From the NCBI RefSeq assembly GCF_026410085.1, contig NZ_CP112866.1, forward strand, positions 3,347,001 to 3,411,000: a DNA stretch of 64,000 bases. The letters run 5' to 3'. Below, in pieces: positions 1-64,000 of the stretch (its first letter is position 1; each line of letters starts with the position of its first letter). The DNA is from Pseudomonas quebecensis (GTDB taxonomy: Bacteria > Pseudomonadota > Gammaproteobacteria > Pseudomonadales > Pseudomonadaceae). Both the position numbers and the translations under genes were made by a program. The notes below the pieces were generated by a model that worked only from the letters and a program-made list of their open reading frames with translations, had not been told where the DNA came from and made no database searches.

Positions 1-1060
1 GTGGATCGAACTGTTCGACGGTGCCAGGAGCCGCATCGATATCGGCCAGTTCTATGCCGCCGATCATCCGGGCTCCGTGATGGATCGCGTGATCGAACGC
101 CTGGAAGCAGCCGGCAAACGCGGTGTGAAAATACGTTTTCTGCTGGAAGAAAAGGGCCTGCGTTTGTCGGACGCCGCCACACTGCAGCGCTTGCGCGCCA
201 TCCCCAACCTGACGTTCCGCGTACTGCCTTACGCGCAAGTGAGTGGCGGCATCATCCACGCCAAGTACATGATCGTGGACGGTCAACAAGCGTTTGTCGG
301 CAGCCAGAATTTCGACTGGCGCTCCCTGGAACATATCCATGAAACGGGCTTGCGCATCAGCGATGCCACGGTGGTGGGCCAGGTACAGGCGATTTTCGAA
401 CAGGATTGGCAAGCCCAGCAGGCACTGGCCGAACACCGGACGGTGCCCCTGCCGGCGACCGGCCAGCTGCCGGCGCGTACGGGTAACTACCTGGTTGCCA
501 GCCCGCAACGTTACAACCCGCCCGGAGTGGGTGACTCCCAACTGGAACTGCCGCGTCTGCTGGCGGAGGCGAAAAAAGAGATACGCGTGCAATTGCTCGA
601 CTACGCACCGCTGTCCTACGGGCCGGACAACACGCGCCCCTATTACGCAGTCATCGACAACGCCCTGCGCGCCGCCGCAGCGCGTGGCGTGGCGATCAAG
701 CTGATGGTGTCCGACTGGAACACCGACGCGCTGGAACTGCCCTATCTGAAAAGCCTGGCAGTGCTGCCCAATGTGAAGGTCAAAATCGTCACACTGCCCC
801 AGGCCAAAGAAGGATTTATCCCCTATGCACGGGTGATCCACAGCAAGACCCTGGAGATCGATGGGCAGGTCGCGTGGGTGGGCACCAGCAATTGGCTGGG
901 CGGCTATCTGGATAATTCGCGCAACCTGGAGGTGGTGATGCGCAACGAAGCGATGGCCAGCCGCGTAGGGGATTTGCACCGGCAATTGTGGGACGGACCC
1001 TATGCCAGAGCCCTCAACGCTACCGATGAATACCCCGAGCCGCATCCTGGCCAGCATTGA
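1..1060 (+). CDS. Phospholipase D-like protein, 5'-truncated by window edge
   Basis: The frame is open from base 2, so the true start lies left of the window. The visible part (about 352 residues) carries two HKD-type signatures: HAKYMIVDGQQAFVGSQN in the first half, and HSKTLEIDG followed by GTSNWLGG near the C-terminus. This is the bilobal arrangement of the phospholipase D superfamily, in which the two HxK(x)4D motifs form one active site for phosphodiester hydrolysis or transfer. Substrate cannot be told from sequence: cardiolipin synthase-like and secreted PLD-like proteins both fit. It ends 95 bases before the M20 peptidase start, with no clear terminator between. The family is secure, the substrate unknown. 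Confidence 0.85.
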   Translation, partial: WIELFDGARSRIDIGQFYAADHPGSVMDRVIERLEAAGKRGVKIRFLLEEKGLRLSDAATLQRLRAIPNLTFRVLPYAQVSGGIIHAKYMIVDGQQAFVGSQNFDWRSLEHIHETGLRISDATVVGQVQAIFEQDWQAQQALAEHRTVPLPATGQLPARTGNYLVASPQRYNPPGVGDSQLELPRLLAEAKKEIRVQLLDYAPLSYGPDNTRPYYAVIDNALRAAAARGVAIKLMVSDWNTDALELPYLKSLAVLPNVKVKIVTLPQAKEGFIPYARVIHSKTLEIDGQVAWVGTSNWLGGYLDNSRNLEVVMRNEAMASRVGDLHRQLWDGPYARALNATDEYPEPHPGQH

Positions 1061-1155
1061 CCGGCAGCACCTGAGTGGTGGTAGTGTGTGGAAATGTTTC
1101 TGACACATTGATCAGAAACTTCCTACTCACTACCTGCAAAGGAATGCGACTTTCC

Positions 1156-2895
1156 ATGCACTTTCCACTCAAGCAAATCGTGGCTGCCAGTCTGTTCGCG
1201 GCCAGCCTTACGGCCGTTACCACACCCGCTTTCGCGAACATCACCGCTGAGCAAAGCACGGCGATTCTCAAGCAATTCGGCGAAACGCCGGCCAGCGATT
1301 TCCGCGGTTTCCTCGCCACCCTGGCCAAGGGCGATGTGGGTAAAACCGCCGATGTAGGCCCGGCAATCAACGCCTTTCTCTCCAACAAAACCCTGAGTGC
1401 CGACCAGCAGAACGAAATCAACCGTTTGCTGGGTATTTACACCAGGGTCAAATACGGCAAGGCCGCGCTGGAGACGCTGCGCGAGCTGGTGGAAATCCCA
1501 ACGTTCAACGTCGACGGTGTGCCGCAGTACAAGAACCCGGAATTCCTCAAAATCGCCGATAAGATCCAGGCCCTCGCCAAAGCCTTCAATCTGAATTTCC
1601 GTAACGTCGACAACCGCGTATACGAAATTTCTTTGGAAGGCAGCGGCGATGAAGTAGTCGGCATCCATGCCCACGCCGACGTGGTGCCGGTGACTCCGGA
1701 AAATTGGGTGCTCAAAGATGGCACCAAGCTCGACCCGTTCAAAGTCACGCTGATCGGCGACCGCATGTATGGCCGCGGCACCGAGGATGATAAGAACGGC
1801 ATTGTGGTGGCGATGTATGCCATGAAGGTGATCAAGGAAGAGAAGCTGCCGCTGGCACGCCACTTTAAACTGTTGGTGGACACCACCGAGGAGACCTCCG
1901 GCGACGCCATCCCGTATTACTTCGAACACAACCCGACCCCGCAGTACAACCTGGCGCTGGATGGCGGTTACCCGGTGGTGATTGCCGAGAAAGGCTACGG
2001 CACGGTCATGGCGTCTTTCCCGCGTCGCAAAGGCGAAGGCAACGGCGCGGAAATCATCGCGATGACCGGCGGCATGGCCACCAACCAGATTCCGTCGGCG
2101 TCGGTTGCCACGCTGGTCACCGACCAGCCTGCCGAACTGGCGGCGAGCCTGCAGAAAGCCGGCGCGGAGTATGCCAAGCGCAACGGCGGCGACTTCGAGG
2201 TGGCCGCCAAGGTCGAGGGCAAGGATGTGAAACTGACCGTCACCGGCGTGTCGGCGCACTCGTCCGAGCCGGAGTCGGGCGTCAACCCGGTGGCGCGCAT
2301 GCTGGAGCTGATCCACAGCGTCGACGGCAAGATTGCCCTCAAGCACAACCACATCACCGATGCTGCGCACTATGCGTCCGACAATTGGGGCCTGGATTAC
2401 TTGGGCGGCAAATTGGGCGTCGGCTTCGCAGACGACTTTATGGGTCCGTTGACTACCTCGCTGACGTTTGTCGGCCAGGACGAAAAAGCCTTCAAACTGG
2501 CGGTGAACCTGCGCGTGCCGAAGGGCAAGGCACCAGAAACGCTGAAAAAACAAATCGCCGACAAACTGAGCGCGTGGGACAAGAACAGTAACGTCGCGGT
2601 GGATTTCACTTATTCGATTGCCGAGCCGATGTACCGCAACCCGGAAGGCGAATGGGTGAAAGCGCTGCTGGCGGTCGCCACTGAAAACCTGGGCATGGAG
2701 CACAAATTCGGCACGTCGGCCGGTGCGACCTCGGTGCATGAGTTGCCCAACGGCGTGCAATTCGGCCTGGCGCGTCCGGAAGTTAAATACACAGGGCACA
2801 CCGACAACGAATTCAAGACGGTCGATCAGTTCTTGCTGGACTTGCAGATCGTGACCGAAATGATGGGCCGCGTCGGACAATTGCCTAAGCTCTGA
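1156..2895 (+). CDS. Secreted M20-family dipeptidase
   Basis: 579 residues. The start at 1156 puts a typical signal peptide first (lysine, hydrophobic core LFAASLTAV, cleavage near PAFA-NI). AAAGGA lies 12 bases upstream, and a competing ATG at 1144 would add only four residues. The mature part has the M20 di-zinc ligands in order: HAHADVVPV, GRGTEDDKNG, DTTEETSGD and the late TGHTDNEF histidine. These are the signatures of PepV/carnosinase-like metallopeptidases that cleave dipeptides from the N-terminus. The signal peptide predicts periplasmic or exported action, unlike cytoplasmic PepV. It is followed directly by an intrinsic terminator, so it ends its transcription unit. Confidence 0.85.
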   Translation: MHFPLKQIVAASLFAASLTAVTTPAFANITAEQSTAILKQFGETPASDFRGFLATLAKGDVGKTADVGPAINAFLSNKTLSADQQNEINRLLGIYTRVKYGKAALETLRELVEIPTFNVDGVPQYKNPEFLKIADKIQALAKAFNLNFRNVDNRVYEISLEGSGDEVVGIHAHADVVPVTPENWVLKDGTKLDPFKVTLIGDRMYGRGTEDDKNGIVVAMYAMKVIKEEKLPLARHFKLLVDTTEETSGDAIPYYFEHNPTPQYNLALDGGYPVVIAEKGYGTVMASFPRRKGEGNGAEIIAMTGGMATNQIPSASVATLVTDQPAELAASLQKAGAEYAKRNGGDFEVAAKVEGKDVKLTVTGVSAHSSEPESGVNPVARMLELIHSVDGKIALKHNHITDAAHYASDNWGLDYLGGKLGVGFADDFMGPLTTSLTFVGQDEKAFKLAVNLRVPKGKAPETLKKQIADKLSAWDKNSNVAVDFTYSIAEPMYRNPEGEWVKALLAVATENLGMEHKFGTSAGATSVHELPNGVQFGLARPEVKYTGHTDNEFKTVDQFLLDLQIVTEMMGRVGQLPKL

Positions 2896-2900
2896 CAGCA

Positions 2901-2929
2901 AAAAGCCCGCCGTGTATTGGCGGGCTTTT
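2901..2929 (+). terminator. Intrinsic terminator of the M20 dipeptidase
   Basis: AAAAGCCCGCC, a seven-base loop and GGCGGGCTTTT form an 11-bp stem, GC-rich in its lower part and ending in T residues, five bases after the dipeptidase stop codon. Confidence 0.85.
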
Positions 2930-2956
2930 CAGACTGAGTAAAAATCAAGCGCACAC

Positions 2957-2988
2957 AAAAACGCCGATCATCGCTGATCGGCGTTTTT
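2957..2988 (-). terminator. Intrinsic terminator of the tRNA operon
   Basis: A perfect 14-bp inverted repeat (AAAAACGCCGATCA / TGATCGGCGTTTTT) with a 4-base loop lies eight bases beyond the CCA end of the last tRNA. It reads as stem plus T-run on the minus strand, so it ends the tRNA transcript; it may also act on the plus strand. Confidence 0.85.
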
Positions 2989-2996
2989 GTTGAATA

Positions 2997-3072
<76 letters not shown>

Positions 3073-3075
3073 AAA

Positions 3076-3151
3076 TGGCGTCCCCTAGGGGACTCGAACC
3101 CCTGTTACCGCCGTGAAAGGGCGGTGTCCTAGGCCACTAGACGAAGGGGAC
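3076..3151 (-). tRNA. tRNA-Glu (TTC), copy 1
   Basis: The minus strand begins GTCCCCTTCGTCTAGTGG. The anticodon loop CCTTTCACG gives anticodon TTC, the T-arm is GTTCGAGTC and the CCA end is encoded. Length is 76 bases. Its body appears identical to the copy at 3334-3409. Confidence 0.97.
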
Positions 3152-3255
3152 ACGCTACTGAAACACATGGTGTGTGTTCCAGTGCCCAGAGGCCGCATCC
3201 GAAGATGGGTCCTGGTTTCACTCAGTGCCACCCGAGGGCAACACTGCTTAAAAAT

Positions 3256-3331
<76 letters not shown>

Positions 3332-3333
3332 AT

Positions 3334-3409
3334 TGGCGTCCCCTAGGGGACTCGAACCCCTGTTACCGCCGTGAAAGGGCGGTGTCCTAGGCCACTAGAC
3401 GAAGGGGAC
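3334..3409 (-). tRNA. tRNA-Glu (TTC), copy 2, first gene of operon
   Basis: 76 bases, matching the tRNA-Glu at 3076-3151. It is the promoter-proximal gene of the operon, two bases before tRNA-Gly copy 2. Order of transcription is Glu-Gly-Glu-Gly, a tandem duplication of about 258 bases. Confidence 0.97.
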
Positions 3410-3471
3410 ACACGTACAACATTCACTCCCTACCGCGTATCGCTGTGTGCTTTACGCTGTAAGTGGCGCGC

Positions 3472-3500
3472 ATTCTATGGATGGATTGAAAGGTCGTCAA
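3472..3500 (-). promoter_or_regulatory. Sigma-70 promoter of the tRNA operon with GC-rich discriminator
   Basis: On the minus strand TTGACG (3495-3500) is followed by exactly 17 bases and TAGAAT (3472-3477), then GCGCGCC. A GC-rich discriminator after the -10 is the hallmark of stringently controlled stable-RNA promoters. An A/T-rich tract at about 3511-3527, just upstream of the -35, could act as an UP element. About 60 bases separate it from the first tRNA. Confidence 0.8.
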
Positions 3501-3779
3501 CCCCCAAGCATAAATTTATTTAAATCAATGACTTCGCCCCCCTTTAGCGCCCCGCGAGGGGATTTGGCGCGTCCGTGCCTTGACGCCTATATTCTGGCGT
3601 TCGACAAAACGCTATAGTTCACCTGAACAAATGATGGCAATGTGCATCCATGCGGCGAGCATCCATCTATATAGGAAGCACTCATCCAGGGAACGAGGCG
3701 ACAACTGGTCGATAAGACCTATCCGCCGCAAGGTCCAGTCACTACACTCCACTGTAAACCCTATAAAGAGGTCACACCG
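3501..3779. other. Intergenic stretch upstream of the conserved membrane protein
   Basis: Apart from the A/T-rich UP-like tract next to the tRNA promoter, I see no RNA, repeat or credible small gene here. TTGACG at about 3578 has no well-spaced -10 partner, so the promoter of the following gene could not be placed. Confidence 0.5.
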
Positions 3780-4550
3780 GTGACACCACTCATGATCACC
3801 CTGCTGGTAATAGCCGGGATCGCAATACTGATCGCCATTGGCTATATGAACCACGTGGTGGAAAACAACAAGCTGGAAAAGAAGCGCGTCGAGATCGAAC
3901 TCAATGATCGTCTGCGTCGTTGCGGTGAGATCACTGAGACGTTCCCTGGCCAGCTGATGAATCCGGCGCTCAAACTGCTGCTCACCCGCCTGGAACTCAA
4001 CGTCAACCAGCGCTTGTTGAACCTCAACAAAACCAATGCAGCGCTCAAGGCACGCATCGCCGAGTTGAGTGCACTGGTAGCCCAGGGCGAATCCATTCCG
4101 GTCAATAACCCACCCGCGCCGATCCAGACCGAAGCCAAGGCCAAGGATGTCCGCTTCCTGCTCGAGGCCCTGCACGGCCAGGTCACTCGCGCCGCTCAGG
4201 ACGGCTACCTGCCGGCCAGTGAAGCCAAGCACTGGATCAGGGAAATCCGCCACATTCTGGTGCTGCTGCACATCGAATTCTTCAATAACCTCGGCCAGCA
4301 TGCCCTGCAGCAAGGCCAGCCGGGCCAGGCGCGCCTGGCCTTCGAGCGTGGCGTGCAGTACCTGCGCAAACAGCCGGAACCGGCGTTCTACAGCGCACAG
4401 CTGCAGATGCTGGAATCGCAGCTGGCCCGCGCCAACTCCACCGTGCTGACCAATAGCAAGCCCGCCGAAGACGAGGTCAATGAATTGACCGAAGGCTTGA
4501 AAGTGGTCGACGCCGATGCCGAGTGGAAAAAGAAAGTCATCTACGACTGA
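3780..4550 (+). CDS. Membrane-anchored conserved Pseudomonas protein of unknown function
   Basis: 256 residues from a GTG start chosen because AAAGAGGT ends eight bases before it; the next ATG (3792) would be 20 bases away. Residues 5-22 form one hydrophobic helix, followed by charged, helix-rich sequence including a probable coiled coil at about 70-100. It looks like a single-span inner-membrane protein with a cytoplasmic helical body. I recall related Pseudomonas proteins only as hypothetical, or loosely labelled DNA repair, and see no catalytic motif to support that label. It stands alone, facing away from the tRNA operon, and is followed by a hairpin. Confidence 0.75.
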   Translation: MTPLMITLLVIAGIAILIAIGYMNHVVENNKLEKKRVEIELNDRLRRCGEITETFPGQLMNPALKLLLTRLELNVNQRLLNLNKTNAALKARIAELSALVAQGESIPVNNPPAPIQTEAKAKDVRFLLEALHGQVTRAAQDGYLPASEAKHWIREIRHILVLLHIEFFNNLGQHALQQGQPGQARLAFERGVQYLRKQPEPAFYSAQLQMLESQLARANSTVLTNSKPAEDEVNELTEGLKVVDADAEWKKKVIYD

Positions 4551-4564
4551 TGTCCCCTCCCCGC

Positions 4565-4586
4565 CTGGCGAACGCCTGTTCGCCAG
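4565..4586. terminator. Hairpin after the 3780-4550 gene, possible terminator
   Basis: CTGGCGAAC / GTTCGCCAG is a perfect 9-bp stem with loop GCCT, 14 bases past the stop codon. There is no T-run, so Rho-independent termination is uncertain; it may instead protect the 3' end. Confidence 0.45.
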
Positions 4587-4667
4587 ATGCCATCACTTTG
4601 CATCTATCCCTGCACCCCTGACTCGCGTAAAAAAGTGCCCCTCACTCCACGAAGTTAGAGGCCTGCT

Positions 4668-5480
4668 ATGCCTGTTGCCGTGATTGATGGACAAGCGCTG
4701 CATTATCTCGACCAGGGCTCGGGGCCCGTCGTCCTGCTGGGGTCCAGTTACCTGTGGAGCCTCGACATGTGGGCGCCGCAGATCGAAGCCCTGTCGCAAC
4801 AGTACCGCGTGATCGTGCCCGAGCTATGGGGCCATGGCGATTCCGGGCCATTGCCCTCTCAAACCCATTCCCTCGACGACCTCGCGCGCCAGGGCTTGGC
4901 ACTGCTGGACCACCTGGACATCCCACGCGTCAACCTGGCGGGCCTGTCGGTCGGCGGCATGTGGGGCGCGCGCCTGGCATTGCTGGCCCCTGAGCGCGTC
5001 AACAGCCTGGTGCTGATGGACACCTACCTGGGCGCCGAGCCCGAGGCCACGCGCCAATACTATTTCTCGTTGTTCAAGATGATCGAAGAAGCCGGCGCCA
5101 TTCCCGAGCCGTTGCTGGATGTAATCGCACCGATCTTCTTCCGTCCGGGTATCGATCGCGAATCAGCGCTGTACCGCAATTTTCGCGAGTCGCTGCAAAC
5201 GTTTCCCAGGGAGCGCCTGCTGGACAGCATCGTGCCGCTGGGTCGAGCGATCTTCAGTCGCGAGGATATTCTCAGCCAGTTACCGCAGCTGGACAGTGAC
5301 ACCACGCTGGTCATGTGTGGTGAGCAGGACACGCCGCGCGCCCCGGCGGAGTCTGAAGAAATGGCCGATCTGATCGGTTGCAGCGTGATCCTGATTCCGC
5401 ACGCCGGGCATATCTCTTCGCGGGAAAACCCGGAGTTCGTCAACGAAGCGCTGCTGACCTTCCTCGCCAACCACGCCTGA
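4668..5480 (+). CDS. Alpha/beta-fold hydrolase
   Basis: 270 residues. It has the alpha/beta-hydrolase layout: an early GSSYLWSLDMW oxyanion region, strand PELWGHGDSG, nucleophile elbow GLSVGG (Ser94), a late acidic residue in CGEQDTPR and the catalytic His in HAGHISS near the C-terminus. The family covers esterases, lactonases and C-C bond hydrolases, and the general shape resembles 3-oxoadipate enol-lactonase-like enzymes, but no aromatic-degradation genes are nearby to support that. AGAGG seven bases ahead of ATG 4668 supports the start. No signal peptide, so it is probably cytoplasmic. It converges on the chemoreceptor gene. Confidence 0.8.
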   Translation: MPVAVIDGQALHYLDQGSGPVVLLGSSYLWSLDMWAPQIEALSQQYRVIVPELWGHGDSGPLPSQTHSLDDLARQGLALLDHLDIPRVNLAGLSVGGMWGARLALLAPERVNSLVLMDTYLGAEPEATRQYYFSLFKMIEEAGAIPEPLLDVIAPIFFRPGIDRESALYRNFRESLQTFPRERLLDSIVPLGRAIFSREDILSQLPQLDSDTTLVMCGEQDTPRAPAESEEMADLIGCSVILIPHAGHISSRENPEFVNEALLTFLANHA

Positions 5481-5488
5481 GTGCCCTT

Positions 5489-5528
5489 GGCTTTGATCGT
5501 GGCCGTGGCCGTGGCCGCGATCAAAGCC
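5489..5528. terminator. Long hairpin between convergent genes, overlapping the chemoreceptor stop
   Basis: GGCTTTGATCG (5489-5499) pairs perfectly with CGATCAAAGCC (5518-5528). The loop consists of GTGGCC-type tandem hexamers. The right arm includes the chemoreceptor stop codon (5521-5523). It could terminate transcription from both sides, but lacks a T-tract. Confidence 0.5.
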
Positions 5529-7488
5529 GAAAGTGCCCGACCATCCCCTTGAGTTCGGCGCCCAACCGCGCCAACTGGATGCTCGACACGGCGTTACCCT
5601 GCATGCTCAACGCCGATTGATCGGCACTCGCACGAATGCTGGTGACACTGCGGTTGATCTCTTCGGCCACCGAGCTCTGCTGCTCGGCGGCGGCGGCGAT
5701 CTGCTGGTTCATCTGCTGGATCAGCGACACCGCCACCGCGATGCTGCCCAGGGCGCTTTCGGTTTCCAACGCATCGCTGACCGCCAGCTTCACCAACTCG
5801 CCACTGTGTTGAATCTGCTGCACCGATGCCTGCGCGGCGCTGCGCAAGGTGCTGACCAGCCGCTCGATCTCTTCCGTCGATTGCTGTGTACGCTTGGCCA
5901 GCGCCCGTACTTCGTCGGCCACCACCGCGAACCCCCGGCCCTGTTCGCCCGCGCGCGCGGCCTCGATGGCGGCGTTCAACGCCAGCAGGTTGGTCTGCTC
6001 GGCCACACTTTTGATCACACTCAACACTGTGCCGATGTGCTGGATCTCTGCACTCAGGCTTTCGATGCTGGCGCTGGCCCCGGTGCTGGAGGTGGCCAGT
6101 AATTCGATGCGCTGCAAACTCTGGCGCACCACCTGCTGTCCACTGTCGACTTTTTCATCAGCGGTCTGGGCAGCCTGCGCTGCCTCTTCGGCGTTGCGTG
6201 CCACATCATGCACGGTAGCGGTCATCTGGTTCATCGCCGTGGCAACCTGCTCGGTCTCTTCCTTCTGGCTGCTGACCTCGACGTTGGTCTGTTCGGTAAC
6301 GCTGGACAACGAATGCGCGGAGCTGGCCAATTGTTCGATACCAGCCTGCAGCCCACTGACCATGTGGCTCAACCCACTGCTCATCTGTTGCATGGCCTGC
6401 ATCAGTTGGCCGATTTCATCGCGGCGGTCGACCTCCATTCGACCGCTCAAATCGCCGTCGGCGATGCGCTGTGCCACCGCGATCGCGCTGCGCAGAGGCG
6501 CCACGATCAAGCGGGTAATCACCCAGGCGGCCACCAACCCCACCAGCAACGCCAAGGCCGACGAGCCGATGATCAGCAGCGCGCTTTTCTTCAACTGCGC
6601 CTGCATCGACACGTCCTCGGCACCATAGGCCTGGTCGACCCGACTGACCACTTGCTCCGCACGATCATGCAGTTGCTTGTAGACCGTCTTTTCCTGAGCC
6701 AGCAGGCCGGTGTACTCGCCAAGTTTTTCAGTGAAGGCGGCGATATGCCCCGAGACTTCGCCGAGTACGGTCTGGTAACCCGGGTCCTTGACCGAAGCCT
6801 TCAATTGCTCGGCCTGGGCCAGTGCCTGATCGGCCTGCTCGATCTTGCCTTGCTCGGTGTTGTCTTCGTCGACTTTACGACTCTGGTCCAGGCGCACATG
6901 GGCTTCGTTCATGGCTTGCAGCATCAGGCGCGACACCTGGCTGACCTGCCCCGCCTGCTCGATGAATTCGGCGCCCTCCTTGCCCTGGCTTTCCTTGAGC
7001 CCATAAGCGCCGTCATCGGCCAGGCCGGCCTGCAGCACATCCAGGTTATTGGCGACGCTGGACACCGACCAACTCGCCATTTCCAGCGCCAGGTCCTTGG
7101 CCTGGGTCAGCTCGACAAATTCGTCAAACGCCTTGCGATACGCCGCCAGTGCCTGCTCGACGTCGGTCATGGCCGGCACGTTGGCGGCGGATTGAGCTTT
7201 AAGGCTGGTTGCCTGAGCGGCCAGCGCATCCACGGCCTCATGCAACGCGTCGACCGCTTTGGGGTCGGCATGCAAGGCGTAGTCCTGTTCGATCAAGCGC
7301 ACCTTGAGCAAACCGCTGTTGAGCGAAGACATAGCCTTCAGCCCCTCGAAACGTTGCCCGATGGTTTGCAGCGACCACACGCCAATGGCCGCCACCACCG
7401 CCGTCAGCAGCAGTACCAGGATGAAACCCAAGCCTAGCTTTTTCGCCATGCCCAGGTTGGCGAAACGTCGTTGCACGCCCGAAATCAT
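5521..7488 (-). CDS. Methyl-accepting chemotaxis protein, probable HBM-type sensor
   Basis: 655 residues from ATG 7488, chosen because AAGAGGA sits nine bases upstream; an upstream in-frame extension to 7578 lacks this. TM1 is at about 19-38 ([14 protein letters not shown]), an all-helical periplasmic domain of about 260 residues at 40-300, TM2 at about 302-326, then HAMP and the long cytoplasmic hairpin with the conserved tip containing [22 protein letters not shown]. The size and helical character of the sensor fit the helical bimodular (HBM) domain of McpS/McpQ-like Pseudomonas receptors, which bind TCA-cycle acids such as malate or citrate. The ligand here is not proven. There is no obvious CheR-docking pentapeptide at the C-terminus (HFRL end). 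Confidence 0.88.
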
Positions 7489-7602
7489 TGCACGTGATCC
7501 TCTTGCAATGGCAGATGCCATCAAGCCCGGTTGACTGGAAGCGAGAGTCGCAACGACTGAGGCCTGAACACAAGTCACTGACGCCGCAATAATGGCAAAA
7601 AG

Positions 7603-9015
7603 CTACAAACCCGTCGTTTTCAGAACCGTCGAGGTCGATCTGGCGGGCCCCATGGCGCGCAGCAACGCCAGCGCCCGCTGATCAGCAGCATAGGCCACAT
7701 TGATGCGCAGCCACTCACTGTATTCGCCCGTGGGGTTGAACAGTGCCCCAGGCGAGAGCAACACGCCGAGCCGACGCGCGCACGCCTGCAGCCGCGAGTG
7801 GTCCGCCGCACCGGGCCGCGCCCACAGGAACATGCCGCCGGCGGGCACCGCGAACACCTCCCACTCTTCGTCTTCGAGCACCTGCAGTGTGGCGGCCATC
7901 TCCATGCTCAGACGCTTGCGCAGGCGCTGCACCCATTTGCGGTACGTGCCATTGGCCAGCAGAGTGCCCACCACCGCTTCGGCAAACCGCGAAGTGCCCA
8001 AGCCCGTCAAGGTCTTGAGGCTGGCCAGTTGGGTGACAAGCGTCGCACTCGCGCACAGGTAGCCCACGCGCAAGGCGCTGCTCAAGGTCTTGGAAAAACT
8101 CGCGACGTAAATCACCCGCCCCTCGTGGGGCAAGGCCGCCAGTCGCGTGCAGCTGGGGTGCTGCAAGTCGCCGAAGACGTCCTCTTCAATGATCAGAAAG
8201 TTCTCGCGGCGGGCCAGTTCCAGTAAGCGCTCGGCCACCGCACGGCACAGGCTGGAGCCGGTGGGGTTGTGATACAGGCTGTGGACGAACAGGCACTTGG
8301 GCCGGTGATGCTGCAATAGGGCTTCTAGCGCCGCGATATCCGGCCCGCCTGGGGTGCGCGGAACTTCGAGCAGTTGCACGCCGTGGAAGGCCAGTTGTCG
8401 GTAGAGGTTGCCGTACCCGGGCGTTTCCACCACGACACTGTCACCGGCCTTGAGCAGCACGCGTATCAGCAGGTCCTGGGCATGGCTGGCGCCGGCAGTG
8501 GTCAGGATGCAATCGACGCGAGTGGCGATGTGAATCCGGGTCAGGCGCCTGAGCAATTGCTCACGCAGCGCAGGCAGGCCCAGGGGCGTGCTGTAGTTGA
8601 ACAGGCCGGCGGTGTCGGTGCGGGTCACTTCACGAATCGCGTAGCTGATGTCATCGCTTTCATGCCAGGCATCCGGCAGCCAACCGCAGCCCAGCTTCAA
8701 TTCACCCAACGGGTTGTCGGCAAACGCGCCCCACGTCAGCTCGGCGCCTTCATACCATTGGCATTCAGTGGTGACCGGTGGTTGTGCCACCACGAATCCC
8801 GCGCCTTGCCGATGCGCCAGCACGCCTTGAGCGACCATGCGCTCGAAGGCTTCGATCACATTGGACTGGCTGAGCAGGTTATCCAGGGCCAACTGCCGAA
8901 CGGACGGCAAGCGTGTCCCGGGGCTGACCTGGTTGTTACGAATCCATTGAGCCACGGCCGTGACGATTTGCTGCACCACCGGTACAAGGGCTTGTCGATC
9001 GATCCCTAAATCCAT
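7603..9015 (-). CDS. MocR-type GntR regulator with aminotransferase-like domain
   Basis: 470 residues. The N-terminal 75 residues are a GntR winged helix-turn-helix (GTRLPSVRQLALDNLLSQ, then QGVLAHRQGAGFVV). From about 105 onward it is a fold-type I aminotransferase domain with the PLP-binding region: NPTG at 250, EEDVFG with Asp279, and the Schiff-base Lys309 in SFSKTLSSALRVGYL. MocR regulators sense a metabolite through PLP and often control vitamin B6, GABA, taurine or ectoine genes. None of those targets is adjacent, so the regulon is unknown. It sits between the chemoreceptor and the SDR gene, all on the minus strand but with gaps of 100-200 bases that suggest separate units. Confidence 0.87.
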   Translation of the reverse strand: MDLGIDRQALVPVVQQIVTAVAQWIRNNQVSPGTRLPSVRQLALDNLLSQSNVIEAFERMVAQGVLAHRQGAGFVVAQPPVTTECQWYEGAELTWGAFADNPLGELKLGCGWLPDAWHESDDISYAIREVTRTDTAGLFNYSTPLGLPALREQLLRRLTRIHIATRVDCILTTAGASHAQDLLIRVLLKAGDSVVVETPGYGNLYRQLAFHGVQLLEVPRTPGGPDIAALEALLQHHRPKCLFVHSLYHNPTGSSLCRAVAERLLELARRENFLIIEEDVFGDLQHPSCTRLAALPHEGRVIYVASFSKTLSSALRVGYLCASATLVTQLASLKTLTGLGTSRFAEAVVGTLLANGTYRKWVQRLRKRLSMEMAATLQVLEDEEWEVFAVPAGGMFLWARPGAADHSRLQACARRLGVLLSPGALFNPTGEYSEWLRINVAYAADQRALALLRAMGPARSTSTVLKTTGL

Positions 9016-9216
9016 GAGCCACTCACTTCAACTGTTTGTTTTCAACTCAACGAGTTAAGCACAGAAGCAGGTGATGGCCGGCCGCTAAGATTTATTAAAG
9101 TATTGATTTTATTGGATAATTTACCTTGTGATACACATTCGCACACGGCGTTGTGCCAGCTCTGGAAAAGCCCCACAGCGCCCCAGACGTTTTCGAACCG
9201 TGCGCGGCATGCGGTC

Positions 9217-9978
9217 TTAGATGGCGGTCGCGCCTCCGTCCACCGCCAATGCTTGGCCGGTGGTGAATGCCGCCCCATCGCTGCACAAGTAGAGCACCGC
9301 GCTGGCGATTTCCTCGACCTTGCCGATACGCCCCACCGGGTGCATTGCTGCAGCATAATCGGCCTTGCGCGGGTCGGCCTCATAGGCGCGTCGGAACATA
9401 TCGGTATCGATCACCGCCGGGCAAACGGCATTCACGCGGATTTTCTTCTTCGCGTACTCGATGGCAGCCGACTTGGTCAGGCCGATCACCGCATGTTTAG
9501 ACGCGGCATAAATGCTCATCTTCGGCGCCGCCCCCAAGCCCGCCACCGACGCGGTGTTGACGATGGCACCGCCACCCTGGGCCAGCAGCAGCGGCAACTG
9601 GTGCTTCATGCACAGCCATACGCCTTTGACGTTAACGCCCATGATGGCGTCGAACTCCTCCAGGCTGCCGTCGGCGAGCTTGCCCTTTTCGATTTCGATA
9701 CCGGCGTTATTGAACGCGTAGTCCAGACGCCCATAGGCCGCCAGCGTCTGCGCCATCAACTGCTGCACCTCGGCTTCCACGGTCACGTTGCAGCGCACGA
9801 ACAATGCTTCGCCACCGGCCTGGCGGATCAGCGAGACGGTCTCCTCGCCGCCCACCACGTCCAGGTCGGCCACCACGACTTTCAAACCTTCGGCGGCGAA
9901 CGCCAGGGCGGTGGCGCGGCCGATACCCGCGGCGGCGCCGGTGACCAAGGCGACCTGGCCGGAAAACGTCATGCTCAT
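9217..9978 (-). CDS. Short-chain dehydrogenase/reductase (SDR)
   Basis: 253 residues from ATG 9978, with AAGGA nine bases upstream. Classical SDR features are all present: the TGAAAGIGRA dinucleotide-binding motif at 13-22, NNAG at 90-93, catalytic Ser144 in TASVAG and the YxxxK pair Tyr157/Lys161. Asp38-Leu-Asp40 after the second strand suggests preference for NAD(H) over NADP(H). The fold is that of a Rossmann oxidoreductase acting on an alcohol or ketone, but the substrate cannot be inferred. It is divergent from the NADP-dependent reductase at 10208, with 229 bases of promoter region between. Confidence 0.85.
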   Translation of the reverse strand: MSMTFSGQVALVTGAAAGIGRATALAFAAEGLKVVVADLDVVGGEETVSLIRQAGGEALFVRCNVTVEAEVQQLMAQTLAAYGRLDYAFNNAGIEIEKGKLADGSLEEFDAIMGVNVKGVWLCMKHQLPLLLAQGGGAIVNTASVAGLGAAPKMSIYAASKHAVIGLTKSAAIEYAKKKIRVNAVCPAVIDTDMFRRAYEADPRKADYAAAMHPVGRIGKVEEIASAVLYLCSDGAAFTTGQALAVDGGATAI

Positions 9979-10207
9979 GCAGGGGTGTCCTTCTGGAGGA
10001 TTTAAGCGTGGCTCGAGTCTAGCCAAGGTTGCGCAGCCTGCGTCAGCACTATCAAAAGGCCGGTTGGCGCTGTATGAACCGCAGTGATAAAGCCTGGGTA
10101 TCCACCATCAATACAGCCTATCGAGGAGCATTCGCACACTTCGCTGCGCTTGCCCACCGGCCATTCAAGGTCTATCACTGAGGCTTCCTTTCCAAAGAGT
10201 CCCAGCC

Positions 10208-11212
10208 ATGACCGCCCAGACCAACCGCCAATTCCTGCTTGCCAAACGCCCGGTCGGCGCCGCCACGCGGGATACCTTCACTTATCAGGAAGTCCCGGTG
10301 GGCACGCCCCAGGACGGCCAGGTGCTGGTGCATAACGAATACCTGTCCCTCGACCCGGCCATGCGCGGCTGGATGAATGAAGGCAAGTCCTACATCCCCC
10401 CGGTCGGCATCGGCGAAGTGATGCGCGCACTGGGCGTAGGCAAAGTGATTGCGTCGAACCATCCGAAATTTGCCGTCGGCGATTACGTAAACGGTGCCCT
10501 GGGTGTGCAGGATTACTTCCTCGGCGAGCCGCGTGGTTTTTATAAGGTCGACCCGACAGTGGCGCCGTTGCCGCGCTACCTGTCCGCCCTGGGCATGACC
10601 GGCATGACCGCCTACTTCGCCCTGCTGGAGACCGGCGCGCCAAAGGCCGGCGAGACCGTGGTGATCTCCGGGGCCGCCGGTGCCGTGGGCAGCATCGCCG
10701 GCCAGATCGCCAAGCTCAAAGGCTGCCGGGTGGTGGGCATCGCCGGTGGCGCCGACAAGTGCGCTTTCCTGGTGAATGAGCTGGGTTTCGATGCGGCCAT
10801 CGACTACAAACACGAAGACGTACCCGCCGCCCTCAAGCGCGAGTGCCCCAAGGGCGTGGATGTGTATTTCGATAACGTCGGCGGCGACATTCTCGACGCG
10901 GTGCTCAGCCGCCTGGCGTTGAAGGCTCGCGTGGTGATCTGCGGCGCAATCAGCCAGTACAACAACAAGGAAGCGGTCAAAGGCCCGGCCAACTACTTGT
11001 CACTGTTGGTCAATCGCGCGCGAATGGAAGGCTTTGTGGTGATGGATCACGCCGCGCACTTCGCCGCCGCCGGGCAGGAAATGGCCGCCTGGATGGCGCA
11101 GGGCAAGCTCAAGAGCAAGGAAGATATCGTCGAGGGGCTGGAGACGTTCCCGGAAACACTGATGAAGCTGTTCAACGGTGAGAACTTCGGCAAGTTGGTG
11201 CTGAAGGTCTAA
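10208..11212 (+). CDS. NADP-dependent medium-chain oxidoreductase, CurA/leukotriene-B4-dehydrogenase-like
   Basis: 334 residues. It is a zinc-free medium-chain dehydrogenase: the N-terminal DPAMRGWMNEGKSYIPPV block, nucleotide-binding GAAGAVGSIAGQIAKLKG, then DVYFDNVGGDILDAVL and CGAISQYNN are typical of the prostaglandin reductase/CurA (YncB) family, which reduces activated C=C bonds with NADPH. It is probably cytoplasmic and involved in detoxifying unsaturated carbonyls. AAAGAG lies eight bases before the ATG. It converges on pyrF, and the terminator between them is oriented for pyrF. The family is firm; the physiological substrate is unknown. Confidence 0.85.
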   Translation: MTAQTNRQFLLAKRPVGAATRDTFTYQEVPVGTPQDGQVLVHNEYLSLDPAMRGWMNEGKSYIPPVGIGEVMRALGVGKVIASNHPKFAVGDYVNGALGVQDYFLGEPRGFYKVDPTVAPLPRYLSALGMTGMTAYFALLETGAPKAGETVVISGAAGAVGSIAGQIAKLKGCRVVGIAGGADKCAFLVNELGFDAAIDYKHEDVPAALKRECPKGVDVYFDNVGGDILDAVLSRLALKARVVICGAISQYNNKEAVKGPANYLSLLVNRARMEGFVVMDHAAHFAAAGQEMAAWMAQGKLKSKEDIVEGLETFPETLMKLFNGENFGKLVLKV

Positions 11213-11221
11213 GCGCACTGG

Positions 11222-11265
11222 CCAAAAAAAACGCCTGCATCCCGTTGGTTCAGGATGCAGGCGTT
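11222..11265 (-). terminator. Intrinsic terminator of pyrF
   Basis: A 13-bp stem (AACGCCTGCATCC / GGATGCAGGCGTT) with a 10-base loop. Its minus-strand 3' flank is eight T residues, so it is strongest for pyrF, although the convergent reductase gene could also use the stem. Confidence 0.85.
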
Positions 11266-11292
11266 CTCGTCAGTGACTCGCGCTCGGCGTGA

Positions 11293-11991
11293 TCAGGCGA
11301 TCTCGGCAACCACTGCCGCCAGCGCCTTGGCCGGATCCGCCGCCTGGCTGATCGGACGGCCGATCACCAGGTAGTCGGAACCGGCGTCCAGTGCCTGACG
11401 CGGGGTCAGGATGCGGCGCTGGTCGTCCTGGGCACTGCCCGCCGGGCGGATGCCGGGTGTAACCAGTTGCAGGGACGGGTGCGCGGCCTTCAACGCCTGG
11501 GCCTCCAGCGCCGAGCACACCAGGCCGTCGAGGCCGGCCTTCTGCGCCAGGGCCGCCAGGCGCAACACCTGCTCCTGAGGCTCGATGTCCAGGCCGATCG
11601 CGGCCAGGTCCTCGCGCTCCATGCTGGTCAGCACGGTCACACCGATCAGCAGCGGTTTGGGGCCGCTGCGCTGTTCCAGCACTTCACGGCACGCGCTCAT
11701 CATGCGCAGGCCGCCGGAGCAATGCACGTTGACCATCCACACGCCCATTTCAGCCGCAGCCTTGACCGCCATGGCGGTAGTGTTGGGGATATCGTGGAAT
11801 TTCAGGTCCAGGAACACCTCGAAGCCTTTGTCACGCAGGGTGCCGACGATTTCCGCAGCGCAACTGGTGAACAATTCCTTGCCGACCTTGACCCGGCAAA
11901 GCTTTGGGTCCAACTGGTCAGCCAGCTTCAGTGCGGCGTCACGGGTGGGGTAATCCAGGGCGACGATGATAGGAGTCTGGCAGGCGGACAT
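11293..11991 (-). CDS. pyrF: Orotidine-5'-phosphate decarboxylase
   Basis: 232 residues, the usual length. It carries the family signature [10 protein letters not shown] with the catalytic Lys/Asp array, an N-terminal [10 protein letters not shown] strand, and the C-terminal phosphate-gripping TPGIRP and DYLVIGRPI segments. The enzyme converts OMP to UMP, the last step of de novo pyrimidine synthesis, in the cytoplasm. It ends at a strong terminator and appears to be transcribed alone. Confidence 0.96.
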
Positions 11992-12250
11992 TGGAATAGG
12001 CTCTCAGGCAAGTCGAAATCGGCGCGGATTGTAGCGCAAGCGACGCCATTGCGGGATCCGATGATCGGTAAATACTGACCAAGCGTGCTCTGACGGGCAT
12101 TCGGGGCATATATTTCAAAGTCGATACATTCAAGACACGCCCCCAACACGCCCCGCCGCTAGCCTCGCTCGCACGACCCTGCGACCTGCACTACCAGCCA
12201 TGGGGCTGGGCGCCTATGCTGACCGCAACCACCTGGCAGATGACCGCATT

Positions 12251-13015
12251 ATGCAAACCCCTTGCGCCCCTGTGAACGACGAGCAAAAAGGTCCGGCGAA
12301 CGCCGATGACAAGCGCTGGACCACCCGCGCGCTGGTGGTCGACGACGATGTGCCGATTCGTGAACTGCTGATCGATTACCTGGCGCGCTTCAGTATTCTG
12401 GCCACCGGCGTCAACGACGGTGCCGAGATGCGCCAGGCCATGCACGCCGAAACCTTTGACGTGGTGGTGCTCGATCTGATGCTGCCGGGCGAGGATGGCC
12501 TGTCGCTGTGCCGCTGGCTGCGGGCAGAGTCGGATATTCCGATTCTGATGCTGACCGCGCGCTGCGAACCCACGGACCGCATCATCGGGCTGGAATTGGG
12601 AGCCGACGACTACATGTCCAAGCCCTTCGAGCCGCGCGAGCTGGTGGCGCGCATCCAGACCATTCTGCGCCGCGTGCGCGACGACCGCAGTGAGCAGCGT
12701 GCCAATATTCGCTTTGACACCTGGCGCCTGAACAGCGTGCTGCGCCAGCTGGTGGCCGACGACGGGTTGGTGGTGCCGCTGTCCAACGCCGAATTCCGCC
12801 TGCTTTGGGTATTCATCGAGCGTCCGCGCCGGGTACTGAGCCGTGAACAATTGCTGGATGCCGCGCGCGGGCGGTCCATAGAGGCATTCGATCGCAGCAT
12901 CGACCTGCTGGTCTCGCGCCTGCGGCAGAAACTCGGGGATGACCCCAAGGCGCCGCAGTTGATCAAGACCGTGCGGGGCGAAGGCTACCTGTTCGACGCG
13001 CGGGACATCGGCTGA
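12251..13015 (+). CDS. OmpR-family response regulator
   Basis: 254 residues from ATG 12251; a further in-frame ATG at 12200 is possible but adds no conserved sequence. The receiver domain (about 25-140) has the acidic pair DDD at 31-33, phospho-acceptor Asp75 in VVVLDLMLPG and Lys124 in MSKPF. The C-terminal winged-helix (about 155-250) ends in the canonical IKTVRGEGYLF. It pairs with the histidine kinase whose ATG overlaps its stop codon (TGATG). It is likely a DNA-binding activator or repressor; its targets are unknown. Confidence 0.92.
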   Translation: MQTPCAPVNDEQKGPANADDKRWTTRALVVDDDVPIRELLIDYLARFSILATGVNDGAEMRQAMHAETFDVVVLDLMLPGEDGLSLCRWLRAESDIPILMLTARCEPTDRIIGLELGADDYMSKPFEPRELVARIQTILRRVRDDRSEQRANIRFDTWRLNSVLRQLVADDGLVVPLSNAEFRLLWVFIERPRRVLSREQLLDAARGRSIEAFDRSIDLLVSRLRQKLGDDPKAPQLIKTVRGEGYLFDARDIG

Positions 13016-14049
13016 TGCGCGGCCCCTTCAATACGCTGTTTGGTCGGCTGTTCGGCGTGTTGCTGGTAGCCATTGTGCTGGCCCACGTGCTGGGGTTCTT
13101 TTGGTTCCACCACTATGGCCCGCCCCCGCCGCCGCCCGAAGAGACTTTTGTAGAGCAGCCGGACGGCACGATGAAACCGCTGCCCAGGCATAAACGCTCC
13201 TGGTTCGGCGGCCCGGTGGTGCCGCTGACGTTTCAATTCATCTCGCTGATCGTCGCCGCCTGGTACGGCGCCAAGCTGCTCAGTCGGCCGATCCAGCGCT
13301 TGAGTGAAGCCGCCGAACGCTTGAGCCTGGACCTCGACAGCCCGCCGCTCGACGAATCCGGCCCGCTGGAAGCGCAACAAGCCGCGTCGACCTTCAACCT
13401 GATGCAGCGGCGTATCCGCGAGCAGGTCAGCCAACGCGCGCGCATGCTCGGGGCCGTTTCCCATGACCTGCGCACGCCGTTGTCTCGCCTCAAGCTGCGC
13501 CTGGAGCAGATTGAAGACACCCGGCTCCAGGGCCAGATGCGCCAGGACCTGGACGACATGATCGGTATGCTTGATGCGACCTTGAGTTATCTGCACGAAC
13601 AACGCACCAGCGAAACCCGGCACTGGCTGGACGTGCAGGCGCTGGTGGAATCGATCAGCGAAAACGCCCAGGACCAGGGCTGCGACGTGCAATTTGCCGG
13701 CACCTGCGCGCCGCTTCAAGTGCAACCGATGGCCTTGCGCTCCTGCCTTAACAACTTGATCGATAACGCCCTGCGCTACGCAGGAACGGCGCTTGTGGAC
13801 CTGCAGGACAGCCGTGAAGCGCTGGTCATCCGCGTCATCGACCACGGCCCCGGAATCGCCACGGACAAACGCGAAGCGGTGTTCGAGCCGTTCTTTCGCC
13901 TGGAAGGCTCACGCAACCGCAACTCCGGCGGCGTCGGCCTGGGCATGACGATTGCCAAGCAGGCCGTGGAACGCCTGGGCGGCCGCTTGAGCCTGGAGGA
14001 AACACCCGGCGGCGGCTTGACCGCAGTGATGCGGTTGCCCAGGGCTTAA
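13015..14049 (+). CDS. Sensor histidine kinase with short proline/histidine-rich periplasmic loop
   Basis: 344 residues. TM1 is about 9-30 and TM2 about 68-85, then HAMP (RPIQRLSEAAERL), HisKA with His150 in AVSHDLRTPLSRLKLR, an N-box NNLIDNALRYA, DHGPGI and GVGLGMTIAKQAV. This is the EnvZ-like class. The periplasmic loop is only about 37 residues, begins FHHYG plus six prolines and contains several acidic residues. A compact loop like this suggests sensing through membrane or metal/pH cues rather than a folded ligand domain. It overlaps the regulator by one base and ends in a 4-base overlap with the convergent permease gene. Confidence 0.9.
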   Translation: MRGPFNTLFGRLFGVLLVAIVLAHVLGFFWFHHYGPPPPPPEETFVEQPDGTMKPLPRHKRSWFGGPVVPLTFQFISLIVAAWYGAKLLSRPIQRLSEAAERLSLDLDSPPLDESGPLEAQQAASTFNLMQRRIREQVSQRARMLGAVSHDLRTPLSRLKLRLEQIEDTRLQGQMRQDLDDMIGMLDATLSYLHEQRTSETRHWLDVQALVESISENAQDQGCDVQFAGTCAPLQVQPMALRSCLNNLIDNALRYAGTALVDLQDSREALVIRVIDHGPGIATDKREAVFEPFFRLEGSRNRNSGGVGLGMTIAKQAVERLGGRLSLEETPGGGLTAVMRLPRA

Positions 14050-15107
14050 AGCGCCTTGTCGTCCCGACGACCCTGTGCCTGGGTCGCGCTCCAGTCCATC
14101 AACAGGCTGTAGGCCACGGCGAGCAGGGTCGGGCCGATGAACAGGCCGATAAAACCAAAGGCGATCAAGCCGCCGAACACGCCCAGCAGCACGATCACCA
14201 ACGGCAGGTTTCCACCACGGCTGATCAGGTAAGGCTTGAGCACGTTGTCCACGCCGCTGATGACGAACGTGCCCCACACGCCGAGGAATACCGCGTAGGT
14301 GTAATCGCCCTTCCACGCCAGCCAGGCCGTGGCCGGAATCCATACCAACGGCGGGCCCATGGGAATCAGGCTGAGCAGGAAGGTCACGATGCCCAGCACC
14401 AGCGCGCCCGGCACGCCCGCGATCAGGAAGCCGATAAGCGCGAGCACCGCCTGGGCGGCAGCGGTGCCGATCACACCATTGACCACACGCTGCACCGTGC
14501 CGGCCACCAATTCGATGTAGTAGCCGGCGCGATCACCGATCAGGCGCTCCAGCAAACGGTGGACGAACATCGCCAGGCGCGGCCCGTCGCGGTAGAAAAA
14601 GAACACGAAGACCAGGCTCAAGGTCAGCTCCAGAATCCCGCCGCCGATCTGCGCACTGCGTGCCAGCAGCCAGTTGCCGACCTGTCCCAGGTACGGCTTG
14701 AGGCTGACCATCAGCGCCGCGCCCTGCTGGTCGATGCTGTCCCACATCGCCACCAGCCGCTCACCCACCAAAGGGATCGAACCCAGCCATGTCGGCGCCT
14801 CGGGCAAGCCATCGACCTGGATATCCTTGATCAACGCCACGGCATCGCGCACATGGTCCGCCAGATTGAACCCCAGCCACACCAGCGGCACTGCCACCAG
14901 CAGCATCCAACCCAAGGTCAGAATGGCGGCGGCCAGCGACTCACGACCGCCCAGCCAGCGCGTCAACAACACCATCAAAGGCCAACTGGCGAACGCCAGC
15001 ACCGCGCCCCAGAACAGCGCCGACCAGAACGGCGCCATCACCCAGAAGCTGGCACCAAACAGCACCAGCAGCAGGATTTGCACCAGCAGGCGATCGTTAT
15101 TGAGCAT
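14046..15107 (-). CDS. AI-2E family (YdiK/PerM-type) membrane transporter
   Basis: 353 residues with about eight hydrophobic segments: two early pairs, a soluble middle (about 80-170), then a C-terminal set including VQRVVNGVIGTAAAQAVLALIGF and PMGPPLVWIPATAWL. The P-x-G-P-x-x-W block near 270 is typical of the family formerly called UPF0118. Members export diverse small molecules or act as Na+/H+ antiporters; a quorum-signal role is not established for most. It is transcribed towards the histidine kinase and its last four bases overlap that gene's end. Confidence 0.85.
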   Translation of the reverse strand: MLNNDRLLVQILLLVLFGASFWVMAPFWSALFWGAVLAFASWPLMVLLTRWLGGRESLAAAILTLGWMLLVAVPLVWLGFNLADHVRDAVALIKDIQVDGLPEAPTWLGSIPLVGERLVAMWDSIDQQGAALMVSLKPYLGQVGNWLLARSAQIGGGILELTLSLVFVFFFYRDGPRLAMFVHRLLERLIGDRAGYYIELVAGTVQRVVNGVIGTAAAQAVLALIGFLIAGVPGALVLGIVTFLLSLIPMGPPLVWIPATAWLAWKGDYTYAVFLGVWGTFVISGVDNVLKPYLISRGGNLPLVIVLLGVFGGLIAFGFIGLFIGPTLLAVAYSLLMDWSATQAQGRRDDKAL

Positions 15108-15148
15108 GGGGTATCTCTGAAAAAAGGAGGCTGTAGGAAGAAAGCTTA

Positions 15149-15173
15149 GGCGAACGGCGCGGGTCCGTTCGCC
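15149..15173 (-). terminator. Probable terminator after DUF4892 gene
   Basis: GGCGAACG / CGTTCGCC gives an 8-bp GC-rich stem nine bases past the DUF4892 stop codon, followed on the minus strand by a partly T-rich CTAAGCTTTCTT. Confidence 0.55.
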
Positions 15174-15182
15174 CGGTACCGG

Positions 15183-16001
15183 TCAGCGTATCAGATGCAC
15201 ATGCAGACCTTTGGTTTCACTGCTGCCGCTCTCCATGCGCGCAGCGCGCACGCCCTTGTCGACCAGCGCCTGGCGCCAGGCTTCGGCGTTCGGTCCGCTC
15301 AGGCTCACGCGTAGGGTGGTGTCGAGGTTCAAGCCACGGGAAATAAGGGTCAGCCAGGTATCGTCCGGCTCATCGCTCAATGCGGGGAAGTCCAGCTCGC
15401 CGGTGCTTTTCAGCTCGCGCAGCAGGGTGGCCGACGTGGGCAGCAGGTTGCCCAACGGGTTGCCGGCGTCCAGTTGCTCCACATGCAGGTACGCGCGGCG
15501 ATTACCACGGGTGATGCCGTACAGGGCCACCAGTGAATTGGCCTGTGGCTCGGCCAGGCGCAGCAGCAGGTACTCCTGCTGGCTGTCAGCCCCCACCAGC
15601 TTGGCGTTGCCGAAGATCTCATTGGCCCATAGGCTGCTTTCACCGCAGTCACGGGCCTGGCACCAGAACAGCAACTGCGCGCCCTGGGCCTGCAACGCCT
15701 CGCGCGTGGCGGTGAAGGCCGCACTGGAGGAGTGTTCGGGAGGCAATTCATAGGTAATGGCAGTGGCCCGGCCCCGCGCGATGGCCTGGCCTTCGTAACG
15801 CAGCTGGCCGCTGATCTTGCGGATGGCGCCCAGGGGGTAGATGCGTTCCTTTTCTTCAGCGGGGCGATAATCGACGATCTGCGCGTCGACCTGGCGGGCC
15901 ACGGCGGGCAAGTCCTGGCTGCCCGGTACGTCGGCGGCGAACACCAGTGGGCTGAACGCGCACAACCCCAGCAGACGGATGCAGTCGTTACGCAGGCTCA
16001 T
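15183..16001 (-). CDS. DUF4892 family exported protein
   Basis: 272 residues with a signal peptide ending near LVFA-ADVPG. The mature protein has the DUF4892 pattern I recall from Pseudomonas: AVARQVDAQIVDYRPAEEKE, the LLFWCQARDCGESSLWAN block with its two cysteines, and a basic C-terminal LHVHLIR. It is predicted periplasmic or outer-membrane-facing, with no known catalytic residues. No good Shine-Dalgarno precedes its ATG. Instead its start codon overlaps the stop of a 22-codon upstream ORF that does have one, so it is probably translated by coupling. Confidence 0.8.
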   Translation of the reverse strand: MSLRNDCIRLLGLCAFSPLVFAADVPGSQDLPAVARQVDAQIVDYRPAEEKERIYPLGAIRKISGQLRYEGQAIARGRATAITYELPPEHSSSAAFTATREALQAQGAQLLFWCQARDCGESSLWANEIFGNAKLVGADSQQEYLLLRLAEPQANSLVALYGITRGNRRAYLHVEQLDAGNPLGNLLPTSATLLRELKSTGELDFPALSDEPDDTWLTLISRGLNLDTTLRVSLSGPNAEAWRQALVDKGVRAARMESGSSETKGLHVHLIR

Positions 16002-16066
16002 CGGACAGGTAAGCCCTGGCCATTGAAGATTGCCGCGGTTTTAAGCTCGGTGTTGAAATTGCGCAT
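15998..16066 (-). CDS. 22-residue micro-ORF coupled to the DUF4892 gene
   Basis: The minus strand reads ATG at 16066 and continues for 22 codons (starting MRNFNTELKTAAIF) to TGA at 15998-16000. AAGGGAG lies six bases before the ATG, a near-ideal ribosome site. The TGA overlaps the ATG of the DUF4892 gene as ATGA. The arrangement looks like a leader peptide or a genuine microprotein whose translation delivers ribosomes to the downstream gene. No family is recognisable at this length. Confidence 0.5.
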   Translation of the reverse strand: MRNFNTELKTAAIFNGQGLPVR

Positions 16067-16115
16067 GGTTGACTCCCTTTCAATCCGCCCAGCCTCGGCA
16101 GTTGACCGCCCCAAG

Positions 16116-16970
16116 TCAAGGCGCGGAGAAGAACCGATTGAAACAGTCTGCAACAAGGACCGCGCCGGACTCATCATTCAGGTGTAAATGATGGCCGCCC
16201 GGCAGCGTCGTCACTGTAAAGGGTAGCTCGGAAAGCAATTCGGGATGTTTCGCCAGCATGCCGTCGGCAGCCACCACCAATTGCGCAGGGCAATTGACTC
16301 GCCGTACGAAGGCCATGGCCTGGTCGTCGGTCAGACGCATCGGTGAAGCCAGCGTCAGGCGACTGTCCGTGCGCCAGGTGTAACCGCCAGGTACCGGCAT
16401 CAACCCACGCTGGGCCAGCAATTGTGCAGCTTCACGACTCACAGCCACCAAGCCCTTCATCCGGGCCTCGACTGCACGCTCCAGGGTGCCGTACACCGGT
16501 TTGCGTTTGTCCCGCAGGTTCAATTGCGCCTGCAACGCCATGCCCAGGCGCTCGGCCGCGTTCTCGCCAGGGGCAGTGGGCGGGATCACGCCGTCGATCA
16601 GGCCCAGCTGCGTGATGCGCTCAGGCAAGGCGCCGGCCAGCGTCAGTGAGACAATGGCACCGAGGGAGTGGCCAAGTAATGCAAAACGTTTCCAGCCCAA
16701 CTGTTCGGCCACTTGCAGCACATCGTAGACGTAATCCCACAGGGCGTAGCCAGCGCCCGGCGGGCGGTGCGCCGAGTGCCCGTGGCCGGCCATGTCCAGG
16801 GCCACGATGCGCAGCCCTGTCAACTTCGGCGCCAGGCGCGCGAAGCTGTTGGCATTGTCCAGCCAGCCATGCAGGGCGATGACCGGCACCCCGTCCTCGG
16901 GACCGAACAGATGGGCGGCCAACTCGATATGAGGCAGGCTCAGGCGCACTTCTTCGACCGGCGAGCTCAT
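16116..16970 (-). CDS. Alpha/beta-fold hydrolase (PA1622-like)
   Basis: 284 residues. It has an oxyanion motif ALHGWLDNANSF at 32-43, DMAGHGHS, nucleophile elbow GHSLGA with Ser102, and a terminal catalytic His in PGGHHLHL. These are complete alpha/beta-hydrolase features; no signal peptide. The ATG overlaps the stop of the upstream hydrolase by four bases (ATGA), so the two are translated together. I recall a comparable hydrolase pair near gpsA in P. aeruginosa (PA1621-PA1622). The substrate is unknown; an esterase or thioesterase-like role is plausible. Confidence 0.83.
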   Translation of the reverse strand: MSSPVEEVRLSLPHIELAAHLFGPEDGVPVIALHGWLDNANSFARLAPKLTGLRIVALDMAGHGHSAHRPPGAGYALWDYVYDVLQVAEQLGWKRFALLGHSLGAIVSLTLAGALPERITQLGLIDGVIPPTAPGENAAERLGMALQAQLNLRDKRKPVYGTLERAVEARMKGLVAVSREAAQLLAQRGLMPVPGGYTWRTDSRLTLASPMRLTDDQAMAFVRRVNCPAQLVVAADGMLAKHPELLSELPFTVTTLPGGHHLHLNDESGAVLVADCFNRFFSAP

Positions 16971-17770
16971 GCGCAGCTGCGCTCACGGGCGTCCCAGCGG
17001 GCAAACAGGGTTTTGATCAGGGTGGCGGTGTCCTGCGGGCGTTCCAGCGGGAACATATGGCCGCCGGGCATGGTGAGCATTTCCCCCAGGGGCAGGCGGC
17101 CGACGCCGCTGGCATGGTGACGCATCACGACGCGGCTCTGCCGGCCGCGCACCACCGCCAGCGGTACTTTCATCTGGCGCACCTGGCCGGGGCTGGTATG
17201 GGGTACACCACGGTAGATGCTGATCTCGGTGGCCGGGTCGAAGCGCAGGCGCAAGCGGTCGCCCACCGGTTGCAGGCCATGTTGCAGGTAGGCCTCGAAG
17301 CAGTCCGGGTCGAAGCCACGAAACAGGGTCTTGCCGGAGAAATAGCTGCGCGCGGCGTCCAGGTCGGCGAATTCCTCGCGCCGACCCAGGGTGCGCCCGG
17401 CCGGGGTGAGGCGGTCGATAAACCCGAAGCGCTTGGCGGCGCGGATCACCCAGCGGTCGGCGCGGGTCAGTACCGGAGAGTCGAGCATGACCACCCCGCG
17501 ATACAGCTGCGGGCAACGCAGGGCGGCGTGCAAATGCAGCACGCCCCCCAGGGAATGGCCCACGCCCCATACCGGCTGCGGCTGTTGCTCCAAATGGTGG
17601 ATCAGTTCATCCACCAGGTTGTGCCAGTTATCGTCCACCGGAAACCGTGGATCGTGACCATGCTGCGGCAGGTGCGCCACGGTATATTCCGGCGCCAGCG
17701 CGGCAAACAACTTGCCGTAGGTAGCCGAAGGGAAGCCATTGGCGTGAGCGAAAAACACGTGCTGCGACAT
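16967..17770 (-). CDS. Alpha/beta-fold hydrolase (PA1621-like)
   Basis: 267 residues. FFAHANGFPSATY at 6-18 is the oxyanion region, HGHDPRF follows, GHSLGG carries Ser73, and the C-terminal PGGHMFPLERP provides the histidine. All three catalytic elements are visible, so it should be active. It is the first gene of an overlapping hydrolase pair; the downstream partner shares little sequence with it beyond motifs, so they are not recent duplicates. About 97 bases separate it from the thioesterase gene at 17868. Confidence 0.83.
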   Translation of the reverse strand: MSQHVFFAHANGFPSATYGKLFAALAPEYTVAHLPQHGHDPRFPVDDNWHNLVDELIHHLEQQPQPVWGVGHSLGGVLHLHAALRCPQLYRGVVMLDSPVLTRADRWVIRAAKRFGFIDRLTPAGRTLGRREEFADLDAARSYFSGKTLFRGFDPDCFEAYLQHGLQPVGDRLRLRFDPATEISIYRGVPHTSPGQVRQMKVPLAVVRGRQSRVVMRHHASGVGRLPLGEMLTMPGGHMFPLERPQDTATLIKTLFARWDARERSCA

Positions 17771-17867
17771 ACCGGATCCATCTGCAATATCAGGACTTGA
17801 TTGTCATCACGCACGGCCGGCACAGCAATGACTGTAACTGCCAGGAATGGTGACACTCACGCCACGC

Positions 17868-18311
17868 CTATCGGGCCGGTGGGTTCTCGCCCAGCGGCAC
17901 CACCGCCATGGTCAGGCGCGATATGCATGTGGCCTTGCCTTCCTCGTTGCTCAGGCGAATATCCCACACCTGGGTGCTGCGCCCGATATGCACAGCCCTG
18001 GCCACCGCCGTCACCCGGCCGCTGCGCACACCGCGCAGGTGGTTGGCATTCACTTCCAGGCCCACGCAGTAGTATTTGCTGGTGTCGACGCACAGGTAGG
18101 CCGCCATCGAGCCGATGCTCTCGGCCAGCACCACCGACGCGCCGCCGTGCAGCAGGCCGAAAGGTTGATGCGTGCGCGCGTCAACCACCATGCTCGCGGT
18201 CAGGGACTCGTGGTCGAAACTTTCGAAGCGGATATCCAGCAATTCACCGATGGTGTTTTTCTGGCTGGCGTTGAGGTGTTCGATATTCGGTTGGGTGCGC
18301 CACAGGCTCAT
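17868..18311 (-). CDS. PaaI-type hotdog-fold thioesterase
   Basis: 147 residues from ATG 18311, supported by AAAGGA seven bases upstream. The hotdog signature HQPFGLLHGGASVVLAESIG is present with the Gly-Gly turn and acidic catalytic Glu, followed by VGLEVNANHLRGV. The closest general type is the 1,4-dihydroxy-2-naphthoyl-CoA hydrolase / EntH-like thioesterases that cleave acyl- or aroyl-CoA. I recall a matching thioesterase at P. aeruginosa PA1618. It is cytoplasmic. Pseudomonads lack menaquinone, so a menaquinone role is unlikely. Confidence 0.85.
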   Translation of the reverse strand: MSLWRTQPNIEHLNASQKNTIGELLDIRFESFDHESLTASMVVDARTHQPFGLLHGGASVVLAESIGSMAAYLCVDTSKYYCVGLEVNANHLRGVRSGRVTAVARAVHIGRSTQVWDIRLSNEEGKATCISRLTMAVVPLGENPPAR

Positions 18312-18448
18312 GCAGGTGTCCTTTGGTATTTTTATGATGACCCCAATCCTGCCACACAATCGTCTCGATGCGCGCGCTCCGGGCGTGTAAATGTGCGCCA
18401 TAAGTCGCATTGATGATGCGGGTTAACGCGAGGAAGGCGTTCGCACCG

Positions 18449-18898
18449 CTAGGGGTTTTGCACGCTCACCAGCCTCATCGACCCCGCCAGCAAGAACTCG
18501 CCTTCCAACTGCGCCAGGCTGGCGGTGTACATCGGCTGCGGTTGGCGCCAATGGCCGTGCTGGAGGAAGCTGATCAAATTGCCCACCAACGGCTGATGGC
18601 TGACCAGCAGCACGTTCTGCTCGCCGTCGAGGTGGGCCAGCACTTGCCGCGGATCGCCTTCGGGCGTCAGCCACGGCACGGTGTCAATATCCGGCTCAAA
18701 CCCCAGCGCCTCGCGCACCAGCTGAGCGGTTTGCTGCGCCCGTGTGTAAGGGCTGGCGATGATCGCGTCGAGGGGGTGGCCGATCAACCGTGCGGCGCTG
18801 CGCAGCACCTCTGCGCGGCCATGCTCGGTGAGGTTGCGTTCGGCGTCGGTGCGCACCTGGCTTTCGGCCTCACCGTGACGCAGGATCCACAGCTTCAC
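18449..18898 (-). CDS. sixA: Phosphohistidine phosphatase SixA
   Basis: 149 residues. LRHGEAE at the N-terminus is the RHG phospho-acceptor motif, SPYTRAQQTAQLV the second arginine element, and SHQPLVGNL the late catalytic histidine. SixA removes phosphate from phosphohistidine; in E. coli it acts on the nitrogen phosphotransferase protein NPr. It overlaps the upstream DUF4389 gene by four bases and sits third in a gpsA-DUF4389-sixA operon. Confidence 0.9.
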   Translation of the reverse strand: MKLWILRHGEAESQVRTDAERNLTEHGRAEVLRSAARLIGHPLDAIIASPYTRAQQTAQLVREALGFEPDIDTVPWLTPEGDPRQVLAHLDGEQNVLLVSHQPLVGNLISFLQHGHWRQPQPMYTASLAQLEGEFLLAGSMRLVSVQNP

Positions 18899-19242
18899 AA
18901 TTTCGGCTCTTCATCGCGCACCGGGTGCGGCGCCGCCGGCACGCTGTGGGGCGCCTCGCCTTCGGGTGCGCGTGGCGCCGGCCAGTCGGCGAACGGCCAG
19001 GGCTTTTGCTCGGTATGAAAGCTGCCGAACCGGCCGATCTGTGCAAGGAACTGGCTGAGGCTGTCGCCAAAATTCATCAGGCCCAGGTTCGGCGCGCCGT
19101 AGATCAGGCGATAAACCAGTTGCACCACTACCAGCGCACCGAGCAGGAACTGCGCCACCTGCCAGACCAGGGCGAACACCAGCATCCACAGGATGCGCAG
19201 GCCGATGGATTCGTACTTGGGAGCAGCTTTGGGATCGTTCAT
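18895..19242 (-). CDS. DUF4389 membrane protein
   Basis: 115 residues from ATG 19242 with GAGGA seven bases upstream. Residues about 18-50 form a hydrophobic stretch (IGLRILWMLVFALVWQVAQF then LLGALVVVQLVYRLIYG), followed by a conserved short amphipathic part and a proline/glutamate-rich C-terminal tail. This matches DUF4389, small inner-membrane proteins of unknown role often found beside gpsA or lipid genes. It starts 10 bases after gpsA ends and overlaps sixA by four. Confidence 0.8.
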   Translation of the reverse strand: MNDPKAAPKYESIGLRILWMLVFALVWQVAQFLLGALVVVQLVYRLIYGAPNLGLMNFGDSLSQFLAQIGRFGSFHTEQKPWPFADWPAPRAPEGEAPHSVPAAPHPVRDEEPKL

Positions 19243-19252
19243 GGTGCGTTCC

Positions 19253-20278
19253 TCAGTTGAAACCACTGGTGGAAATAAAGTCGACATCGGTTTTGGGCTC
19301 GGCCCGCATCAGCAGCTCGATCACTTGGTCCAAGGTGCGCCCTTCAAACAGGATAGCGTGCAACCCGGCGACCAACGGCATGTACACCCCGGCCTCCTGA
19401 GCCTTGGCCTTGAGAACCTTGAGCGTGTTGACCCCTTCGGCCACTTCGCCCAGGCGCGTGACCGCCTCATCCAGGCTCAAGCCCTGGCCCAGGGCAAACC
19501 CCACCTGATAATTGCGGCTTTTGGGCGAGGAGCAGGTGACGATCAGATCGCCCACGCCGGCCAGCCCGAGGAACGTCATAGGGTTGGCGCCCTGGTTCAC
19601 CGCGAAGCGGGTCATTTCCGCCAGGGCGCGGGTGATCAGCATGCTCTTGGTGTTTTCCCCCATGCCCAACGCCACCGCCATGCCGGCGATGATCGCGTAG
19701 ACGTTTTTCAACGCGCCGCCCAATTCGACACCAAAACGGTCGCTGCTGGCATAAACGCGGAACGTGCGACCATGCAGCACCGCCTGGACACGCTCGCAGA
19801 GCGCTTCGTCGGCGCTGGCCACCACGGTAGCGGTCAGCGCGTGCTCGGCCACCTCCCGCGCCAGGTTCGGCCCGGACAGCACACCAATGCGCGCCTGGGG
19901 CGCGATTTCTTCAAGGATCTCGCTCATCAACTTGAAGGTCTGCGCTTCGATGCCCTTGGTCAGGCTGACCAGCAGCTTGCCCGCGAGACGCTCGGCATGG
20001 GGCGCCAGCACCGTGCGCAAGGCGCTGGACGGCAGCGCGACGAAGCACAGCTCGCAGTCCGTGAGGGTAGCCAGCAGATCGGTGACCGGCTCGACTGCCG
20101 GGTGAATCTTGATGCCTTTGAGGTAACGGGGGTTTTCGCGGTGTACACGAATGGCCTCGGCCTGCTCGGGATCACGCATCCACTGGCGCACCGCATGGCC
20201 GTTCTCGGCCAGCAGGTTTGCCACGGCGGTCCCAAAACTTCCGCCTCCCAGGACCGCAATAGGGCGCTGTTGAGTCAT
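19253..20278 (-). CDS. gpsA: Glycerol-3-phosphate dehydrogenase [NAD(P)+]
   Basis: 341 residues from ATG 20278, the usual length. It has the Rossmann motif [19 protein letters not shown] with the catalytic lysine, [10 protein letters not shown], and [11 protein letters not shown] with the substrate-binding region. The enzyme reduces dihydroxyacetone phosphate to sn-glycerol-3-phosphate, the backbone of phospholipids, in the cytoplasm. It leads the gpsA-DUF4389-sixA operon and is divergent from the TonB receptor gene, with 195 bases between starts. Confidence 0.96.
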
Positions 20279-20473
20279 ATGCAATCCGTTAATCCATACC
20301 AGTGGCGATGGCGGCATTATACGGAGCGACCCGCCTGCGGCCAGCCCCCCTGTCGATTCGCGCGCTTGTCGGAAAATGCCACGGGTAGGTGAAGTAATTG
20401 CAGGGGCGACGACTGGCAAATGGCCGCGCCTCGGTTAACATGGGTGGCTATCCGTCATGATCAAGGCCGCACC

Positions 20474-22594
20474 GTGCATCTGCGCCCTCCTCCCCGTTCG
20501 TCTCTTCTGCTGATGCTGCTGTGCAGCAGTGCTGCACTGGCTGACGACTTGTTCCTCGACAGCCAGCCGCTGCCGCAGGTATTGACCGCCACGCGCCTCA
20601 AGCAGTCGGCCGCCGCCGTGCCCGGCAGCATGACGGTGATCGACAGCGAATTGATCAAGGCCAGCGGTGCGCGCGACATCAGCGAGCTGCTGCGCCTGGT
20701 GCCCGGCATGATGGTCGGCTACACCACCGGCAACCAGGCGGCGGTAAACTACCACGGCACCAGCGCCAGCGACGCCCGGCGCATGCAGGTGTTGATCGAC
20801 GGCCGCTCGGTATACCGCGCAGGCCTGGCCACAGTGGACTGGAGCGATATTCCGGTGGCCATGGAAGATATCGAGCGCATCGAGGTGTTCCGTGGCCCCA
20901 ACACCGTCAGCTACGGCGCCAATGCCTTGATGGCGGTGGTCAATATCCTCACGCGCTCACCGGCCAACAGCCATGGCTCGCGGGTCAAAGTGATTCGCGG
21001 CGAGCGCGGCATCAACGACTTCTATGCCAGCCAGGGCGCGGGCTGGGAAACCGGCGACCTGCGCCTGTCGCTGTCCGGGCAACAAGATGATGGTTTCGAC
21101 AGCGATGCCGCCGGTGCCGACCGCCGCGATGGCCGTCGCCTCAACCGCTTCAGCCTGGCCGTAAGCCAGACCTTGAATACGCAGCAGAGCATCGACTGGC
21201 AACTGGATGCGAAGGAAGGCACCAACCAGCGCCCTTACACCTACAGCCCGGTCTTCGCCGGCATTACCGAGGGCGGTACCAATTCCGACGTCACGTCCAA
21301 GGACTACGCCGGTTCCCTGCGCTGGAATTTCGACTTCAACCCGGAACACAGTTTGTATATCCAGGGCTCCGCTCAACGGTGGGACCGCCGGCAGATCTGG
21401 AAAGCCTGCGACGCCAAGGTCTCATTCAGCCCGGAACTGACCCAGCTGTGGCAACTGAACCCCAATTACGCGGAAAAGCTGGCCCGGCATATGGACACCT
21501 ACAGCCAGGGCAGCGCCCCGCCAGGCAGCGCCGCCGAGCAGGCGCTGGCCAACCAGGTGCTGGACCAATGGCGCAACGGCGCCAACCAGAGCGTATGCGG
21601 CGACATCGACCAGAGCACCCGGGAAAGCCGCTACGACCTGGAGATTCAGGACACCCTCAGCCTGTCCGACAGCCTGCGCCTGGTCAGTGGCATGAACTAT
21701 CGCTATGACCGTGCCGACTCCGACACCTATTTCAACGGCACCCTGGACGACACCACCTGGCGCCTGTTCGGCCAGTTGGAATGGCGCGCCAGCGAACACT
21801 GGTTGCTGCAGGGTGGCGCCATGTATGAAGACACTCACCTGAGCGGCAATTCGCTGACGCCCCGGGTGGCGGTCAACTACCTGATCAACCCGCGTCACGG
21901 CCTGCGCGCGGTGTACTCCGAGGCGATCCGCTCGCCGGACATGTTCGAGAACAACGTCAACTGGAGCTACCGCGTCACTAACTTGAGCTCGCCGGCGTTC
22001 GGACAAAGCTCCGCGCAATACTTCGTAAAAACACGTGGCCCCGGCAACCTCGATAAAGAGCTGATGCGCTCACGGGAATTGGGTTACAACGGGTTTTTCG
22101 CCGACGTCGGCCTGAACATGGACGTGAAGCTGTTCTATGACGAGATCACCGACATGATCAGCTCGCCGCTGCGCAATAACCAATACATCGCCAGCAACGC
22201 CAACAGTTCGCGGTTCACCGGCGCCGAAACCCAATTGGACTGGCGCGTCAGCAACGCCGACCGCCTGCGCATGACCTATGCGTACGTCGACGCCACCGCC
22301 AGCAACCCCAGGGACAAGGCGCAAACCGCACGCAACAGTGGCTCGGCCGGCTGGCTGCGTGAATGGGGTCGCGGCTGGTCCAGCGCGCTGTTCTACTATG
22401 GCGACGACGCCCTCAACCAGTACCGCTTCGAACGGGTCGACCTGCGCGTGGCCAAACGCATTGCCTTGGGCAAAGCCAATGTGGAACTGGCCGGCATGCT
22501 GCAGCAGCGCCTCGACGACCAGCCCACCACATGGGCCGACAACACCTATGACCAGCGCCACGTGCTGTACTTCAGTGCGGAGCTGGAGTTCTAG
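20474..22594 (+). CDS. TonB-dependent outer-membrane receptor of a three-gene sensory operon
   Basis: 706 residues from GTG 20474, chosen for AAGG seven bases upstream and because it opens a clean signal peptide (LLLMLLCSSAALA-DD). A TonB-box-like PQVLTAT is at the mature N-terminus, then a plug domain (ISELLRLVPGMMVG, VLIDGRSVYRAG, IERIEVFRGPNTVSYGANA, AVVNILT) and a long barrel ending in YFSAELEF with terminal aromatic F. Two cysteines (in WKACDAK and SVCGDI) may form an extracellular disulphide. The substrate is unknown. The next gene starts one base after the stop, so it is co-translated with a periplasmic binding protein and a hybrid kinase. I recall related genes beside gpsA and fabA in P. 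aeruginosa (PA1613 region). Confidence 0.88.
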   Translation: MHLRPPPRSSLLLMLLCSSAALADDLFLDSQPLPQVLTATRLKQSAAAVPGSMTVIDSELIKASGARDISELLRLVPGMMVGYTTGNQAAVNYHGTSASDARRMQVLIDGRSVYRAGLATVDWSDIPVAMEDIERIEVFRGPNTVSYGANALMAVVNILTRSPANSHGSRVKVIRGERGINDFYASQGAGWETGDLRLSLSGQQDDGFDSDAAGADRRDGRRLNRFSLAVSQTLNTQQSIDWQLDAKEGTNQRPYTYSPVFAGITEGGTNSDVTSKDYAGSLRWNFDFNPEHSLYIQGSAQRWDRRQIWKACDAKVSFSPELTQLWQLNPNYAEKLARHMDTYSQGSAPPGSAAEQALANQVLDQWRNGANQSVCGDIDQSTRESRYDLEIQDTLSLSDSLRLVSGMNYRYDRADSDTYFNGTLDDTTWRLFGQLEWRASEHWLLQGGAMYEDTHLSGNSLTPRVAVNYLINPRHGLRAVYSEAIRSPDMFENNVNWSYRVTNLSSPAFGQSSAQYFVKTRGPGNLDKELMRSRELGYNGFFADVGLNMDVKLFYDEITDMISSPLRNNQYIASNANSSRFTGAETQLDWRVSNADRLRMTYAYVDATASNPRDKAQTARNSGSAGWLREWGRGWSSALFYYGDDALNQYRFERVDLRVAKRIALGKANVELAGMLQQRLDDQPTTWADNTYDQRHVLYFSAELEF

Positions 22595-22595
22595 C

Positions 22596-23525
22596 ATGGC
22601 CGCCCCGTCACGGATGACCTTCTCCTTCATCTCCGCGCTCTGGCGCCGCTGTTCGTTGCTGGCGTGCCTGCTGCTGGCTGCACCGGCATGGGCCGCCGAG
22701 GTATTGCTGACGGCCGCCGAAGACAGTGACGGGGTGCAGGCCTTTACTCAGGCCCTGGCGCGGCAACGCCCCGAAGACCATGTGACGTTCACCCCGCTCA
22801 AAGACTTACCCGCGCCCGGCCGCCTGCCCGCCAGCACACGCTTGATCCTGCTCGACCTGCCCAGTCTCGACTGGCGCCTGCAGGACGATCAGGGCCCACC
22901 GACGCTGGTGCTGCGCATCAGCCGGCTGCAAGCACATCAGCACCCGGGCGCTGCGCAACATGCCCATGTCAGCCTGCTATGGAGCGACCCGCCGCTGGCG
23001 CGCCAACTGCGCCTGATTACGCGCATCCTGCCCCAGGCACGCCGGATCGGCGTTCTGTATGGCGCCGAAAGCGAGTTCCTGCTGCCCGAACTGCGTCAGC
23101 ATGCCGCCCCCCTGAACCTGGAAATCGTGCCCCAGCGTTGGGACAACACCAGTGACAGTCGCCCTCTGCAAAGCCTGTTCAGGAACAGCGACGTACTGCT
23201 GGGCCTGGATGACCCACAGCTGTACAACCCGAAAACCGCAAAAAACCTGTTGTTGAGCAGCTACGCCCAGCAACTGCCGCTGGTGGGCCCCAACGCCGGC
23301 TTTGTGCGGGCCGGCAGCCTGGCCAGCACTTACAGCGACCAGACCGACTGGCTGGCGGTACTCGACCGTTTGCTCGACCATGCCCCCGCCAACTGGCCGC
23401 GCTCGGTGTACCCGGACCATTTCAAAGTGGTGGGCAATGCCCAAGTGGCGCGCTCGCTGGGGATCGAACAGGTCGATGAAGCCCAGGTCGCGGCGCAACT
23501 GGCCGAAGGAGAAAAACGCCCATGA
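22596..23525 (+). CDS. Periplasmic ABC-type substrate-binding protein without transporter genes
   Basis: 309 residues from ATG 22596 (GGAG seven bases upstream, inside the receptor gene). A signal peptide ends near [10 protein letters not shown]. The fold resembles the ABC_sub_bind group (PF04392-like): [20 protein letters not shown] followed by [17 protein letters not shown] and [13 protein letters not shown] are characteristic. No permease or ATPase gene is nearby. The gene starts one base after a TonB receptor and overlaps a hybrid kinase by four bases (ATGA). The context argues for a sensory role: periplasmic ligand presentation to the kinase. The ligand is unknown. Confidence 0.75.
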
Positions 23526-25423
23526 CCCTGCGCCGTCGTTGGGACATCAATACCCGTACCCAGCTCATTACCCTGGGCCCGGCGCTGGTGCTGACATTGC
23601 TGCTGATCAGCTTCTTTACCTTCGTGCGCATCCAGGACCTGCGCCAGGAGCTGGACCACACCGGGCAACTGATCGCCAACCAGTTGGCGCCGGCCACTGA
23701 ATATGGGGTGATTTCCGGCAACACCGACGTGCTCGAGAGCCTGCTGCGCGCCACGCTGGCGACGCCTCATGTACGTTTCCTGGAGATTCAGGACAGCACC
23801 GAGAATATTCTGGTGTACGTCGAACAGCCTTCGGAAAAACATGATCGCTCGCTGTCGGTAAAAGTGTTCCAGGCGCCGATTCGCCTGCAGCATATCCAGC
23901 TGGGCAACGACTTTTTTCAGGACAACCTCAACGAAACCAAGGCGCCGCGTGCCGACTACCTGGGTCGGGTCATCGTCGGTATGTCCAACGATGCGTTCAG
24001 CCAGCGCCAGCAGGAGATCCTGCTCAAGGCCGGCATCCTGGCGCTGTTCACGCTGCTGTTTACCTTCCTGCTGGCCCGGCGCCTGGCCGCCAGCCTGTCG
24101 CAGCCGATCAGCGCCATGGGCACTGCGGTAAAAGCTATCCAGCAGGGCCACTACAAGACCGCGCTGCCGATCGTGGATGACTCGGAGCTGGGCGATCTGT
24201 CGCGGCATATCAACAACCTGGCCGAAGGCCTCAACCAGGCCAGTCGCGAACAACAGCAGGCCATGGCCCAATTGATCCAGACCCGCGAAGAGGCCGAGCG
24301 CGCGAATAACGCCAAATCGGATTTCCTGGCCATGATGAGCCATGAATTGCGCACTCCGATGAACGGCGTGCTGGGCATGCTGCAGTTGCTGGAAACCACC
24401 GAGATGACCGAGGAACAGACCGAATATGCGGCGCTGGCCTCCGAATCCACCGAGCATTTGCTCAAGGTGATCAACGACATCCTCGATTTCTCGCGCATCG
24501 AACGGGCGGCCCTGGAGCTGGAACATATCCCCTTCAACCTGGCCGACCTGATCAACAGCTGCGCCCAAGCCTTCCAGCACAGCGCCCAGCAGCGCGGGCT
24601 GGCGCTGCGACTGCCGATCCCGCCGGGCATGGAGGCGCTGCGGGTGCGGGGCGACCCCACGCGTATCCGGCAGATTCTGGTGAACCTGATCGGCAACGCA
24701 TTGAAGTTCACCGAGCAGGGCAGCGTGAGCGTCGAACCCCATTGGCAGACCCTCGACCATGAGCTGGTGTGGTTTACCTGCACCGTGCGCGACAGCGGAA
24801 TCGGAATTTGCGCCGAACGCCTGGAACTGATGTTCGATGCGTTCCAGCAAGCCGACAGCTCCATATCCAGGCGCTACGGCGGCACGGGCCTGGGCCTGCC
24901 CATCGCGCGTACGCTGGCCGAACGCATGGGCGGCACACTGCGCGCCCAGAGTGAAGAAGGCCGTGGCTCGGTGTTTACCCTTGAGCTCCCGCTGGCCATC
25001 GACCAGCACAGCCTGCCCTCCGCTCCCCCCGATGCCGAGCGCAAAGGCGCCGCCGGCGAAGGCCGTCACGTGCTGCTGGTGGAGGACAATCCGGTCAACC
25101 GCACCGTGGTGGAAGCCATGCTGCGCAGCCTCGGGTACGAGGTGAGCCTGGCCACCGACGGCGCCGAAGCCATCCGCAGCGCCGAAAGCCTGATTTTCAC
25201 GGCGATCCTGATGGATTGCCGCCTGCCGCTGATCGATGGTTACGAAGCCACTCGGCAGATTCGCCGGTTACCCGGCTGCGCCGACCTGCCCATCATTGCC
25301 CTGACCGCCAACGCCTTGCAGGGCGACCGTGAAGCTTGCCTGGCGGCGGGAATGAACGATTACCTGGCCAAGCCGTTCAAACGTACCGATCTGCAGCAAA
25401 TCCTGCAGCGCTGGGTGCAGTAA
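23522..25423 (+). CDS. Hybrid sensor histidine kinase, BarA/PA1611-like
   Basis: 633 residues. TM1 about 15-34, a periplasmic sensor about 36-165 opening with [20 protein letters not shown] (BarA/GacS-like), TM2 about 166-185, HAMP 186-240, HisKA with His274 in [12 protein letters not shown], HATPase with [14 protein letters not shown] and [10 protein letters not shown], then a receiver at 515-630 with Asp565 and Lys617. There is no Hpt domain, so phosphate must pass to a separate Hpt protein. Domain order and position before fabA-fabB match P. aeruginosa PA1611, reported to interact with RetS and affect Gac signalling. It is the last gene of the receptor operon. Confidence 0.9.
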
Positions 25424-25490
25424 TGCCGCGCGATGAGCCAACTGCGACTGGCGTGAAAGACGAAAGTGCGGCAGTCTTAGGCACCCAAAT

Positions 25491-25508
25491 GGGCCCTTGA
25501 ACGGGCCC
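25491..25508 (+). terminator. Short hairpin after the hybrid kinase, weak terminator candidate
   Basis: GGGCCC TTGAAC GGGCCC: a 6-bp all-GC stem with a 6-base loop, followed by GGTTTAAC. It lies 67 bases past the kinase stop and upstream of the fabA control region. T-content after the stem is poor. Confidence 0.4.
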
Positions 25509-25521
25509 GGTTTAACATTTC

Positions 25522-25539
25522 AGTGAACATGTGTACATT
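25522..25539. promoter_or_regulatory. Candidate DesT-like operator upstream of fabA
   Basis: AGTGAACATGTGTACATT resembles, by my count at 12 of 18 positions, the P. aeruginosa DesT palindrome AGTGAACGCTTGTTGACT as I recall it. DesT is a TetR repressor that senses fatty-acid unsaturation and is reported to affect fabAB. The site lies about 135 bases before the fabA start. The exact promoter could not be placed with confidence. Confidence 0.4.
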
Positions 25540-25672
25540 GAGTACCTTGACGCTGTGACTTTCACTACAACGCAATAGTCTATGTGTAGGCTGCCGACAT
25601 GAGGCATGAACGCTTCATTCGGTTCGGGAAGATCTACCCTACCCTGCCGCATGGGATTATTGAGGAGCTCGC

Positions 25673-26188
25673 ATGACCAAACAAAACGCCTTTACCCGGG
25701 AAGACCTGCTGCGCTGCAGTCGCGGTGAGCTGTTCGGCCCAGGTAACGCGCAACTGCCCGCCCCCAACATGCTGATGGTGGATCGCATCACCCATATCAG
25801 CGAAGAAGGTGGCAAGTACGGCAAAGGTGAATTGGTCGCCGAGCTGGATATCACCCCGGACCTATGGTTCTTCGCCTGCCATTTTGAAGGCGATCCTGTG
25901 ATGCCAGGTTGCCTGGGCCTCGACGCCATGTGGCAGTTGGTCGGTTTCTTCCTCGGTTGGCAAGGCCTGCCGGGGCGCGGCCGTGCCCTGGGTTCGGGCG
26001 AAGTGAAATTCTTCGGACAGGTCCTGCCGACCGCGAAGAAAGTCACCTATAACATTCAAATCAAGCGCGTCCTCAAGGGCAAGCTGAACCTGGCCATCGC
26101 CGATGGTTCGGTGAGCGTCGACGGTCGCGAGATCTATACTGCCGAAGGCCTTCGGGTCGGCGTATTCACTTCCACTGACAACTTTTAA
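25673..26188 (+). CDS. fabA: 3-hydroxydecanoyl-ACP dehydratase/isomerase
   Basis: 171 residues, the standard length. His70 in [14 protein letters not shown] and Asp84 in [11 protein letters not shown] form the FabA catalytic pair. The enzyme dehydrates 3-hydroxydecanoyl-ACP and isomerises trans-2- to cis-3-decenoyl-ACP, the branch into unsaturated fatty acids. GAGGAG five bases before the ATG is a strong ribosome site. fabB follows after 11 bases, the usual fabAB operon. A DesT-like site lies upstream. Confidence 0.97.
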
Positions 26189-26199
26189 GGGTTATCCGC

Positions 26200-27420
26200 A
26201 TGCGCCGCGTCGTTATCACTGGTCTGGGCATCGTTTCTTGCCTGGGCAATGACAAAGAGACCGTCACCGCTAACCTGCGTGCAAGTCGCCCTGGCATCCG
26301 CTTCAACCCGGAATATGCCGAAATGGGTCTGCGTAGCCAGGTTTCCGGCTCCATCGACCTGCCCCTCGAAGAATTGATTGATCGCAAGATCTACCGCTTC
26401 GTCGGCCACGCCGCCGCCTACGCCTACCTGGCCATGAAAGACGCGATTGCCGACTCCGGCCTGAGCGAAGACCAGGTGTCGAACGTGCGCACCGGCCTGA
26501 TCGCCGGTTCGGGCGGTGCATCCACCCTGAACCAGATGGAAGCGCTGGACATCCTGCGCGAAAAAGGCGTGAAGCGTGTCGGCCCGTACCGTGTGACCCG
26601 TACCATGGGCAGCACCGTTTCGGCCTGCCTGGCCACTCCGTTCCAGATCAAGGGCGTGAACTACTCGATCTCCTCCGCCTGCGCCACCAGTGCTCACTGC
26701 ATCGGCACTGCAGTCGAGCAGATCCAGTTGGGCAAGCAGGACATCGTATTCGCCGGCGGCGGTGAAGAAGAACATTGGAGCCAGTCGTTCCTGTTCGACG
26801 CCATGGGCGCGCTGTCCACCCAGTACAACGAAACCCCGGAAAAAGCCTCCCGTGCCTACGACGCCAAGCGTGACGGTTTCGTCATTGCCGGCGGTGGCGG
26901 CATGGTGGTGGTCGAGGAGCTGGAACACGCCCTGGCCCGTGGCGCCAAGATCTACGCGGAAATCGTCGGTTACGGTGCCACGTCCGACGGCTACGACATG
27001 GTTGCGCCAAGCGGTGAAGGCGCGATCCGCTGCATGCAGATGGCGATGTCCACTGTCGACACCCCAATCGACTACCTGAACACCCACGGTACTTCGACTC
27101 CGGTCGGCGACGCCAAGGAAATGGAAGGCGTACGTGCGGTATTCGGCGACAAGGCACCGAAAATCAGCTCTACCAAGAGCCTGTCCGGTCACTCCCTGGG
27201 TGCCGCCGGCGTTCACGAAGCGATCTACTGCCTGCTGATGATGGAAGGCAACTTCATGGCCGGCTCGGCCAACATCGACGAGATCGACCCGGTCGTCGCC
27301 GATATGCCGATCCTGACCAAGACCGTCGAGAACGCCAAGATCGACACCGTGATGAGCAACAGCTTCGGCTTCGGTGGCACTAACGCTACCCTGGTGCTCA
27401 AGCGCTGGCAGGGCAAGTAA
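26200..27420 (+). CDS. fabB: 3-oxoacyl-ACP synthase I
   Basis: 406 residues. The Cys-His-His triad is in place: Cys161 in [12 protein letters not shown], His296 in [11 protein letters not shown] and His331 in [11 protein letters not shown]. FabB elongates cis-3-decenoyl-ACP with malonyl-ACP and so commits carbon to unsaturated chains made by FabA. It is co-transcribed with fabA and ends at a strong bidirectional terminator. Confidence 0.97.
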
Positions 27421-27437
27421 GCCTTGTAGGTTGCTCC

Positions 27438-27476
27438 CCATGAAAAAGCCCCGACTGGTTCGGGGCTTTTTCATGG
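27438..27476. terminator. Bidirectional terminator between fabB and the amidohydrolase
   Basis: A perfect 17-bp inverted repeat (from CCATGAAAAAGCCCCGA to its complement) with a 5-base loop CTGGT, built around a GC core with A/T tracts on both sides. It can serve both convergent genes. Confidence 0.9.
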
Positions 27477-27506
27477 GCCACGGAAAATCCTGGCAGGGGC
27501 GCGGGC

Positions 27507-28529
27507 TCAAGGAGCGCTGTTATCACGCAGGTGCCTGGGCAGCACGGCGAGGAAATTATCCCGCGCCACCTTACGGGCAACCGTTTCAGGCAGCGCGTCA
27601 AGAAAGGGATCGAAGCGGTGCATTTCCTTGCCCAGTTTATTGAAGCGCCCGACGACGTCAGAGCCCAGCATAAAGCGCTCCGGGAAGCGCTCCACCAGGG
27701 CCAGCCACTCCGGCCGCGGTTTACCCGACTCGTCCAGCAGGTAAGGCGTGAGCATGCTCCATGACAGGTCGATGTACAGATTGGGGTAAGCCTCCAGCAG
27801 ACGGCTCAAGGTGGGCAGCAAAAAATCCATCTGTACCTGATGCCGATGAATCTCCTTGCTGGCGCCGGCATGGGCCCAGATAAACCGCGTGTGCGGATGA
27901 TTGCGCAGTGGCTCCTCGACTTCGGCCAGGTACAGCGGGTTGCGCTCGCGTTTGGAGGTGATGTTGGAATGCAGCAGCACCGGCAGGTCGTTTTCGGCCG
28001 CCAGGTGGTAAATGCGCGTCATGGCCTCGTTGTTGGCGCGCGGGGTGTCGCCAGAGGTCAGCGCGGTCAGGTCGTCGTGGCGGGTGAAGACCTCGCCAAT
28101 GCCCTGCCACAAGCCCGGATTGAGGTCGAGCATGCGCTGGATATGCGCGTCGGAGTTCTTGTCATTGGGGTTGAAACCGGACAGAAACGGATGAAAATGG
28201 CGACGCTGCTCCGGGCTCAGTGTGTTTACGGCGGCCGCAACAATCACGTCAGTGGCGCTGTACCAATACGCATCGGCGTCATCACCGGCGTAGTAGCGTG
28301 GGCGCTTGGGTTCGTCTTCATGCCATTTCTTGGCGACCGGAACGCCTGAAATCATCACATGGTCGATGCGATTTTCCGCCATGGCCTTGAGCAGCTTGTC
28401 CATGCCCGCGGTTTCCTGGAAAAAGTCCACGTAGTGCAGGTGCGCATCGCTGTAGGCATAGTCGCGGGCCTGCACGGTGAAGCTACCGGTGGCCAATAGC
28501 AGGGCAAGGCTCAAGCGGGTCCAGGGCAC
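27507..28529 (-). CDS. Exported amidohydrolase-family protein
   Basis: 340 residues from GTG 28529 (GAGAG nearby), giving signal peptide LSLALLLATGSFTVQA-RD. The metal-binding DAHLHYVDF at the mature N-terminus, LLHSN in the middle, FIWAHAGASK and a late GSDVVGRF are the His/Asp ligands of the amidohydrolase-2 (PF04909-type) TIM barrel. Such enzymes hydrolyse or decarboxylate cyclic acids, but are rarely exported, so the signal peptide is unusual. It stands alone; the substrate is unknown. The longer upstream reading frame has no ribosome site. Confidence 0.78.
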   Translation of the reverse strand: MPWTRLSLALLLATGSFTVQARDYAYSDAHLHYVDFFQETAGMDKLLKAMAENRIDHVMISGVPVAKKWHEDEPKRPRYYAGDDADAYWYSATDVIVAAAVNTLSPEQRRHFHPFLSGFNPNDKNSDAHIQRMLDLNPGLWQGIGEVFTRHDDLTALTSGDTPRANNEAMTRIYHLAAENDLPVLLHSNITSKRERNPLYLAEVEEPLRNHPHTRFIWAHAGASKEIHRHQVQMDFLLPTLSRLLEAYPNLYIDLSWSMLTPYLLDESGKPRPEWLALVERFPERFMLGSDVVGRFNKLGKEMHRFDPFLDALPETVARKVARDNFLAVLPRHLRDNSAP

Positions 28530-28672
28530 GGTGATCTCTCGGCAGGCAGGGAATACAGGTAGACCCTGGCATGCCTCGCCGGGTTCATCCGGCGAAAAAA
28601 GCAGGAACACCTAAGTGCCAGCATGCTCTATAACTGCATGACCTTTATCCTGCCGTCACTGTGAGGTTTGCC

Positions 28673-29089
28673 ATGCCAGTCATCGTCAATACGCTGAACA
28701 CCGAAAACTATCGCCACAGCGTCAATATCAACCACCACGAACTGTTCACCGACCTGCCCAAAAGCCTGGGCGGTGACGATTCGGCGCCCTCCCCCCACGA
28801 TTATTTCGACGCCGCGCTGGCCTCATGCAAGGCGCTGACGGTCAGGCTCTACGCACAGAAAAAAGATATTCCGCTGACAGGCGTGACGGTGGAAGTGACC
28901 CACGATGCCACCGACGAGCAAAAAGGCCGATATACGCTCAACGTCAAGTTGACCCTCAAGGGCGTGCTCACCGATGCGCAACGCGATGAGCTGCATCGTG
29001 TGGCCGACCGCTGCCCGGTACACAAACTGATGACCACCGCCGACATCAACATCGAGACTACCCTCTCCGAAGGTGCTTTCAGCCAATAG
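28673..29089 (+). CDS. OsmC-family protein
   Basis: 138 residues from ATG 28673 (GAGG six bases upstream). The two OsmC cysteines are visible in LASCKALTVRLYAQ and ADRCPVHKLM. OsmC/Ohr proteins reduce organic hydroperoxides with these cysteines; this member is closer to the general OsmC branch than to Ohr. It is cytoplasmic. A pirin gene follows after 64 bases in the same direction, which could mean a small redox-related unit. Confidence 0.85.
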   Translation: MPVIVNTLNTENYRHSVNINHHELFTDLPKSLGGDDSAPSPHDYFDAALASCKALTVRLYAQKKDIPLTGVTVEVTHDATDEQKGRYTLNVKLTLKGVLTDAQRDELHRVADRCPVHKLMTTADINIETTLSEGAFSQ

Positions 29090-29153
29090 CGGCAGCCTCC
29101 CGTCGAGCGGGTTATGCTCAGCGCATTCCAACCCGCTCAGACAGGGATGCACC

Positions 29154-30020
29154 ATGACCACCCTCACCGTGATCCGCCCTCGCCAGGAAGATGTCGAGGG
29201 CCAGCCTATCCTGCGCCCGCTGCCCTCGCGCGAATGCCGAAGCGTCGGGCCTTTCGTATTCTTCGACCACATGCTGGCTACGCGCTACGCGCCAGGCACC
29301 GGCATGAATATCCGCCAGCATCCGCATATCGGGTTATCGACCCTCACCTACCTGTTCGAGGGCGCCTTGCAGCACAAGGACAGCCTGGGCTCCGATCAGG
29401 TAGTGCAAGCCGGCGAGGTCAGTTGGATGACAGCCGGCAGCGCGATTGCCCACGTCGAGCGCACGCCGGAGGCGCTCAAGGCCAGCGGTTTTACGCTGCA
29501 TGGCCTGCAAGTGTGGCTGGCGTCGCCGAGGGACCACGAAACCGGGCCGGGGCATTACAGCCACCACGCGGCGGCGAGCCTACCGCTCAGCGACTCACTG
29601 GGCGTGCAGATCCGCTTGATTGCCGGCACTGGCTTCTGCCTCAAATCGCCGGTACCGGTGCTGTCGCCCACCCTGTATGCCGAGGTGCGAATGCAGACGG
29701 CCACCACCTTGCTGATCCCGGATGAGCATGAGGAACGTGCGGTGTATGTGCTGGCGGGCGAGGCGCAACTCGATGGCGAACCGTTACAGGCCCATAGCCT
29801 GGTAGTGTTGCCGAAGGGAGAGACGATGACGTTGTCAGCCGAATCCGACTGTCATCTGGTGGTGTTGGGCGGAGCACCGCTGGATGGGCCGAGGCGGATC
29901 AATTGGAATTTTGTCGCGAGTGATCCTGCGCTGATCGAGCAGGCCAGGCAGCGCTGGGCGGCTGGGGATTGGCCAACGGTTCCGGGGGAATCGGAAAGGA
30001 TTGAGTTGCCTGGGAGATAG
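29154..30020 (+). CDS. Pirin-family cupin protein
   Basis: 288 residues from ATG 29154 (CAGGGA upstream). The N-terminal cupin has the pirin signature FFDHM, HPHIGLSTLTYLFEG, QAGEVSWMTAGSAIAHVERT and LHGLQVWLASPRDHE, giving the three His and one Glu metal ligands. The second cupin includes ERAVYVLAGEAQLDGEPL. Bacterial pirins such as YhhW have quercetin dioxygenase activity in vitro; others modulate metabolic enzymes. It ends immediately before a REP pair. Confidence 0.88.
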   Translation: MTTLTVIRPRQEDVEGQPILRPLPSRECRSVGPFVFFDHMLATRYAPGTGMNIRQHPHIGLSTLTYLFEGALQHKDSLGSDQVVQAGEVSWMTAGSAIAHVERTPEALKASGFTLHGLQVWLASPRDHETGPGHYSHHAAASLPLSDSLGVQIRLIAGTGFCLKSPVPVLSPTLYAEVRMQTATTLLIPDEHEERAVYVLAGEAQLDGEPLQAHSLVVLPKGETMTLSAESDCHLVVLGGAPLDGPRRINWNFVASDPALIEQARQRWAAGDWPTVPGESERIELPGR

Positions 30021-30022
30021 CC

Positions 30023-30095
30023 ATCGGGGGCAAGCCCCCTCCCACATTTTGACGATCTGAATCCAATCATGTGTGGGAGGGGAGCTCGCCCCGAT
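30023..30095. repeat. REP doublet (REPIN)
   Basis: Two inverted copies of the Pseudomonas REP sequence: ATCGGGGGCAAGCCCCCTCC at 30023 and its complement-like TGTGGGAGGGGAGCTCGCCC from 30072, about 25 bases apart, just after the pirin gene. The second copy has small differences in the stem. Confidence 0.85.
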
Positions 30096-30119
30096 GACGC
30101 CGGAACAGGCGCTGAACAC

Positions 30120-30848
30120 TCAGCCCTTGAACACTTCATCCAGCAGGTTGTGCATCGACTGGAAGGCCCGCGCGGCAGTCTTCGCGTCGTACATCATCTT
30201 GCCCGGCACATTGGCGTGCGGGTCGGTGAACGAATGCACCGCACCGCCGTAGCTGAGCAATTGCCAATCCACACCGGCGGCGTTCATTTCATCTTCAAAC
30301 GCCGGCAGTTGCTCTTTAGGGACCAAGGGATCGGAAGCGCCGTGCAACACCAGCACGGAACCCTTGATATTCCGTGCATCCGCCGGGTTCGGCGTATCGA
30401 GGGTGCCGTGAAAGGACACCGCCGCCTTCAAAGGTGCGCCCGTACGCGCCAATTCCAATGAGCAGCAGCCACCAAAGCAGAAACCGAAGGTTGCCAGCTT
30501 CGATGTATCAACCGCCGCCTCCGTCTGGTTCTGCAGTTGCTCGAAAGCTGCCTGCATACGTTTGTTCAACAGCGGTCGGTCGTTCTTCAACGGCATCATC
30601 GCCGCGCCGGCTTCATCGCCATTGGAGGGACGCACAGTTTGCCCGTACAGGTCGGCGATCAGCACTACGTAGCCGTGACTGGCGACGGTTTTGGCGATCT
30701 CTTCAGCACCGGCACTCACCCCCATCCAGTTCGGCGCCATCAGCAGGCCCGGTCGCGGGCCCACGTGGCTGGCATCGAACGCCAGGCGACTCTCATACGA
30801 TTGCCCATCTATCTGATAGACCACGGAACGCACGGTGACTTGGCTCAT
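30120..30848 (-). CDS. Dienelactone hydrolase family protein
   Basis: 242 residues. Of two adjacent ATGs (30851, 30848) the second is six bases from GGAG and is preferred. The nucleophile elbow is GFCFGG with Cys124 instead of serine, the mark of dienelactone hydrolases, with the acid in HGASDPLV and the His in GGAVHSFTDPHA. True dienelactone hydrolases act in chlorocatechol breakdown, but this gene is not in such a cluster, and homologues near htpG (PA1597 by memory) are of unknown substrate. It is downstream of the htpG terminator. Confidence 0.87.
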   Translation of the reverse strand: MSQVTVRSVVYQIDGQSYESRLAFDASHVGPRPGLLMAPNWMGVSAGAEEIAKTVASHGYVVLIADLYGQTVRPSNGDEAGAAMMPLKNDRPLLNKRMQAAFEQLQNQTEAAVDTSKLATFGFCFGGCCSLELARTGAPLKAAVSFHGTLDTPNPADARNIKGSVLVLHGASDPLVPKEQLPAFEDEMNAAGVDWQLLSYGGAVHSFTDPHANVPGKMMYDAKTAARAFQSMHNLLDEVFKG

Positions 30849-30879
30849 CATTTACTCCAGTTGAAGTGCACTAGAACGA

Positions 30880-30903
30880 AAAAACCCGCCGAAGCGGGTT
30901 TTT
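30880..30903 (-). terminator. Intrinsic terminator of htpG
   Basis: AAAAACCCGC CGAA GCGGGTTTTT, a 10-bp stem with tetraloop and T-run on the minus strand, 13 bases after the htpG stop codon. Confidence 0.9.
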
Positions 30904-30915
30904 CCTGCGACGTTG

Positions 30916-32820
30916 TTAAACCGACAGTTCAACCAACAGCTTGTTCAGTCGGCGCACATAGGCGGCCGGGTCCTTCAGGCTGTCACCAGCGGCCAGGGCC
31001 GCCTGGTCGAAGAGGATGTGCGACAGGTCGCCAAAACGCTCTTCGCTCTGCTCGCCGTCGAGTTTCTCGATCAACGGGTGCGCGGGGTTGAATTCAAAGA
31101 TCGGCTTGGAATCCGGTACTTTCTGCCCGCTCGCCTCGAGGATCTGGCGCATCTGCAGGCCCAGGTCCTGTTCGCCAATGGCCAGGATCGCCGGGGAATC
31201 GGTCAGGCGGTGGGAAACCCGCACTTCGCTGACGGCATCGCCCAGGGCAGTCTTGATCCGCTCAACCAGGCCTTCCTTGGACTTGGCCACCTCTTCAGCG
31301 GCTTTTTTGTCTTCCTCGGAATCCAGGTTGCCCAGATCCAGGTCGCCACGGGCCACGTCGACAAAGGACTTACCGTCGAACTCGCTGAGGTAGCTCATCA
31401 GCCACTCGTCGATACGATCGGTCAGCAGCAATACTTCGATGCCTTTCTTGCGGAAGACTTCCAGGTGCGGGCTGTTCTTGACCTGCGCGTAGGTCTCGCC
31501 GGTCAGGTAGTAGATCTTGTCCTGGCCTTCCTTGGCGCGCGCCAGGTAGTCGGCCAGCGACACAACCTGCTCACCGTCTTCGCCCTGAGTCGAGGCAAAA
31601 CGCAGCAGGCCGGCGATTTTTTCCTTGTTGGCGAAATCTTCCGCCGGGCCTTCTTTCATGACCTGGCCGAAGTTTTTCCAGAAGCCTTTGTATTGCTCAG
31701 GCTCGTTTTTCGCCAGTTTTTCCAGCATGTCGAGCACGCGCTTGGTCAGCGCCGACTTCATGGAGTCGATGATCGGGTCTTTCTGCAGGATTTCCCGCGA
31801 CACGTTCAGCGACAGGTCATTGGAGTCGACCACGCCTTTGATAAAGCGCAGGTACAGCGGCAGGAAGGATTCCGCCTGGTCCATCACGAACACGCGCTGC
31901 ACGTAGAGCTTGAGCCCCTTGGGCGCTTCACGCTGGTACAGATCGAACGGCGCGCGAGCCGGCACGTAGAGCAGCGAGCTGTACTCCAGCTTGCCTTCGA
32001 CCTTGTTGTGGCTCCAGCTCAGCGGGTTTTCGTAATCGTGAGCGATGTGCTTGTAGAATTCCTGGTATTCCTCGTCCTTGATTTCGGTACGAGGACGGGT
32101 CCACAGCGCGCTGGCGCGGTTGACCACTTCCCATTCCTGGGCCGGGGTTTCTTCGCCTTCGGCGGCGGCCTTTTCTTTAGGCAGCTCGATCGGCAGCGCG
32201 ATGTGGTCGGAGTACTTTTTGATGATGTTGCGCAGGCGCCAGCCGTCGGCGAACTCTTCTTCACCGGACTTCAGGTGCAACACGATACGAGTGCCGCGCT
32301 CTGGCTTGTCGATCGTGGCGATTTCAAACTCGCCCTCGCCTTTCGACGCCCAATGCACGCCTTCGCTGGCGTCGAGGCCGGCGCGACGGCTGAACACTTC
32401 AACCTTGTCAGCCACGATGAAGGCTGAATAGAAGCCCACACCAAACTGGCCGATCAGGTGCGAATCCTTCTTCTGATCGCCCGACAGGTTCTTCATGAAA
32501 TCGGCAGTGCCGGATTTGGCGATGGTCCCCAGATGGGTGACCGCATCGTCACGGCTCATGCCGATACCGTTGTCTTCGAGAGTGACGGTCTTGGCGTCCT
32601 TGTCGAAGCTCACGCGGATTTTCAGTTCGGCGCCACCTTCCAGCAACTCGGGCTTGGACAGGGCTTCGAAACGTAATTTGTCGACAGCGTCAGAGGCGTT
32701 CGAGATCAATTCGCGAAGGAAGATTTCCTTGTTGGAATACAGCGAATGGATCATGAGGTGCAGCAGTTGCTTCACCTCGGTCTGGAAGCCCAGGGTTTCC
32801 TTTTGAGTTTCCACACTCAT
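30916..32820 (-). CDS. htpG: Molecular chaperone HtpG (bacterial Hsp90)
   Basis: 634 residues from ATG 32820 ([12 protein letters not shown]); GGAG is 10 bases upstream. An ATG at 32826 is possible but the chosen start gives the usual length. The GHKL ATPase domain shows [23 protein letters not shown] and [11 protein letters not shown], followed by the middle and C-terminal dimerisation domains. HtpG is a cytosolic ATP-dependent chaperone working with DnaK. A heat-shock-type promoter lies upstream (32886-32914) and a strong terminator follows, so it is probably its own transcription unit. Confidence 0.97.
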
Positions 32821-32885
32821 GGTCATCAAACTCCAATTGGATGGCAGTGGCCGCGCCCTTGCGGGTTGGCGGCGGGTTGTCATCA

Positions 32886-32914
32886 AAGTTGGGGGCTAAC
32901 AGCAGGATTTCAAG
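32886..32914 (-). promoter_or_regulatory. Candidate sigma-32 (RpoH) promoter of htpG
   Basis: On the minus strand CTTGAAA (32908-32914), 13 bases, then CCCCAACTT (32886-32894) closely match the heat-shock sigma factor consensus (CTTGAAA, 13-14 bases, CCCCATNT). The -35 element overlaps the stop codon of the upstream thioesterase gene. It is about 60 bases from the htpG start. Heat-shock control of htpG is well known, which strengthens the reading. Confidence 0.8.
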
Positions 32915-33362
32915 AGCGGCTCGTGTCCTCGATCTTGAAATGCGCTCGAGCAGTGGCGATTGGCTCTGCGGCGGTGCTTTGCCACGCAGTGATCGCCACA
33001 TTCGCCACGCGACGCCCCTGACGCCACACCTGGCAAGTGGCGTAAGTGTCGCGAAACTGGCCGGCGCGCAGGTAATCCAGAGAAAAGTCGATGATTTTCG
33101 GCAGTCCCGGCGCACCGGTAAACACCAGCAGGTGCAGCGCCGCAGCCAACTCCATGAAGCCTGCGATCACGCCGCCGTGCAGGGCCGGTAAAATGGGGTT
33201 ACCAATGTTGTCTTTGTTGGCCGGAAGGCGAAACAACAATTCATCGCCCAGGCGCGTGCATTCAATGCCAATCAATTGGGCATACGGAATCAACTCGAGC
33301 AGCGCCGTATAGTCACCGCGCGCATGGGCCTGTTCAAGGCGGGTCTTGAATCGATGGGTCAT
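32910..33362 (-). CDS. PaaI-family hotdog thioesterase (second of an overlapping pair)
   Basis: 150 residues from ATG 33362, which overlaps the upstream gene's stop as ATGA. The hotdog core PILPALHGGVIAGFMELAAA has the HGG turn and acidic residue, followed by IDFSLDYLRAG and VANVAITAWQ. It is a small cytoplasmic acyl-CoA thioesterase-like protein of unknown substrate. Its upstream neighbour is a similar enzyme, suggesting a heteromeric thioesterase. Its end overlaps the htpG promoter. Confidence 0.83.
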   Translation of the reverse strand: MTHRFKTRLEQAHARGDYTALLELIPYAQLIGIECTRLGDELLFRLPANKDNIGNPILPALHGGVIAGFMELAAALHLLVFTGAPGLPKIIDFSLDYLRAGQFRDTYATCQVWRQGRRVANVAITAWQSTAAEPIATARAHFKIEDTSRS

Positions 33363-33835
33363 GCCTGCGCTCCCTTGAGGGTATCGCCCAGCCCCTGCGT
33401 GCCCTTGAGACGCTTGCCCATGCGCATGAATGTACCGACTACATGGGCGATGGGGTGCTGCGGGTCCTCCTGGTAGGCAACGCCACGGGTGAAGATCACA
33501 TCGGTGGTCACCCGATAGCATTGGGCGAAGCCGTAGACCGGCTGGTGAGGCGCCGCCGGGTGCATGTAGTCGATGCGCAGGTCTAGGGTCGGGCATACCT
33601 CGAAGTCCGCCAGTACACACAGGGTCGCCATGCCGCAGGCAGTGTCCATCAACGAGGTCAACGCGCCACCGTGTATCACGCCGGTCAGGGGGTCGCCGAC
33701 GATCGCCGGGCCGTACGGCAGGATGAGCGTCATGCCTTGGGTATTGGCCTCATGAACGGTAATGCCCAACAGCTGGCAATGGCGCAATGCCGAAACGAAG
33801 CGTCGGGCACGCTCTAACAATGGATTTTCGCTCAT
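33359..33835 (-). CDS. PaaI-family hotdog thioesterase (first of an overlapping pair)
   Basis: 158 residues. DPLTGVIHGGALTSLMDTACG is the hotdog thioesterase signature, with LDLRIDYMHPA following as the next strand. It is probably a cytoplasmic acyl-CoA or aryl-CoA thioesterase. A four-base overlap with the downstream thioesterase gene indicates coupled translation. The two proteins differ in sequence outside motifs, so they are old paralogues rather than a recent duplication. Confidence 0.83.
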   Translation of the reverse strand: MSENPLLERARRFVSALRHCQLLGITVHEANTQGMTLILPYGPAIVGDPLTGVIHGGALTSLMDTACGMATLCVLADFEVCPTLDLRIDYMHPAAPHQPVYGFAQCYRVTTDVIFTRGVAYQEDPQHPIAHVVGTFMRMGKRLKGTQGLGDTLKGAQA

Positions 33836-33929
33836 TCGGTCCAGACTCTTATTAGTGTTGATCCGCGGAGTACGGGGTGCGGGCGAAAGTTCCTGGCAGG
33901 GTGCTGTTTATATATCTGCGTAATTAAAG

Positions 33930-33957
33930 GAACTAATGCTGAACCCTCAGGCTCGAA
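33930..33957 (+). promoter_or_regulatory. Candidate AlgU (sigma-22) promoter of the small lipoprotein
   Basis: GAACTA at 33930-33935, 17 bases, then TCGAA at 33953-33957 fit the AlgU/RpoE pattern (GAACTT, 16-17 bases, TCnnA). The predicted transcript start is about 30 bases before the lipoprotein ATG. The match is imperfect; an A/T-rich TTTATATATC tract at about 33907 could instead be a sigma-70 -10. Confidence 0.4.
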
Positions 33958-33993
33958 AGGCCAGTAGATATCTTCAATAAGGAGAAACACCCC

Positions 33994-34236
33994 ATGCGCA
34001 AGACTTTAGCTATTTCCATGATGCTGGCCGCTGCTCTCGGTCTGGCTGCCTGCGACAAGAAATCCGAAGACAAAGCCCAAGACGCCGCTGCCCATTCTGA
34101 GCAAGCTCAGAAAGATATGGCCAAGGCTCAGGATAAAGTGAACGACGCTGCGAAAGAAAACGCCGATGCTGCCAAAGCTCAGGCCGAATCCAACGCTGCC
34201 GCCGCAAAAGAAGCAGCACCTGCCACCGGTTCCTGA
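33994..34236 (+). CDS. Small alanine/lysine-rich lipoprotein
   Basis: 80 residues with AAGGAG in front of the ATG. The signal sequence ends at a lipobox LAAC (Cys20), and the mature part (DKKSEDKAQDAAAHSEQA and on) is a highly charged Ala/Lys/Gln-rich helix with heptad-like spacing and no aromatic residues. Such Lpp-like or OsmE-like small lipoproteins usually sit in the outer membrane as helical bundles, often induced by envelope or osmotic stress. Position +2 is Asp, which in E. coli would be an inner-membrane retention signal but is less decisive in pseudomonads. Confidence 0.8.
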   Translation: MRKTLAISMMLAAALGLAACDKKSEDKAQDAAAHSEQAQKDMAKAQDKVNDAAKENADAAKAQAESNAAAAKEAAPATGS

Positions 34237-34268
34237 GACCTGGCTTGAAGTAATCGTGCTGCAAAAAG

Positions 34269-34293
34269 AAAGCCCGCTCATATAGCGGGCTTT
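34269..34293. terminator. Terminator between the lipoprotein and DUF599 genes
   Basis: AAAGCCCGCT / AGCGGGCTTT, a 10-bp stem with a 5-base loop, between convergent genes. It has T residues on both sides and can act in both directions. Confidence 0.85.
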
Positions 34294-34328
34294 ACTTTGC
34301 CTGGTATTTAACGCCAGTGGTTACAGCG

Positions 34329-35069
34329 TTAAGACACCGCGTCCTTCACCGGCTCCGTTAACGGCGTGTCGGTTGGCGTATAAACCATCACCTCCAGCAC
34401 GTCGGAATGAAATTCGCGGCGATACAGCACGAACACCACGCCGGCACTCATCAACATGAACAACCAGGGGCTGACAAACCAGGCAAGCATGGTCATGCCG
34501 AAGTAATAAGAACGCAGTCCGAAGTTGAATTGATTGGCGGCCATTGAGATGACACGCGCCGCGCGCAAAGCAAACGCCTTGCGTTCCTGCTCAGACACAT
34601 GCCGCTCGCCGATCATCGGCGCCGACCCTACCAGCACCGCCGCGAAGTTGTATTGGCGCATGCACCAGCTGAACGTGAAGAACGCGTAGACAAACACCAG
34701 CGCCAGGCACAGCAACTTGATTTCCGACATGCCCTGGGAGGCCTGCTGCACCATGGGAATATCCGCCAGCAATGACACTGCGCGCTCGGAAGCGCCAAGC
34801 ACGGTCAGAATACCGGCGAGAATAATCAGGGTGCTGGAGGCGAAGAAGGAGGCATTGCGCTCCAGGTTGCCGATCACGCTGGCGTCGGCGATACGGTTGT
34901 CACGCAGCAACATGCGACGCATCCAGTCTTCACGGTAAAGATGCAGCACACTGGCCAGACACGCGGTGTCTCGGGCTTTCCAGGTGGCATAACGGGTATA
35001 GCCGCCCCAGCACAGGACGAACCAGAGGGCGGCAAGCAGGTGAATCTGATTGGTTTCGACGAACGACAT
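34329..35069 (-). CDS. DUF599 family membrane protein
   Basis: 246 residues from ATG 35069; an upstream extension into the REP-bearing gap lacks a ribosome site. About four membrane segments: 8-22 (LLAALWFVLCWGGY), 80-98 (ASSTLIILAGILTVLGAS), 118-135 (LLCLALVFVYAFFTFSW) and 195-220. ISMAANQFNFGLRSYYF is the most conserved-looking block and typical of DUF599. It is an inner-membrane protein of unknown function. It lies downstream of brnQ (which has its own terminator) and is convergent with the lipoprotein gene. Confidence 0.83.
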   Translation of the reverse strand: MSFVETNQIHLLAALWFVLCWGGYTRYATWKARDTACLASVLHLYREDWMRRMLLRDNRIADASVIGNLERNASFFASSTLIILAGILTVLGASERAVSLLADIPMVQQASQGMSEIKLLCLALVFVYAFFTFSWCMRQYNFAAVLVGSAPMIGERHVSEQERKAFALRAARVISMAANQFNFGLRSYYFGMTMLAWFVSPWLFMLMSAGVVFVLYRREFHSDVLEVMVYTPTDTPLTEPVKDAVS

Positions 35070-35114
35070 GCGGGGCCTATGACAGGGTGAATGATGGCGT
35101 AATGCGCTATGACG

Positions 35115-35139
35115 GCGGGAGCGGCAAGCCCCTCCCACA
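35115..35139. repeat. Single REP element
   Basis: GGCGGGAGCGGCAAGCCCCT followed by CCCAC, a diverged single copy of the same REP family, between DUF599 and the brnQ terminator. Confidence 0.65.
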
Positions 35140-35184
35140 CTGATCCCTTCCAACTCTAGAGGGTGTAGTTTCATAAAGCATAAA

Positions 35185-35216
35185 AAATGCCCCGTATCGA
35201 TTGATACGGGGCATTT
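35185..35216 (-). terminator. Intrinsic terminator of brnQ
   Basis: A 14-bp perfect stem (AAATGCCCCGTATC / GATACGGGGCATTT) with a 4-base loop and a T-run on the minus strand, 23 bases beyond the brnQ stop. Confidence 0.9.
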
Positions 35217-35239
35217 CCGTAAACCTCGAACCTGGCGCG

Positions 35240-36553
35240 TTATGCGATCGCTTCGCTACGCTTGCCGAGCAGACGGTCTACCACTACCGCCACAACGAGA
35301 ATCATCACCGACGGCACCAGCCAGGCCAGGCCTTGCTCGCTCAACGGCAGGTTCGCCAACTGCGCCGGCAACCAATCCGCCAGGCCCGCGCCCTTGAGCG
35401 CATCAATGCAACCGAAGATGAACGACACCAGCATCACCGGGCCGACGATCCGCCCCTGCTCCTGCCAGAAGCCTTTGCAGAAGCTCAGTGCCACCAGCAC
35501 GATGCACGGCGGGTAGATCGCGGTGAGCACCGGGATCGAGAACGCGATCAGCTTGGTCAGGCCCAGGTTCGATACGAACAGCGAGAACAACGCCAGGATT
35601 ACCACCAGGGTCTTGTAGGACAAGGGCAGCACGCGGCTGAAGTACTCGGCGCAGGCGCAGGTCAGGCCCACCGCCGTCACCAGGCACGCCAGGGAGATCA
35701 GCACGGCCAGGAAGCCGCTGCCCAGGGAACCGAAGGTGTGTTGCACATAGGCATGCAGCACTGCCGCACCGTTGCTGGCACCGGCTGCGACGGCATGGCT
35801 GCCCGAGCCGAGACGGAACAGGCTGACATATACCAGCGCCAGGCCCACACCGGCAATCAGCCCGGCAATGATCGCGTAGCGAGTGATCAGCTTTGGAGAC
35901 TCGACACCTCGTGAGCGAATCGCATTGACGATGACGATGCCGAATACCAGCGCACCCAGGGTATCCATGGTCAGGTAACCATTGATAAACCCTTGGGAGA
36001 ATGGCGCAGCGACATATTCCGGGGTAGCGACACCCACATCGCCGGCCGGCAGGGCGAACGCAGCGATGCCGAGGATAGCCAGCGCGATAATCTTCAGCGG
36101 CGCGAGAAAACGCCCCACCGTGTCCAACAGGCGCCCGGGATACAGGGAGACAAAGAACACCACCAGGAAGTACACCGAGCTGTACAGGAACAGCGCCAGC
36201 GGGCTTTCGCCGGTCAAGGGCGCCAGGCCCACTTCAAAGGACACGGTCGCGGTACGCGGGGTAGCGAACAACGGGCCTACCGCCAGGTACGCCGCCGCCG
36301 CGAGCAGGCCACCGGCGATCTTGCCGATCGGGCTGCTTAACGCGTCCATACCGCCACCGACCTTTGCCAGGGCAACTACGGTAACCACCGGCAGGCCGAC
36401 CGCCGTGATCAGAAAGCCCAGCGCCGCCATCCAGACGTGAGGCCCGGACTGCAAGCCAACGATAGGCGGGAAGATGATGTTGCCGGCGCCCACAAACAGG
36501 GCAAAAGTCATGAAGCCCAACGCCAGGATGTCCTGGCTTTTCAACACTTTCAT
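35240..36553 (-). CDS. brnQ: Branched-chain amino acid carrier (BrnQ/BraB-type)
   Basis: 437 residues with about 12 hydrophobic segments. The N-terminal block [19 protein letters not shown] followed by [12 protein letters not shown] is diagnostic of the LIVCS family (BrnQ in enterics, BraB/BraZ in P. aeruginosa). These carriers import Leu, Ile and Val together with Na+. I recall braB close to the suc genes in P. aeruginosa (PA1590), in keeping with this location. The gene has its own terminator, and the ribosome site is weak. A 350-base control region lies upstream. Confidence 0.92.
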
Positions 36554-36746
36554 TTAAGGAAATACCACACTGCTGAATCGGAATTTAGAGAGGGATTCCC
36601 TGTGGATGAGGGAAATACCGGCGGCCCTTTTGGGGACCGACCGTTCCAGCGCGCAGCGTCCTTTTGGGATGCGGGCGCATAAAGAGGCGGCCAGGGTACA
36701 GAATTAGGCTGACAAACGCACTGTTGCGGGGCGTACTGTCCGATAA

Positions 36747-36764
36747 GCGACATCTTGATGTCGC
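36747..36764. promoter_or_regulatory. Perfect palindrome in the brnQ-sucD intergenic region
   Basis: GCGACATC TT GATGTCGC, a perfect 8-bp inverted repeat with a 2-base centre, about 195 bases upstream of brnQ. The tiny loop favours a protein-binding site over an RNA hairpin, although GTTTTC follows on the plus strand. The rest of the 36554-36903 gap holds a REP element and the sucD terminator; I see no further gene in it. Confidence 0.35.
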
Positions 36765-36796
36765 GTTTTCATACTTAATTTGGCAATACGACCACC

Positions 36797-36824
36797 TGTG
36801 GGAGGGGGCAAGTCCCCTCCCACA
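36797..36824. repeat. Compact REP hairpin
   Basis: TGTGGGAGGGGGCAAGTCCC and its continuation CTCCCACA form a single self-complementary REP unit, between brnQ and sucD. Confidence 0.75.
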
Positions 36825-36848
36825 TTGGATCGTGTACATCCAAGACGC

Positions 36849-36876
36849 ACAAAGGCCACCCGAAGGTGGCCTTTGT
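36849..36876 (-). terminator. Intrinsic terminator of the suc operon
   Basis: ACAAAGGCCACC CGAA GGTGGCCTTTGT: a 12-bp stem with a stable tetraloop, 27 bases after the sucD stop on the minus strand. Confidence 0.88.
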
Positions 36877-36903
36877 GGGTGGAACGTCAGTTAAGCGCGG
36901 AGC

Positions 36904-37785
36904 TTACTTGACAGCCCAACCGGTCAGCTCGGCCAGGGCCTTGCCGATGTCTGCCAGCGAACGCACGGTTTTAACGCCTGCGTCCTGCAGCGCAGCGAAT
37001 TTCTCGTCTGCAGTGCCTTTGCCGCCAGAGATGATTGCGCCCGCATGGCCCATGCGCTTGCCCGCAGGGGCAGTCACACCAGCGATGTAGGAAACAACCG
37101 GCTTGGTCACGTGTGCCTTGATGTAGGCAGCCGCTTCTTCTTCAGCCGAACCGCCGATCTCACCGATCATTACGATCGCTTCGGTCTTCGGGTCTTCCTG
37201 GAACAGCTTCAGGATGTCGATGAAGTTGGAGCCTGGGATCGGGTCACCGCCGATGCCGACGCAAGTCGACTGACCGAAACCGGCGTCAGTGGTCTGCTTC
37301 ACAGCTTCGTAGGTCAGGGTGCCGGAACGGGAAACGATACCGACCTTACCTGGCAAGTGAATGTGACCTGGCATGATGCCGATCTTGCATTCGCCTGGAG
37401 TGATCACGCCTGGGCAGTTAGGGCCGATCAGGACCACGCCCAGCTCGTCGCACTTAACTTTAGCGTCCAGCATGTCCAGGGTAGGAATGCCTTCGGTGAT
37501 GCAAACGATCAGCTTGATGCCGCCGAATGCCGCTTCCAGGATCGAGTCCTTACAGAAAGGAGCCGGAACGTAGATCACGCTGGCGGTGGCGCCAGTGGCG
37601 GCTACAGCGTCTTTCACGGTGTTGAACACAGGCAGGCCCAGGTGCTCGGTGCCGCCTTTGCCCGGTGTTACGCCGCCAACCATCTTGGTGCCGTATTCGA
37701 TGGCTTGCTGGGTGTGGAAGCTACCTTGCGAACCGGTAATACCCTGGCAGATAACTTTGGTGTCTTTATTGATCAGGACGCTCAT
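36904..37785 (-). CDS. sucD: Succinyl-CoA synthetase, alpha subunit
   Basis: 293 residues. The CoA-binding Rossmann domain begins with [17 protein letters not shown]. The phosphohistidine is His247 in [14 protein letters not shown], and [10 protein letters not shown] is also conserved. With SucC it converts succinyl-CoA to succinate with formation of ATP or GTP in the TCA cycle. Its ATG shares one base with the sucC stop codon. It is the last gene before the terminator. Confidence 0.97.
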
Positions 37786-38951
37786 TATTTGCCCTCCGCA
37801 GCTTTGACAACTTGTTGAGCAGCGTCGGTCAGGCTGGTAGCCGCGATGATGTTCAAACCGCTTTCTGCCAGTACTTTAGCGCCCAGTTCAGCGTTGTTAC
37901 CTTCAAGGCGAACAACAACCGGGATTTTAACGCCGACTTCTTTCACTGCACCGATGATGCCTTCGGCAATCATGTCGCAACGAACGATGCCGCCGAAGAT
38001 GTTGACCAGTACTGCAGCGACGTTGGCGTCGGACAGGATGATCTTGAAGGCTTCGGTCACGCGTTCCTTGGTAGCACCACCGCCCACGTCGAGGAAGTTG
38101 GCTGGTTTGCCGCCATGCAGGTTGACGATGTCCATGGTACCCATGGCCAGGCCGGCGCCGTTGACCATGCAACCGATGTTGCCTTCCAGCGCTACGTAGT
38201 TCAGTTCGAACTTGGCAGCGTGCGCTTCGCGCGGATCGTCTTGCGACGGATCGTGGAAAGTCTTCAGCTTAGGCTGACGGTACATGGCGTTGGCGTCGAT
38301 GTTGATCTTGGCATCGAGGCAGTGCAGGTCGCCGTCGGCCTTGATCACCAGCGGGTTCACTTCCAGCAGGGCCAGATCATGATCCTGGAACAGTTTGGCC
38401 AGACCTACGAAGATCTTGGCGAACTGGGCAACTTGCTTGCCTTCCAGGCCCAGCTGGAAAGCCAGCTCGCGCCCCTGGAACGGCTGAGCGCCAACCAGTG
38501 GATCGATGGTGGCTTTCAGAATTTTTTCTGGGGTTTCGTGAGCGATCTTTTCGATGTCCACGCCACCTTCGGTGGACGCCATGAACACGATGCGACGGCT
38601 CGAACGGTCAACGACAGCGCCCAGGTACAGCTCTTTAGCGATATCAGTGCACGATTCAACCAGGATCTTGGTGACTGGCTGGCCATTGGCATCAGTCTGG
38701 TAAGTCACCAGACGCTTGCCCAGCCACTGCTGTGCGAAGGCCTTGGCGTCTTCTTTGCTGCGAACCAGCTTAACGCCGCCCGCTTTACCGCGACCACCCG
38801 CGTGGACCTGGGCTTTGACAACCCACTCGGTACCACCGATTTTGTCGCAAGCTTCTGCTGCTGCTTCCGGGGTGTCTACTGCGTAGCCCTTGGATACTGG
38901 CAGGCCGTATTCAGCGAACAGCTGCTTACCCTGATACTCGTGAAGATTCAT
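37785..38951 (-). CDS. sucC: Succinyl-CoA synthetase, beta subunit
   Basis: 388 residues from ATG 38951 ([19 protein letters not shown]), the standard start and length; a longer frame to 38999 is not needed. It is an ATP-grasp subunit: [26 protein letters not shown] and [18 protein letters not shown] followed by [11 protein letters not shown] are the nucleotide- and subunit-contact motifs. It forms the heterotetramer with SucD. A gap of 204 bases separates it from lpdG, so it may have its own promoter besides read-through. Confidence 0.97.
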
Positions 38952-39155
38952 GCTTTTTACCGTCTTCGTTAGGTACTGCGCATTCGGCGCTGCGCTCATT
39001 ATGAGTGCCGCGCCACCTGTGACTGCTGCTTGCGCAACCTGCGGGGCTTATGGCCCGTAAAGCTGCGCAAGGCTGCGTCCAGCGGATATTCCGCGGTGAG
39101 TCTTGCGCGCAAGGCTCACGACGGGCAACTCCGCCGTGGTTTCTTATTATCTCGC

Positions 39156-40692
<1,537 letters not shown>

Positions 40693-40695
40693 TTT

Positions 40696-41919
40696 TTAGA
40701 TATCCAGAAGAAGACGAGCCGGATCTTCCAGCAGGTTCTTGATGGTCACCAGGAAAGTCACGGCTTCTTTACCATCGATCAGGCGGTGATCGTAGGACAG
40801 TGCCAGGTACATCATCGGGCGAATCACGACTTGACCGTTGACGGCCATCGGACGCTGGATGATGTTGTGCATGCCCAGGATCGCGGCTTGTGGTGGGTTG
40901 ACGATCGGCGTCGACATCATCGAACCGAAGGTACCACCGTTGGTGATGGTGAAGGTACCACCGGTCATCTCGTCGATGGTCAGCTTGCCGTCACGGGCCT
41001 TCTTGCCGAAGGTGGCGATACCGCCTTCGATTTCAGCCAGGCTCATCAGTTCGGCGTTACGCAGGACCGGAACCACCAGGCCACGGTCGCTGGACACGGC
41101 AACGCCGATGTCTGCATAGCCATGGTAGACGATGTCGTTGCCGTCGATGGAAGCGTTGACGGCCGGGAAGCGTTTCAACGCTTCGGTGGCCGCTTTCACG
41201 AAGAACGACATGAAGCCCAGGCGCACGCCGTTGTGGCTCTTCTCGAACAGGTCCTTGTACTTCGAACGCAGGGCCATGACTTCGGTCATGTCGACTTCGT
41301 TGAAGGTGGTCAGCATTGCCATGTTCGACTGGGCTTCAACCAGACGCTTGGCAACGGTGGCCCGTACACGGGTCATCGGTACGCGCTTCTCGGTGCGGTC
41401 GCCGGCGGCGAACACTGGAGCAGCGGCAGCCGGAGCGGCAGCCTTGGCAGGTGCGGCGGCCGGCGCAGCTTTTTTGGCGGCGATGGCGGCAACCACGTCT
41501 TCCTTGGTCACACGACCGCCTTTGCCGGTACCGGCGACGGAAGCGATGTTGATGCCGTTCTCTTCAGCCAGCTTGCGAGCGGCCGGGGCGGCGACAGGAT
41601 CATCTTCGCCCGCGTCGGCGGCAGCAGCGGCCGGGGCGGCAGCCGGAGCAGCGGACGCTGCTGGAGCGGCAGCAGCAGCGCCGCCCTCTTCGATCGAGCC
41701 CAGTACCTGGTTCGACAGAACGGTAGCGCCTTCTTCGGCAACGATTGCACCCAGCACGCCGTCAGCTTCAGCCAACACTTCCAGCACGACTTTGTCGGTC
41801 TCGATGTCGACGATCAGGTCGTCACGCTTGACGGCCTCGCCTGGTTTCTTGTGCCAGGTGGCAACGGTGCCATCGGCAACCGATTCCGGGAATGACGGGG
41901 CTTTGATTTCGATAGCCAT
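40696..41919 (-). CDS. sucB: Dihydrolipoamide succinyltransferase (E2 of 2-oxoglutarate dehydrogenase)
   Basis: 407 residues. One lipoyl domain (about 1-76) with the lipoylated Lys43 in [11 protein letters not shown], an Ala/Pro-rich linker, a peripheral-subunit-binding domain (about 110-145, [20 protein letters not shown]), a second Ala-rich linker and the catalytic core with [13 protein letters not shown] carrying the active-site His. It transfers succinyl groups from SucA to CoA. It is 44 bases downstream of sucA; lpdG follows beyond an inverted repeat. Confidence 0.96.
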
Positions 41920-41963
41920 TATCTATGGGTCCTTAAAATTCGGTTTCAGTCAGCGCGAAGGCG

Positions 41964-44795
41964 TTAAACAGTGAAAGCATCTTGCAGCAGTTTTTCCTGC
42001 TGCTCGGCGTGCATCGAGGCATAACCACACGCAGGTGCGGCAGACGCATCACGGCCGGCGTATTCCAGGCCCAGGGCCTTGTTATGGTTGCCGATGCTGC
42101 GACGCAGGTGATGCTGGCTGCTGTACCACGCGCCCTGGTTCATCGGTTCTTCCTGGCACCAGACCACATTCGTGAGGTTGGTGTAAGGCGCGATGACCTC
42201 CATCAGGTCGTCTTCCGGGAACGGGTAAAGCTGCTCGATACGCACGATGGCGATGTCTTCGCGGCCTTCGGCACGGCGCTTTTCCAGCAAGTCATAGTAG
42301 ACCTTGCCGCTGCACAGGATCAGGCGAGTCACCTTGGCCGCGTCCAGCGTGTCGATTTCCGGAATCACGGTCTGGAACGAACCGTCCGCCAGATCTTCCA
42401 GGGTCGAGATGGCCAATTTATGACGCAGCAGCGACTTCGGCGTCAGCACAACCAGCGGCTTGCGCAGAGGACGAATCACCTGGCGACGCAGCAAGTGGTA
42501 GATCTGGGCCGGGGTGGTCGGTACGCAGACCTGAATGTTGTGCTCGGCGCACAGCTGCAGGTAACGTTCCAGACGCGCCGAGGAGTGCTCAGGGCCCTGA
42601 CCTTCATAACCGTGTGGCAGCAACATGGTCAGACCGCACAGGCGGCCCCACTTGTGCTCGCCGCTGGTGATGAACTGGTCGATCACCACCTGGGCACCGT
42701 TGGCGAAGTCGCCGAACTGGGCTTCCCAGATCACCAGCGCGTTTGGCGTGGTGGTCGAGTAACCGTATTCGAATGCCAGTACGGCTTCCTCGGACAGGAA
42801 CGAATCGTACAGGTCGAAACGTGGCTGGCCTTCGTACAGGTTCTGCAGCGGCACATAGGTGCTGGCGTCTTTCTGGTTGTGCAATACCGCGTGACGGTGC
42901 GAGAACGTACCGCGGCCGATGTCCTGGCCGGTCATGCGGATCGGGTGACCTTCGAACGCCAGGGTCGCGTACGCCATGGTCTCGGCGTAACCCCAGTTGA
43001 TCGGCAGGCCGCCGGCTTGCATCTTCTGACGGTCTTCGTAGATCTTCGAGACCTGGCGTTGAACCACAAAGCCTTCCGGAATTTCCAGCAGCTTGGCGGA
43101 CAGTTCCTGCAGGGTCTTGAGGTCGAACGAGGTGTCGTGACGCGCGGTCCAGGTGTGACCCAGGTAAGGGCGCCAGTCAACGAACAGCTCTTTGTTCGGC
43201 TCTTTGACCAGGCTTTTCACTACGTGCAGACCGTTGTCCAGCGCGTTGCGGTATTCGTCGACTTTCGCCTGAACACGCGCTTCGTCCACCACGCCGGCCT
43301 TGGTCAGGCTTTCGGCATACAGCTCACGGGTAGTGCGCTGCTTGGCGATCTGCTGGTACATCAACGGCTGGGTGCCGCTTGGCTCGTCCGCTTCGTTGTG
43401 ACCGCGACGACGGTAGCAGACCAGGTCGATCACCACGTCACGCTTGAACTGCATGCGGTAGTCGACAGCCAGTTGGGTCACGAACAGCACGGCTTCCGGA
43501 TCATCGCCATTCACATGGAGGATCGGCGCCTGGATCATCTTGGCAACGTCGGTGGCGTACTCGGTGGAACGCGCGTCCAGCGGGTTGCTGATGGTGAAGC
43601 CCACCTGGTTGTTGATGACGATGTGAACGGTACCGCCGGTCTTGAAGCCGCGAGTCTGCGACATCTGGAAGGTTTCCAGAACCACGCCCTGACCGGCGAA
43701 TGCCGCGTCACCGTGGATGGAAATCGGCAGAACCTTTTCACCGGTGGTGTCGTTACGACGGTCCTGGCGAGCACGCACCGACCCCTCGACCACTGGCGAA
43801 ACGATTTCCAGGTGGGATGGGTTGAATGCCATGGCCAGGTGAACTTCACCGCCGGTGGTCATCACGTTGGACGAGAAGCCCTGGTGGTATTTAACGTCAC
43901 CGGAACCCAGCTCGACCTTCTTCTTGCCTTCGAACTCGTCGAACAGCTCACGCGGGTTCTTGCCGAAGGTGTTGACCAACACGTTCAGGCGACCACGGTG
44001 GGCCATGCCGATCACGACTTCCTTGGTACCGTAGGAACCGGAACGCTGGATCAGCTCATCAAGCATCGGGATCAGGCTTTCGCCGCCTTCCAGGCCGAAA
44101 CGCTTGGTGCCCGGGTATTTGGTCCCCAGGTATTTCTCCAGGCCTTCAGCAGCAGTCACGCGCTCGAGCAGGTGGCTGCGAACATCAGCGGACAACGCCG
44201 GGCGGCCGCGCACGCCTTCCAGGCGATGCTGGAACCACTGGCGCTGCTCGGAATCGGTGATGTGCGTGAATTCAGCGCCGATGGTGCGGCAATATGTCTG
44301 CTGCAACGCTTCGTGAATTTCGCGTAGGCTCGCTTCCTCTTTGCCGATGAACAGGTCGCCGGCACGGAAGGTCGTATCAAGATCGGCATTGGTCAAGCCG
44401 TAATGATTGATCGACAGGTCAGCCGGTGCAGGACGCTGCCAGAGCCCCAGCGGGTCAAGCTGGGCCGCCTGGTGGCCACGCATCCGGTAGGCCTGGATCA
44501 GTCGCAGTACTTCAACTTGCTTCTTCTCATGCTCACTGCTCACGCTGCCGGCGGAAACCGGCTGGGCGCGGCGCTGGTTCTTTGCCAGCAGCACGAACTG
44601 ATCGCGAATTGTTGCATGCGATACATCGGTGGCAGCGTTGCCGTCTGAAGACAACGTCTGAAATTTGGTGCGCCATTCTTCTGGCACAGCGTTAGGGTCG
44701 TGCAGGTAGAGCTCATAAAGCTCTTCCACATAGGCAGCGTTACCACCTGAAAGATAGCCGCTGTTCCACATGCGCTGCATCACGCTTTCTTGCAT
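41964..44795 (-). CDS. sucA: 2-oxoglutarate dehydrogenase E1 component
   Basis: 943 residues, the usual length. The thiamine diphosphate site is visible in HGDAAFAGQGVVLETFQMS and VHIVINNQVGFTIS, with GMAHRGRLNVLVN and RRRGHNEADEP nearby. It decarboxylates 2-oxoglutarate and succinylates the SucB lipoyl group. GAGGG nine bases before ATG supports the start. The 262 bases between sdhB and sucA contain a 7-bp hairpin (TTCGGGT/ACCCGAA at 44902-44919), so sucA may have its own promoter, though none could be confidently placed. Confidence 0.97.
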   Translation of the reverse strand: MQESVMQRMWNSGYLSGGNAAYVEELYELYLHDPNAVPEEWRTKFQTLSSDGNAATDVSHATIRDQFVLLAKNQRRAQPVSAGSVSSEHEKKQVEVLRLIQAYRMRGHQAAQLDPLGLWQRPAPADLSINHYGLTNADLDTTFRAGDLFIGKEEASLREIHEALQQTYCRTIGAEFTHITDSEQRQWFQHRLEGVRGRPALSADVRSHLLERVTAAEGLEKYLGTKYPGTKRFGLEGGESLIPMLDELIQRSGSYGTKEVVIGMAHRGRLNVLVNTFGKNPRELFDEFEGKKKVELGSGDVKYHQGFSSNVMTTGGEVHLAMAFNPSHLEIVSPVVEGSVRARQDRRNDTTGEKVLPISIHGDAAFAGQGVVLETFQMSQTRGFKTGGTVHIVINNQVGFTISNPLDARSTEYATDVAKMIQAPILHVNGDDPEAVLFVTQLAVDYRMQFKRDVVIDLVCYRRRGHNEADEPSGTQPLMYQQIAKQRTTRELYAESLTKAGVVDEARVQAKVDEYRNALDNGLHVVKSLVKEPNKELFVDWRPYLGHTWTARHDTSFDLKTLQELSAKLLEIPEGFVVQRQVSKIYEDRQKMQAGGLPINWGYAETMAYATLAFEGHPIRMTGQDIGRGTFSHRHAVLHNQKDASTYVPLQNLYEGQPRFDLYDSFLSEEAVLAFEYGYSTTTPNALVIWEAQFGDFANGAQVVIDQFITSGEHKWGRLCGLTMLLPHGYEGQGPEHSSARLERYLQLCAEHNIQVCVPTTPAQIYHLLRRQVIRPLRKPLVVLTPKSLLRHKLAISTLEDLADGSFQTVIPEIDTLDAAKVTRLILCSGKVYYDLLEKRRAEGREDIAIVRIEQLYPFPEDDLMEVIAPYTNLTNVVWCQEEPMNQGAWYSSQHHLRRSIGNHNKALGLEYAGRDASAAPACGYASMHAEQQEKLLQDAFTV

Positions 44796-44901
44796 GCTTG
44801 GTCACCCTCGATTTGGGGACACCACCGGCGAAAACACCGAGTTTGCTTGCAAAAGGCCAAGTGCAGCGACCAAAACAAGCCACTTAGGATCACGCTGATA
44901 G

Positions 44902-44919
44902 TTCGGGTACCAACCCGAA
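44902..44919. other. Hairpin in the sucA leader
   Basis: TTCGGGT ACCA ACCCGAA: a perfect 7-bp stem with a 4-base loop, about 107 bases upstream of the sucA start in the sdhB-sucA gap. It has no T-run on the minus strand, so it is more likely an RNA-stability element or operator than a terminator. Confidence 0.4.
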
Positions 44920-45057
44920 TGCCCCTGCTTGTCTCATTTCTTCAAAATAAGAGCTGCGGCTTTGTAAGTCGCTGCTCAAGTTAAAACTACGGCGCCGGTT
45001 GAAGCCTGCGCCGCAGCATTTACGGGCACAACGGTCCTGCTTTTACTACAACGTCAG

Positions 45058-45762
45058 TTACACGCCGCTCTGCAGCAGCATGTTACGGATGTGACCAATG
45101 GCCTTAGTCGGGTTCAGGCCCTTGGGACATACGTTGACGCAGTTCATGATCCCGCGGCAGCGGAATACGCTGAACGGGTCATCCAGCGAAGCCAGACGCT
45201 CGGACGTCTTGGTGTCACGGCTGTCTGCCAGGAAGCGGTACGCTTGCAGCAGGGCAGCAGGACCCAGGAACTTGTCCGGGTTCCACCAGAAGGACGGGCA
45301 GGAGGTCGAGCAGCAGGCGCACAGAATGCACTCGTACAGACCGTCGAGCTTGTCGCGCTCTTCCGGGGACTGCAGACGCTCGATGGCCGGGGCCGGCGTG
45401 TCGTTCTGCAGGAACGGCTTAACTTTCTCGTATTGCTTGTAGAAGATGCTCATATCGACAACCAGGTCACGGATAACCGGCAAACCTGGAAGTGGACGAA
45501 CGATCAGCTTGTTGCCTTTCACCACGGCGGACAGCGGCGTGATGCACGCCAGGCCGTTCTTGCCGTTGATGTTCATGCCGTCGGAGCCGCAGACACCTTC
45601 ACGGCAGGAGCGACGGTAGGAGAAACCCTCGTCCTGCTCTTTGATCAGGGCCAGCACGTCCAGCACCATCAGGTCTTTACCACCGGTATCGACCTGGAAT
45701 TCCTGCATGAACGGCGCAGCGTCCTGATCAGGGTTGTAGCGATAAACACTGACTTTCAACAT
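45058..45762 (-). CDS. sdhB: Succinate dehydrogenase iron-sulfur subunit
   Basis: 234 residues from ATG 45762 (AAGGG eight bases upstream); an in-frame GTG at 45771 is too close to the ribosome site. The N-terminal ferredoxin domain has SCREGVCGSDGMNINGKNGLAC (2Fe-2S), and the C-terminal domain has CILCACCSTSCP and CRGIMNCVNVCPKGLNP for the 4Fe-4S and 3Fe-4S clusters. It carries electrons from SdhA to ubiquinone at the SdhCD membrane anchor. Last gene of sdhCDAB. Confidence 0.97.
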   Translation of the reverse strand: MLKVSVYRYNPDQDAAPFMQEFQVDTGGKDLMVLDVLALIKEQDEGFSYRRSCREGVCGSDGMNINGKNGLACITPLSAVVKGNKLIVRPLPGLPVIRDLVVDMSIFYKQYEKVKPFLQNDTPAPAIERLQSPEERDKLDGLYECILCACCSTSCPSFWWNPDKFLGPAALLQAYRFLADSRDTKTSERLASLDDPFSVFRCRGIMNCVNVCPKGLNPTKAIGHIRNMLLQSGV

Positions 45763-45773
45763 GGCAGCCACCC

Positions 45774-47546
45774 TTAGTAAGTCCGAATCTTCGGTTCAAA
45801 GGTCGGAACCGTTTTCGGCGAGAAGTTCACGGCACGCTTGGCAACGCGCTTTTCACCCGGGAAGTACAGGGTGTGGCACAGCCAGTTCTCGTCGTCGCGG
45901 TCTTCGTAGTCTTCACGCGCGTGCGCACCACGGGATTCTTTACGAACCTCGGCGGCAATCGCGGTCGCTTCGGCCACTTCCAGCAGGTTTTGCAGTTCAA
46001 GGGCTTCGATACGAGCGGTGTTGAACGCCTGGCTCTTATCGTTGATCTTGACGTTGGCGATGCGCGTACGCAGGTCGGCCAGTTGGGCGATACCCTTCTG
46101 CATGTATTCGCCGGTACGGAATACACCGAAGTAGTTCTGCATGCAGCTTTGCAGCTCGCGACGCAGGGTTGCCACGTCTTCGCCATCGGTGCGCTCGTTC
46201 AGAGCGGACAGGCGCGCCAGGGCGGCCTCGATGTTGGCGTCGGTGGCGTCGTCGTACTCGATACCGTCGGTCAGCGCCTTCTCGAGGTGCAGGCCTGCCG
46301 CACGACCGAATACCACCAGGTCGAGCAACGAGTTACCGCCCAGGCGGTTGGCACCGTGAACCGATACGCATGCCACTTCACCCACTGCGAACAGACCAGG
46401 GATGATGGTGTCAACGCCATCGGCGTCCTGAGTGATCGCCTGGCCATGGATGTTGGTCGGCACGCCGCCCATCATATAGTGGCAAGTCGGAACAACCGGA
46501 ACCGGAGCAACTACCGGGTCAACGTGCGCAAAAGTCTTGGACAGTTCGCAGATGCCTGGCAGACGGCTGTGCAGCACTTCTTCGCCCAGGTGATCGAGCT
46601 TGAGCATCACGTGGTCGCCATTCGGACCGCAACCGTTGCCGGCGATGATCTCTTTAACCATCGAACGGGCAACAACGTCACGACCGGCAAGGTCCTTGGC
46701 GTTCGGCGCATAGCGCTCCATGAAACGCTCGCCATGCTTGTTGATCAGGTAACCACCTTCACCACGGCAACCTTCGGTCACCAGTACGCCGGCGCCGGCA
46801 ATACCGGTCGGGTGGAACTGCCACATTTCAATGTCCTGCACCGGCACGCCGGCACGCAGGGCCATACCTACACCGTCGCCGGTGTTGATCAGGGCGTTGG
46901 TGGTGGAAGCATAGATACGGCCCGCACCGCCGGTGGCCAGAACGGTAGCCTTGGCGCGAATGTAGGTGGTTTCGCCGGTTTCGATGCAGATGGCGATCAC
47001 ACCGACGAACTCGCCTTGGGAGTTCTTGACCAGGTCAACCGCGTAGTACTCGTTCAGGAACGTGGTACCGGCTTTCAGGTTGCCCTGATAAAGGGTGTGC
47101 AGCAGCGCGTGGCCGGTACGGTCGGACGCGGCGCAGGTACGGGCAGCCTGCCCGCCTTTACCGTAATCCTTCGACTGGCCGCCGAACGGACGCTGGTAGA
47201 TACGGCCTTGCTCGGTACGGGAGAACGGCAGACCCATGTGGTCCAGCTCGAACACCGCCGCAGGGCCTTCCTGACACATGTACTCGATCGCGTCCTGGTC
47301 ACCGATGTAGTCGGAACCCTTGACGGTATCGTACATGTGCCAGCGCCAGTCATCGTTCGGGTCGGCGGACGCGATGGCGCAGGTGATGCCACCCTGAGCC
47401 GACACGGTGTGAGAGCGCGTCGGGAACACCTTGGTGATCACGGCAGTCTTGTGACCACCCTGGGCCAGCTGCAGCGCAGCGCGCATGCCGGCACCGCCGC
47501 CACCAATAATGATGGCGTCGAAGGAAATAGTTGGAATGTTAGCCAT
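45774..47546 (-). CDS. sdhA: Succinate dehydrogenase flavoprotein subunit
   Basis: 590 residues. FAD-binding [17 protein letters not shown]; His46 in [11 protein letters not shown] is the covalent FAD site; the capping and active-site regions include [21 protein letters not shown] and [19 protein letters not shown]. It oxidises succinate to fumarate on the cytoplasmic side of the inner membrane. It is three bases downstream of sdhD and 11 bases before sdhB, so the genes are tightly linked. Confidence 0.97.
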
Positions 47547-47549
47547 GAC

Positions 47550-47918
47550 TCAGATACCCCAAAGAATCTGCACACCCCAGACGAAGTAAGCGAACATCGC
47601 GATGCCGCATACTGCCTGGAAGAGGAAACGTACTGCAGTCGCGGACTTGCCCAGCGCCATTGGCGTGAGGTAGTCGGTCGCGATGGTCCACATGCCGACC
47701 CAGGCGTGAGCGCCCAGGGCCACAAGTGCCAGCAGACTGAAGATTCGCATCGCATTATGGGCAAACAGGCCGTGCCATTGCTCATAGCCGATGCCCGGGT
47801 TTGCGACGAGGTATCCGATCAGGAAAATGAAATAAGCCGCGAGAACAACCGCAGACACGCGCTGCGCCATCCAGTCGTAGAGGCCCGAACGCGATAGGTT
47901 CGTAACGCTGGTTACCAT
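47550..47918 (-). CDS. sdhD: Succinate dehydrogenase membrane anchor SdhD
   Basis: 122 residues from ATG 47918 (GGAG seven bases upstream); a TTG six bases earlier is not needed. Three membrane helices: about 18-40, 55-75 and 95-117. The early SGLYDWMAQRVSAVVL block and HAWVGMWTIATDYL carry residues typical of the quinone/haem region (conserved His and Tyr-Asp). It overlaps the end of sdhC by seven bases. Confidence 0.93.
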   Translation of the reverse strand: MVTSVTNLSRSGLYDWMAQRVSAVVLAAYFIFLIGYLVANPGIGYEQWHGLFAHNAMRIFSLLALVALGAHAWVGMWTIATDYLTPMALGKSATAVRFLFQAVCGIAMFAYFVWGVQILWGI

Positions 47919-48289
47919 ATCCAAACTCCTGCCAGAACGATCAGCACCACGGAAATGGCGATGATGATTTTCGAGCCCAGGCGGCCGCCTTCCAGCGTCT
48001 CACCGATGCCCATGTCCATGATCAAGTGGCGCACACCGGCTACCAGGTGATACAGCAGAGCGGACAGGAGGCCCCATGCTACGAACTTGGCCAGCGGGCT
48101 GGTCAAGTATGCCTTCACCTCGGCGTAACCTTCCTCGGAACCCAGGGATTTGCTCAATGCGTAAAGCATGATGCCCAAGCCCAGGAACAGGATGATGCCG
48201 GAAACACGGTGCAGGAACGACGTAACGCCGGTGATGGGGAGTTTGATGGTCCTTAGGTCTAGGTTTACAGGTCGTTGGCTATTCTTCAC
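47912..48289 (-). CDS. sdhC: Succinate dehydrogenase cytochrome b556 subunit SdhC
   Basis: 125 residues from GTG 48289; an in-frame TGA 12 bases upstream fixes GTG as the first usable start, although its ribosome site is only an A-rich tract. The family motif RPVNLDLRTIKLPITGVTS followed by LHRVSG, and the haem-binding HLVAGVRHLIMDMG, are present with three membrane helices. It binds haem b and ubiquinone with SdhD. It is the first gene of sdhCDAB, about 130 bases downstream of a good sigma-70 promoter. Confidence 0.93.
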   Translation of the reverse strand: MKNSQRPVNLDLRTIKLPITGVTSFLHRVSGIILFLGLGIMLYALSKSLGSEEGYAEVKAYLTSPLAKFVAWGLLSALLYHLVAGVRHLIMDMGIGETLEGGRLGSKIIIAISVVLIVLAGVWIW

Positions 48290-48424
48290 GGCTTTTTTTC
48301 ACACTGAAGAGCCCCTAACAATCAGGGCAAAGTTGTAGGGGAGTGCACTGGTCAGGTAAGCACCACCCAGGGAGTGCGACCCCCAATGAAAGCAAGCCCA
48401 AAAGCCCTTGGCGGTCGGTGGCCG

Positions 48425-48453
48425 AGTATAGACAGTTAGGTTACTAATGACAA
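48425..48453 (-). promoter_or_regulatory. Sigma-70 promoter of sdhCDAB
   Basis: Minus strand TTGTCA (48448-48453), 17 bases, TATACT (48425-48430). It gives a leader of about 130 bases before sdhC. In the 48290-48653 gap it is back-to-back with the gltA promoter; I see no gene in that gap. Confidence 0.8.
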
Positions 48454-48567
48454 CGCGCGCTCCTCACCCTAATAGCGGATTGCGCTGACGGGATAAAAGG
48501 CGTAAATGGCAGTTAATTTCGACGAAAAAGTATGGTTAAAGCCTTCTGGAGCAAGACTTTAGGCAAA

Positions 48568-48595
48568 TTGACATCTGAATTTATCTCACTATAGT
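48568..48595 (+). promoter_or_regulatory. Sigma-70 promoter of gltA
   Basis: A consensus TTGACA (48568-48573), 16 bases, TATAGT (48590-48595), about 50 bases upstream of the gltA ATG. It is the best -35 match in the window. Confidence 0.85.
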
Positions 48596-48653
48596 GGTGC
48601 GGGCCCTGCGTGGGGGGTCTGTCTGATGATTTGAAGCATAAATAGGAGGCCAC

Positions 48654-49943
48654 ATGGCTGACAAAAAAGCGCAGTTGATCATCGAGGGCGCAGCCCCCGT
48701 CGAGCTGCCCATTTTAACCGGCACCGTTGGTCCCGATGTTATCGACGTACGGGGCCTGACGGCCACGGGCCGTTTCACGTTCGACCCAGGCTTCATGTCG
48801 ACCGCCTCTTGCGAGTCGAAGATCACCTATATCGACGGCGACAATGGCATCCTGCTGCACCGGGGCTACCCGATCGAGCAACTGGCTGAAAAATCGGACT
48901 ACCTGGAAACCTGCTACCTGCTGCTCAATGGCGAATTGCCAACAGCCGAGCAGAAAGCCCAGTTTGTCAGCACCGTGAAGAACCACACCATGGTTCACGA
49001 GCAGTTGAAGACCTTCTTCAACGGCTTCCGTCGCGACGCCCACCCGATGGCCGTCATGTGCGGCGTGGTCGGCGCCCTGTCGGCCTTCTATCACGACTCC
49101 CTCGACATCAATAACCCGCAGCATCGCGAAATCTCCGCGATCCGCCTGGTTGCCAAGATGCCGACCCTGGCCGCAATGGTTTACAAGTACTCCATGGGCC
49201 AACCCATGATGTACCCGCGCAACGACCTGACGTACGCGGAAAACTTCCTGCACATGATGTTCAACACCCCGTGCGAGATCAAACCGATCAGCCCGGTACT
49301 CGCCAAGGCCATGGACCGGATCTTCATCCTCCACGCCGACCACGAGCAGAACGCCTCCACCTCCACCGTGCGTCTGGCCGGCTCTTCGGGTGCCAACCCG
49401 TTCGCCTGTATCGCCGCCGGTATCGCCGCGCTCTGGGGCCCTGCCCACGGCGGTGCGAACGAAGCCGTGTTGACCATGCTCGATGAAATCGGCGATGTCT
49501 CGAACATCGACACCTTCATCGCCAAGGCCAAGGACAAGAACGATCCGTTCAAGCTGATGGGCTTCGGTCACCGGGTCTACAAGAACCGCGACCCGCGTGC
49601 CACCGTGATGAAGCAGACCTGCGACGAAGTGTTGAAGGAACTGGGCATCAAGAACGACCCGCAACTCGAACTGGCCATGCGCCTGGAAGAGATCGCCCTG
49701 ACCGACCCATACTTCATCGAACGCTCGCTGTACCCGAACGTCGACTTCTACTCGGGGATCATCCTCAAGGCGATCGGCATTCCAACCAGCATGTTCACCG
49801 TGATCTTCGCCCTGGCGCGGACCGTGGGCTGGATCTCCCACTGGAAAGAAATGCTCTCCAGCCCGTACAAGATTGGCCGCCCGCGCCAGCTGTACACCGG
49901 CTACGAGTCGCGTGACATCACCAAGCTGGAAGATCGGCACTAA
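48654..49943 (+). CDS. gltA: Citrate synthase (type II)
   Basis: 429 residues, typical of the hexameric NADH-regulated type of Gram-negative bacteria. Active-site motifs: [46 protein letters not shown] and a late [11 protein letters not shown] with the catalytic Asp nearby. It condenses acetyl-CoA and oxaloacetate. AGGAGG ahead of the ATG is a strong ribosome site. It is divergent from sdhC and ends at a strong terminator. Confidence 0.97.
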
Positions 49944-49946
49944 ATC

Positions 49947-49993
49947 CCAGCCAGAAAAAACGGCCTCCTGATGAGGCCGTTTTTTTTGGCTGG
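49947..49993 (+). terminator. Terminator of gltA
   Basis: CGGCCTC / GAGGCCG core stem with loop CTGAT, extended by an A6/T-run and an outer CCAGCC/GGCTGG arm. It starts four bases after the stop codon. Confidence 0.9.
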
Positions 49994-50001
49994 AATTTAG
50001 T

Positions 50002-50122
50002 GAGCTGCAAGCTTCCAGCTATAAGCCGCAAGCAAAAAAATACCCCTGTATCTCCACAGGGGTATCTCTCTACACACCACCGCTTCTAACTTACAGCTTG
50101 AGGCTTGCCACTTGCGGCTGCA
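50002..50122. repeat. Inverted AGCTGCAAGCT-type repeats flanking the actP terminator
   Basis: GAGCTGCAAGCTTCCAGCTA and onward to AAGCCGCAAGC (50002-50033) faces TTACAGCTTGAGGCTTGCCA and onward to CTTGCGGCTGCA (50091-50122). The units match those in the sucB-lpdG gap. The actP terminator lies between the arms, so this is a repeat-bounded cassette about 120 bases long. Confidence 0.7.
50034..50064 (-). terminator. Terminator of actP
   Basis: TACCCCTG / CAGGGGTA, an 8-bp stem with an 8-base loop, followed on the minus strand by seven T residues. It lies 59 bases beyond the actP stop. Confidence 0.85.
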
Positions 50123-51781
50123 TCAATGATTCACTGCCCCACTCGCCCCCAGGCCCGTCTGTGAACGCACAAACTGCGGGAAGTACAGCGCACGTTCTTT
50201 CTCTGCCGCCGCCGACTTGTCGGTGATGGAGAAGAACCAGATGCCGATGAACGCGATGATCATCGAGAACAGCGCCGGGTACTCGTACGGGAAGATGGCC
50301 TTTTCATGATGCAGGATCGAGACCCAGATGGTCGGCCCCAGGACCATCAGGCCCACGGCACTGACCAGGCCCAGCCAACCGCCGATCATGGCGCCACGGG
50401 TGGTGAGGTTTTTCCAGTACATGGAAAGCAGCAGCACCGGGAAGTTACAGCTGGCGGCTATGGAGAACGCCAGGCCCACCATGAACGCAATGTTCTGACT
50501 TTCGAACAGGATACCCAGGCCGATCGCCAACACACCCAGGGCCACGGTGGTGATCTTCGACACACGAATCTCATCTTTCTCGTTGGCCTTGCCTTTCTTG
50601 ATCACGCTGGCATACAGGTCGTGAGACACCGCCGATGCGCCCGCCAGGGTCAAACCGGCCACCACCGCCAGGATAGTGGCAAATGCCACGGCCGAGATGA
50701 AGCCCAGGAAGATACTGCCACCCACCGCGTTGGCCAGGTGCACCGCCGCCATGTTGTTACCGCCCAGCAAGGCGCCTGCAGCATCCTTGAATGCCGGATT
50801 GGTGCTGACCAGCAGGATCGCGCCGAAGCCGATGATAAAGGTCAGGATATAGAAGTAGCCGATAAAGCCCGTGGCATACAGCACGCTCTTGCGCGCTTCC
50901 TTGGCGTCGCTCACCGTGAAGAAGCGCATCAGGATATGCGGCAGGCCGGCGGTGCCGAACATCAGCGCCAGGCCCAGGGAGAATGCGGAGACAGGGTCTT
51001 TCACCAGGCCGCCGGGGCTCATGATCGCCTCACCTTTAGGGTGAACCTTGATCGCCTCGGAGAACAGCGTGTTGAAATCGAAGTTGACGTGCTTCATTAC
51101 CATCAGCGCCATGAACGAGGCACCCGACAGCAACAGCACCGCCTTGATGATCTGCACCCAAGTGGTCGCGAGCATGCCGCCGAACAGCACGTACAGGCAC
51201 ATCAGGATACCCACCAGGATCACCGCCACATGGTAGTCCAGGCCGAACAGCAGCTGGATCAGCTTGCCCGCCCCCACCATCTGTGCGATCAGGTAGAACG
51301 CCACCACCACCAGCGAACCACAGGCCGACAGGCTGCGGATCTGGGTCTGGCCCAGGCGGTAGGACGCCACGTCAGCAAAGGTGTATTTGCCCAGGTTACG
51401 CAGGCGCTCGGCGATCAGGAACAAAATGATCGGCCAGCCCACCAGGAAGCCGATCGAGTAGATCAGCCCGTCGTAGCCAGACGTGAACACCAGCGCGGAG
51501 ATCCCCAGGAACGAGGCCGCCGACATGTAGTCACCGGCGATCGCCAGGCCGTTCTGGAAACCGGTGATCTTGCCGCCGGCCGCGTAGTAGTCGGCCGCCG
51601 ACTTGTTGCGCTTGGAGGCCCAGTAGGTAATGCATAGGGTTGCACCGACGAAGACCACAAACATCACGATGGCCGAGACGTTCAGCGGTTGCTTGTGCAC
51701 TTCACCGGTCAATGCGTCGGCCGCCCACAGGGCGGGAGCAAAAAGCGAAGCGCCGAATACTGCCAGTAGACGACGGATCAT
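50123..51781 (-). CDS. actP: Cation/acetate symporter ActP
   Basis: 552 residues, with a cleavable-looking N-terminus ([16 protein letters not shown]) and about 13 membrane helices. [20 protein letters not shown] and [11 protein letters not shown] belong to the sodium:solute symporter signature, and [20 protein letters not shown] is typical of ActP. It imports acetate and other short monocarboxylates with a cation. A four-base overlap with the upstream DUF485 gene (yjcH) matches the usual yjcH-actP operon. Its product would supply acetate for acetyl-CoA and the TCA genes nearby. Confidence 0.93.
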
Positions 51782-52089
51782 TGCGCAGCCTCCTTGAGAA
51801 TCGCATTGTTCAGGTCGTCAAACTCGCCATTGGCCCGACGCACATAGATGGCGGTGAGGACGAAGGCGGAGACGATCAACCCGACACCCAGGGGAATGCC
51901 CCAGGTAATCGACGAACCAGGGCTGAGTTTGGCCCCCAGCACTTGAGGCCCGTAGGCGATCAACAGGATGAAACCGGAGTAGAGCCCTAGCATGATGGCC
52001 GAGAGAATCCAGGCGAATCGCTCCCTTTTCCTCACCAGCTCCTTGAAGCGCGGGCTGTTTTGAATCGATAGGTAAATGCTGTCGTTCAT
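51778..52089 (-). CDS. yjcH: DUF485 inner-membrane protein YjcH
   Basis: 103 residues. [20 protein letters not shown] is the DUF485 entry motif, followed by two membrane helices (about 27-48 and 62-85). The family nearly always precedes actP and is thought to assist or regulate the symporter; its own activity is unknown. Its stop overlaps the actP start by four bases. Confidence 0.9.
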
Positions 52090-52238
52090 TGTTTTTATCC
52101 TCGCAGCACAGCTTTTTTATTATTGGAACGTAGCCACTGTATGCGGCTCTGGAACAGGTTCCAGACGACCTTAGTAGTAGATCGAGTGTAGCGAGGGATT
52201 GGCGGCGCGAATGAAGATTTGCAGGAAACAGAAATTAA

Positions 52239-52327
52239 TGTGGGAGAGGGCTTGCCCCCGATGGCGTTGAGTCAGTCAGATCACTGACAACTGACACTCC
52301 GCTATCGGTGGCAAGCCCTCTCCCACA
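52239..52327. repeat. REP doublet (REPIN)
   Basis: TGTGGGAGAGGGCTTGCCCC at 52239 and the inverted GGCAAGCCCTCTCCCACA ending at 52327. The 41 bases between contain GTCAGTCAGATCACTGAC, which forms a further small hairpin. It lies between yjcH and the betaine-binding gene. Confidence 0.85.
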
Positions 52328-52352
52328 GGGGTTGTATCAAGACATCGGGGGG

Positions 52353-53204
52353 TTACTTACCGGTCCACTCGGCAACGCGCTCAGGGTGCTTGGCGACCCA
52401 ATCCTTGGCCGCGGCGTCAGGCTTGGCGCCCTCCTGGATGGCGAGCATGACTTCGCCGATTTCATCCTTGGAGGCCCATTGGAATTTTTTTAGGAAGGCC
52501 GCAACTTCCGGCGCTTTAGCCTCCAGGCCTTTGCTGCCGATGCTGTTGACGGTTTCAGCCGCGCCATAAACGCCTTTTGGATCGTCAAGGAAGCGCAGTT
52601 TCCACTTGGCGAACATCCAGTGCGGCACCCAACCGGTAACGGCAATGGATTCCTGCTTGTCTTCGGCACGAGTCAACTCGGCGATCATCGCCGCGCCCGA
52701 GCTGGCCTGCAGTTTGTAATCGAGGCCGTACTGCTTGATGGCTTCGTCAGTCTTGAGCATCACGCCTGAACCGGCATCGATGCCGACGATCTTGTTCTTG
52801 AAGGTGGTATCGGTCTTGAGGTCCTCAATGGACTTGGCCTTGACGTACTCCGGCACAATCAAGCCGATCTTGGCGTCCTTGAAGTTGGGGCCGTAATCGA
52901 CCACTTTGTCCTTGTTCTTGGCCCAGTACTCGCCGTGGGTCACCGGCAACCAGGCCGAGAGCATCGCGTCGAGCTTGCCGGTGGCCACGCCCTGCCACAT
53001 GATCCCGGTGGCGACCGCCTGCAGTTTCACGTCATAACCGAGCTTCTCTTTGATCACCTCAGCCGCCACATGGGTGGTGGCAACGCTGTCGGACCAACCG
53101 TCCACGTAGCCGATGCTCAGGGTTTTGCTGTCGGCGCTGGCCAGTGTGGAGCTCATCGCAACCACCAGAGTGGCAGCTGCGCCCAAGAGTCGTCGCATCT
53201 TCAT
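52353..53204 (-). CDS. betX: Glycine betaine-type substrate-binding protein (BetX-like)
   Basis: 283 residues from ATG 53204 (GGGGAAG upstream). A signal peptide ends near TLASA-DSK. The mature protein is an OpuAC-type (PF04069) binding protein: LSIGYVDGWSDSVATTHVAA, ATGIMWQGVATGKLDAML, SAWLPVTHGEYWAKNKDK and VTGWVPHWMFAKW supply the tryptophans that cage quaternary amines. No permease or ATPase gene is adjacent. Orphan proteins of this type (CaiX, BetX) in Pseudomonas share the CbcWV transporter. Position beside yjcH-actP matches PA3236 (BetX) as I recall it. The ligand is inferred. Confidence 0.8.
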   Translation of the reverse strand: MKMRRLLGAAATLVVAMSSTLASADSKTLSIGYVDGWSDSVATTHVAAEVIKEKLGYDVKLQAVATGIMWQGVATGKLDAMLSAWLPVTHGEYWAKNKDKVVDYGPNFKDAKIGLIVPEYVKAKSIEDLKTDTTFKNKIVGIDAGSGVMLKTDEAIKQYGLDYKLQASSGAAMIAELTRAEDKQESIAVTGWVPHWMFAKWKLRFLDDPKGVYGAAETVNSIGSKGLEAKAPEVAAFLKKFQWASKDEIGEVMLAIQEGAKPDAAAKDWVAKHPERVAEWTGK

Positions 53205-53421
53205 CGTACTTCCCCGAAAGTGCTGCGCCCGGCGAATGCCGAGCGACGTCAACCTGTTGTTATGTGGTGCACCGCGCCCCCTTCACGCGCTGAATCCGGC
53301 TGCTGATCCATCAGTGGAGTGCTGACACTTGGATCATCGGCCTGCAGCATCCATCGACCTGCTCTGTCAGCGACCTCGTACAAGCAGGAAACGACATCAC
53401 ATAGCCAGTAGGACGCTTTAC

Positions 53422-53435
53422 TGAACGCTCGTTCA
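53422..53435. promoter_or_regulatory. TetR-type palindromic operator candidate
   Basis: TGAACG CT CGTTCA, a perfect 14-base inverted repeat between divergent betX and the GH17 gene. TGAACGnnCGTTCA-like sites are typical of TetR-family repressors. It is about 100 bases from the GH17 start and 220 from betX. The rest of the 331-base gap holds one leader hairpin and no gene that I can see. Confidence 0.45.
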
Positions 53436-53466
53436 AAAACCCGCCCGAACTTTGCATGTCAAAATC

Positions 53467-53489
53467 GTGCGGCTCCCCTTGAGCCGCAC
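53467..53489 (+). other. Hairpin in the GH17 gene leader
   Basis: GTGCGGCT CCCCTTG AGCCGCAC: an 8-bp GC-rich stem, 47 bases before the GH17 start, followed by ATTTGC. It could be an mRNA-stabilising or attenuating structure. Confidence 0.4.
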
Positions 53490-53535
53490 ATTTGCAGGTA
53501 AGATGCGCGCCTTTGCTCTCCCAGATAAGCCGACC

Positions 53536-55089
53536 ATGCCCGCGACTGCCCGCTTCCCTGCCCTGCCCTATGTGTTCGCCCTGTTTTTCGGCCTGCTGGC
53601 TCTTATCGGCTATTGGTACGGCCTCGGCCGCCCCGTGGTGTTGCCGGATGTCGCCAGTGCCAGTCACAAGTTGCAATGTGCGTCCTACACGCCATTCGAC
53701 AAGGACCAATCCCCCTTCGACCAGCCGTTCACACTGCGCCCGGCGCGCATGGACGCCGACCTGGCCCTGCTGGCCACGCGCTTCGAATGCATTCGCACCT
53801 ACTCCATGACCGGTCTGGAAGGCTTGCCGGCCCTAGCGCGCAAACACGGCCTGAAGCTGATGATCGGCGCCTGGGTCAGCAGCGACCCGCTGGCCACCGC
53901 AAAGGAAATCGACCTGCTGATCGCGTCGGCGAACGCCAACCCGGATGTGGTCAGCGCCGTGATCGTCGGCAACGAGGCGCTGCTGCGCAAGGAAGTCACC
54001 GCCGGGCAACTGGTGAAGCTGATCCAGAAAGTCAAAAGCCAGATCCGGCAGCCGGTCACCTACGCCGACGTCTGGGAATTCTGGCTGCAACACCCGGAAA
54101 TCGCCCCGGCCGTGGATTTCCTGACCATTCACCTGCTGCCCTATTGGGAAGACGACCCGTCCGGCATCGACCAGGCACTCCAGCATGTGGGCGACGTACG
54201 GCAGACGTTCGGCAACAAATTTGCGCCCAAAGACGTGCTGATCGGTGAAACCGGCTGGCCGAGCGAAGGCCGCCAGCGCGAAACGGCGCTGCCGAGCCGG
54301 GTCAACGAGGCCAAGTTCATGCGCGGTTTCGTGGCCATGGCCGAAGCCAACGGCTGGCACTACAACCTGATCGAAGCGTTCGACCAACCCTGGAAACGCG
54401 CCAGTGAGGGCGCCGTGGGCGGCTATTGGGGCCTGTTCGATGCCGATCGCCAGGACAAGGGCATCCTTGCCGGCCCGGTCAGTAATGTGCCGTACTGGCC
54501 ACTGTGGCTGGGCGTAGGCGGTGTGATCCTGCTGGGTACGTTGGTACTCGGCGGACGTGTTCGCAGCACCCGCGCTGCGCTGGCCCTGCCGTTGCTGGGG
54601 GCCGTGGCGGCGTGCTCGATAGGCAGCTGGGCCGAGCTGACCCGCCTGACTGCACGCTTCAACGATGAATGGGTATGGGCCGGCCTGCTGATAGCGCTCA
54701 ATCTGCTGGTACTGGCCCATGCCGCATTGGCCCTGAGCCCTCGCGAGGGGTGGCGCGAGCGCGCGTTCAACTGGCTGGAACGCCGCGCGGGCTGGTGGGT
54801 GGCGCTCGCCGGCTTTGCTGGCGCAGTGATGATGCTGGCGCTGGTATTCGACCCGCGCTACCGCAGTTTTCCCAGCGCCGCACTGGTGTTGCCGGCGCTG
54901 GTGTACCTGGTGCGCCCGGTCACCGGCCCGCGTCGAGAGATTGCGCTGCTCACCTTCATTATCGGCGCCGGCATTGCGCCGCAGTTGTACCGTGAAGGTT
55001 TGCTGAACCAGCAGGCGTGGGGTTGGGCAGTGGTCAGCGGGTTGATGGTGGTTGCGTTGTGGCGCTGCCTGCGGATGCGCAGGGCTTAA
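53536..55089 (+). CDS. GH17-type beta-glucan transglycosylase, membrane-bound
   Basis: 517 residues from ATG 53536. One N-terminal helix (about 10-30) is followed by a GH17 catalytic domain (about 45-330): SYTPFDKDQSPF, IRTYSM, acid/base Glu in VIVGNEALLRKE and nucleophile Glu in LIGETGWPSEG. After it come six or seven membrane helices to the C-terminus. Proteins of this build (NdvC-like; Pseudomonas and Bradyrhizobium beta-glucosyltransferases) remodel beta-(1-3)/(1-6)-glucans in the periplasm without nucleotide sugars. It stands alone in the window; the product glucan in this organism is unknown. Confidence 0.83.
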   Translation: MPATARFPALPYVFALFFGLLALIGYWYGLGRPVVLPDVASASHKLQCASYTPFDKDQSPFDQPFTLRPARMDADLALLATRFECIRTYSMTGLEGLPALARKHGLKLMIGAWVSSDPLATAKEIDLLIASANANPDVVSAVIVGNEALLRKEVTAGQLVKLIQKVKSQIRQPVTYADVWEFWLQHPEIAPAVDFLTIHLLPYWEDDPSGIDQALQHVGDVRQTFGNKFAPKDVLIGETGWPSEGRQRETALPSRVNEAKFMRGFVAMAEANGWHYNLIEAFDQPWKRASEGAVGGYWGLFDADRQDKGILAGPVSNVPYWPLWLGVGGVILLGTLVLGGRVRSTRAALALPLLGAVAACSIGSWAELTRLTARFNDEWVWAGLLIALNLLVLAHAALALSPREGWRERAFNWLERRAGWWVALAGFAGAVMMLALVFDPRYRSFPSAALVLPALVYLVRPVTGPRREIALLTFIIGAGIAPQLYREGLLNQQAWGWAVVSGLMVVALWRCLRMRRA

Positions 55090-55096
55090 GACTGCT

Positions 55097-55186
55097 ATCG
55101 GGGGCAAGCCCCCTCTCGCAGTTGATCGGGTTTACACATTTCCAATTGTGAATACCGGCAAATGTGGGAGGGGGCTTGCCGCCGAT
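55097..55186. repeat. REP doublet (REPIN)
   Basis: ATCGGGGGCAAGCCCCCTCT at 55097 and inverted TGTGGGAGGGGGCTTGCCGC from 55163, with about 42 bases between. It separates the GH17 gene from the small membrane protein gene. Confidence 0.85.
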
Positions 55187-55194
55187 TGGCCGGA

Positions 55195-55563
55195 TCAAAC
55201 GCCCCGAGGCTGCCTGACCAACCGCAACCCCGCAATCACCACCGCAAACACCGCAAAGGTGGTGTTGTACAACGCGAGCGCCGGCAGCCCGAACACCAGC
55301 GCCGCTACCGCCAGGCCCCAGCCAGTGCGGCCCGCTACGAAAAATGCGAGCACCGAGGTCACCAGCGCCGCCCAGCCCAGAACTTTGAAATGGATCATCA
55401 AGCCCAGGTTCGAGCGCAGCTGGCATTCCCAGCGACTGGCCTCGTCAACGCAAATACCGACCCACCGGCCATCCTCCATAAACCCGTAACGCGCGGCATA
55501 GCTGGCAGCCAGCCAAAGTGGCAAGGCAATAAGCAGCAAAATCAATGGCAAACGACGGGACAT
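55195..55563 (-). CDS. Small membrane protein of unknown function
   Basis: 122 residues; GGAG six bases before the ATG supports the start. Hydrophobic helices at about 5-22, 55-75, 80-98 and 100-115, with a hydrophilic loop containing two cysteines (GICVDEASRWECQ) that may pair in the periplasm. I do not recognise the family. It faces the GH17 gene across a REPIN and diverges from the secreted hydrolase gene. The 236-base gap on its upstream side shows no other feature. Confidence 0.65.
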   Translation of the reverse strand: MSRRLPLILLLIALPLWLAASYAARYGFMEDGRWVGICVDEASRWECQLRSNLGLMIHFKVLGWAALVTSVLAFFVAGRTGWGLAVAALVFGLPALALYNTTFAVFAVVIAGLRLVRQPRGV

Positions 55564-55799
55564 GGAGGACTCCGATAGGCAAAAACGGCGCTCAGCTTAA
55601 TGCGCCGACGGCCGTTAGCAAGGTACATACACACAATTAGTATTCACCCGGACGTTGCAGAGTGTATCTTCTGGCGACTATTACCCCGATTCCGACGTTT
55701 TTTTCCGACTTTTCGCACTGAGTGCTGGCACTTCGGTGGTACGGCGGTGGTCATAGCCTGCGAACTTCATTCAGCACGTTTCCTCTTAGGGATTAAGTC

Positions 55800-57098
55800 A
55801 TGCTCCGTTCCTTGCGCTGTGCTGCCTTACTGGGCAGCCTTTTTTTGAGTGCGTCAGCACTGGCCGTCGACATCGACCAAGCCAGCTATGGCTACCCTTT
55901 GACCAACCCGTTCGAAGCGACCATTGCCACGACGCCGCCGGACCTTCGGCCTACGCTGCCGACCGACGACCAGATCAACCAATCCGACTACACCCTGAAC
56001 ATGCGCCCCGAGCGCGAGTTCAGCCTGCCGGACAACTTCTGGGCGGTGAAGAAACTCACGTATCGCATCGCCAAGCAAGACCGCGCCGCGCCGCTGATCT
56101 TCCTGATCGCGGGCACCGGCGCGCGCTATGACAGCAGCCTCAACGAGTACTTGAAAAAGCTGTATTACCAGGCCGGCTACCACGTGGTGCAATTGTCGTC
56201 GCCCACCAGTTTCGACTTCATCAGCGCTGCCTCGCGCTTCGCCACCCCAGGCATCACCCAGGAAGACGCCGAGGACATGTACCGCGTAATGCAGGCGGTG
56301 CGCGCGCAGAACGCTTCGTTGCCGGTCACCGACTTCTACCTCACCGGCTACAGCCTCGGTGCCCTGGATGCGGCCTTCGTCAGCAAACTGGACGAGACCC
56401 GTCGCAGCTTCAACTTCAAGAAAGTGCTGCTGCTCAACCCGCCGGTCAACCTGTACACCTCGATCACCAACCTCGACAAGCTGGTCCAGACCGAGGTCAA
56501 GGGCATCAACAACACCACAACGTTCTATGAGCTGGTGCTGAACAAGCTGACCCGTTACTTCCAGCAAAAGGGCTATATCGACCTTAACGACGCCCTGCTC
56601 TACGACTTCCAGCAATCCAAGCAGCACCTGACCAATGAACAAATGGCCATGCTGATCGGCACCTCGTTCCGCTTCTCCGCGGCCGATATCGCCTTTACCT
56701 CGGACCTGATCAACCGCCGCGGCCTGATCATTCCGCCGAAGTACCCGATCACCGAAGGCACCAGCCTTACACCGTTCCTCAAGCGCGCACTGCAATGCGA
56801 TTTCGACTGCTACCTCACCGAACAAGTGATCCCGATGTGGCGCGCGCGCTCCGACGGCGGCAGCCTGCTGCAGCTGGTCGACCAGGTCAGCCTGTATGCG
56901 CTCAAGGATTATCTGCACGCCAGCCCGAAAATCGCCGTCATGCACAACGCCGACGACGTGATCCTGGGCCCGGGCGACCTGGGCTTCCTGCGTAAAACCT
57001 TCGGCGATCGCTTGACCGTCTACCCACTGGGCGGCCACTGCGGCAACCTCAATTACCGCGTCAACGCCGACGCCATGCTGGAGTTCTTCCGTGGCTAA
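55800..57098 (+). CDS. Exported alpha/beta hydrolase-like protein (PA3238-like)
   Basis: 432 residues. The signal peptide ends near ASALA-VDID. PLIFLIAGTGARYDSSL is an oxyanion-like region, FYLTGYSLGALDA has the nucleophile elbow with Ser185, HNADDVILGPGD provides an acidic residue, and GGHCGNLNYR a late histidine. It is thus a probable periplasmic lipase/esterase-type enzyme. Relatives have been mislabelled as serine/threonine kinases; I see no kinase motif. The downstream MlaA-like gene begins inside its last codons (8-base overlap), so the two are functionally linked. The substrate is unknown; a lipid is suggested by the partner. Confidence 0.75.
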   Translation: MLRSLRCAALLGSLFLSASALAVDIDQASYGYPLTNPFEATIATTPPDLRPTLPTDDQINQSDYTLNMRPEREFSLPDNFWAVKKLTYRIAKQDRAAPLIFLIAGTGARYDSSLNEYLKKLYYQAGYHVVQLSSPTSFDFISAASRFATPGITQEDAEDMYRVMQAVRAQNASLPVTDFYLTGYSLGALDAAFVSKLDETRRSFNFKKVLLLNPPVNLYTSITNLDKLVQTEVKGINNTTTFYELVLNKLTRYFQQKGYIDLNDALLYDFQQSKQHLTNEQMAMLIGTSFRFSAADIAFTSDLINRRGLIIPPKYPITEGTSLTPFLKRALQCDFDCYLTEQVIPMWRARSDGGSLLQLVDQVSLYALKDYLHASPKIAVMHNADDVILGPGDLGFLRKTFGDRLTVYPLGGHCGNLNYRVNADAMLEFFRG

Positions 57099-57879
57099 AT
57101 ATCTTCTGCTGCTCGCCGCCCTGATGTGCGCAGGCGTGGCCAATGCCGACAACAGCAAGGCTCACGAGCCGACGCAATTGGGCGATGACGGTTTCAAACA
57201 ACCGCTGACCAAGCTCAAGTTCAATCCGGGCCTGGACCAGCGCGAGTTCGAACGCTCCTCGCTCACCGCACTTAACGTGTATGACCCGCTGGAGTCGTGG
57301 AACCGCCGCGTTTATCACTTCAACTACCGCTTCGACCAGTGGGTGTTCCTGCCGGTGGTCAACGGCTACACCTACGTCACCCCAAGCTTCCTGCGCACTG
57401 GTGTGAGTAACTTCTTCAACAACCTGGGCGATGTGCCCAACCTGATGAACAGCCTGTTGCAACTCAAGGGGCATCGCTCGCTGGAGACCACCGGGCGCCT
57501 GCTGGTCAACACCACCATCGGTATCGCCGGCTTGTGGGACCCGGCCACCGCCATGGGCCTGCCGCGCCAGAGCGAAGACTTCGGCCAGACCCTGGGCTTC
57601 TACGGCGTGCCGGGCGGCGCCTACCTGGTGCTGCCGATCTTCGGCCCGTCGAACCTGCGTGACACCACCGGCTTGCTGGTGGACTACACCGCCGAGTCGC
57701 AGATCAACTTCCTCAATGTCTCCGAGGTCAGCTCCAACCACCCGGAGATCTGGGCCCTGCGCGCGGTGGATAAGCGCTACCAGACCAGCTTCCGCTACGG
57801 TCAGATGAACTCACCCTTCGAATATGAAAAGGTGCGCTATATCTATACCGAATCGCGCAAGTTGCAGATCGCGGAATAA
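57091..57879 (+). CDS. MlaA (VacJ)-family protein lacking a canonical lipobox
   Basis: 262 residues from GTG 57091, overlapping the hydrolase gene by eight bases. The MlaA core is clear: YDPLESWNRRVYHFNYRFDQ, FFNNLGDVPNLMNSLLQLKG and DFGQTLGFYGVPGGAYLVLP. MlaA forms the outer-membrane end of the phospholipid-return system. Usual MlaA proteins are lipoproteins. Here the N-terminus (LLLLAALMCAGVANA-DN) has a cysteine preceded by Ala-Leu-Met, not a lipobox, so cleavage by signal peptidase I is more likely. No mlaBCDEF genes are adjacent. It is probably a paralogue of the main MlaA with a role tied to the hydrolase. Confidence 0.85.
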   Translation: MAKYLLLLAALMCAGVANADNSKAHEPTQLGDDGFKQPLTKLKFNPGLDQREFERSSLTALNVYDPLESWNRRVYHFNYRFDQWVFLPVVNGYTYVTPSFLRTGVSNFFNNLGDVPNLMNSLLQLKGHRSLETTGRLLVNTTIGIAGLWDPATAMGLPRQSEDFGQTLGFYGVPGGAYLVLPIFGPSNLRDTTGLLVDYTAESQINFLNVSEVSSNHPEIWALRAVDKRYQTSFRYGQMNSPFEYEKVRYIYTESRKLQIAE

Positions 57880-57887
57880 ATAACGCT

Positions 57888-57923
57888 CACAAAAAAGGCC
57901 ATTCATGAATGGCCTTTTTTGTG
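57888..57923. terminator. Bidirectional terminator, 36-base perfect palindrome
   Basis: CACAAAAAAGGCCATTCA followed directly by its exact complement. The A and T tracts on both sides let it end both the MlaA-like gene (plus) and the convergent DUF808 gene (minus). Confidence 0.88.
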
Positions 57924-57931
57924 CCTGCGAT

Positions 57932-58846
57932 TTAAGCCTTGAGGGCCTTCCAAGCCTTGCCGATTCCACTGACCAGCGCCAAGACCACAGCCCCCGCAAT
58001 GATTCCCGCCAGCGCATTGAGCAGCGTCGGCATCAGCCACGCCATCGCGCCCGCACTCTGGCTGACCGCCTCGATCCAGTGATGCACCACCGGCACGCCA
58101 TGAGTAAGGATGCCGCCACCGACCAGAAACATCGCCGCCGTGCCGATCACCGACAGGCTTTTCATCATGTACGGCGCCGCACGCAGGATGGCACCACCGA
58201 GCCCACGCGCGACCTGGCCGGGTTTCCGGCTCAGCCACAGGCCCAGGTCGTCCAGCTTGACGATGCCCGCCACCAACCCATAAACGCCGATGGTCATGAC
58301 GATGGCAATACCCGACAGCACCACCACCTGCTGCATCAGCGGCGCATCGGCCACAGTGCCCAGGGTGATCGCGATGATCTCGGCCGAGAGAATGAAGTCG
58401 GTGCGCACCGCGCCTTTGATCTTGTCCTTTTCAAAGGCCACCAGGTCGGTGGCCGGGTCAGCCACGGCCTGGGTCAACTGCGCATGCTCGACCTGGTCTT
58501 CGGCCTTGCTGTGCAGGAACGTGTGCGCAAGCTTCTCGAACCCCTCGAAGCACAAGTAGGCGCCACCCAGCATCAGCAACGGCGTAACCGCCCAGGGCGC
58601 GAAGGCGCTGATCAACAGCGCGGTAGGCACCAGGATCAATTTGTTGATAAACGAACCCTTGGCCACCGCCCACACCACCGGAATTTCCCGCTCGGCACGC
58701 ACCCCGGACACCTGCTGGGCGTTGAGCGCCAGATCATCGCCGAGCACACCGGCGGTCTTTTTCGCGGCGACTTTGGTCATCAAAGCCACATCGTCGAGGA
58801 CTGCGGCGATATCGTCGATCAATACCAGTAAACTGCTTCCTGCCAT
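57932..58846 (-). CDS. DUF808 (YedI-type) membrane protein
   Basis: 304 residues from ATG 58846. The frame stays open upstream to 59671, but that extension runs antisense to the TetR gene and is not coding. [21 protein letters not shown] is the family's typical start; [20 protein letters not shown] and the long set of C-terminal membrane helices also fit. DUF808 proteins are inner-membrane proteins of unknown function. I recall a homologue beside the MlaA-like gene in P. aeruginosa (PA3240). It is divergent from the TetR gene. Confidence 0.87.
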
Positions 58847-58981
58847 GAAACGCGCATCCGTAAAAGAAAAGTTGGCGCGAGCATAGCGCGGCACAACGCT
58901 TTGCGGGAGCCTTGTTGAGACTCGCGGATAGCCGGTGCTACCATGCCAGACCGCCTGTCCTGGCAAGGAAAACCCTGGTTT

Positions 58982-59587
58982 ATGAGCACCATTCGCGAGC
59001 GCAATAAAGAAAAAATCCTGCGGGCGGCCAGCGAGGAGTTTGCCGACAAGGGCTTCGCCGCGACCAAAACCAGCGACATCGCCGCCAAGGCCGGGCTGCC
59101 CAAGCCCAACGTCTACTACTACTTCAAGTCCAAGGACAACCTCTACCGCGAGGTGCTCGAAAGCATCATCGAGCCGATCCTGGCCGCGTCCACGCCGTTC
59201 AACCCCGAAGGTGAACCGGCGGTGGTGCTGAGCAATTACATCCGCTCGAAAATCCGTATCTCCCGCGACCTGCCCTTCGCCTCCAAGGTATTTGCCAGCG
59301 AAATCATGCATGGCGCCCCGCACCTGAGCGCCGAGCAGGTCGAGCAACTCAACGCCCAGGCCAAGCACAATATCAACTGCATCCAAAGCTGGGTGGATCG
59401 CGGATTGATCGCGGCTATCGACCCCAATCACTTGATGTTCAGCATCTGGGCCGCGACCCAGACCTATGCCGATTTCGACTGGCAGATTTCCGCGGTGACC
59501 GGAAAAGCCAAGCTGGATGAGGCCGATTATGAAGCGGCGGCGCAGACCATCATTCGGTTGGTGCTCAAGGGCTGTGAGCCGGACTGA
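58982..59587 (+). CDS. TetR-family regulator, RutR-like
   Basis: 201 residues from ATG 58982; an upstream ATG (58943) is possible but the region ahead of 58982 has an AAGGA 12-15 bases away and homologues start here. The N-terminal HTH ([40 protein letters not shown]) is TetR. The C-terminal domain, with [12 protein letters not shown] and [20 protein letters not shown], resembles RutR, which senses uracil/thymine and controls pyrimidine and purine catabolism in E. coli. It lies just ahead of the glyoxylate (purine-end) genes, separated by a REPIN. Confidence 0.85.
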
Positions 59588-59607
59588 TACACCGCAGAGC
59601 CGGTGCC

Positions 59608-59665
59608 CATCGGGGGCAAGCCCCCTCCCACAATCAACATTGTGGGAGGGGGCTTGCCCCCGATG
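59608..59665. repeat. Perfect 27-bp REP hairpin (REPIN)
   Basis: CATCGGGGGCAAGCCCCCTC and on to CCCACAAT (59608-59634) is exactly inverted at 59639-59665 around a 4-base loop CAAC. It is the tightest and most symmetrical copy in the window and could also end transcription of the TetR gene. Confidence 0.9.
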
Positions 59666-59688
59666 AGGCACTGAAAGTCACACACTGT

Positions 59689-60129
59689 TTAAGCCGACAC
59701 ACCCGCATCCGCCATTAACCCCACCCCCTCGATCGCCGTGATCGCACACTGCTCGTCAATATCCGACGTATCCCCACTGATCCCAATCGCCCCCAGCACC
59801 ACACCGTCCTGATCGCGAATCAACACCCCGCCCGGTGCCGGCACCACGCTGCCCTGCCCCAGGCTGTTCAGCGCGGCGATAAACGCCGGGCGTTGTTGCG
59901 CATCCAGCGCCAACAGGCGCGAACCCTTGCCCAGCGCTATCGCGCCCCAGGCCTTGCCGATGGCGATCTGCGGGCGCAGCAGGCTGGCGCCGTCTTCACG
60001 TTGCAGAGTGATCAAGTGGCCGCCGCTGTCGAGCACCGCGATGGTCAGTGGCGCAGCGCAAATCGTGCGGCCGGCGGTAAGGGCCTGGCTGGCGAGTTGG
60101 GTGGCGGTTTTCAAGGTTAAAGCGCTCAT
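59689..60129 (-). CDS. glcG: GlcG/HbpS-family protein
   Basis: 146 residues. SALTLKTATQLASQALTAG, IAVLDSGGHLITLQREDGA, GKAWGAIALG and PAPGGVLIRDQDGVVLGAIG are the diagnostic blocks of the GlcG/HbpS fold (DUF336). HbpS binds haem in Streptomyces; GlcG lies in glycolate operons of E. coli, where its role is unclear. It is divergent from gcl, with a 256-base shared control region containing two identical palindromes. Likely cytoplasmic, with a glycolate/glyoxylate link. Confidence 0.85.
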   Translation of the reverse strand: MSALTLKTATQLASQALTAGRTICAAPLTIAVLDSGGHLITLQREDGASLLRPQIAIGKAWGAIALGKGSRLLALDAQQRPAFIAALNSLGQGSVVPAPGGVLIRDQDGVVLGAIGISGDTSDIDEQCAITAIEGVGLMADAGVSA

Positions 60130-60220
60130 GGTGCCGTCCTTCTTTTGTTATTGGGAAAGCGATGGTGGTCTGATTGATCAGATGCTCGATCACACAAATA
60201 GAACACAATGATTTATTATT

Positions 60221-60230
60221 TTGTATACAA
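60221..60230. promoter_or_regulatory. Operator-like palindrome TTGTATACAA, copy 1 (glcG side)
   Basis: A perfect 10-base palindrome 92 bases upstream of the glcG start. The same sequence recurs at 60349-60358. GTATAC-centred palindromes of this form are bound by GntR/FadR-type repressors in several bacteria; which protein binds here is not known. Confidence 0.55.
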
Positions 60231-60303
60231 TATTTCTCCAAAAACCCACCATACGTCGAAAAAAGGCGTTCCGGCGAGCTCGATCAGTCACGAATAAAAT
60301 GCG

Positions 60304-60333
60304 TTGACCTGCGAAGCTCCCCGTGAATACACT
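60304..60333 (+). promoter_or_regulatory. Candidate gcl promoter
   Basis: TTGACC (60304-60309), 18 bases, TACACT (60328-60333). The predicted start is near 60340, so the second TTGTATACAA palindrome would sit at about +10 to +19, an ideal repressor position. Confidence 0.5.
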
Positions 60334-60348
60334 TTGACCAAACACCAC

Positions 60349-60358
60349 TTGTATACAA
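60349..60358. promoter_or_regulatory. Operator-like palindrome TTGTATACAA, copy 2 (gcl side)
   Basis: Identical to copy 1, 128 bases away, 27 bases before the gcl ATG. A RutR-like half-site TTGACCA is just upstream (60334-60340). Confidence 0.55.
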
Positions 60359-60385
60359 TTACAAAACGCAAGAGGCACCAAACCC

Positions 60386-62161
60386 ATGAGCAAAATGAGA
60401 GCAATCGAAGCCGCTGTCCTGGTAATGCGCCGTGAAGGCGTGGACACCGCCTTCGGTATCCCCGGCGCCGCGATCAACCCGCTGTACTCGGCCTTGCAGA
60501 AAGTGGGTGGCATCGATCACGTCCTTGCTCGCCACGTTGAAGGCGCCTCGCACATGGCCGAGGGTTACACCCGCACCAAGGCCGGCAATATCGGCGTGTG
60601 CATCGGCACCTCGGGCCCGGCCGGCACCGACATGGTCACCGGCCTCTACAGCGCCTCGGCCGACTCGATTCCGATCCTGTGCATCACCGGCCAGGCGCCG
60701 CGTGCTCGCATGCACAAGGAAGACTTTCAGGCGGTGGACATCACCAGCATCGTCAAACCGGTGACCAAGTGGGCCACCACGGTGCTCGAGCCGGGCCAGG
60801 TGCCCTACGCGTTTCAGAAAGCCTTCTACGAAATGCGTTCGGGCCGCCCCGGCCCGGTGCTGATCGACCTGCCGTTCGACGTGCAGATGGCCGAGATCGA
60901 GTTCGACATCGACGCTTATCAACCCCTGCCCCTGGCCAAGCCGCTGGCCACCCGCGTGCAGGTGGAGAAAGCCCTGGCCCTGCTCGACCAGGCGGAGCGC
61001 CCGTTGCTGGTGAGCGGTGGCGGCGTGATCAACGCCGACGCCAGCGAGCTGCTGGTGGAGTTCGCCGAACTGACCGGCATTCCGGTGATCCCGACCCTGA
61101 TGGGCTGGGGCACGATCCCCGACGATCACCCGCTGATGGTGGGCATGGTCGGTCTGCAGACCTCGCACCGTTACGGCAACGCAACGATGCTCAAGTCGGA
61201 CGTAGTGCTGGGCATCGGCAACCGCTGGGCCAACCGCCACACCGGGTCGGTCGAGGTGTACACCGAAGGCCGTAAATTCATCCACGTGGACATCGAGCCG
61301 ACGCAGATCGGCCGCGTCTTCACACCGGACCTGGGCATCGTTTCCGACGCCGGCTCGGCCCTGACGATGTTCATTGAAGTAGCCCGCGAATGGAAAGCCG
61401 CCGGCAAGCTCAAAGACCGCAGCGCCTGGCTGCATGATTGCCAGCAACGCAAAGCCACCCTGCAGCGCAAGACGCACTTCGATGCGGTGCCGGTCAAGCC
61501 GCAACGGGTGTACGAAGAGATGAACCAGGTGTTCGGCAAAGACACCTGCTACGTCAGCACCATCGGCCTGTCGCAGATTGCCGGCGCGCAGTTCCTGCAT
61601 GTGTACAAGCCACGCCATTGGATCAATTGCGGCCAGGCCGGCCCGCTGGGCTGGACGATTCCGGCGGCGCTGGGGGTGGTCAAGGCCGATCCGAGCCGCA
61701 AAGTGGTGGCGTTGTCCGGCGACTACGACTTCCAGTTCATGATCGAAGAACTGGCGGTAGGCGCGCAGTTCAAGCTGCCGTACATCCATGTGGTGGTGAA
61801 CAATTCCTACCTGGGTCTGATCCGCCAGGCCCAGCGCGGTTTTGAAATGGACTACTGCGTGCAGCTGTCTTTCGACAACCTCAACGCCCCGGAGCTCAAT
61901 GGCTATGGCGTGGACCACGTGGCCGTCGCCGAAGGCCTGGGGTGCAAGGCCCTGCGCGTGTTCGAACCAGGCCAGATCGCGCCGGCATTACGCCAGGCCG
62001 AGGCAATGATCGAAGAATTCAAGGTGCCGGTGATCGTTGAGATTATTCTGGAACGGGTGACCAATATTTCCATGGGCACCGAGATCAACGCCGTCAATGA
62101 ATTCGAAGACCTGGCCCTGGTCGGCAACGACGCGCCGACTGCCATTTCCCTGCTCGATTAA
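60386..62161 (+). CDS. gcl: Glyoxylate carboligase
   Basis: 591 residues. This ThDP enzyme shows [29 protein letters not shown] and [18 protein letters not shown] near the N-terminus and the ThDP motif [15 protein letters not shown] then [10 protein letters not shown]. Val51 (in RHVEG) takes the place of the usual catalytic glutamate, as known for E. coli Gcl. It joins two glyoxylates to tartronate semialdehyde with loss of CO2. hyi follows after 10 bases. Upstream lies a candidate promoter with an operator-like palindrome. Confidence 0.96.
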
Positions 62162-62171
62162 GGAGAACCCT

Positions 62172-62945
62172 ATGCCGCGCTTTGCCGCCAACCTGTCCAT
62201 GCTGTTCACCGAACAGGACTTTCTCGCCCGCTTCAAAGCGGCCGCCGATACCGGTTTTCAAGGGGTCGAGTACCTGTTCCCCTACGAATTCAGCTCTGCC
62301 GAGATCAAGGCGCAACTCGACACCCATGGCCTGACCCAAGTGCTGTTCAACCTGCCGGCCGGTGACTGGGCCAAGGGCGAGCGCGGCCTGGCGTGCCATC
62401 CGGACCGCGTCGAGGAATTCCGCGCCGGGGTCACATTGGCTATCGCTTACGCCCAGGTGCTGGGCAATACGCAGATCAACTGCCTGGCGGGTATTCGTCC
62501 GGCCGGCGTGGACGAAAAGCTGCTGGAAGAGACCTTCGTCGCCAACCTCAAGTACGCCGCCGACAAGCTGCAAGCGGCAGGCATCAAGCTGGTCATGGAG
62601 GCGATCAACACCCGCGACATCCCAGGCTTCTACCTGAACAACACCGCCCAGGCCCTGGCGATCCGCGAGCGGGTGGGCAGTGACAATCTGTTCCTGCAAT
62701 ACGACATCTACCACATGCAAATCATGGAAGGTGACCTGGCCCGCACCATGGCCGCGCACCTGGGTGAGATCAATCACATCCAACTGGCGGATAACCCGGG
62801 GCGCAACGAGCCGGGGACCGGGGAGATCAACTATCGCTTCCTGTTCGAGCATCTGGACCGGATCGGATACACGGGTTGGGTCGGCTGTGAATACAAGCCG
62901 CTGACCACCACCGAAGCGGGCCTTGGCTGGCTCAAAACCCTGTGA
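62172..62945 (+). CDS. hyi: Hydroxypyruvate isomerase
   Basis: 257 residues from ATG 62172, with AAGGAG six bases upstream. The AP-endonuclease-2-type TIM barrel has FAANLSMLFTEQDFLARFKAA, EYLFPYEFS, INCLAGIRP, LVMEAINTRDIPGF and QYDIYHMQIMEGD with the metal-binding acidic residues. It interconverts hydroxypyruvate and tartronate semialdehyde. It is translated right after gcl and is followed by a REP remnant and glxR. Confidence 0.94.
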   Translation: MPRFAANLSMLFTEQDFLARFKAAADTGFQGVEYLFPYEFSSAEIKAQLDTHGLTQVLFNLPAGDWAKGERGLACHPDRVEEFRAGVTLAIAYAQVLGNTQINCLAGIRPAGVDEKLLEETFVANLKYAADKLQAAGIKLVMEAINTRDIPGFYLNNTAQALAIRERVGSDNLFLQYDIYHMQIMEGDLARTMAAHLGEINHIQLADNPGRNEPGTGEINYRFLFEHLDRIGYTGWVGCEYKPLTTTEAGLGWLKTL

Positions 62946-62966
62946 GGAGGGGCCCCCCCTCCCACA
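62943..62966. repeat. Degenerate REP remnant
   Basis: TGAGGAGGGGCCCCCCCTCC followed by CACA keeps the outer arms of the REP but has lost the central GCTTGC. It overlaps the hyi stop codon, between hyi and glxR. Confidence 0.6.
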
Positions 62967-62985
62967 ATAAGAAGAGGCATTCATC

Positions 62986-63876
62986 ATGGCTAAAATCGGC
63001 TTTATCGGCACCGGCATCATGGGCCAACCCATGGCCGCGAACCTGCAGAAAGCAGGTCATCAACTGTTCCTCTCCGAGCACCACGGCAAGGCTCCGCACG
63101 CGCTGATCGATGCCGGCGCCGTGGCCCTGGCCAACCCGCAGCAAGTGGCTCAGGAAGCCGAGTTCATTATCGTCATGGTGCCGGACACCCCGCAGGTCGA
63201 GGACGTGCTGTTCCGTGCCGACGGCGTGGCCGCCGGGCTGTCGCCGAACAAGGTGGTGATCGACATGAGTTCGATCTCGCCCACCGCCACCAAGGCCTTC
63301 GCCGCCAGGATCAACGAGCACGGCGCGCAGTACCTCGACGCGCCGGTGTCCGGCGGTGAAGTCGGCGCCAAGGCCGGCACCCTGAGCATCATGATCGGTG
63401 GCGAGCCACAGACCTTCGAGCGCGCCCTGCCGCTGTTCCAGGCCATGGGTAAGAACATCACGCGGGTAGGTGGCAATGGCGATGGCCAGACCGCCAAAGT
63501 CGCCAATCAGATCATCGTGGCGCTGAACATCCAGGCGGTGGCCGAAGCATTGCTGTTCGCCGCCAAAAACGGTGCCGACCCGGCCAAGGTGCGCGAAGCG
63601 CTGATGGGCGGCTTTGCCTCGTCGAAAATCCTTGAAGTGCACGGCGAACGCATGATCAAGGGCACGTTCGATCCGGGCTTCCGCATCAACCTGCACCAGA
63701 AGGATTTAAACCTGGCGTTGGCCGGTGCCAAGGAATTGGGGATCAACCTGCCGAACACTGCCGGTACTCAGCAGGTGTTCAGCACGTGCAATGCCCTGGG
63801 TGGCGGGAATTGGGACCATTCGGCGCTGATCAAGGGCCTGGAGCATATGGCGAATTTCTCGATTCGCGATCAGTAA
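62986..63876 (+). CDS. glxR: Tartronate semialdehyde reductase (2-hydroxy-3-oxopropionate reductase)
   Basis: 296 residues. KIGFIGTGIMGQPMAANLQK is the NAD(P)-binding and beta-hydroxyacid dehydrogenase signature; LDAPVSGGEVGAKAGTLSIM, the catalytic lysine in GDGQTAKVANQIIVA, and GFRINLHQKDLNLAL follow. It reduces tartronate semialdehyde to D-glycerate, completing the gcl route. AGAGG lies a few bases upstream of the ATG. The substrate is assigned from context; family members also use 3-hydroxyisobutyrate. Confidence 0.93.
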   Translation: MAKIGFIGTGIMGQPMAANLQKAGHQLFLSEHHGKAPHALIDAGAVALANPQQVAQEAEFIIVMVPDTPQVEDVLFRADGVAAGLSPNKVVIDMSSISPTATKAFAARINEHGAQYLDAPVSGGEVGAKAGTLSIMIGGEPQTFERALPLFQAMGKNITRVGGNGDGQTAKVANQIIVALNIQAVAEALLFAAKNGADPAKVREALMGGFASSKILEVHGERMIKGTFDPGFRINLHQKDLNLALAGAKELGINLPNTAGTQQVFSTCNALGGGNWDHSALIKGLEHMANFSIRDQ

Positions 63877-63889
63877 CGCCGTGATCGAA

Positions 63890-63917
63890 TGTGGGAAGGG
63901 GCTTGTCCCCTCCCACA
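63890..63917. repeat. Compact REP hairpin
   Basis: TGTGGGAAGGGGCTTGTCCC and CTCCCACA form one self-complementary unit 13 bases after the glxR stop, followed by a further hairpin (TTGGCCTT/AAGGCCAA at 63919-63938). Confidence 0.75.
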
Positions 63918-63987
63918 GTTGGCCTTTTCCAAGGCCAAGGCTGAAATAGCTGCACGTCTAATAACAAAAATATCCGGGAGCCCGCTT

Positions 63988-64000
63988 ATGTCGGTCGATC
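63988..64000 (+). CDS. Start of next gene, possibly glycerate kinase/hydroxypyruvate reductase
   Basis: ATG at 63988 with GGGAG ahead of it opens MSVD before the window ends. Pseudomonas gcl-hyi-glxR operons usually continue with ttuD, whose protein in memory begins MSVDP. The assignment rests on context and four residues only. Confidence 0.45.

Follow-up and report, generated by a model that had tools for sequence, protein, structure and literature searches.

In the window, by which we mean the whole 64,000-nucleotide stretch of Pseudomonas quebecensis DNA that was analyzed, three genes follow one another in the order TonB-dependent receptor, PF04392-like substrate-binding protein (SBP), and PA1611-type hybrid histidine kinase, flanked by gpsA and fabAB (Table 1). 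The reading frames and spacing proposed in the first-pass annotation, a 1-base gap between receptor and SBP and a 4-base overlap between SBP and kinase, were upheld, as was its statement that the unit holds no permease or ATPase. Neither the gpsA-fabA interval of the window nor the cysM-acpS interval of a second locus, L134, contains a gene for an ABC permease or ATPase, so that in these two units the SBP is not accompanied by the components expected of an ABC importer. No terminator-like site was found on the plus strand between 20200 and 25750; the promoter scan gave matches no more frequent than chance, the terminator scan gave fewer than chance, and the Fur-box pattern had no match in the window. 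The receptor has the Plug and TonB beta-barrel domains (Pfam) of a TonB-dependent transporter. FecA-type TonB-dependent transducers likewise place an outer-membrane receptor in a signaling pathway, here a proposed one; unlike them, the window receptor gave no Pfam match to the STN domain, and its divergent neighbor is gpsA rather than an anti-sigma gene.

Table 1. Features of the receptor-SBP-kinase locus and its flanks (window coordinates)
Feature	Position	Strand	Remarks
gpsA	19253..20278	-	upstream flank, divergent
TonB-dependent receptor gene	20474..22594	+	706 codons; GTG start 20474, stop 22594
Orphan periplasmic binding protein (SBP), PF04392-like	22596..23525	+	309 aa; ATG 22596, stop 23525
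SBP D206	23211..23213	+	invariant in 21-row alignment A1; at least 90% conserved in 70-row A7
SBP N233	23292..23294	+	at selectivity position CD0873 Glu-263
SBP Q249	23340..23342	+	at selectivity position CD0873 Tyr-279 / SP1069 Gln-284
PA1611-type hybrid histidine kinase	23522..25423	+	633 aa; ATG 23522, stop 25423
Kinase periplasmic sCache_4 region, residues 36-165	23627..24016	+	
10-residue sensor motif, residues 58-67	23693..23722	+	conserved in SBP-linked sensors
Sensor loop LGNDFF, residues 127-132, with D130	23900..23917	+	kept with SBP, often lost without it
Putative phospho-accepting His274, in SHELRTP	24341..24343	+	
Receiver Asp565	25214..25216	+	number identical to PA1611 Asp565
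fabA	25673..26188	+	downstream flank
fabB	26200..27420	+	downstream, after fabA

The SBP scores 24.4 bits against PF04392 (ABC_sub_bind), just below the Pfam gathering cut-off of 25.9, and its relative in L134 reaches 50.7 bits. A second start at ATG 22617 is possible, because 303-aa relatives exist. Its AlphaFold2 model (pLDDT 92) is closest to CD0873 (6HNJ), VC_1101 (3LKV), and SP1069 (3LFT), and has the fold of solved PF04392 members. The window SBP has family and fold in common with these aromatic-amino-acid-binding proteins, and its D206 corresponds to CD0873 Asp-238 (by our count from the alignment). CD0873 has been proposed to serve import; the window SBP carries N233 and Q249 at the two selectivity positions.

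The kinase has the Pfam domain order sCache_4-HAMP-HisKA-HATPase-REC, and its His274 is, as we assume from family knowledge, the phospho-accepting residue. GacS, BarA, and LetS kinases share with it sCache_4 (presumably the family formerly named DUF2222), HAMP, and HisKA; the GacS/BarA-type sensor domain is detected at 29.6 bits (cut-off 22.1), and a family profile (A5) of the periplasmic region matches the GacS periplasmic domain 5O7J. It is unlike GacS and BarA in giving no Pfam match to their C-terminal Hpt domain, in scoring 457.7 bits against the BarA family NF008318 (curated cut-off 890), and in branching outside the group holding GacS and BarA. That tree used 95 of 114 kinases, with GGDEF outputs, fragments, and two own paralogs dropped, and placed the window kinase in a clade with other Pseudomonas copies (6 rows, 100*). 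Identity with GacS was rejected on the low BarA-family score and this branching. The likeness to PA1611 is one of position by fabA and of Asp565, rather than of a comparison with the P. aeruginosa proteins by name: in the accessible text of the respective sources, PA1611 is a kinase gene upstream of fabA in one operon with PA1612 (PMC3462791), and its receiver aspartate is Asp565 (PMC7467158). In 12 Pseudomonas loci, gpsA and fabB surround the kinase (fabA was called in 11), comprising four three-gene loci, two with SBP and kinase, and six with the kinase only.

Conservation of the trio, which the first-pass annotation had left to be checked, is borne out, with the genes recurring in unchanged order in other Pseudomonas and across many further families. 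That annotation had also named a kinase widely found without the other two genes as evidence against a joint function. This is partly the case, as the kinase lacks an SBP in 53 of 219 Pseudomonas genomes and the SBP lacks a receptor in 12 (here and below, counts take related genomes as separate, with near-duplicates kept in), which makes receptor and SBP dispensable, yet the sensors of the kinase-only copies examined are relaxed (see below). At the thresholds applied, SBP and kinase were both absent from four genomes (G422, G567, G573, and G583).

Outside Pseudomonas, 86 loci contained an SBP open reading frame (ORF); a search of genome contigs with a 4-row SBP alignment gave 31 loci. Of the 86, 65 had a TonB receptor directly upstream, 78 were followed directly by an ORF of 350 aa or more, and 59 had both; the exact 4-base overlap was present in 42 of the 78. 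When the sensors were scanned (n = 78, the window plus 77 loci), sCache_4 was found in 68, HAMP in 73, HisKA in 66, and GGDEF in 6, within the first 380 residues, and three sensors (L127, L217, and L220) had the architecture sCache_4-HAMP-(PAS-)GGDEF-EAL. Among 369 genomes of the class, 55 had both SBP and sCache_4, 23 had only the SBP, 23 had only sCache_4, and 268 had neither; of 86 sCache_4 domains, 52 were encoded directly downstream of an SBP gene. Apparent SBP-kinase fusions (L133, L138, L165, and L172) proved to be separate ORFs. Judged in silico, the pairing of SBP with sCache_4 is general, and its output can take the form of a PA1611-type kinase, an Hpt-bearing kinase of the GacS/BarA type, or GGDEF-EAL.

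The sensor domain evolves differently with and without the SBP. In Pseudomonas (27 SBP-linked and 17 kinase-only kinases), the ratio of sensor to core length was 0.89 on SBP-linked branches and 1.65 on kinase-only branches, and conserved columns eroded in kinase-only copies at 14 of 62 positions in the sensor versus 10 of 268 elsewhere; the terminal-branch test by itself gave p = 0.02. The sensor thus lost constraint in the 17 SBP-less copies examined, which fits the loss of an input partner. Class-wide, position 130 was D or E in 74 of 84 linked versus 5 of 19 unlinked sensors, although the surrounding loop is gappy and its alignment therefore uncertain; G66 was kept in 62 of 84 versus 4 of 19, and E60 in 69 of 84 versus 9 of 19. 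Six of the 15 position tests showed no difference between linked and unlinked sensors (58, 59, 62, 91, 119, and 148). For this comparison L213 and L173 were excluded, and L255, L259, L261, L263, and L265 were moved from the SBP-less to the linked set because an SBP was found beside them. Some kinase-only copies retain the loop (G441 and G474; partly G507, G496, and G536). LGNDFF begins a low-confidence loop in the sensor model, whose moderate quality (pLDDT 74.5, residues 128-141 below 50) confined its use to placing D130 in a mobile loop. The partial Mantel correlation of SBP with sensor, computed on the window and 62 of 78 loci, was 0.41, only slightly above that of the REC control (0.31); since the control is also positive, we take this co-divergence as weak evidence.

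These observations make it probable that the three proteins form a trans-envelope sensing module, in which the sCache_4 sensor is controlled by a docking SBP and the receptor supplies the ligand. The first-pass annotation had proposed that the receptor imports a ligand and that the loaded binding protein controls the kinase; this receives partial support from the conservation of the trio, the pairing of the SBP with the sensor's periplasmic domain, and traces of contact in sequence evolution. In such a module, (i) the receptor would carry into the periplasm a ligand that is scarce or bulky; (ii) the orphan SBP, confidently predicted to be a two-lobed class I protein, would capture it; (iii) the SBP, loaded or empty, would dock on the sensor through two elements, the helix motif near residues 58-67 and the mobile loop near D130, as conservation and erosion suggest; and (iv) docking would set kinase activity via TM2 and HAMP, by analogy with the family. 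In Vibrio, the soluble periplasmic binding protein LuxP controls the hybrid kinase LuxQ, as we propose for the window SBP, and in TorT-TorS and NspS-MbaA a binding protein regulates a membrane sensor (a kinase or a c-di-GMP enzyme); to our knowledge, none of these three units includes a TonB receptor. The binding proteins and sensor domains of TorT-TorS and NspS-MbaA are unlike those described here, and LuxP-LuxQ differs in its binding-protein family and its Cache family, LuxQ-periplasm and DUF2222 both being assigned to the Cache clan in the accessible part of one source (PMC4822843). The Pseudomonas output would go to HptB and RetS/Gac, as reported in the available literature on PA1611, the one kinase to which the reports of phosphotransfer to HptB and interaction with RetS pertain.

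It is possible, if rather unlikely, that only SBP and kinase form a sensing pair, the receptor being either an accessory that can be dispensed with or an importer of unrelated function held by linkage; a ligand can also enter by porins. The 12 receptor-less Pseudomonas genomes are consistent with this, receptor remnants of 95-103 aa being left in 3 of 8 such loci inspected, as are the 21 of 86 outside loci with no TonB receptor call directly upstream, of which 3 lie at a contig edge and some result from receptor ORFs that were not picked (L128, for example, does have a receptor). However, presence is nested, all 150 receptor-bearing genomes among the 219 also having the SBP, and the distances of receptor and SBP are correlated over and above the kinase core (partial r 0.63, 52 loci). 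An improbable alternative is that receptor and SBP work as a pair in nutrient uptake, for example of a compound resembling aromatic amino acids, and borrow a permease encoded elsewhere, the kinase being a co-regulated or regulating operon neighbor. Close SBP relatives are indeed named ABC transporter substrate-binding proteins in sources, but the window and L134 units hold no permease or ATPase, the downstream partner keeps its sCache_4 sensor even where the output differs, and constraint drops on SBP loss in the sensor domain and not in the catalytic core. That the genes merely travel together by ancestry, lineage effects accounting for the faster sensor evolution, is very improbable. In its favor, the genomes counted are not phylogenetically independent, the control of the Mantel test also came out positive, and the terminal-branch test is modest; against it, eroded columns cluster in the sensor, the contrast at position 130 is seen within Pseudomonas as well as in unlinked sensors class-wide, and the pairing survives across different outputs and genome sites.

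The unit is much wider than the first-pass annotation supposed when it treated it as special to PA1611, and elsewhere its kinase is often the best GacS/BarA-family match. GacS/BarA-site markers accompany the module in 30 of 59 class-level loci, and the SBP-linked kinase is the genome's best BarA-family match in 36 of 46 genomes; no SBP gene adjoins E. coli barA or the window genome's own GacS. We raise, tentatively, the idea that GacS/BarA kinases began as the inner-membrane component of a TonB-receptor/SBP relay, which many gammaproteobacteria retain, that GacS and BarA in model organisms are orphans derived by loss of the SBP, and that the GacS signal is therefore best sought as the SBP ligand in genomes that still have the SBP. 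As parsimony on the kinase tree favored an SBP-linked root by only 13 versus 14 changes, such ancestry is not claimed as shown. The accessible text of a 2020 review calls the GacS ligand unknown (PMC7695008), and a relay encoded where many other bacteria have their GacS/BarA sensor would be a concrete lead on this long-sought signal. Should the SBP-linked kinases of the GacS/BarA and PA1611 types respond to a ligand caught by the SBP, extracting it from this small soluble protein would be far easier than identifying what a membrane kinase binds; PA1611 would also gain an input pathway, and the sensor's lost constraint in SBP-less Pseudomonas lineages would be explained. Counting against the sensing module, receptor and SBP genes also occur together upstream of other genes, namely TrmO-fabAB, without a kinase, in L158 and L163, and a purK-like ORF (one of the 78 large downstream ORFs) in L173.

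The unit in Pseudomonas quebecensis consists of a TonB-dependent receptor (TonBR), an orphan PF04392-like binding protein (SBP), and a PA1611-type hybrid histidine kinase. ORF coordinates confirmed the positions and spacing proposed in the first-pass annotation, with a gap of 1 base between receptor and SBP and an overlap of 4 bases between SBP and kinase. The unit is flanked by divergent gpsA on one side and fabA-fabB on the other; gpsA and fabB likewise surrounded it in 12/12 mapped Pseudomonas loci, with fabA called in 11 of the 12. In Pseudomonas aeruginosa, fabAB has been reported as co-transcribed with the PA1612-PA1611 operon (PMC3462791). Judging from gene order, PA1612 would be the SBP and PA1613 the receptor; a study on proteins for iron acquisition mentions PA1613 (PMC9864456).

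Genes of the receptor-SBP-kinase unit in the window
Gene	Position	Strand	Pfam
TonB receptor	20474-22594	+	Plug + barrel
SBP	22596-23525	+	PF04392, 24.4 bits, slightly below cut-off
Kinase	23522-25423	+	sCache_4-HAMP-HisKA-HATPase-REC

The AlphaFold2 model of the window SBP has a confident fold (pLDDT 92), and the nearest structures are CD0873, VC_1101, and SP1069, which are described as holding Tyr, Phe, and Trp (PMC6816091). By alignment, its two selectivity positions are occupied by N233 and Q249, and the Trp binder SP1069 has the same residue, Q, as Q249 at one of them. As a lead, the ligand may be aromatic or amine-bearing.

When 369 genomes of the class were searched with a profile, 83 SBP matches were found in 78 of them. 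Loci were retrieved for 59 of these matches and for genome G545, and 31 further loci came from a scan of named genomes, with near-duplicates between the two sets. Outside Pseudomonas, a clear SBP ORF was present in 86 of 90 loci, and the other 4, masked by overlapping ORF picks, each have an SBP-matching ORF separate from the kinase ORF. Among the 86, the SBP directly follows a TonBR in 65, is directly followed by an ORF of 350 aa or more in 78, and has both neighbors in 59; the 4-base overlap recurs in 42. In two loci (L157 and L263) the kinase comes first and the SBP second, so an SBP ahead of the sensor is not obligatory. In L158 (2610-8646) and L163, from genomes G165 and G279, TonBR-SBP stands ahead of TrmO-fabA-fabB and no kinase intervenes; a location beside fabAB occurs outside Pseudomonas too, but without a sensor gene.

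In 78 sensors scanned over their first 380 residues (the window kinase and 77 others; purK-like L173 excluded), HAMP was detected in 73, sCache_4 in 68, HisKA in 66, and GGDEF in 6. GGDEF-EAL outputs stand behind sCache_4 sensors in loci L127, L217, and L220, the last two assigned by their source records to Sulfurimicrobium and Methylophilaceae, which are betaproteobacteria. As sCache_4 is common and the outputs vary (GGDEF-EAL versus kinase), the usual SBP partner is therefore the sCache_4 input domain, with no one particular output. Across the 369 genomes, 55 have both SBP and sCache_4, 23 SBP only, 23 sCache_4 only, and 268 neither, and 52 of 86 sCache_4 domains are encoded immediately after an SBP gene. 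Of the 34 others, 20 were inspected: the SBP was directly upstream by a broader profile in 4 and downstream in 1 (L263), as in an additional case, G092, and most remaining inspected loci had no SBP within the retrieved stretch. sCache_4 was named DUF2222 earlier. DUF2222 is reported to serve BarA/GacS-type kinases as their sensory module and to belong, like LuxQ-periplasm, to the Cache clan (PMC4822843).

Among 219 Pseudomonas genomes, the kinase was found in 214 (E ≤ 1e-180), the SBP in 162 (E ≤ 1e-20), and the receptor in 150 (E ≤ 1e-100); 12 genomes have the SBP without the receptor, and 4 have neither SBP nor kinase at the E thresholds used. Conservation of the trio, which the first-pass annotation had proposed checking, holds in that receptor lies within SBP and SBP within kinase, the SBP being present in 150/150 receptor-bearing genomes, but not in the 53 genomes with the kinase and no SBP. 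The exception to nesting is G545, where receptor and SBP are present and the kinase is broken over three frames; in this trio (L119) the receptor and SBP frames are open, and the split kinase is either a disruption or a sequencing error. Receptor remnants of 95-103 aa in 3 of 8 loci with SBP and no receptor (L279, L280, L281) and an SBP remnant of 137 aa (L276) suggest that in Pseudomonas the unit decays step by step.

The comparison of constraint on the sensor domain covered 44 kinases from Pseudomonas, of which 27 have the SBP and 17 lack it (HK-only). At equal core divergence, the sensor domain diverged more in pairs without SBP, and on the core tree, where SBP presence requires a minimum of 6 state changes, the sensor/core length ratio was 0.89 on SBP-bearing branches versus 1.65 on HK-only branches; a terminal-branch test gave p = 0.02. 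Columns conserved in SBP-bearing kinases were eroded at 14/62 positions in the sensor versus 10/268 elsewhere, a sensor value reached by 0/300 label permutations, which ignore relatedness. The strongest losses were at residues L127, D130, and F131 (window kinase numbering), but this loop is retained in some HK-only copies. Class-wide, D/E at position 130 occurs in 74/84 SBP-linked versus 5/19 unlinked sensors, G66 in 62/84 versus 4/19, and E60 in 69/84 versus 9/19; these 84 and 19 sensors were alike in 6 of 15 position tests. The GacS periplasmic domain is reported to have a mobile major loop with residues required for function (PMC5595915). From their conservation, the 130 loop, G66, and E60 may form the SBP docking face.

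Alongside the gene order, domain pairing, predicted fold, and relaxed constraint computed in this analysis, we propose that the TonB receptor would import a ligand, the SBP would capture it and dock on the kinase sCache_4 domain, and the kinase state would then change. PA1611 is reported to pass phosphate to HptB (PMC7467158) and to relieve RetS inhibition of GacS (PMC7695008, PMC5595915). Publications searched by titles and abstract openings, with subscription journals largely outside, included none describing the receptor-SBP-kinase unit. Since sensors under binding-protein control are already known, we count the unit as a new variant, one with unusual reach.

At L134, the gene order is cysM-like PALP gene, PF10108 exonuclease, receptor, SBP, kinase, acpS, pdxJ, and recO. 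Markers of this site, the GacS/BarA site, were found on both sides in 19/59 class loci and on one side in 11/59, and in 8/31 and 5/31 named loci, respectively. G030 and G082 have their GacS-like kinases (L211, L212) at this site too, with neither receptor nor SBP, and E. coli barA adjoins rlmD-relA, with mazG farther out. In 47 genomes, nearly all picked for having the SBP, a BarA-family match was obtained in 46, and the best match adjoins the SBP in 36 of these; in G358 it scored 919.6 versus the curated BarA cut-off of 890, with no TonBR called directly upstream. A quick kinase tree (95 rows) placed E. coli BarA and Pseudomonas GacS within a 16-row group (SH-aLRT 99) that also contains SBP-linked kinases (L139, L145, L226, L229). 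Outside this group, the PA1611 clade (100) clusters with the SBP-linked kinases of Tamilnaduibacter and G030 (99). Parsimony rooting favors a putative SBP-linked ancestor of the kinases only by 13 changes against 14. The SBP-kinase pair of G030 is preceded by a Pkinase-domain gene in place of the receptor (L074, 8877-10895), the gene directly before another pair encodes a response regulator whose DNA-binding domain is of the LuxR type (L164, 3871-4533), and an SBP-sensor pair in L255 has its TonB receptor on the opposite strand.
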